A DNA stretch of 20,012 bases from a virus, in the IMG/VR virus record IMGVR_UViG_3300032265_000353, positions 1 to 20,012 of that record; one strand, given 5' to 3'. Position 1 is the stretch's first letter. Every line of letters begins with the position of its first letter. Under the pieces are notes generated by a model. It saw nothing but the letters and a program-made list of their open reading frames with translations, ran no database searches and was not told where the DNA came from. The position numbers were made by a program, and so were the translations under genes. This document shows positions 1 to 20,012 of the stretch, one piece after another.

Positions 1-1270
1 ATTCAAAATCACCACCAAGTGCATGACTGATAGTCAACAACTGTGTGTTTGAATCGTAGCTTGCATGAATGTTAACCAGTGAAGACACATTAATTGCATT
101 GGCAATCAATTGTGCTACAGGAACAGTTGTGCTAGCTGGAATAGTAATTCCAACTTGGTTGCTCCATGCATTTGAACTAGCTAGTGTTTCTCTGATCAAG
201 AATGAGTTGCTAGAATTAACAGTTGCAGTAGTAGCCGCAGTACTTGTGATACTTGTCGGAGCAACTACGCCACGACGCCATACTTTAAATTCTACTGTAG
301 CTGTGCTACCGTAGATACCATAGTGGTCAGGATCAGTTTCGACAAATAGTGTTCCTACTGGAATATTTTGTCCACCGCCTGCATAGTCTAATTTTTCAAT
401 AGCCTGACGTGTGCTGTTGTACATAGGAGCATTAACAGTGGTCCATGCTTGTGTACTGCCGTTGTAATATTTTACGACCCAGTTAGCACCATACCCCGGA
501 GTGGTTGTCTTAACCCAGACACTACCATTATGTGTGCTGTTTGTCCATTGTGGGTATTGAGTGTGAGGACTGATCTGTACGCTCTTGCCAGCATCAAAAC
601 CATTTTGTACAGCTACCCAAGCATTTGTTGTTGCTGTAGTTTTGTAGAATAATGCATTTGGATTATGTACACCATTGTCGGATGTAACATAGATTGCGTA
701 GTCGCCTGGTTTACCGTAGCCATCAACTGGCATGCCGCCAACATCAATGGATGCCGTTCCTGTAGAAGAATCGTCAATAACCAAAGGAGTTATTAGCTTA
801 AACTGTTGGGTGGAACTGTTCCACTCGTTAACGCCATATAGACTGTTAGCTGTATCTAACCAATATGTGCCTGCAACAGGAGTACCTGTTGGTTCGCTAG
901 TGGTAGCACTAATTGCTTTTAGGTCTACATCTGCACGAACAACATAGGCTTTTGAGCTAGCACCTAACAGGCTGTATGCGGCCTGTAGTCCGTATTCATT
1001 TTGCTCGCCGCCGTTAATTGCGTTGCCGTTGCTGTCAGTATAAAATAATGGGGTACCAAAAGTATCTGTTAAATCTCTTTGGCTAGTAATAACATAAACA
1101 TTACCTGCATTAGCGGCAAGAGTTCCTTGCGCAACTCCTGTGCCGGATGCGTTTTGTTTATTTTCTGCTGTGGCAACAAACACCAATGGTGTTGTGCCCG
1201 GAGCTGCCGGAGTATAAAAACTCTCGTCGATAACTTTTACCTGTACGCCTGGTGAACCTAATGTGGCCAT
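1..1270 (-). CDS. gp18: Contractile tail sheath protein, T4 gp18-like (3' end outside window)
   Basis: This is the N-terminal 423 codons of a gene open to the left edge of the window. The product is the sheath subunit that polymerises around the tail tube and contracts at infection. The start, MATLGSPGVQVKVIDESFY, is typical of T4-type sheath proteins. It is followed by a long Ser/Thr/Asn/Gly-rich region with frequent Trp, as in the surface-exposed sheath insertion domains, and no stop interrupts the frame. T4 gp18 has 659 residues, so roughly the last third or more, including the C-terminal sheath core, lies outside. The ATG at 1268-1270 has an AGGAG ribosome binding site eight bases upstream, and a late promoter core lies about 30 bases upstream. 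The neighbouring rightward HNH-like gene is divergent. Identification rests on the N-terminus and the surrounding T4-type neck genes; I am confident of the family. Confidence 0.88.
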   Translation of the reverse strand, partial: MATLGSPGVQVKVIDESFYTPAAPGTTPLVFVATAENKQNASGTGVAQGTLAANAGNVYVITSQRDLTDTFGTPLFYTDSNGNAINGGEQNEYGLQAAYSLLGASSKAYVVRADVDLKAISATTSEPTGTPVAGTYWLDTANSLYGVNEWNSSTQQFKLITPLVIDDSSTGTASIDVGGMPVDGYGKPGDYAIYVTSDNGVHNPNALFYKTTATTNAWVAVQNGFDAGKSVQISPHTQYPQWTNSTHNGSVWVKTTTPGYGANWVVKYYNGSTQAWTTVNAPMYNSTRQAIEKLDYAGGGQNIPVGTLFVETDPDHYGIYGSTATVEFKVWRRGVVAPTSITSTAATTATVNSSNSFLIRETLASSNAWSNQVGITIPASTTVPVAQLIANAINVSSLVNIHASYDSNTQLLTISHALGGDFE

Positions 1271-1299
1271 ATTCAATCTCCTAATTGGATTACTTTGTT

Positions 1300-1307
1300 T
1301 TATTTAG
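1300..1307 (-). promoter_or_regulatory. T4-type late promoter core for gp18
   Basis: On the minus strand the sequence reads CTAAATAA, close to the T4 late core TATAAATA. It lies 30 bases before the gp18 ATG, which leaves a leader of about 24 bases that includes the AGGAG ribosome binding site. T4-type late promoters need only this -10-like core, read by a gp55-type sigma factor, and no -35 element is expected. Its placement matches the cores before the fibre genes in this window. Confidence 0.55.
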
Positions 1308-1329
1308 CCAATGGGTCGAAAAAATACTG

Positions 1330-1338
1330 GTTAAATAC
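1330..1338 (+). promoter_or_regulatory. Late-type promoter core for the HNH-like gene
   Basis: GTTAAATAC on the plus strand resembles the GGTAAATA cores before the fibre genes. It lies 31 bases before the ATG at 1369, and the leader would carry AAAAGGG (1357-1362) six bases before the start. With the gp18 core at 1300-1307 it makes a divergent promoter region of under 100 bases. Confidence 0.4.
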
Positions 1339-1368
1339 AATTAGAAAAGGGCACTAAAAGGGCAGGGT

Positions 1369-1704
1369 ATGAGAAATCTATGTAGATCTTGTGGACAAAG
1401 ACCAGTAGCAGTAAACTACTATAAACAAGGCAAGCCCTTTTATAGATCAAAGTGTGATCATTGTGCTAGAGGATTAAAAGAAGGCAGTCCCCTATGGGCA
1501 TTGGCAGGCTACAAGAAAAAGCTAGCCTGTGATAAGTGCGGGTTCAAAAGTCCGCACCAGGAAACTTTTAATGTGTTTCACATTGACGGCGATTTGACCA
1601 ATTGCCGATTTACCAATCTTAAGACTGTATGTGCAAACTGTCAACGAGTCCTACATAAAGAGGGCGTTCGTTGGCGTCAAGGGGATCTGCGACCAGATTT
1701 TTGA
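1369..1704 (+). CDS. Small HNH-like, four-CxxC zinc protein
   Basis: This 111-residue protein has four CxxC pairs (C5/C8, C29/C32, C54/C57, C88/C91), enough for two zinc sites. The second half follows the HNH nuclease layout: CDKC, then FHIDGD with H71, then a TNL motif with N83, then CANC. The usual third HNH residue after the last CxxC is Gln (Q92), not His or Asn, so cleavage activity is uncertain. HNH proteins of this size act as endonucleases or structural DNA-binding modules, and free-standing ones are often phage homing or recombination nucleases. The gene has its own late-type promoter core and ribosome binding site. Its last 86 bases overlap the 3' end of the opposing dNMP kinase gene. 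It is one of only four rightward genes. It could instead be a non-catalytic zinc-ribbon DNA-binding protein. Confidence 0.65.
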   Translation: MRNLCRSCGQRPVAVNYYKQGKPFYRSKCDHCARGLKEGSPLWALAGYKKKLACDKCGFKSPHQETFNVFHIDGDLTNCRFTNLKTVCANCQRVLHKEGVRWRQGDLRPDF

Positions 1705-2314
1705 TCTGAGTAAACAGATCGTCAATTGTTCCATTGTTATCTAAAACTGCATCGAACTTGGTACCAACCCAGGCAGTTTCGCTGGCATGTATTCCTAATT
1801 GTTCTAGTGCATGCCTCCCGATCGCCCATCCCAGGTGTCGATCTGATTTGTTGGCATTGACCGCATGCTCGTACCACTCGGGCTCTGATCCGCGGACAAC
1901 ACGAATAACAATACCGCCAGCATCTTTGATTGATTTGATTTCATTAGGGAATCGGCAATCACTGATCACAATATCGTCTTTTGAGTTTCGTAGTTTGTTT
2001 TCTAAGCTGGCGATCCACATGTCATCATGGAACCCGTTACGGCAAACTTCTGTGCCCCAATACTGTAGAACCCAGCGTGGAGTAAGATGCGGCATACCTA
2101 AACGCTCTGACCACCAGGGATCTACTTGTTCTCGCCACTCTCGTGCGCTGGTAGTTCTACCTTCTAACATGGTTCGGTCCCAACCAAACACCTGTGCTAC
2201 TGCATCTTTAAGACTGCCAGCGAAAGATTCTCTGCGGAATCCGTGAAAGTTAGTAAGATAATCGGCAACTGTGTCTTTGCCCGAGCCAATAAAACCGCAC
2301 ACACCTATGATCAT
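1619..2314 (-). CDS. gp1: Deoxynucleoside monophosphate kinase, T4 gp1-like
   Basis: This 231-residue P-loop kinase is predicted to phosphorylate dNMPs to dNDPs for phage DNA synthesis in the cytoplasm. The Walker A motif is at residues 7-15 (GFIGSGKDT). A DCRFPNE motif at 119-125 and a late HASETAW...FD segment with DNNGTIDDL (177-200) are typical of T4 gene 1-type kinases. T4 gp1 has 241 residues, so the length fits. The conserved part ends near residue 208; the last 28 codons lie antisense to the HNH-like gene and look like an unconserved tail. The ATG at 2312-2314 is preceded by AAGGGG, and a perfect hairpin covers that site and the start. A sigma70-like promoter sits upstream, which fits an early metabolic gene placed among late virion genes. 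Family assignment is firm; the exact substrate range is not visible. Confidence 0.88.
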   Translation of the reverse strand: MIIGVCGFIGSGKDTVADYLTNFHGFRRESFAGSLKDAVAQVFGWDRTMLEGRTTSAREWREQVDPWWSERLGMPHLTPRWVLQYWGTEVCRNGFHDDMWIASLENKLRNSKDDIVISDCRFPNEIKSIKDAGGIVIRVVRGSEPEWYEHAVNANKSDRHLGWAIGRHALEQLGIHASETAWVGTKFDAVLDNNGTIDDLFTQIKNLVADPLDANERPLYVGLVDSLHIQS

Positions 2315-2316
2315 AG
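2305..2316. repeat. 12-bp perfect palindrome over the dNMP kinase start
   Basis: CTATGATCATAG is a perfect 12-base palindrome containing the first codons of the kinase gene and a GATC site. It shares bases with the larger hairpin at 2313-2337, so the two structures would compete in the mRNA. It may be chance. Confidence 0.5.
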
Positions 2317-2337
2317 TATCCCCTTAGTCGATACTAT
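2313..2337 (-). promoter_or_regulatory. RNA hairpin over the kinase ribosome binding site and start codon
   Basis: On the minus strand ATAGTATC (2337-2330) and GATACTAT (2320-2313) form a perfect 8-bp stem around the loop GACTAAGGG. The Shine-Dalgarno AAGGGG lies in the loop and runs one base into the stem, and the A and U of the AUG are paired in the stem. Only transcripts that start upstream of 2337, such as read-through from gp13, can form it. In T4, genes e and soc are known to be controlled by hairpins that hide the ribosome binding site in read-through mRNA. That this hairpin acts the same way is inference. Confidence 0.5.
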
Positions 2338-2366
2338 AATTTATTACATTTAGATTAAGTTGTCAA
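2338..2366 (-). promoter_or_regulatory. Sigma70-like promoter for the dNMP kinase gene
   Basis: The minus strand shows a perfect TTGACA -35 box (2366-2361), a 17-base spacer and TAAATT (2343-2338) as a -10 box with four of six consensus bases. Transcription would start near 2331, inside the hairpin's 5' arm. The same bases hold AATAAATT, a weak variant of the late core, so late use is also possible. The promoter fits entirely in the 59-base gap after gp13. Confidence 0.45.
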
Positions 2367-2373
2367 TTTTTTA

Positions 2374-3132
2374 TTAGCCAATTACAAATGTTAGAGGCGT
2401 GCCGCCTTCTTTGTAATTGATTAGATCCAGCTCTAGTGTTTCCATTTCGGCCTTGCCCTCATTTTTCAGAGCAGTTCCGTTTAGAGTAGTACTGCCTTGC
2501 GGGCTAGCAATAGTACCAAACTTTTCTCGAGCTTCGCCTAGTATAACCTTACAGCCTGCTAGACTGTAGTCACGCAACCATTGGCTAGCATAGGGATCTT
2601 GTAGTAGATTGAAATCCGGACGATAGTTATACATCCAAACCAATAGTTCTTCATCTCCTCGGGGGCGTTGCATGATTGTTAGTCTTTTACTGGTCTTGTT
2701 AAAAGTAAAGTTAACATCGCTACCAAACATTTTACCAACCTGCTTTTGATATGAAGCAAAGGCATAATAAGTAGCTAGGCCACCCATGTTTGTACTGGCT
2801 AACAGATAGGTGTTAGAATATGCTAGGTTGAAAGGTTCAAACAAACTGCCGCCGTCGCCGCCGCCACTGCGCGACCCGATACTGCGACGGAATAGCTGTC
2901 GAACTTCGATAACTTCCTTGGGCATAACATAGTCGTTAGTGTCCACTGTTAAAGTTATAAAGCCGAAACTTTCTTCTACAGCATTTGAACTGCGTTGACG
3001 GAATTTATTAAGAGCTCTATCTATGGCGGTATTGTAGTGAATAGGGTCAAGTTCGACATCGACCATACCTGCACCTAGCATGGCCTGCACATATTCAATA
3101 ACTTTTTGGCGTTCGTTTTCAGTATCGTTCAT
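2374..3132 (-). CDS. gp13: Neck protein, T4 gp13-like (head completion)
   Basis: This 252-residue protein is the gp13 family neck protein, which with gp14 closes the DNA-filled head and makes the platform for the tail. The sequence shows the family hallmarks of T4-type phages of aquatic hosts: an N-terminal GMVDVELDPIHYNTAIDRAL segment, RQRSSNAVEESFGF, the RQLFRRSIG loop followed by a Gly-rich stretch, an FNLAYSNTYL segment, RLTIMQRPRG, MYNYRPD, and a C-terminal TFVIG end. T4 gp13 is longer (309 residues). The ATG at 3130-3132 is chosen because the conserved region begins within 20 residues and no other start fits. No clear Shine-Dalgarno precedes it, and a late promoter core ends six bases before the start. 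It is transcribed away from its partner gp14, unlike T4, where genes 13, 14 and 15 run in the same direction. Confidence 0.9.
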   Translation of the reverse strand: MNDTENERQKVIEYVQAMLGAGMVDVELDPIHYNTAIDRALNKFRQRSSNAVEESFGFITLTVDTNDYVMPKEVIEVRQLFRRSIGSRSGGGDGGSLFEPFNLAYSNTYLLASTNMGGLATYYAFASYQKQVGKMFGSDVNFTFNKTSKRLTIMQRPRGDEELLVWMYNYRPDFNLLQDPYASQWLRDYSLAGCKVILGEAREKFGTIASPQGSTTLNGTALKNEGKAEMETLELDLINYKEGGTPLTFVIG

Positions 3133-3136
3133 ATGA

Positions 3137-3145
3137 TTATTTACC
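3137..3145 (-). promoter_or_regulatory. Late promoter core for gp13, at the start codon
   Basis: The minus strand reads GGTAAATAA, the same GGTAAATA core as before both S74 fibre genes. With the T4 spacing (core at about -13 to -6), transcription would start at or next to the A of the gp13 ATG at 3132, giving a leaderless mRNA. Confidence 0.5.
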
Positions 3146-3153
3146 TATAAATA
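3146..3153 (+). promoter_or_regulatory. Consensus T4 late promoter core (TATAAATA) for gp14
   Basis: An exact TATAAATA lies just eight bases before the gp14 ATG at 3161. With T4 spacing the mRNA would begin near 3159, leaving about two bases of leader and no Shine-Dalgarno. An in-frame TAA at 3149-3151 rules out an upstream start in this frame. Confidence 0.65.
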
Positions 3154-3160
3154 TAAGACT

Positions 3161-4369
3161 ATGCCAAGACTATCTTTATACAAACCAGAGAAAGGCCCGG
3201 ATTACAAGTTTTTAGATCGTGTAATCAACGAGCAATTCCAAGTAGGCGGAACTGATGTTTATGTACACAAATACATAGGAACAGCCGCTCCTGCAGATGG
3301 AGCCGCAACTCCTTCAACTCCGAATAATACAGCCGCGCCTATTCCTGAACTAGGGATACAGGATGTCTTGTTTATGGAAAACAGAGATAGATCCTACGAG
3401 CCAGATGTCTATATCATGCGTGGAATTTATACCATGCAGGATCTAGATTTTAATCTAAGTCAATTTGGACTATTTTTACAAAACGACAACATTTTTATCA
3501 TGTTCCATTTAAAGAACACAGTAGATATGCTGACACGAAAAATCATGCCCGGTGATGTTATAGAACTACCTCATCTGAAAGATGAGTATGCACTTGATGA
3601 TAACTTTGTGGCCCTAAAAAGATTTTATGTTGTGCAGGATGTAAATCGTCCTGCCGCTGGTTTTAGTCAAACTTGGTATCCGCATTTACTACGAGCAAAA
3701 TGCGTACCTCTAGTCGATACTCAAGAATACAGCCAGATTCTTAATCAAGATGCAGGCAATGGTGATGGTAGTACTCTGCGAGATCTACTAAGCACCTACA
3801 ACAAAAATATTGAAATCAACAATCAAGTTCTTGCACAGGCAGAAGCAGATGCTCCTAGCAGTGGCTATGACACGCATCAATATTATGTAATACCTACACT
3901 GGATTCTGGTCTGTTAGATGTTGCAGATACTACCAGTGCAGATGTTGATGCCAGTACCGAACAGGCCATAATGGATGCCAGCATGATCCTGCGCAGTCCC
4001 AGTAGAAACATATACATAGGCTATGACACAGGCAATGGTGTACCACCTAACGGTGCTCCATTTAGCCAAGGAATTATATTTCCCGCTAACCCTGCAAGAG
4101 GTGCATTTTATCTACGAACAGATTACATGCCCAATGTCTTGTTTAGATTTGACGGTAAGGCCTGGGTACGCTTTGATGAAAATGTAAGAATGACCATGAA
4201 TAACTTTGGTCATCAAGATGTGTCAACAGGCACATTTGCAGGAAAGAATATCAAACTTACACAAAAAGGCACATTTATCAATAACAACAATACATCTACA
4301 ATTGCCGGACAAGTTGTACCAGAACGTCAAGCACTGAGTAAAGTATTAAAACCTAAGGCGGATAATTAA
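3161..4369 (+). CDS. gp14: Neck protein, T4 gp14-like
   Basis: This 402-residue protein matches the gp14 family, the second neck component that joins the head portal to the tail. The first 190 residues carry the family core, with an SQFGLFLQNDN segment, a GDVIELPHLKDEYALDDNF segment (T4 gp14 has a comparable GDLIYFP) and KRFYVVQDV. T4 gp14 has 256 residues; the extra length is a C-terminal extension containing RNIYIGYDTGNG and DKAWVRFDE-like structural repeats, which I recall as usual in T4-type cyanophage gp14. The ATG at 3161 is fixed by an upstream in-frame stop. A consensus late promoter core abuts it. gp15 starts one base after its stop, so the two are surely cotranscribed and probably translationally coupled. 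It is divergent from gp13. Confidence 0.87.
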   Translation: MPRLSLYKPEKGPDYKFLDRVINEQFQVGGTDVYVHKYIGTAAPADGAATPSTPNNTAAPIPELGIQDVLFMENRDRSYEPDVYIMRGIYTMQDLDFNLSQFGLFLQNDNIFIMFHLKNTVDMLTRKIMPGDVIELPHLKDEYALDDNFVALKRFYVVQDVNRPAAGFSQTWYPHLLRAKCVPLVDTQEYSQILNQDAGNGDGSTLRDLLSTYNKNIEINNQVLAQAEADAPSSGYDTHQYYVIPTLDSGLLDVADTTSADVDASTEQAIMDASMILRSPSRNIYIGYDTGNGVPPNGAPFSQGIIFPANPARGAFYLRTDYMPNVLFRFDGKAWVRFDENVRMTMNNFGHQDVSTGTFAGKNIKLTQKGTFINNNNTSTIAGQVVPERQALSKVLKPKADN

Positions 4370-4370
4370 A

Positions 4371-5735
4371 ATGGATTTCTTCTATGACGGCCAAATGCGC
4401 CGATACATTACACAATTTATTCGCTTGATGAGTAACTTCTCCTATCAAGATGGTAGAGGAAATATTGTCCAGGTACCGGCACGCTACGGAGACATGAGTC
4501 GCCAGGTAGGCAGTCTACTGAAAAAGAACAGTGAGAACACGATTCCCAGTGCTCCATTTATCAGTTGCTATATCAAAGATCTCAAGTTTGATCAAAAAAG
4601 GCTACAACAACCTGACTTTGTCAGTAAGATCAACATTAGAGAACGCGATACAGAAATTGATCCCGACACTGGTCAGACTAGATATCTTAATACGCAGGGT
4701 GCAAACTATACCATAGAGCGTATCATGCCCAGTCCCTATATGGTTACTTTTGCCGCAGATATATGGACTACCAACACAGAACAAAAATTTCAAATATGGG
4801 AACAGATTGCGGTCTTGTTTAATCCTGCACTAGATCTACAGACAACGGACAACTATCTAGACTGGACCAGTCTAAGTGTGTTAACTCTTACAGAGCAGGG
4901 AGCGTGGAGTAGTCGACAAATTCCACAAGGACTTGAGCAGGACATTGATATTCTAAGCATGGTGTTTACTGCACCTGTGTGGATCACTCCTCCGGCCAAG
5001 GTTAAACAATTAGGCATTATCACCAAAATCATTGCCAATGTGTTTACTCTGCCCGAAGGCACTGTTGGAACAGAATATACAAATCTCGATGCAGTCCATG
5101 ATTTTGGAACACCGGCAACTACTGTAGTAGTCACTCCAGGCGACTTTGATCTATTAGTTTTGGACAATGTAGCAAGCCTAGTTATTAACAAAAGCAATCT
5201 AGGAACAGATCTAGATTTAAGTAATCCTGGAAATGTCAGTTCTTGGTATAAAGTACTAGATCTATATCCAGGAAAATTTACAGCAGGACTGAGCCAGTTG
5301 AGATTGACTACTCCTGCTGGTAACGAAATTGTTACATTTATGAGATTAGATCCTACCAATGATAGTCGCATGCTGTTGACATTTGATCAAGATACTATTC
5401 CCGGTAACACAATCGTTGACGGTAGAGGTACAGTTGATGCCATAATTAATCCCGAAACTTTTGTTCCTCACAATGTGGCAACAGGCACACGATATCTTAT
5501 TCTAGAAGATATTCCCGGTGGTACACAGGCATGGGATTCGTTCACGGCTGTGGCCAATGACATCATACAATGGAACGGCTCGGCCTGGACTGTTATATTC
5601 GATTCTACAGCAGTCACTGAAGTTACCTACATAACTAATGCTTATACAGGTGTGCAGTATAAGTGGGACAGCGGCAGCTGGTCCAAGAGTTTCGAAGGTA
5701 TATATGATAGGGCAACATGGCGTCTAATTCTTTAA
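4371..5735 (+). CDS. gp15: Tail completion and sheath stabiliser protein, T4 gp15-like
   Basis: This 454-residue protein is the gp15-type tail terminator, which caps the tube and sheath and docks the tail to the neck. The N-terminus FFYDGQMRRYITQFIRLMSN matches the FYNSSFRRY start of T4 gp15, and YTIERIMPSPYMVTFAADIWT followed by WEQIAVLFNP matches the T4 region around NPSPIKMIYELSIFT and EQILPYF. WITPPAK near residue 210 closes the shared core. T4 gp15 has 272 residues; the additional 230 residues form a beta-rich C-terminal domain with TRYLILEDIPGG, WNGSAWTVIFDS and YKWDSGSWSKSFEG. Its ATG follows the gp14 stop by one base and GGCGGA (4357-4362) may serve as ribosome binding site. Its last 19 bases overlap the NUDIX gene in another frame. 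Confidence 0.87.
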   Translation: MDFFYDGQMRRYITQFIRLMSNFSYQDGRGNIVQVPARYGDMSRQVGSLLKKNSENTIPSAPFISCYIKDLKFDQKRLQQPDFVSKINIRERDTEIDPDTGQTRYLNTQGANYTIERIMPSPYMVTFAADIWTTNTEQKFQIWEQIAVLFNPALDLQTTDNYLDWTSLSVLTLTEQGAWSSRQIPQGLEQDIDILSMVFTAPVWITPPAKVKQLGIITKIIANVFTLPEGTVGTEYTNLDAVHDFGTPATTVVVTPGDFDLLVLDNVASLVINKSNLGTDLDLSNPGNVSSWYKVLDLYPGKFTAGLSQLRLTTPAGNEIVTFMRLDPTNDSRMLLTFDQDTIPGNTIVDGRGTVDAIINPETFVPHNVATGTRYLILEDIPGGTQAWDSFTAVANDIIQWNGSAWTVIFDSTAVTEVTYITNAYTGVQYKWDSGSWSKSFEGIYDRATWRLIL

Positions 5736-6160
5736 ATCAAATAGTTTGTAGTGGTGGATTATTCTTAGCTGAAGATACAAAAAGATTTTTATTTCTCTTG
5801 CGTACACAGGGAAAAACTGCGGGCACTTGGGGCTTGGTCGGTGGTAAGAAAGAACCGTCTGACAGCACTGCCTACGAAGCATTGAATAGAGAAATACAAG
5901 AAGAAGTAGGCCTAACGCCTACCATAAAGAAAACAATCCCCTTAGAATTATTCACCAGCAATGATGAAAACTTTCAATACAACACCTATGTGTTGATTGT
6001 GGGCAAAGAATTTATTCCTAGACTAAATGAAGAACATGCAGGCTACGCTTGGTGCAATTATGACAAGTGGCCCAAGCCCCTGCACCAAGGTGTTAAAAAT
6101 ACACTGAATAGTAAAGTAATTCGCGCCAAGCTAGAATTACTGTTAGACTTAATCGATTAG
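5717..6160 (+). CDS. NUDIX hydrolase
   Basis: This 147-residue protein has a single NUDIX domain, which hydrolyses nucleoside diphosphates linked to another group. The Nudix box runs from G42/G43 (GGKKEP) through R58-E59 to E62-E63 and G65-L66 (REIQEEVGL), so the metal-binding glutamates are present. The loop between GGKKEP and the helix is one residue longer than the usual spacing and the first Glu of the motif is replaced by D49 or displaced. TWGLVGG before the box and the YNTYVLIVG strand after it fit the fold. The start overlaps gp15 by 19 bases, with AGGG just upstream. The stop overlaps the opposing glycosyltransferase gene by 12 bases. Substrate cannot be read from sequence: oxidised dNTPs, NAD-type caps on RNA or sugar nucleotides are all possible. 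Confidence 0.87.
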   Translation: MASNSLNQIVCSGGLFLAEDTKRFLFLLRTQGKTAGTWGLVGGKKEPSDSTAYEALNREIQEEVGLTPTIKKTIPLELFTSNDENFQYNTYVLIVGKEFIPRLNEEHAGYAWCNYDKWPKPLHQGVKNTLNSKVIRAKLELLLDLID

Positions 6161-6802
6161 GTCTGGCCCAAAAGCCCATGTGCCCAAGTGGCGCATTTCC
6201 ATGCTCAACTGAGTATCAACTTTGACAGTATAACCGGCCTGTGCCATCTTTTGACAGAAGATCATGTCTTCACCCAAGTGGTCATTGCTTTCCGGCGTCC
6301 ATCCAAATTCAAACCAAGGCTGCGGGATTCCTTCCAATATGCTGGTCTTGACCAACATACAACCCATGCCAATACCTTCTACAGGTGCTAGCTCATCTTG
6401 TGGTTCAAATGGTAGAGGATTTTCCCAATCGCCAATAGTTTCATAGGCAACACCTTTGGCAGGTAGCTGTCTACGCACATAGTTTGCGGCCACCACAGGT
6501 TCTTTGTGTGCCAGCAATCTTAGAGCGGTTGTTGCTGGAAATACGATATCACTGTCTAACCATAGCATGTATTCTGCACCAATGTTTCTAGCTTCAGTTG
6601 CAAGTCTTTCTCGCTGTGTAAGTAGAATAGTGCTGGCTTCCATGACCACATGTGTGTCAAGGTTGTTCATGGTGTTGAGTTTGACCATTTCTGCTAGACA
6701 CAGAGCGTGGGCACTGTGTAGAGTATCGCGGCAGGGAATTAGTACTGCAAGTTTGCCTTTTTTAAGACTCCACTTGCTGGCAGAGAATACACTTTTCGTC
6801 AT
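6149..6802 (-). CDS. GT-A-type glycosyltransferase, family 2-like
   Basis: This 217-residue protein looks like a compact glycosyltransferase that moves a sugar from a nucleotide sugar. After a short basic lead, KLAVLIPCRD (17-26) forms the first strand of a Rossmann-like GT-A fold. Residues 64-90 (RERLATEARN, then YMLWLDSDIVFP) carry the DSD metal-binding motif at 83-85. GEDMIFCQKMAQAGY (177-191) holds the acidic pair where GT2 enzymes have the catalytic base, and H205 near the end may bind metal. There is no signal peptide or membrane segment, so it is cytosolic. The start overlaps the stop of the 158-residue gene as ATGA, so it belongs to the fibre operon and is translationally coupled. Target may be a fibre or other virion protein, DNA or host glycan; sequence does not decide. 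Confidence 0.72.
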   Translation of the reverse strand: MTKSVFSASKWSLKKGKLAVLIPCRDTLHSAHALCLAEMVKLNTMNNLDTHVVMEASTILLTQRERLATEARNIGAEYMLWLDSDIVFPATTALRLLAHKEPVVAANYVRRQLPAKGVAYETIGDWENPLPFEPQDELAPVEGIGMGCMLVKTSILEGIPQPWFEFGWTPESNDHLGEDMIFCQKMAQAGYTVKVDTQLSMEMRHLGTWAFGPDLID

Positions 6803-7275
6803 GCGCCCGCCACATCGTTGCTGAGCGTTTCTCCCTGTATTACTAGCTCATGGATAGCATTAATAATATCCTGGGTGCGTTTGGCAGTCATGATAAAATC
6901 ACTAGGACTTAGTTTGCAGGTAACACGCATGGTTTCTATACTGATTTTTTCATTGGTCAATACTTCCAATGCGCTTTGACGAGCTAGATTTTCAATAAAA
7001 GTCTGCTGAACAACTTCGTCATCGTTAGATAACAGTTCTGCACACTCTGCTTCATCAAGGTCTTGAGCTAGGTCATTGAGGATCTTTAGTTCTGCTTTTT
7101 CAGCAGGAGTTTGATCTTCTTTGGTAGTTAGACTATCTATACGAGTTAAGAATCCTAACAAGGTTTCCGGATTGCTGGTACGGTCATTCCAAACTACATT
7201 GTCCAAATACCATCTTGATGGTCCTTGATTTGCTTGATCTAATAACTTCTTTATGTTTAATTTTTTCGTCTTCAT
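6799..7275 (-). CDS. Hypothetical protein in the fibre operon
   Basis: I do not recognise this 158-residue protein. It starts with a Lys-rich stretch (MKTKKLNIKKLL), has Trp residues at 22 and 29, an acidic, probably helical middle (residues 58-90), and a helical C-terminal half rich in Glu, Thr and Ile; no signal peptide, membrane segment or Cys cluster is present. The frame is open upstream to 7356, but I choose the ATG at 7273-7275 because it sits one base after the stop of the 66-residue gene and the longer form would overlap that gene. There is no good Shine-Dalgarno, which suggests translational coupling. Its stop overlaps the glycosyltransferase start as ATGA. Position between a tail protein and a glycosyltransferase suggests a tail assembly or fibre-modification accessory, but that is context only. 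Confidence 0.7.
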   Translation of the reverse strand: MKTKKLNIKKLLDQANQGPSRWYLDNVVWNDRTSNPETLLGFLTRIDSLTTKEDQTPAEKAELKILNDLAQDLDEAECAELLSNDDEVVQQTFIENLARQSALEVLTNEKISIETMRVTCKLSPSDFIMTAKRTQDIINAIHELVIQGETLSNDVAGA

Positions 7276-7276
7276 T

Positions 7277-7477
7277 TTATGAGTAAGTATATGGAGTTGT
7301 CTTACCACCAAATGTTGCGGATAAACTAATCTGCGTACCGGTTGCCTTACCGCCATAACTATTACCTAGTGTAGCACTAAGTTTAATGTTGGCACCGGCA
7401 CTAGGAGCGACGTTGGTATATGCTTGGTTCACGCCACCCATCTTAATTGCTGATCCTGTTGCTGGTATTAATCCCAC
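7277..7477 (-). CDS. Small tail-associated protein, GTG start
   Basis: This 66-residue protein is Gly, Ala, Ser and Thr rich. The beginning MGLIPATGSAIKMGGVNQAY resembles short phage tail-region proteins with an M-x-L-P-x-S-G-x-I-S-M-x-x-I pattern. It contains two related units: ANIKLSATLGNSYGGKATG and TQISLSATFGGKTTPYTYS. The GTG at 7475-7477 is the start because an in-frame TAG lies six bases upstream and AGGGGA sits seven bases before it. It begins 21 bases after the stop of the 1369-residue fibre and ends one base before the next gene, so all are one transcript. A role as a small virion or baseplate component is likely but the function is not known to me. Confidence 0.65.
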   Translation of the reverse strand: MGLIPATGSAIKMGGVNQAYTNVAPSAGANIKLSATLGNSYGGKATGTQISLSATFGGKTTPYTYS

Positions 7478-7498
7478 GGTCTATTCCCCTGTGGCCTA

Positions 7499-7918
7499 TT
7501 ATTTATTGGCCAGCTGTTTAACCAGCTCTTGAAGTTGAGCAATTTGCTCCTGCTGTTCTTTGATCGCCTCAATTAACAATGGCACAACCTTTTCATATTG
7601 GATCGTTTTATAGTTTTCCCCTGATTTGCTCTTGCCATCTTCGCCTATGTCAAACGGTGCAGGACGGGTTGCTTCTGGTAAAACTGCTTCTACTTCATCA
7701 GCAAATAATCCAACTAGTTTAACATTACGATCGTAGCCAAAGCTAGCCGCTAGTTCATTTGGTGTATAAGTTATACCATTTAATGATAACACCTTTTCAA
7801 CCGCGTTGTCAATAACTTTGACATTTTCTTTTAATCTTCTGTCCGAATAGTAGGCTGTAATTTCGTTGGTAGCACGAATTTCACCAGTTGTACCACTCGG
7901 AGCAGTGCCTATGCCTAG
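7499..7918 (-). repeat. C-terminal copy of a duplicated fibre segment (S74 chaperone)
   Basis: This part encodes the chaperone end of the 1369-residue fibre and has a second copy at 11688-12090. Both read EIRATNEITAYYSDRRLKENV, then similar LNGITY, LVGLFADEVE or IVGLFADEVE, RPAPFD, KSGENYKTIQYEK and PLLIEAIKEQ. The DNA has drifted at third positions while the protein is well kept. Confidence 0.8.
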
Positions 7919-10900
7919 ACTTATTGCCTGTAATCCACTGGAATTTAATGTCAGTGGGTTGGTCATTGTAACTGCACCACCGACAGCTACTGTTTGACTA
8001 GTGCCCACATACCAGTTATGTACATTACCGGCTTGTGTATATGCGGCTCTGGTTAATGCTAGGCCTGATGAACTAAAGAAGGCGCCAGCGGCTGCATTAC
8101 TTGGATATACCCCATAACCAACAACCGGGCCGCCACTACTATATTCTGTACCAAAGTTAGTAATAGAGCCAGTTCCGTATTGTCCTTGTAAGATTATACT
8201 ACCGTTTGTACTTGATGCACTACCTGCCACAATGCTACCATTGACGTTTAACTTGTTGGTAAATCCGGTGTTTAGTTGTGATGATCCGCCAGTAAGGAAC
8301 ATGTTACCGCTGGCATCCAAAAACTTGAATGTAGTTGCGGCGTTACCCCAGGCGTGTGTACCGTTGTTAGGGTGTCGTTCATACCAACATCTTGTATCTG
8401 TTCCCGGAGTAGTGAAACTAGCATCAACCCAAATAGCATTGTGTGTTTTATTGGTTGTCCAGTCTGTTCCTGCACTGGCCCTTACCCTCCAGGTAGTTTC
8501 GTAAACATTGTTGCCAGTACCGCCCGATGATTGTTGTGTGAATATAGGAATAAAGTTTCCTGCGGTGCCGCCTAGTGCCGCTAGTGAAGAAACATTTAAT
8601 GGAGCAATAGACCCACCTCCGCCACCAACAGTGGCAAATCCAGTACTGGGATTAATGAAGAAACTGCTGGTTGTATACTCTGACATCGCAGTTGCCGATG
8701 CATTGTTAGCTGACACAAATACAGGATAATAAGTACCGCTAGCGGCTTGAGCCTGTGTACTCACCTGTGTAGAACTGGCCGCGGCTAAACTGCTAGGGGC
8801 AACCCAACTTGGGGGTGCATCGCCGTTACTCTGTAGTACTTGGCCACTTGATCCGTATGCTGTGCCACTTGCCCCAAAACTAACACCACCGTTGGCTGTC
8901 AATCGCAATCTTTCTGTAGCACTTGTATTCCATCTATGGGTTAAGTACCCCATAAAATATGATTGTGCATTTCCAGTTCCAAATGCACTACTAACGCCAG
9001 CGGTAGTACCAGTATTAAGGTTGAATACAAGTGCGTTACCGTCAGTGGTTCCTAGAGAGTCGTGTCGACTTTGGACATAATGTGTATATCCACCTGAACC
9101 ATACTGAAATGCTATTTGAGAAAGGTTACTACTACCACTAGCAACATCACCATTTACCAGTTGTATTTTGGCATTTGAATATGCGGTGCTACCAGCAATT
9201 AATAAAATACCAGCACTAGTTAATGACATTGCATCTGTACCAGCACCACTTAAATTAAAAGTATAATCTGAAGCAATTGTCCTATTTCTTACATACGAAC
9301 TACCGCTTCTATTATAGTGTTGTGTTGTGTTTACGCCAGAAGATGACGCTGGAAAGAATTCAATTCCTTCTGCCCCGGCCGCCGAAACTGCAAGTTTTGC
9401 CTGTGGTGTTGTTGTACCCATACCGACATTGCCGTTATTTTGAATTCTAACTCGTTCGGCAATAGTATCAGCATTAGTTTGTGTATGGAATGCTAGTCCC
9501 GATACATTACTGCCCTCATAAACTGCAACAATTCTAGCACGGTCTCTAGTTTGATTATCACCGATACCTCCTGCAAATACGATTGCTGGACCGTTACCTA
9601 TAGCGGCACTTGCTCCAGATGCCGCATTATATTTGGTAACAATTCGAATAACATCGTCAACTCCTGTAGAAGTGGTTGCAACATTGTATGCAATTAACTT
9701 GTATGTATTATTAGCAGTACCATACGAATCTACAAATCCGGCACCTGCTCCATATATGCTGGCACCTGTAGCCGGATTAATCGTAAAGCTACTAGTAGTA
9801 TATTCCGACATCGCAGTTGCTGATGCGTTGTTAGCTGACACAAACACAGGATAATAGCTAGCATTAGCAGTCTGCGCCTGAGTCTGTACCTGTGTAGACG
9901 ATCCTGCACTTAATCCGCTTGCATTGACCCATGTAGGAGCCGCATCACCGTTACTCTGTAGAATTTGACCACTTGATCCATAGTTTGCAGAACCGTTAAA
10001 CGCTAAACCACCGTTAATAGTAATGCGTAACCGTTCGGTGTTAGCAACATCAAATCTTAGCGGAACACCACCACCTGTCCAAATTGATACCGTTTGGTCT
10101 GGAGTACCTCCTCCAATTCTGGCATAATCACCAAATGCTGTTAATGTGGCACTGTTATCAGATTTTGCAACATAGAACGCTCCACCTTGGTTATTAGCTC
10201 CACCGCCGCGAACTCTAATAATTCCGCTGTTAGCACTGTATGCCTCAATTACTGTGGCTACAGTAGATGTTCCGATACCAAGAAGGTTGCCGCTTGTCAG
10301 GCGCATTCCTTCCGTGTTGTTGGTACCGAACAATAATGGAACAGACTGCTGAGCAAAGATGTGTGCTTCTACACCACTTGACCAATCAAAAGAAATTCTG
10401 TTGGTTGCTGTATCACTGCCGTCGCCGTTCCCTAGCATCATACCGTTGAAACGAGGTCTACCATTAACCACAAAGTTGTAAGTTCCTGTGGTAACAAATG
10501 TGTTAGGAGTATTGAATCCAAACGATGCATTACCAATGCCGCCGGATCCGTTTGTAGGGTTTATAACAAAACTACTTGTAGTATAAACACTCATACCAGT
10601 TGCCGATGCATTATTAGCACTGACAAAAGTAGGATAATAGGTTGCACTTGCTGATTGTGCTTGTGTATTAATCTGAGTAGCTGTTGTAGCAGAACCTGCA
10701 CTTAGACCACTTACTGCGGCCCATGTAGGTGCAGAACCATTGCTGGTTAGCACATAGCCATTGGTACCAATACCTAATAGTGCTGTAGTATTAGCTGATG
10801 ATTGATATGGTAGGCTACCTGCGGCGCCACCTAGAATATTTGCGCTGTAGCCAACTTGTACGCTACTGGTGTTGGTATATGTGGGCGCACTTGCACCATT

Positions 10901-11608
10901 GCTGACCAATAGTTGACCAGTTGTACCAGGTCCTACAAAACCTGTTGTGCTAACACCGCTTTGATAAACCAGTTGGCCAGTAGTACCACCGATGATGTTA
11001 TTGGCGTATACAGAACTCTGTACATAGACACTGGCTGTATTTGTGTATGTGGGCGCACTTGCACCAGTACTGACTAGGATTTGACCAGCAGTACCTGGAC
11101 CAATAAAACTGGTCTGACCTGCGGCTGTTTGATAGGGAACCTGGCCAGCTGTGCCGCCTGCGATATTTGTTGCAGTATTGGCAACTAAGCTGATACCAAC
11201 CATCAAGGTTGCAGTATTGACATAGGCGGGCGCACTGGTGCCGTTACTCTGTAGCAGTTGGCCACTAGTACCTGGACCTGCAAAACCAGTCAGCCCCGGA
11301 GCACTTTGATAATGAATCTGACCGGCTGTACCACCAGCGATATTGCTGGCCGTGGTAACTGTACCCGTTACATTACCTGTGATGTTACCAATGATACTAC
11401 CACTGGCATATAGGCTGCCGTTTACCTGTAGTCTATATGCGCCTTGGCTGGTAGTGTAGCCTACTAAGAGATAATTGTTGCTGTCAAATCTAGCATTTTC
11501 AGTGCTGTTAATGCTAAATGTTATGGGTGCGGATGTGGCGTTGATCGTGCCAGTAGTTATCGCTCCTGCGCTGTTTTCTATGAATGATAAATTACTGGCA
11601 ATTGACAT
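7499..11608 (-). CDS. Large modular tail fibre with self-cleaving S74 chaperone domain
   Basis: This 1369-residue protein is an adsorption fibre. Residues 1-85 form a conserved base shared with the 1152-residue fibre. Residues 85-300 hold four to five repeats of about 45 residues with GGTAGQ, YQ and a PGTxGQxLxSxGxSAPxYxN core. After that come three copies of a YYPxFVSANNASATxM-YTTSSFxINP linker (near residues 323, 584 and 959), each followed by a different variable block; blocks end with ERLRLT-type and SSGQxLQSNGDAxPxW linkers. NVGMGTTTPQAKLAV is a fibre motif common in phages. The C-terminus is a Peptidase S74 intramolecular chaperone: S1255 of SDRRLK with K1260 would direct self-cleavage before S1255, and the final 30 residues are a coiled coil. 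The ATG at 11606-11608 has AGGA seven bases upstream. The receptor cannot be named. Confidence 0.88.
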   Translation of the reverse strand: MSIASNLSFIENSAGAITTGTINATSAPITFSINSTENARFDSNNYLLVGYTTSQGAYRLQVNGSLYASGSIIGNITGNVTGTVTTASNIAGGTAGQIHYQSAPGLTGFAGPGTSGQLLQSNGTSAPAYVNTATLMVGISLVANTATNIAGGTAGQVPYQTAAGQTSFIGPGTAGQILVSTGASAPTYTNTASVYVQSSVYANNIIGGTTGQLVYQSGVSTTGFVGPGTTGQLLVSNGASAPTYTNTSSVQVGYSANILGGAAGSLPYQSSANTTALLGIGTNGYVLTSNGSAPTWAAVSGLSAGSATTATQINTQAQSASATYYPTFVSANNASATGMSVYTTSSFVINPTNGSGGIGNASFGFNTPNTFVTTGTYNFVVNGRPRFNGMMLGNGDGSDTATNRISFDWSSGVEAHIFAQQSVPLLFGTNNTEGMRLTSGNLLGIGTSTVATVIEAYSANSGIIRVRGGGANNQGGAFYVAKSDNSATLTAFGDYARIGGGTPDQTVSIWTGGGVPLRFDVANTERLRITINGGLAFNGSANYGSSGQILQSNGDAAPTWVNASGLSAGSSTQVQTQAQTANASYYPVFVSANNASATAMSEYTTSSFTINPATGASIYGAGAGFVDSYGTANNTYKLIAYNVATTSTGVDDVIRIVTKYNAASGASAAIGNGPAIVFAGGIGDNQTRDRARIVAVYEGSNVSGLAFHTQTNADTIAERVRIQNNGNVGMGTTTPQAKLAVSAAGAEGIEFFPASSSGVNTTQHYNRSGSSYVRNRTIASDYTFNLSGAGTDAMSLTSAGILLIAGSTAYSNAKIQLVNGDVASGSSNLSQIAFQYGSGGYTHYVQSRHDSLGTTDGNALVFNLNTGTTAGVSSAFGTGNAQSYFMGYLTHRWNTSATERLRLTANGGVSFGASGTAYGSSGQVLQSNGDAPPSWVAPSSLAAASSTQVSTQAQAASGTYYPVFVSANNASATAMSEYTTSSFFINPSTGFATVGGGGGSIAPLNVSSLAALGGTAGNFIPIFTQQSSGGTGNNVYETTWRVRASAGTDWTTNKTHNAIWVDASFTTPGTDTRCWYERHPNNGTHAWGNAATTFKFLDASGNMFLTGGSSQLNTGFTNKLNVNGSIVAGSASSTNGSIILQGQYGTGSITNFGTEYSSGGPVVGYGVYPSNAAAGAFFSSSGLALTRAAYTQAGNVHNWYVGTSQTVAVGGAVTMTNPLTLNSSGLQAISLGIGTAPSGTTGEIRATNEITAYYSDRRLKENVKVIDNAVEKVLSLNGITYTPNELAASFGYDRNVKLVGLFADEVEAVLPEATRPAPFDIGEDGKSKSGENYKTIQYEKVVPLLIEAIKEQQEQIAQLQELVKQLANK
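8644..8740 (-). repeat. Fibre linker cassette, copy 3 of the 1369-residue fibre
   Basis: This segment encodes the YYPVFVSANNASATAMSEYTTSSFFINP linker. Related copies are at 9775-9857, 10557-10640 and 13893-13977. They flank unrelated variable blocks, so they could act as crossover points. Confidence 0.75.
9775..9857 (-). repeat. Fibre linker cassette, copy 2 of the 1369-residue fibre
   Basis: This segment encodes YYPVFVSANNASATAMSEYTTSSFTINP. It is the closest relative of the copy at 8644-8740, with long identical DNA runs, including GCATCGC-like stretches around the SANNASA codons. Confidence 0.75.
10557..10640 (-). repeat. Fibre linker cassette, copy 1 of the 1369-residue fibre
   Basis: This segment encodes YYPTFVSANNASATGMSVYTTSSFVINP. 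It is followed by the first variable block (residues about 350-545) of the 1369-residue fibre. Confidence 0.7.
11000..11608 (-). repeat. N-terminal copy of a duplicated fibre segment
   Basis: This part encodes the base and first repeats of the 1369-residue fibre and is a diverged duplicate of 14530-15146. The two proteins are nearly identical for about 210 residues, while the DNA differs mostly at synonymous sites. Within it, 11061-11095 and 11097-11134 are identical to the other copy. Confidence 0.8.
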
Positions 11609-11631
11609 GTGGCATTCCTAAGTGTTTGTTA

Positions 11632-11639
11632 TATTTACC
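11632..11639 (-). promoter_or_regulatory. Late promoter core for the 1369-residue fibre operon
   Basis: GGTAAATA on the minus strand, followed by TAAC, would start transcription near 11626, 18 bases before the fibre ATG, with AGGA in the leader. The downstream 66-, 158- and 217-residue genes have no promoter core of their own, so this is probably their promoter too. The ten-base palindrome CAAAATTTTG (11644-11653) lies just upstream. Confidence 0.6.
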
Positions 11640-11687
11640 AATCAAAATTTTGCAGGAAAATCTCAGATGATAGAATATGTTCTGCAT

Positions 11688-12090
11688 TTAATCTTCTAAT
11701 CCTAAATGTTTCATCAATCGATCAATTTTGGCCTGTTGTGATTCGATAATAGTATTTTGTTCTTTGATAGCTTCAATTAGTAAAGGAACAAGTTTTTCGT
11801 ATTGGATTGTTTTATAGTTTTCCCCTGATTTGCTAACGCCTTCGGCAGTTTGATCAAACGGAGCGGGTCTAACTGCCTGAGGTAAGACTTCTTCTACCTC
11901 GTCGGCAAACAATCCTACAATTTCTTGAGTTTTGTCAAATCCAAAACTTTCAGCAAGATCGTTAGGATTATATGTAATGCCGTTTAATTTTAATATTTTA
12001 TCAACTGCGTTTGTAATAGGATTGACGTTTTCTTTTAATCTTCTGTCCGAATAGTAAGCAGTGATTTCATTTGTGGCACGAATTTCACCA
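11688..12090 (-). repeat. S74 chaperone segment, second copy
   Basis: This is the counterpart of 7499-7918. It encodes the same EIRATNEITAYYSDRRLKEN lead and the ESFGFDK, EIVGLFADEVEEVLPQ and KSGENYKTIQYEKLVPLL segments. It ends in a longer, different coiled coil, which could keep the two fibre types from mixing. Confidence 0.8.
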
Positions 12091-15000
12091 GATACTCCTA
12101 ATTTTCCACCGTTATCAGCAGTGGTTCCAATCATAACATTACCCGAGCCGAGTATGTTTATAACATCATCAACTGAATGCAATCCAAATGATAGTCTATT
12201 ACTTGTTGAATTTGATCCAGCGTAGTAGTAGTACATTTGACCCATTTGTCTAGAACTATCAGCAGTTCCGACACTGTACATAATAGATTCGCCGGCGGCT
12301 AATGCGGTGTTGAATAGTTGTACACCTCTCTGGAAAGCACCGGTGCCTGTTGCGTTAAATTGTGCTAACGGTGTGCCGGTGGTATTTGCACCGACAACTT
12401 GTAATTTGTAGGCAGGATTCGTTGTTCCAATACCGACGTTACCGCCACTTGGAACAAGATGTATGTCACCGCTGTAGAATGCACCGGTGCCGCCGCTGGC
12501 GGTCATAATAGCACTAAAGAATACCTGTCCAGAACTATTAATAGACCCAACGGCTCCAACTTCTGTAGTATTGTACCTTACTTCAATACTGGCCTGCATG
12601 TATGGAGGAATATCTAAAAAGACTGGCTTATATTGGCAGTTAGCATTTACGGTAACTTCTGACCCAAGATAAACACGCATCTTGCCGCCGCCGCTAGCAT
12701 AGGTACATACTAATGTTCCTGTGTCACCGTAACCATAAGTTAATAACCACTTTGTATATCCACCAGATGTATAGTATGAACTGTATACCGTAATTTCGTA
12801 ACTGGTATTTGTACTCCAGTTTACACTATCACGGCTTATCTTCATAATTTCGTAGATAGCGTTAACATTACCTTGGCCGCCAGTACTTACACTGTAAGTT
12901 TTTAGGCCGCCAGCATTTTGTAGTCTGCCGTTAATGTATAGTGTAGTGCCGTTCCAGGTCAAGTTAGCACTACCAGTTAGTAAGTTACTTGCACTACCAA
13001 AACCAACATAGGTGTTGGTAAGTGAAGTTGCTCCTGATGTGATACCGCTTGCGTTGACCCAGGTAGGTGCAGCATCGCCATTGCTTTGTAAAATTTGACC
13101 ACTTGAACCGTAGTTGGCAGCACCTCCAAATGCAAGGGCACCGGCGCTGGTAATTCGTAACTTTTCTGTTGCGGCAGCATCTAGTGCTGATGTATAAAAA
13201 ACCAGACCTAATTGACGAGCATAGACGTTATTATCAGTGCTAACACCGTAGACTCCGGCTGTGCTTAATCCGCCTGATGCAACATAATCAACGGTTCTAT
13301 TATTAAATGTAATACCAGTGCGAGCACCTAATTGGTTGTTGGCGCCGTCTGCTAGAGACTGCAATAGAATGTGGTTAAGTTGAGTGCTAGTTGATAAGGC
13401 TGCAAATCTAACATCTAATTTAGAATTTGGAGTAGTTGTTCCTAACCCAACCAATCCAGTACTTGCATTAAATCCTACCGGCACACTGGTTGCTACTGTA
13501 GCTGCCGCTGTAGTCGATCCGCTTGCACTAACACCTACAATATATTCAAATACATTGGTATTGGCGGTGGCATTAATGTTACCTGTATAACCTGCAGAAC
13601 CGGCTGATCCTGTTGCGCTACCGCTGATGTTACCGACAAAGTTTGTTGCGGTTACAGTACCGTTGATGTAAGCACCACCGTTGACACTTAAAGTAGCACC
13701 ACTTTGTTGAGCATAGGCGCTGGTACCCATGGTAATGCCATTTGTTGCTACCAATTGAAAGGCCGCACCGCTATATTGAATAAAGCCGCCGGCACCATTA
13801 TCTTTAATATACTGACCGTTGGCAAAATTGATAGGAGTAGGTTGTGCAAAATTTACTCCACCAGTACCGCTATGAGTTACTGCACCTGTGCTAGGATTGA
13901 TATAAAAGCTACTAGTAGTATACTCTGCCATATAGGCACTGGTAGCATTGTTAGCACTAACAAAAGTTGGATAATAATTTGCACTAGCAGTCTGTGCCAC
14001 TGTGGCAATATTAACGGCGTTAGTTGCAGTACCTGCACTTAAACTGCCGATTGCTGTCCATTGAGGCGCACTAGCACCTGCTGTTAGTACATAACCAGCA
14101 GTACCTAATCCCAACATGGCTGTTGTATTAGCTGATGATTGATATGGTAAGCTACCTGCGGCACCGCCTGTTAGGTTGACACTGGTTGCCATCAGTGTAG
14201 CTGTATTCAATGTCCATGTCTGAGGAGCAGAACCGTTAAATGCAGTACCAGTTAAGCCTGCACCGGCAGTTAATGAGTTACTGACCTGTACCGCACTGGC
14301 CATTAATGTGGCTGTATTCAAACTGATAGTAATTGCCGCACTACCATTATAGGTAGATGACGGTGATCCGCTTAATCCTGTACCAATTGTTAATGCATTA
14401 GTAACACTACCTGCTGATCCTGCGGCACTGTCTGCCTGTACAGCTCTCTGTACATACATGCTACCAGTTGATATAAACCCTGTAGTGTTAGGTGCTGTTT
14501 GATAAACCAGTTGGCCAGCTGTACCACCAATGATATTATTAACATAGACGGCGTTTTGTACATAAACACTGGCTGTATTCGTGTATGCAGGCGCACTCGC
14601 ACCAGTACTGACTAGGATTTGACCAGCAGTACCAGGACCAATAAAACTGGTCTGACCTGCGGCTGTTTGATAAGGAACTTGTCCAGCAGTACCGCCTGCG
14701 ATATTTGTTGCAGTATTGGCAACTAAACTAATACCAACCATGAAACTTGAAGTGTTTACATAAACGGGAGCACTTGTGCCTGCACTGGTTAGAATCTGGC
14801 CAGCAGTACCTGGACCTGCAAAACCAGTCAGGCCAGGAGCACTTTGATAATGAATCTGGCCGGCTGTACCACCGGCAACATTACTAGCCGTGCTAACCGT
14901 ACCTGTTACATTACCTGTGATGTTACCAATAATGCTACCACTGGCATACAGACTGCCGTTGACCTGTAGTCTATATGCGCCTTGGCTGGTCGTGTAACCT

Positions 15001-15146
15001 ACTAGCAGATAGTTGTTGCTGTCGAATCTAGCATTTTCAGTACTATTGATACTGAATGTTATCGGAGCACTAGGAGCATTTATAGTACCAGTGGTAATTG
15101 CACCCGCGCTGTTTTCGATAAATGATAGATTACTGGCAATTGACAT
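11688..15146 (-). CDS. Second modular tail fibre with self-cleaving S74 chaperone domain
   Basis: This 1152-residue fibre shares its first 210 residues with the 1369-residue fibre, with few substitutions, and then diverges. It has the GGTAGQ...GPGTAGQ repeats, TLMA-containing repeats (near 260-330), one YYPTFVSANNATSAYM-YTTSSFYINP linker near residue 390, a VGLGTTTPNSKLDV motif, an SSGQILQSNGDAAPTWV linker and a distinct Tyr- and Trp-rich beta domain (about 745-879) that may be a receptor-binding module. GNVGIGTTNPAYKLQV follows. The C-terminal S74 chaperone has the nucleophile S1033 and K1038 of SDRRLK and ends in a coiled coil of about 30 residues. The ATG at 15144-15146 has GGGA upstream. 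S74 proteins are known to cleave themselves after trimerisation; that this one does is inferred from the intact dyad. Confidence 0.88.
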   Translation of the reverse strand: MSIASNLSFIENSAGAITTGTINAPSAPITFSINSTENARFDSNNYLLVGYTTSQGAYRLQVNGSLYASGSIIGNITGNVTGTVSTASNVAGGTAGQIHYQSAPGLTGFAGPGTAGQILTSAGTSAPVYVNTSSFMVGISLVANTATNIAGGTAGQVPYQTAAGQTSFIGPGTAGQILVSTGASAPAYTNTASVYVQNAVYVNNIIGGTAGQLVYQTAPNTTGFISTGSMYVQRAVQADSAAGSAGSVTNALTIGTGLSGSPSSTYNGSAAITISLNTATLMASAVQVSNSLTAGAGLTGTAFNGSAPQTWTLNTATLMATSVNLTGGAAGSLPYQSSANTTAMLGLGTAGYVLTAGASAPQWTAIGSLSAGTATNAVNIATVAQTASANYYPTFVSANNATSAYMAEYTTSSFYINPSTGAVTHSGTGGVNFAQPTPINFANGQYIKDNGAGGFIQYSGAAFQLVATNGITMGTSAYAQQSGATLSVNGGAYINGTVTATNFVGNISGSATGSAGSAGYTGNINATANTNVFEYIVGVSASGSTTAAATVATSVPVGFNASTGLVGLGTTTPNSKLDVRFAALSTSTQLNHILLQSLADGANNQLGARTGITFNNRTVDYVASGGLSTAGVYGVSTDNNVYARQLGLVFYTSALDAAATEKLRITSAGALAFGGAANYGSSGQILQSNGDAAPTWVNASGITSGATSLTNTYVGFGSASNLLTGSANLTWNGTTLYINGRLQNAGGLKTYSVSTGGQGNVNAIYEIMKISRDSVNWSTNTSYEITVYSSYYTSGGYTKWLLTYGYGDTGTLVCTYASGGGKMRVYLGSEVTVNANCQYKPVFLDIPPYMQASIEVRYNTTEVGAVGSINSSGQVFFSAIMTASGGTGAFYSGDIHLVPSGGNVGIGTTNPAYKLQVVGANTTGTPLAQFNATGTGAFQRGVQLFNTALAAGESIMYSVGTADSSRQMGQMYYYYAGSNSTSNRLSFGLHSVDDVINILGSGNVMIGTTADNGGKLGVSGEIRATNEITAYYSDRRLKENVNPITNAVDKILKLNGITYNPNDLAESFGFDKTQEIVGLFADEVEEVLPQAVRPAPFDQTAEGVSKSGENYKTIQYEKLVPLLIEAIKEQNTIIESQQAKIDRLMKHLGLED
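12510..12912 (-). other. Distinct beta-rich domain in the 1152-residue fibre
   Basis: This covers residues of about 745-879 of the 1152-residue fibre. It is unlike the low-complexity surroundings: Tyr, Trp and Lys rich, with IYEIMKISRD, SYEITVYSSYY, KWLLTYGYG and YKPVFLDIPPYMQASIEVRY segments that look like alternating beta strands. It is absent from the 1369-residue fibre. Comparable Tyr-rich blocks occur in other phage fibres before the S74 domain. A receptor or glycan-binding role is plausible but unproved. Confidence 0.5.
13893..13977 (-). repeat. Fibre linker cassette in the 1152-residue fibre
   Basis: This encodes YYPTFVSANNATSAYMAEYTTSSFYINP, the single copy of the linker in this fibre. 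Other copies are at 8644-8740, 9775-9857 and 10557-10640. Confidence 0.7.
14530..15146 (-). repeat. N-terminal copy of a duplicated fibre segment, second copy
   Basis: This is the counterpart of 11000-11608. Identical runs of more than 30 bases occur at 14599-14633 and 14692-14726, showing the copies have been kept alike by recent duplication or gene conversion. Confidence 0.8.
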
Positions 15147-15162
15147 ATTGATTTCCCAAAAT

Positions 15163-15185
15163 ATTTACTGTATTTACCAGTAAAT
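15163..15185. repeat. Inverted repeat enclosing a late promoter core
   Basis: ATTTACTG (15163-15170) and CAGTAAAT (15178-15185) are perfect 8-bp arms around a 7-base loop, TATTTAC. The repeat starts at the stop codon of the 1068-residue gene, and on the minus strand it is followed by ATTTTG. The core of the GGTAAATA promoter lies across the loop. It could be a weak hairpin terminator combined with a promoter. Confidence 0.5.
15171..15178 (-). promoter_or_regulatory. Late promoter core for the 1152-residue fibre
   Basis: GTAAATAC preceded by G on the minus strand would start transcription near 15165 and leave a 19-base leader with a GGGA ribosome binding site. A second core (GTAAATAT, about 15161-15168) lies closer to the start and could be an alternative. 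Confidence 0.55.
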
Positions 15186-18100
15186 TAAGCCTGAGCCTCG
15201 CCCCATCTCAAAACCAAGTTTGTGTTAATAGTTGTTCCCTGAGTCAAATAAACATTGACCATCAAGACGTCAGGACCATTGGGATAAGCATTTCTACCTC
15301 CTAGTGGGGTATTGGTCAATTCTTTCAATGAACTTAAATCTAACGAGTCTTTGTTAGCAGGAGCACTAATGAATGAGAAAATAGTTTCACCTGGTAACGC
15401 ATATGAGTTACGATAGAAGCTAATATTGTTACCATTATTTACTGTGTTAATAATTGTGTTGTTTAAAGTCACATTACCTGAACCAATACTTTGCACAGTT
15501 GTACCACCCGCTAGTGACAGGTTGTTTGTAGTGTTAACAACCGCATCACCTACTGCAATACTAGCTGTACTTGCAACTGTTAGAATAAATGTACCGCTGT
15601 TTGAATTACCGTTAGCTGTAGTAGTAACAGTTGCAGTATTATCAAATGTAATACTTGTACCGGCAGCAACCTGACTAAACGATGGCTGACCTGTTGGAAT
15701 TGCCGGGCTGTTTAATGCGTTCCAAGTAATGTTAGTTGCAGTACTTGGATAGTTGCTTGGATTTAAGATACCTTCGATAACCAATGCGGAGTTAGCAGTT
15801 GCACCGCCACCTGATGTAATTTCAATAGAGCTCAATAATAACTGTGCTCGATTAATAAGATCGCGCACACCCAAGTCGCCTGTAATAGCGTTACTAACAC
15901 TTGGTGCTAGACGAATAGCAAAGGCTGTGGTCTTCTTAGTCGACACACTGATGTTGGTAGCTTGATAGTTGAAAATGTATCCACGGTCTTGGTCAAAGTT
16001 ACCGTCTGTGATAAATGCCGAACCCCAGTGACTGACGTTTGGTGTGGCGTTTTGTCCCACAAGGATAACGCCTGTACCCAATGAGTGAGTTGCTGCCGCG
16101 GCGCCTGTAAATGATCTATTCTGTCCGCCAGCAAACTGTGTTAGTGTAGCATTACGGGTAAGGCCGCTCAGTGTACCTGTGCTGGTAGTCAAACTGGTAT
16201 AGCTGATCAATTCATTGTCAACAAAAACAAACGCCGGGTAAGTTGCACTAGCCTGTGGAAAGTAGGTAGCATCTGTAACTGTCATCACAGTATCAATTGC
16301 GGCAATGGTGTTGGTCAATGTTGAACGAGCGCCTTCATTAATAACTTCGTAGCGAACTGGCATGTTGCCTGAACGCATGTAGGCTTCGTTATTGACGTTG
16401 CTGTTTCTCTGGCGGTGTACAGTGATATAGTTACCATCTGCGCCGCGTAGCATCCAGTCGATAAAACCAGCACCATACCAGGTCCATTGTAGACCCACCA
16501 TCTGCATCTTACTGACATTTATGTTGTACCCACTAGGATTGAATACACCATTTGATCCGTCGCACCGGTCTATGTTCCATGTACTCTGTGGATATAGCTT
16601 GTCTATAACTTTGGTCATCTTGGCCGCAGTGACGTTGACAGCACCGCGCCATTGTGGTGTTACATACATAGATGTTTGGCTAACAACCTGTGTAACCTGA
16701 TGTGTTAATCCGCGAACAACAACCTTGTCGCCTGCAATCAACTGATCTTGGAAACGAGTGTTTACACCTGTAACTAGGCCGCTACCAATAGTCATTGACA
16801 CAGTACCGCCCATGTTCATAGTGGCCACACGCTGGCCTAGTGCAATCTGTATACCATCATACTGCCAGAACATGCCGTTTTGATCGTCAAATGTTCCTGC
16901 GCGAACTGTTGAACCATACCAGTTAACTAGACTGACTAGACACGGTGTTCCTAGAACTGCGCTGGTTGAACTCAGTGTAGTGGTTGATAAGACTGTAAAT
17001 GTACGCTCGTCAACAATGCTGGCCACATAGTAGTTACCGTTATAACCATTTGAGCTAATACCGCTTAGGTTAATGTAGGCACCTGGCTGTAGACCGTGAT
17101 CTGTATCATCGCAAACAACAGTAATTGTTGCACCGACACCTGTACCACTTGCTGTTACGCTACGAATAATGTAGTTAGGTGCTAGCAATAGTCCGGTGTT
17201 ATAGTTAATAGCCTTACCAGACTGATAACGAATATATTTCTTACTCATACGCACAGCGCCTGCACCATAGGCAGTACTACCTGTACCTAACTGTACACCG
17301 CCGTCGAATGGTCTGTGTACATAGAATGCGTCTGAACGAGCATAAACACTACCAGTCGGTGTACCTGAGATAGAACCCACATTTCGTGCTGAATAACTTA
17401 TTGTGGTTGCACTAGGTACTGCGGTAACAAAGAAAGGCCCTTGACATAGTGTGTGATTGTTCGAACCGTTATCACTATTAATAACTGCCATGATAGTATT
17501 GCCTGGCAACAATCCGTGGTTGGTAGCAAAAGTAACTGTTACAGTACCGGTTGTGCTAGCACCTGAACCACTTGTTGAAAATGTCACATCGCCACGAGCA
17601 GAACCTGTATAGAAACCACCCTTACGAACTACGGTATAGCTAGCACTGATTGTATCACCGTTGTTAACACCTACTTTACCTTTGGCATAATAAGTTAAAG
17701 TCTGTGTTGTAGGAACGCTGTTAATGATAAACGATCCCTGCGCACGACTGTAACTAGAAACGGTCGAGTCAAGACCACTAACTGTGATAGCAGTACCTGT
17801 GGTTAAATTATGTGGTACTGTTGTAGTAACAGTAATCAAACTTTCAATACTTGATGCCGATGCGCCACCGCCTGATGCATCAGTAGTAATAGTACCCAAT
17901 GTCAAATCACTACCTGGTACTTCATAGATACCTGGATAGTTACGCAGGGTACTGATCTGCTGCCACTTGGTAGGCTGTAGTCCGTACTCAAAGTCAGCAT
18001 CAAGCATAGACTGTGGCTGGCTAACACGCTGGCGTTCAAAAGCATCTGTGCCCACGCCATATGCGCGAGTAAACACTACACCGTCAGCTCTTTCTGCATA

Positions 18101-18391
18101 AATCTGCAGAGTATCTGTTGACGCCATGCCCACTGTACTGATACCTAGTGTAACAGTAGTGATACCGTCACTGTTTAATAGAGTATTTGGAAAACTGGCA
18201 GAGTTAGCTCGGCTAAAACTTACACTGGTTCCTGTATAGGTTGGGCTGGCAAAGTTATATAATACTGTATTTCTTGTGGTATTTGTGATTACCAATAACT
18301 GATCCATTTTCCAGTTGCCCGGAATAGTGATCGTTCCTGCACCTGCAGATCCCGGTGTAAACACATAAGTTCTTAATAGTTGTTTGGCCAT
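15185..18391 (-). CDS. Large virion structural protein of the fibre/baseplate module
   Basis: This 1068-residue protein resembles a large, conserved structural protein of T4-type cyanophages, placed with tail fibres. Its N-terminus is MAKQLLRTYVFTPGSAGAG, and it has the marked motif SMLDADFEYGLQPTKW at residues 128-143. The first 560 residues contain repeated beta units (TTVPHNLTTGTAITVSGLDS, then FATNHGLLPGNTIMAVINSD, then DDTDHGLQPGAYINLSG), each with an HGL or HNL motif. The centre has a WTWYGAGFIDWMLRGADGNY segment followed by AYMRSGNMPVRYE. The C-terminus ends in LRWGEAQA. There is no signal peptide, membrane segment or S74 domain. The ATG at 18389-18391 has AAGGA upstream at a long spacing and a late core before it. 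It probably links fibres to the baseplate or is itself a fibre; I cannot separate these. Confidence 0.8.
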   Translation of the reverse strand: MAKQLLRTYVFTPGSAGAGTITIPGNWKMDQLLVITNTTRNTVLYNFASPTYTGTSVSFSRANSASFPNTLLNSDGITTVTLGISTVGMASTDTLQIYAERADGVVFTRAYGVGTDAFERQRVSQPQSMLDADFEYGLQPTKWQQISTLRNYPGIYEVPGSDLTLGTITTDASGGGASASSIESLITVTTTVPHNLTTGTAITVSGLDSTVSSYSRAQGSFIINSVPTTQTLTYYAKGKVGVNNGDTISASYTVVRKGGFYTGSARGDVTFSTSGSGASTTGTVTVTFATNHGLLPGNTIMAVINSDNGSNNHTLCQGPFFVTAVPSATTISYSARNVGSISGTPTGSVYARSDAFYVHRPFDGGVQLGTGSTAYGAGAVRMSKKYIRYQSGKAINYNTGLLLAPNYIIRSVTASGTGVGATITVVCDDTDHGLQPGAYINLSGISSNGYNGNYYVASIVDERTFTVLSTTTLSSTSAVLGTPCLVSLVNWYGSTVRAGTFDDQNGMFWQYDGIQIALGQRVATMNMGGTVSMTIGSGLVTGVNTRFQDQLIAGDKVVVRGLTHQVTQVVSQTSMYVTPQWRGAVNVTAAKMTKVIDKLYPQSTWNIDRCDGSNGVFNPSGYNINVSKMQMVGLQWTWYGAGFIDWMLRGADGNYITVHRQRNSNVNNEAYMRSGNMPVRYEVINEGARSTLTNTIAAIDTVMTVTDATYFPQASATYPAFVFVDNELISYTSLTTSTGTLSGLTRNATLTQFAGGQNRSFTGAAAATHSLGTGVILVGQNATPNVSHWGSAFITDGNFDQDRGYIFNYQATNISVSTKKTTAFAIRLAPSVSNAITGDLGVRDLINRAQLLLSSIEITSGGGATANSALVIEGILNPSNYPSTATNITWNALNSPAIPTGQPSFSQVAAGTSITFDNTATVTTTANGNSNSGTFILTVASTASIAVGDAVVNTTNNLSLAGGTTVQSIGSGNVTLNNTIINTVNNGNNISFYRNSYALPGETIFSFISAPANKDSLDLSSLKELTNTPLGGRNAYPNGPDVLMVNVYLTQGTTINTNLVLRWGEAQA

Positions 18392-18411
18392 TTTATTCTA
18401 AATCCTTCGTA

Positions 18412-18419
18412 TATTTATT
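18412..18419 (-). promoter_or_regulatory. Late promoter core for the 1068-residue protein gene
   Basis: AATAAATA on the minus strand differs from TATAAATA by one base. It lies in the 33-base gap after the upstream fibre stop and would give a leader of about 15 bases. Confidence 0.55.
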
Positions 18420-18424
18420 GTGCA

Positions 18425-20012
18425 TTATAGTCCCATTGCTATGCTCAAAGCAGTAGCCAAGGTGGTTATGTCTACACCATTCTGTTGCAGGCTACCTGAT
18501 ACATTTAAAGTACCGTTAATCGTACCACCACTACTACTTATGGCATTGGTAATACTTACTGAGTTGAAGCTGACTACACCAACAACTACACCGTTGGCAG
18601 GAATACTGCCAAACACGATGCTTGTACCGTTGTTGGCGGTATAGGTATTTGGCATTTGCAGTGTACCATTTTGGAATACCTGTACTGTTGCTGTGTTGTA
18701 GTTTGTGGTAAAAGTAGTTGTAGTACCGTTACTGGTATATTGATTAAATGAGTATGCCTGTTGGGCACTTACAGCATACCCTTGGCTTGCAATAACCTGT
18801 ACTATATCACCTGTATTACGACCGGCGGATAATACCACTGTAGTACCGTTGCTGGCTGTAAAGTCACCTGCTACTGAGCTAAAGCTGATACCGTTGACAA
18901 TAACCTGAATCTGTCCAACTGTATATCCGCCTGCCACAGTAAATGTTGTCTGTCCTGCCGTGGCAGTAAATGTCTGTATGCTGGTTGGTAGTATCTGCGC
19001 ACCATTGGTATAGATGTTACCTGCCCATAAGCTACCTTGTATGCCCACACCACCTAATACCTGTAGCGCACCTGTTGTGGTCGATGTTGCTGTTGTGGTA
19101 TTTGCAATATTAACAATACTAGTTGCTGTTACAAGTCCACCAATATAAACACCGCCACTGAAACCTGCGCCACCTTGTACAACCAATGTACCGCTGGCAG
19201 TTGAGCTAGTAGGAGTATTCCACTTGTTGATAGACACAGCTATCATGGTGTTGGTAACTGTGGTCGCAGTAACTTCTGCTAGGAATTTAAAGTTTGTACC
19301 AGTGGTTGTTGTACCAAATACCAAGTCACCGTTACCTGCTGTAGCGTTTTTACCAACCATAACATAGCCATCATTTGGTGTTAGAGCAGTACCTAGACTG
19401 TTAGCCTGTGTACCATCCCATAGACTGCTAGTGATACCCATATCGATGTATGAGTTAGCTGAGGTAACATTATCAGCAGATGCCACAATGTCAGTAGACG
19501 CCTTTGCACCACTGTTGACGTTCTGTACATTTATCTCCATGTAATCGTTATAATTACCAGAGGCCTGGAACATGGTTTGACCGAATGGAGTATAGTTTGC
19601 AACACCGGCATACAGAGCGCCGTTACCAGTTGCATCACCTAAGAATACACCGTTGGTAGCAGTAACCTGACTAACTGTAATAGTTGCGTTAGTACCAGTA
19701 ATAACTCCGTTAACTGTTAAGTTACCGGTAACAACTGCGTTTCTTCCCACGGTTAAATCAGATGCTATACCAACGCCGCCTGCAACATATAAAGCATTAG
19801 CAGAAATAGTAGCAGTATTGGATGCAGTGCTGGCCACAGTCAACTGGTTGGCAAAATAGCTGTTACCTGTAACGCCAAGGCCGCCTGCTGTAACAACTAG
19901 ACTTTGACCTGTTGGTATACTAGCACTGGCAACACCTGTGGCTGTTACTGTAACTTGGGTAACATACGCTGGGGTAGTTCCGTTGCTGGCCAGTATTGCC
20001 CCAGGAGTTCCG
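18425..20012 (-). CDS. Tail fibre or fibre-like protein, 3' part (5' end outside window)
   Basis: The frame is open to the right edge, so this is the C-terminal 528 residues of a longer protein; a TTG at 19843 is just an internal codon, since the reading frame continues without a stop to base 20012. The sequence has features of marine phage fibres: repeated GGVGIxxxLTVGRN and ALQVLGGVGIQGSLWAGNIYTNG units, which recur as beta turns, and a C-terminal pair of related domains. The first contains QTFTATAGQTTFTVAGGYTV, VIVNG and FTASNGTTVVLSAG; the second contains TSNGTTTTFTTNYN, VFQNG and YTANNGTSIVFGS. It ends in NGVDITTLATALSIAMGL, without an S74 domain. Role as a fibre is likely; N-terminal attachment cannot be judged. 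Confidence 0.8.
   Translation of the reverse strand, partial: GTPGAILASNGTTPAYVTQVTVTATGVASASIPTGQSLVVTAGGLGVTGNSYFANQLTVASTASNTATISANALYVAGGVGIASDLTVGRNAVVTGNLTVNGVITGTNATITVSQVTATNGVFLGDATGNGALYAGVANYTPFGQTMFQASGNYNDYMEINVQNVNSGAKASTDIVASADNVTSANSYIDMGITSSLWDGTQANSLGTALTPNDGYVMVGKNATAGNGDLVFGTTTTGTNFKFLAEVTATTVTNTMIAVSINKWNTPTSSTASGTLVVQGGAGFSGGVYIGGLVTATSIVNIANTTTATSTTTGALQVLGGVGIQGSLWAGNIYTNGAQILPTSIQTFTATAGQTTFTVAGGYTVGQIQVIVNGISFSSVAGDFTASNGTTVVLSAGRNTGDIVQVIASQGYAVSAQQAYSFNQYTSNGTTTTFTTNYNTATVQVFQNGTLQMPNTYTANNGTSIVFGSIPANGVVVGVVSFNSVSITNAISSSGGTINGTLNVSGSLQQNGVDITTLATALSIAMGL

Follow-up and report, generated by a model that had tools for sequence, protein, structure and literature searches.

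A promoter-embedded hairpin over the start codon of a dNMP kinase gene in a T4-type phage: a candidate insulated early-type promoter

Hairpins that hide ribosome-binding sites in read-through RNA

In phage T4, the ribosome-binding sites of e, soc, 49 and I-TevI are hidden in early and middle read-through RNA and are free on late transcripts (PMC3014915, PMC2988022), and all T4 genes of this type are late genes (PMC2988022). Mobile elements offer a second precedent. Protection of IS10/Tn10 from external promoters was addressed by Davis, Simons and Kleckner in 1985 (title cited in PMC2965389), and protection of IS200 from outside transcripts is summarised in PMC3196728. The own transcription start of IS10/Tn10 lies within an inverted repeat, and transcripts arriving from outside fold and hide the ribosome-binding site. 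Among early genes, T4 regB has a typical early promoter that is turned off 2-3 min after infection (PMC3014915). Its 1986 deposit (X04567) describes imperfect inverted repeats, D and D', flanking the -10 element, with the ribosome-binding site contained in D'; the repeat is labelled as a stem-loop and 'pot. transcription terminator' of the upstream ORF. Early-gene mirror cases of the T4 type were not found described in the open-access literature searched, which did not cover subscription journals.

Here, a hairpin at the start of a deoxynucleoside monophosphate (dNMP) kinase gene is analysed in a 20,012-base virus-record fragment of a T4-type phage (IMGVR_UViG_3300032265_000353), referred to as the window. 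As at e, soc, 49 and I-TevI, RNA from the adjacent upstream promoter would lack the 5' half of a hairpin covering the ribosome-binding site, and longer RNA is predicted to be silenced. In those T4 genes, however, early RNA is silenced and the internal promoter is a late one, whereas the locus here combines an internal promoter of the sigma-70, early type with a late-type structural gene upstream. Measured against the T4 cases, occlusion of the Shine-Dalgarno or AUG in a helix on the long transcript is met (predicted 11-bp stem, 11.8 kcal/mol), and absence of the 5' arm from RNA of the internal promoter is met by a predicted start only, with the register between arm and promoter kept in relatives. 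An internal late promoter of the TATAAATA type is not present: relatives carry TTGAC-17-TATAMT, and TAAATT in the window is off the late motif. As to the class of the silenced transcript, gp13 is a structural gene with late-type motifs ahead of it in some relatives, and no expression data are available. The nearest mechanistic match is provided by IS10 and IS200, which likewise have their own start (predicted here) within an inverted repeat, so that RNA arriving from outside has its ribosome-binding site hidden. IS10 protects the transposase of a mobile element, whereas core phage genes, probably under temporal control, are concerned here; membership of a transposable element is not supported, as the gp13-kinase neighbourhood recurs in relatives and the kinase belongs to a phage family. 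The locus also resembles regB as deposited, where the imperfect repeats flank the -10 and D' holds the ribosome-binding site, but is read as occlusion of that site and not, as in the annotation of X04567, as a stem-loop or terminator only.

Anatomy of the hairpin and its promoter

On its minus strand, the window encodes the controlled gene, a dNMP kinase of 231 aa (1619..2314; phrog_139, E 1e-51), and upstream of it, co-directionally, a gp13-like head-tail adaptor (2374..3132, minus strand; phrog_211, head-tail adaptor Ad2, E 3e-31). The gap between them measures 59 nt, and a gp13 transcript would read through it. Family matches were also obtained for a tail sheath (2-1276), a sheath stabilizer and tail fibres, while an Rfam scan and a tRNA scan of the window returned no matches. 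No near relative at the DNA level was found for the window among deposited phages; the closest deposited kinase, that of Sinorhizobium phage Phosso, is 53% identical. An HNH endonuclease-like ORF with a weak PHROG match (1369-1704, plus strand) overlaps the kinase gene by 86 bases at the 3' end of the latter (1619-1704), on the opposite strand, and the T4 late-promoter consensus TATAAATA is found at about 3140-3160 (plus strand), divergent from gp13 and a few bases before an ORF at 3161-4369.

The hairpin is built on a perfect 8-bp stem on the minus strand, in which ATAGTATC (2337-2330) pairs with GATACTAT (2320-2313) around the loop GACTAAGGG. RNA folding adds three pairs and yields an 11-bp stem (2340-2330 with 2320-2310), giving a 5' arm at 2330..2340 (core 2330-2337) and a 3' arm at 2310..2320 (core 2313-2320). 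The 5' arm consists of the end of the -10 element and the discriminator and lies upstream of +1 save for its last 2 nt, and the 3' arm takes in the final Shine-Dalgarno base, the spacer and the entire AUG (2314-2312). The remainder of the Shine-Dalgarno AAGGGG (2320..2325, minus strand) occupies the loop. Fold energy is predicted at -11.1 kcal/mol over 41 nt (z = -3.9), a value that 0 of 200 shuffles equalled. The opening cost, defined as the predicted energy needed to unpair positions -13 to +3 around the start codon, amounts to 11.8 kcal/mol when the RNA begins at 2380 versus 5.2 kcal/mol when it begins at 2331, and to 4-6.3 kcal/mol for every 5' end tried between 2335 and 2327.

The -35 element TTGACA (2361..2366, minus strand) and the -10 element TAAATT (2338..2343, minus strand) are separated by a 17-nt spacer, and standard -10 spacing places the inferred transcription start at 2331 (minus strand), uncertain by 1-3 nt. 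Agreement with the sigma-70 consensus (TTGACA / TATAAT, spacing of about 17) reaches 10 of 12 bases in the window and is conserved in relatives, TTGAC being kept in nearly all that carry the promoter; the -10 of the window alone has just 4 of 6 consensus bases. A late-promoter reading of TAAATT, which is one base off the TAAATA core, is disfavoured, and the sigma-70 type is preferred because relatives carry TATACT, TATAAT, TAAAAT or TACAAT 17 nt from TTGAC. Under either reading the start would fall beyond most of the 5' arm, an inference made from sequence alone. The idea that the conserved spacer recurs genome-wide as a general promoter was rejected: a search of 9 contigs gave a single match, which lies at the kinase. 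Early activity and later shut-off of the kinase promoter are likewise inferred, as no transcriptome exists for the window phage.

The original prediction had given positions for the stem, the Shine-Dalgarno, the AUG, a TTGACA-17-TAAATT promoter and a start near 2331, all of which are correct by sequence. Its placement of AAGGGG in the loop held only in part, the last G (2320) lying in the 3' arm, and its assignment of the AU of the AUG to the stem held and is extended to the whole AUG by RNA folding. The further claim that RNA from the promoter cannot form the hairpin, while read-through RNA can, is supported by the folding from 2331 and 2380 and by the comparative data below.

Within the window, 47 promoter-like matches were counted against 45.8 expected, and four perfect stems of at least 8 bp against 2-8 in shuffles. 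Because stem and promoter match are each within chance, the case rests on comparison. A functionless chance hairpin in A+T-rich DNA would agree with the window taken alone, in which the stem is no rarer than in shuffles, but can practically be ruled out by pairing that is conserved under change in sister groups and by recurrence at unrelated genes. It is the placement on the start codon and the recurrence with altered sequence in relatives, not the stem alone, that exceed chance. A second perfect 8-bp stem of the window, ATTTACTG/CAGTAAAT (15163-15185, minus strand), has the late-promoter-like loop GTAAATA and lies just before an ORF starting at 15146.

Conservation and recurrence of the design

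Scans of viral contigs for close kinases supplied 120 distinct upstream regions, of which about 85 were scored as having a sigma-70-type promoter (TTGAC(A/C/T)-17-TATA(A/C)T or a variant); 2-3 of these look spurious on inspection, and 83 were used to compare opening costs. In this promoter class, the predicted +1 typically lies 14-18 nt before the AUG, and most members have a gap of 45-61 nt (about 58) to the upstream gene. Full-length copies of the latter are mostly gp13-like ORFs of 250-280 aa, preceded in some relatives by a TAAATA-type (late-type) motif at about 25 nt. Kinases of the promoter-less class mostly overlap another kind of upstream ORF by 4 nt. The median opening cost of the promoter class (n = 83) is 8.45 kcal/mol for read-through RNA versus 4.09 kcal/mol for promoter-derived RNA, and falls to 5.84 when the upstream part is shuffled (p about 1e-12) and to 5.92 when the promoter is swapped for that of a relative (p = 3e-12); these p-values are nominal, since relatives are not independent. 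No clear excess structure was detected in the promoter-less class (4.89 vs 4.82 shuffled, p = 0.07). An exact scan for the hairpin in viral contigs gave 7 matches, 7/7 at kinase starts, and the element is therefore no dispersed repeat. Strong hairpins are present at the start sites of the Atu_ph07 and Phosso kinases.

Two pairing geometries occur. In type 1, found in the window, the discriminator is the 5' arm and the spacer between Shine-Dalgarno and AUG the 3' arm. In type 2, the Shine-Dalgarno itself serves as the 3' arm and pairs with a 5' arm that immediately follows the -35, with an inner stem round the -10. Evidence for covariation comes from sister groups because the stem is nearly invariant in the window's own close subgroup, where two-sided changes were looked for and none found; three members of this subgroup re-pair in a shifted register (by inspection). 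In a sister subgroup of type 1 (31 sequences), 94.5% of cells are paired versus 31-55% in slid registers, and two-sided changes are found at 5 of 7 pairs, a result reached in 0 of 500 shuffles. Mapping the states type 1, type 2 and none on the kinase tree takes 18 changes, several of them forced by well-supported branches, and the type-1 5' arm requires at least 23. Type 2 was misaligned by MAFFT, so its arms were coded by hand; in swaps of exact arms the natives separated only partly (3/12 beat all swaps), because many arms share an anti-Shine-Dalgarno core. Stems broken without compensation in relatives, which the original prediction had named as its refutation, are not the general outcome: the sister subgroup compensates and some relatives use other pairing.

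These data bear on two further explanations. The inverted repeat could act as DNA, as an operator bound by a repressor of this promoter, and not as an RNA structure, given that it overlaps promoter and start region as operators do. This is very unlikely: there are 58 distinct arm pairs among the 83 promoter-class sequences, G-U pairs are tolerated, two geometries are in use and the partners include coding bases (gene 1 of T4 and Mosigvirus), and a single protein would hardly read all of these. Alternatively, instead of a plain block the structure could be the target of a RegA-, RegB- or RNase-like protein that regulates translation or processes RNA. Since RNA structure inhibits T4 RegB, which cleaves Shine-Dalgarno sequences (PMC3014915), read-through RNA could also be shielded from RegB in this way. 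No loop or primary sequence is conserved across subgroups, however, and this explanation is considered highly improbable.

The design is not confined to the kinase. A scan of nine related contigs yielded 68 promoter-start pairs with a median z of -0.4, and the 9 pairs above z = 2 include the kinase, a DsbA-like gene (phrog_639/12534) and a 116-aa ORF; the long, structural-looking ORF before the latter gave no family match. Many DsbA-like and 116-aa relatives share the design but not the arm sequences; in one example, AATCTCCTGT follows the -35 and the ribosome-binding site is ACAGGAGATT. Median opening costs are 8.5 (read-through) versus 1.6 kcal/mol (own promoter) for the DsbA-like genes (n = 45) and 8.7 versus 2.3 kcal/mol for the 116-aa ORF (n = 16). 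Several DsbA-like members lack closure, and the effect of a promoter swap in this family is small (8.5 vs 7.0, p = 0.02), since its arms are for the most part plain anti-Shine-Dalgarno sequence.

Two other arrangements were noted. Before one DsbA-like start (L422, locus 1501), the promoter pairs with itself through a 14-bp inverted repeat, TTGACATTGTATTAT...ATAATACAATGTCAA, and the ribosome-binding site is uncovered. Clusters of small ORFs in G001 (190-208 kb) and G005 (97-105 kb; loci L364, L365, L378 and L379 in all), each after a near-identical strong promoter (TGGTTGACA...GCTATAATATACAC...AAAGGAGC), probably represent the early region of those phages.

In the main rival, the promoter is nested in an intrinsic terminator of transcripts from gp13 or from further upstream, and insulation would be transcriptional and not translational. 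In its favour, the 1986 regB deposit gives the same kind of repeat that label, at least 5 of the 8 nt preceding the start are T in 21/45 DsbA-like and 5/16 116-aa relatives, and the kinase loci L261 and L266 look terminator-like. Against it, the stem of the window is not followed by a U-run (GATACTATGATCAT), and such a run is present in just 9/85 kinase relatives, the stem extends into the AUG, and a scan of the window gave no terminator there. This rival is thus judged unlikely, although termination may possibly contribute where a U-run follows the stem. At the kinase starts of the distant relatives L261, L262 and L266, terminator-like stems (AAAATGCTCTC-loop-GAGGGCATTTTTT) end at the AUG and might combine terminator and occluder.

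Cultured phages carry the design as well. In PA5oct, dsbA sits behind a putative adhesin gene and has the arrangement TTGACTAACTCCGTT...TATAAT...AACGGAGTTAACA-ATG, with predicted opening costs of 18.4 (read-through) versus 2.7 kcal/mol (own promoter). Five T4 genes with early-type promoters exceed z = 2, namely regB, gene 1, alc, modB and alt.-3, and their predicted opening costs are 13.5-18.5 on read-through RNA versus 1.9-4.4 kcal/mol on RNA from their own promoter. Among 166 T4 starts, the increase in closure due to upstream sequence is larger with an early-type promoter (p = 0.0008) or a late promoter (p = 0.003) than with neither type, and the known cases e (17.3) and I-TevII are recovered by the opening measure. 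The regB arms are altered yet their pairing is kept in Mosigvirus, Dhakavirus, Karamvirus and a Klebsiella phage. Gene 1, which is T4's own dNMP kinase gene, lies behind tail gene 3; its arm pairs with codons 2-3, and these codons and the promoter spacer differ together between T4 and Mosigvirus. The gene 1 design was found only in T4 and a Mosigvirus and is absent from the seven other T4-type phages fetched, in which gene 1 abuts gene 3 without a gap. In the deposit of gene 1, a promoter is marked and the start-site stem is not. Large upstream-derived closure is also seen at T4 (NC_000866) minus-strand starts 53885, 144431, 8161, 71918 and 130253, which have no early or late promoter by the patterns used, and at start 46855, the known case of gene 49.

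Read-through insulation and its implications

The sequence anatomy, the pairing kept under sequence change, the association with a promoter and the recurrence at other genes and in other phages are shown. The reading preferred here is that the element is an insulated, or 'read-through-proof', early-type promoter and that read-through RNA is translationally occluded; this is likely, with the 5' end, the early timing, the late read-through and the translational block all inferred. According to this model, host-type RNA polymerase would start at about 2331 and produce a 17-nt leader on which AAGGGG is free, allowing the kinase to be translated. RNA entering from upstream (gp13, probably late) would also carry the promoter-embedded 5' arm, which would fold onto the spacer and AUG and block ribosome entry. 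Kinase synthesis would then follow its own promoter only and should cease with the early promoters even though the DNA is still transcribed. One objection is that the window phage has no 5'-end, RNA or protein measurement, structure and start being predicted only.

Late read-through at kinase loci is probable but unproven, and relies on motifs of late type that precede gp13 in several relatives. The original prediction of a metabolic gene kept quiet on late message consequently remains an inference, as gp13 is of late structural type and neither timing nor 5' end has been measured here. Its view of the locus as the mirror of T4 e and soc is retained as a reading and widened to insulation from any read-through, a safer and wider function than the silencing of late message. 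This wording is safer because T4 regB and modB are located behind genes of early regions.

A bolder reading, also regarded as likely though resting on prediction, is that T4-type phages, T4 included, have a recurrent and independently rebuilt class of such early promoters. In these, the -35, spacer, -10 or discriminator would encode an anti-Shine-Dalgarno (or anti-start) arm, and the dNMP kinase, dsbA, regB, alc and modB would be translated only from their own promoter and be silent on read-through RNA. If true, this is readily testable in T4 and PA5oct. For annotators, the design gives a signature of early promoters within late regions. It is a compact means of tying a gene to one promoter without repressor or terminator, with promoter DNA doubling as an antisense arm. 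If the reading is correct, it would help to explain how synthesis of RegB and other early proteins could end although transcription of their DNA goes on, and would add the missing half of T4-type temporal control, in which early genes are silenced on later RNA.
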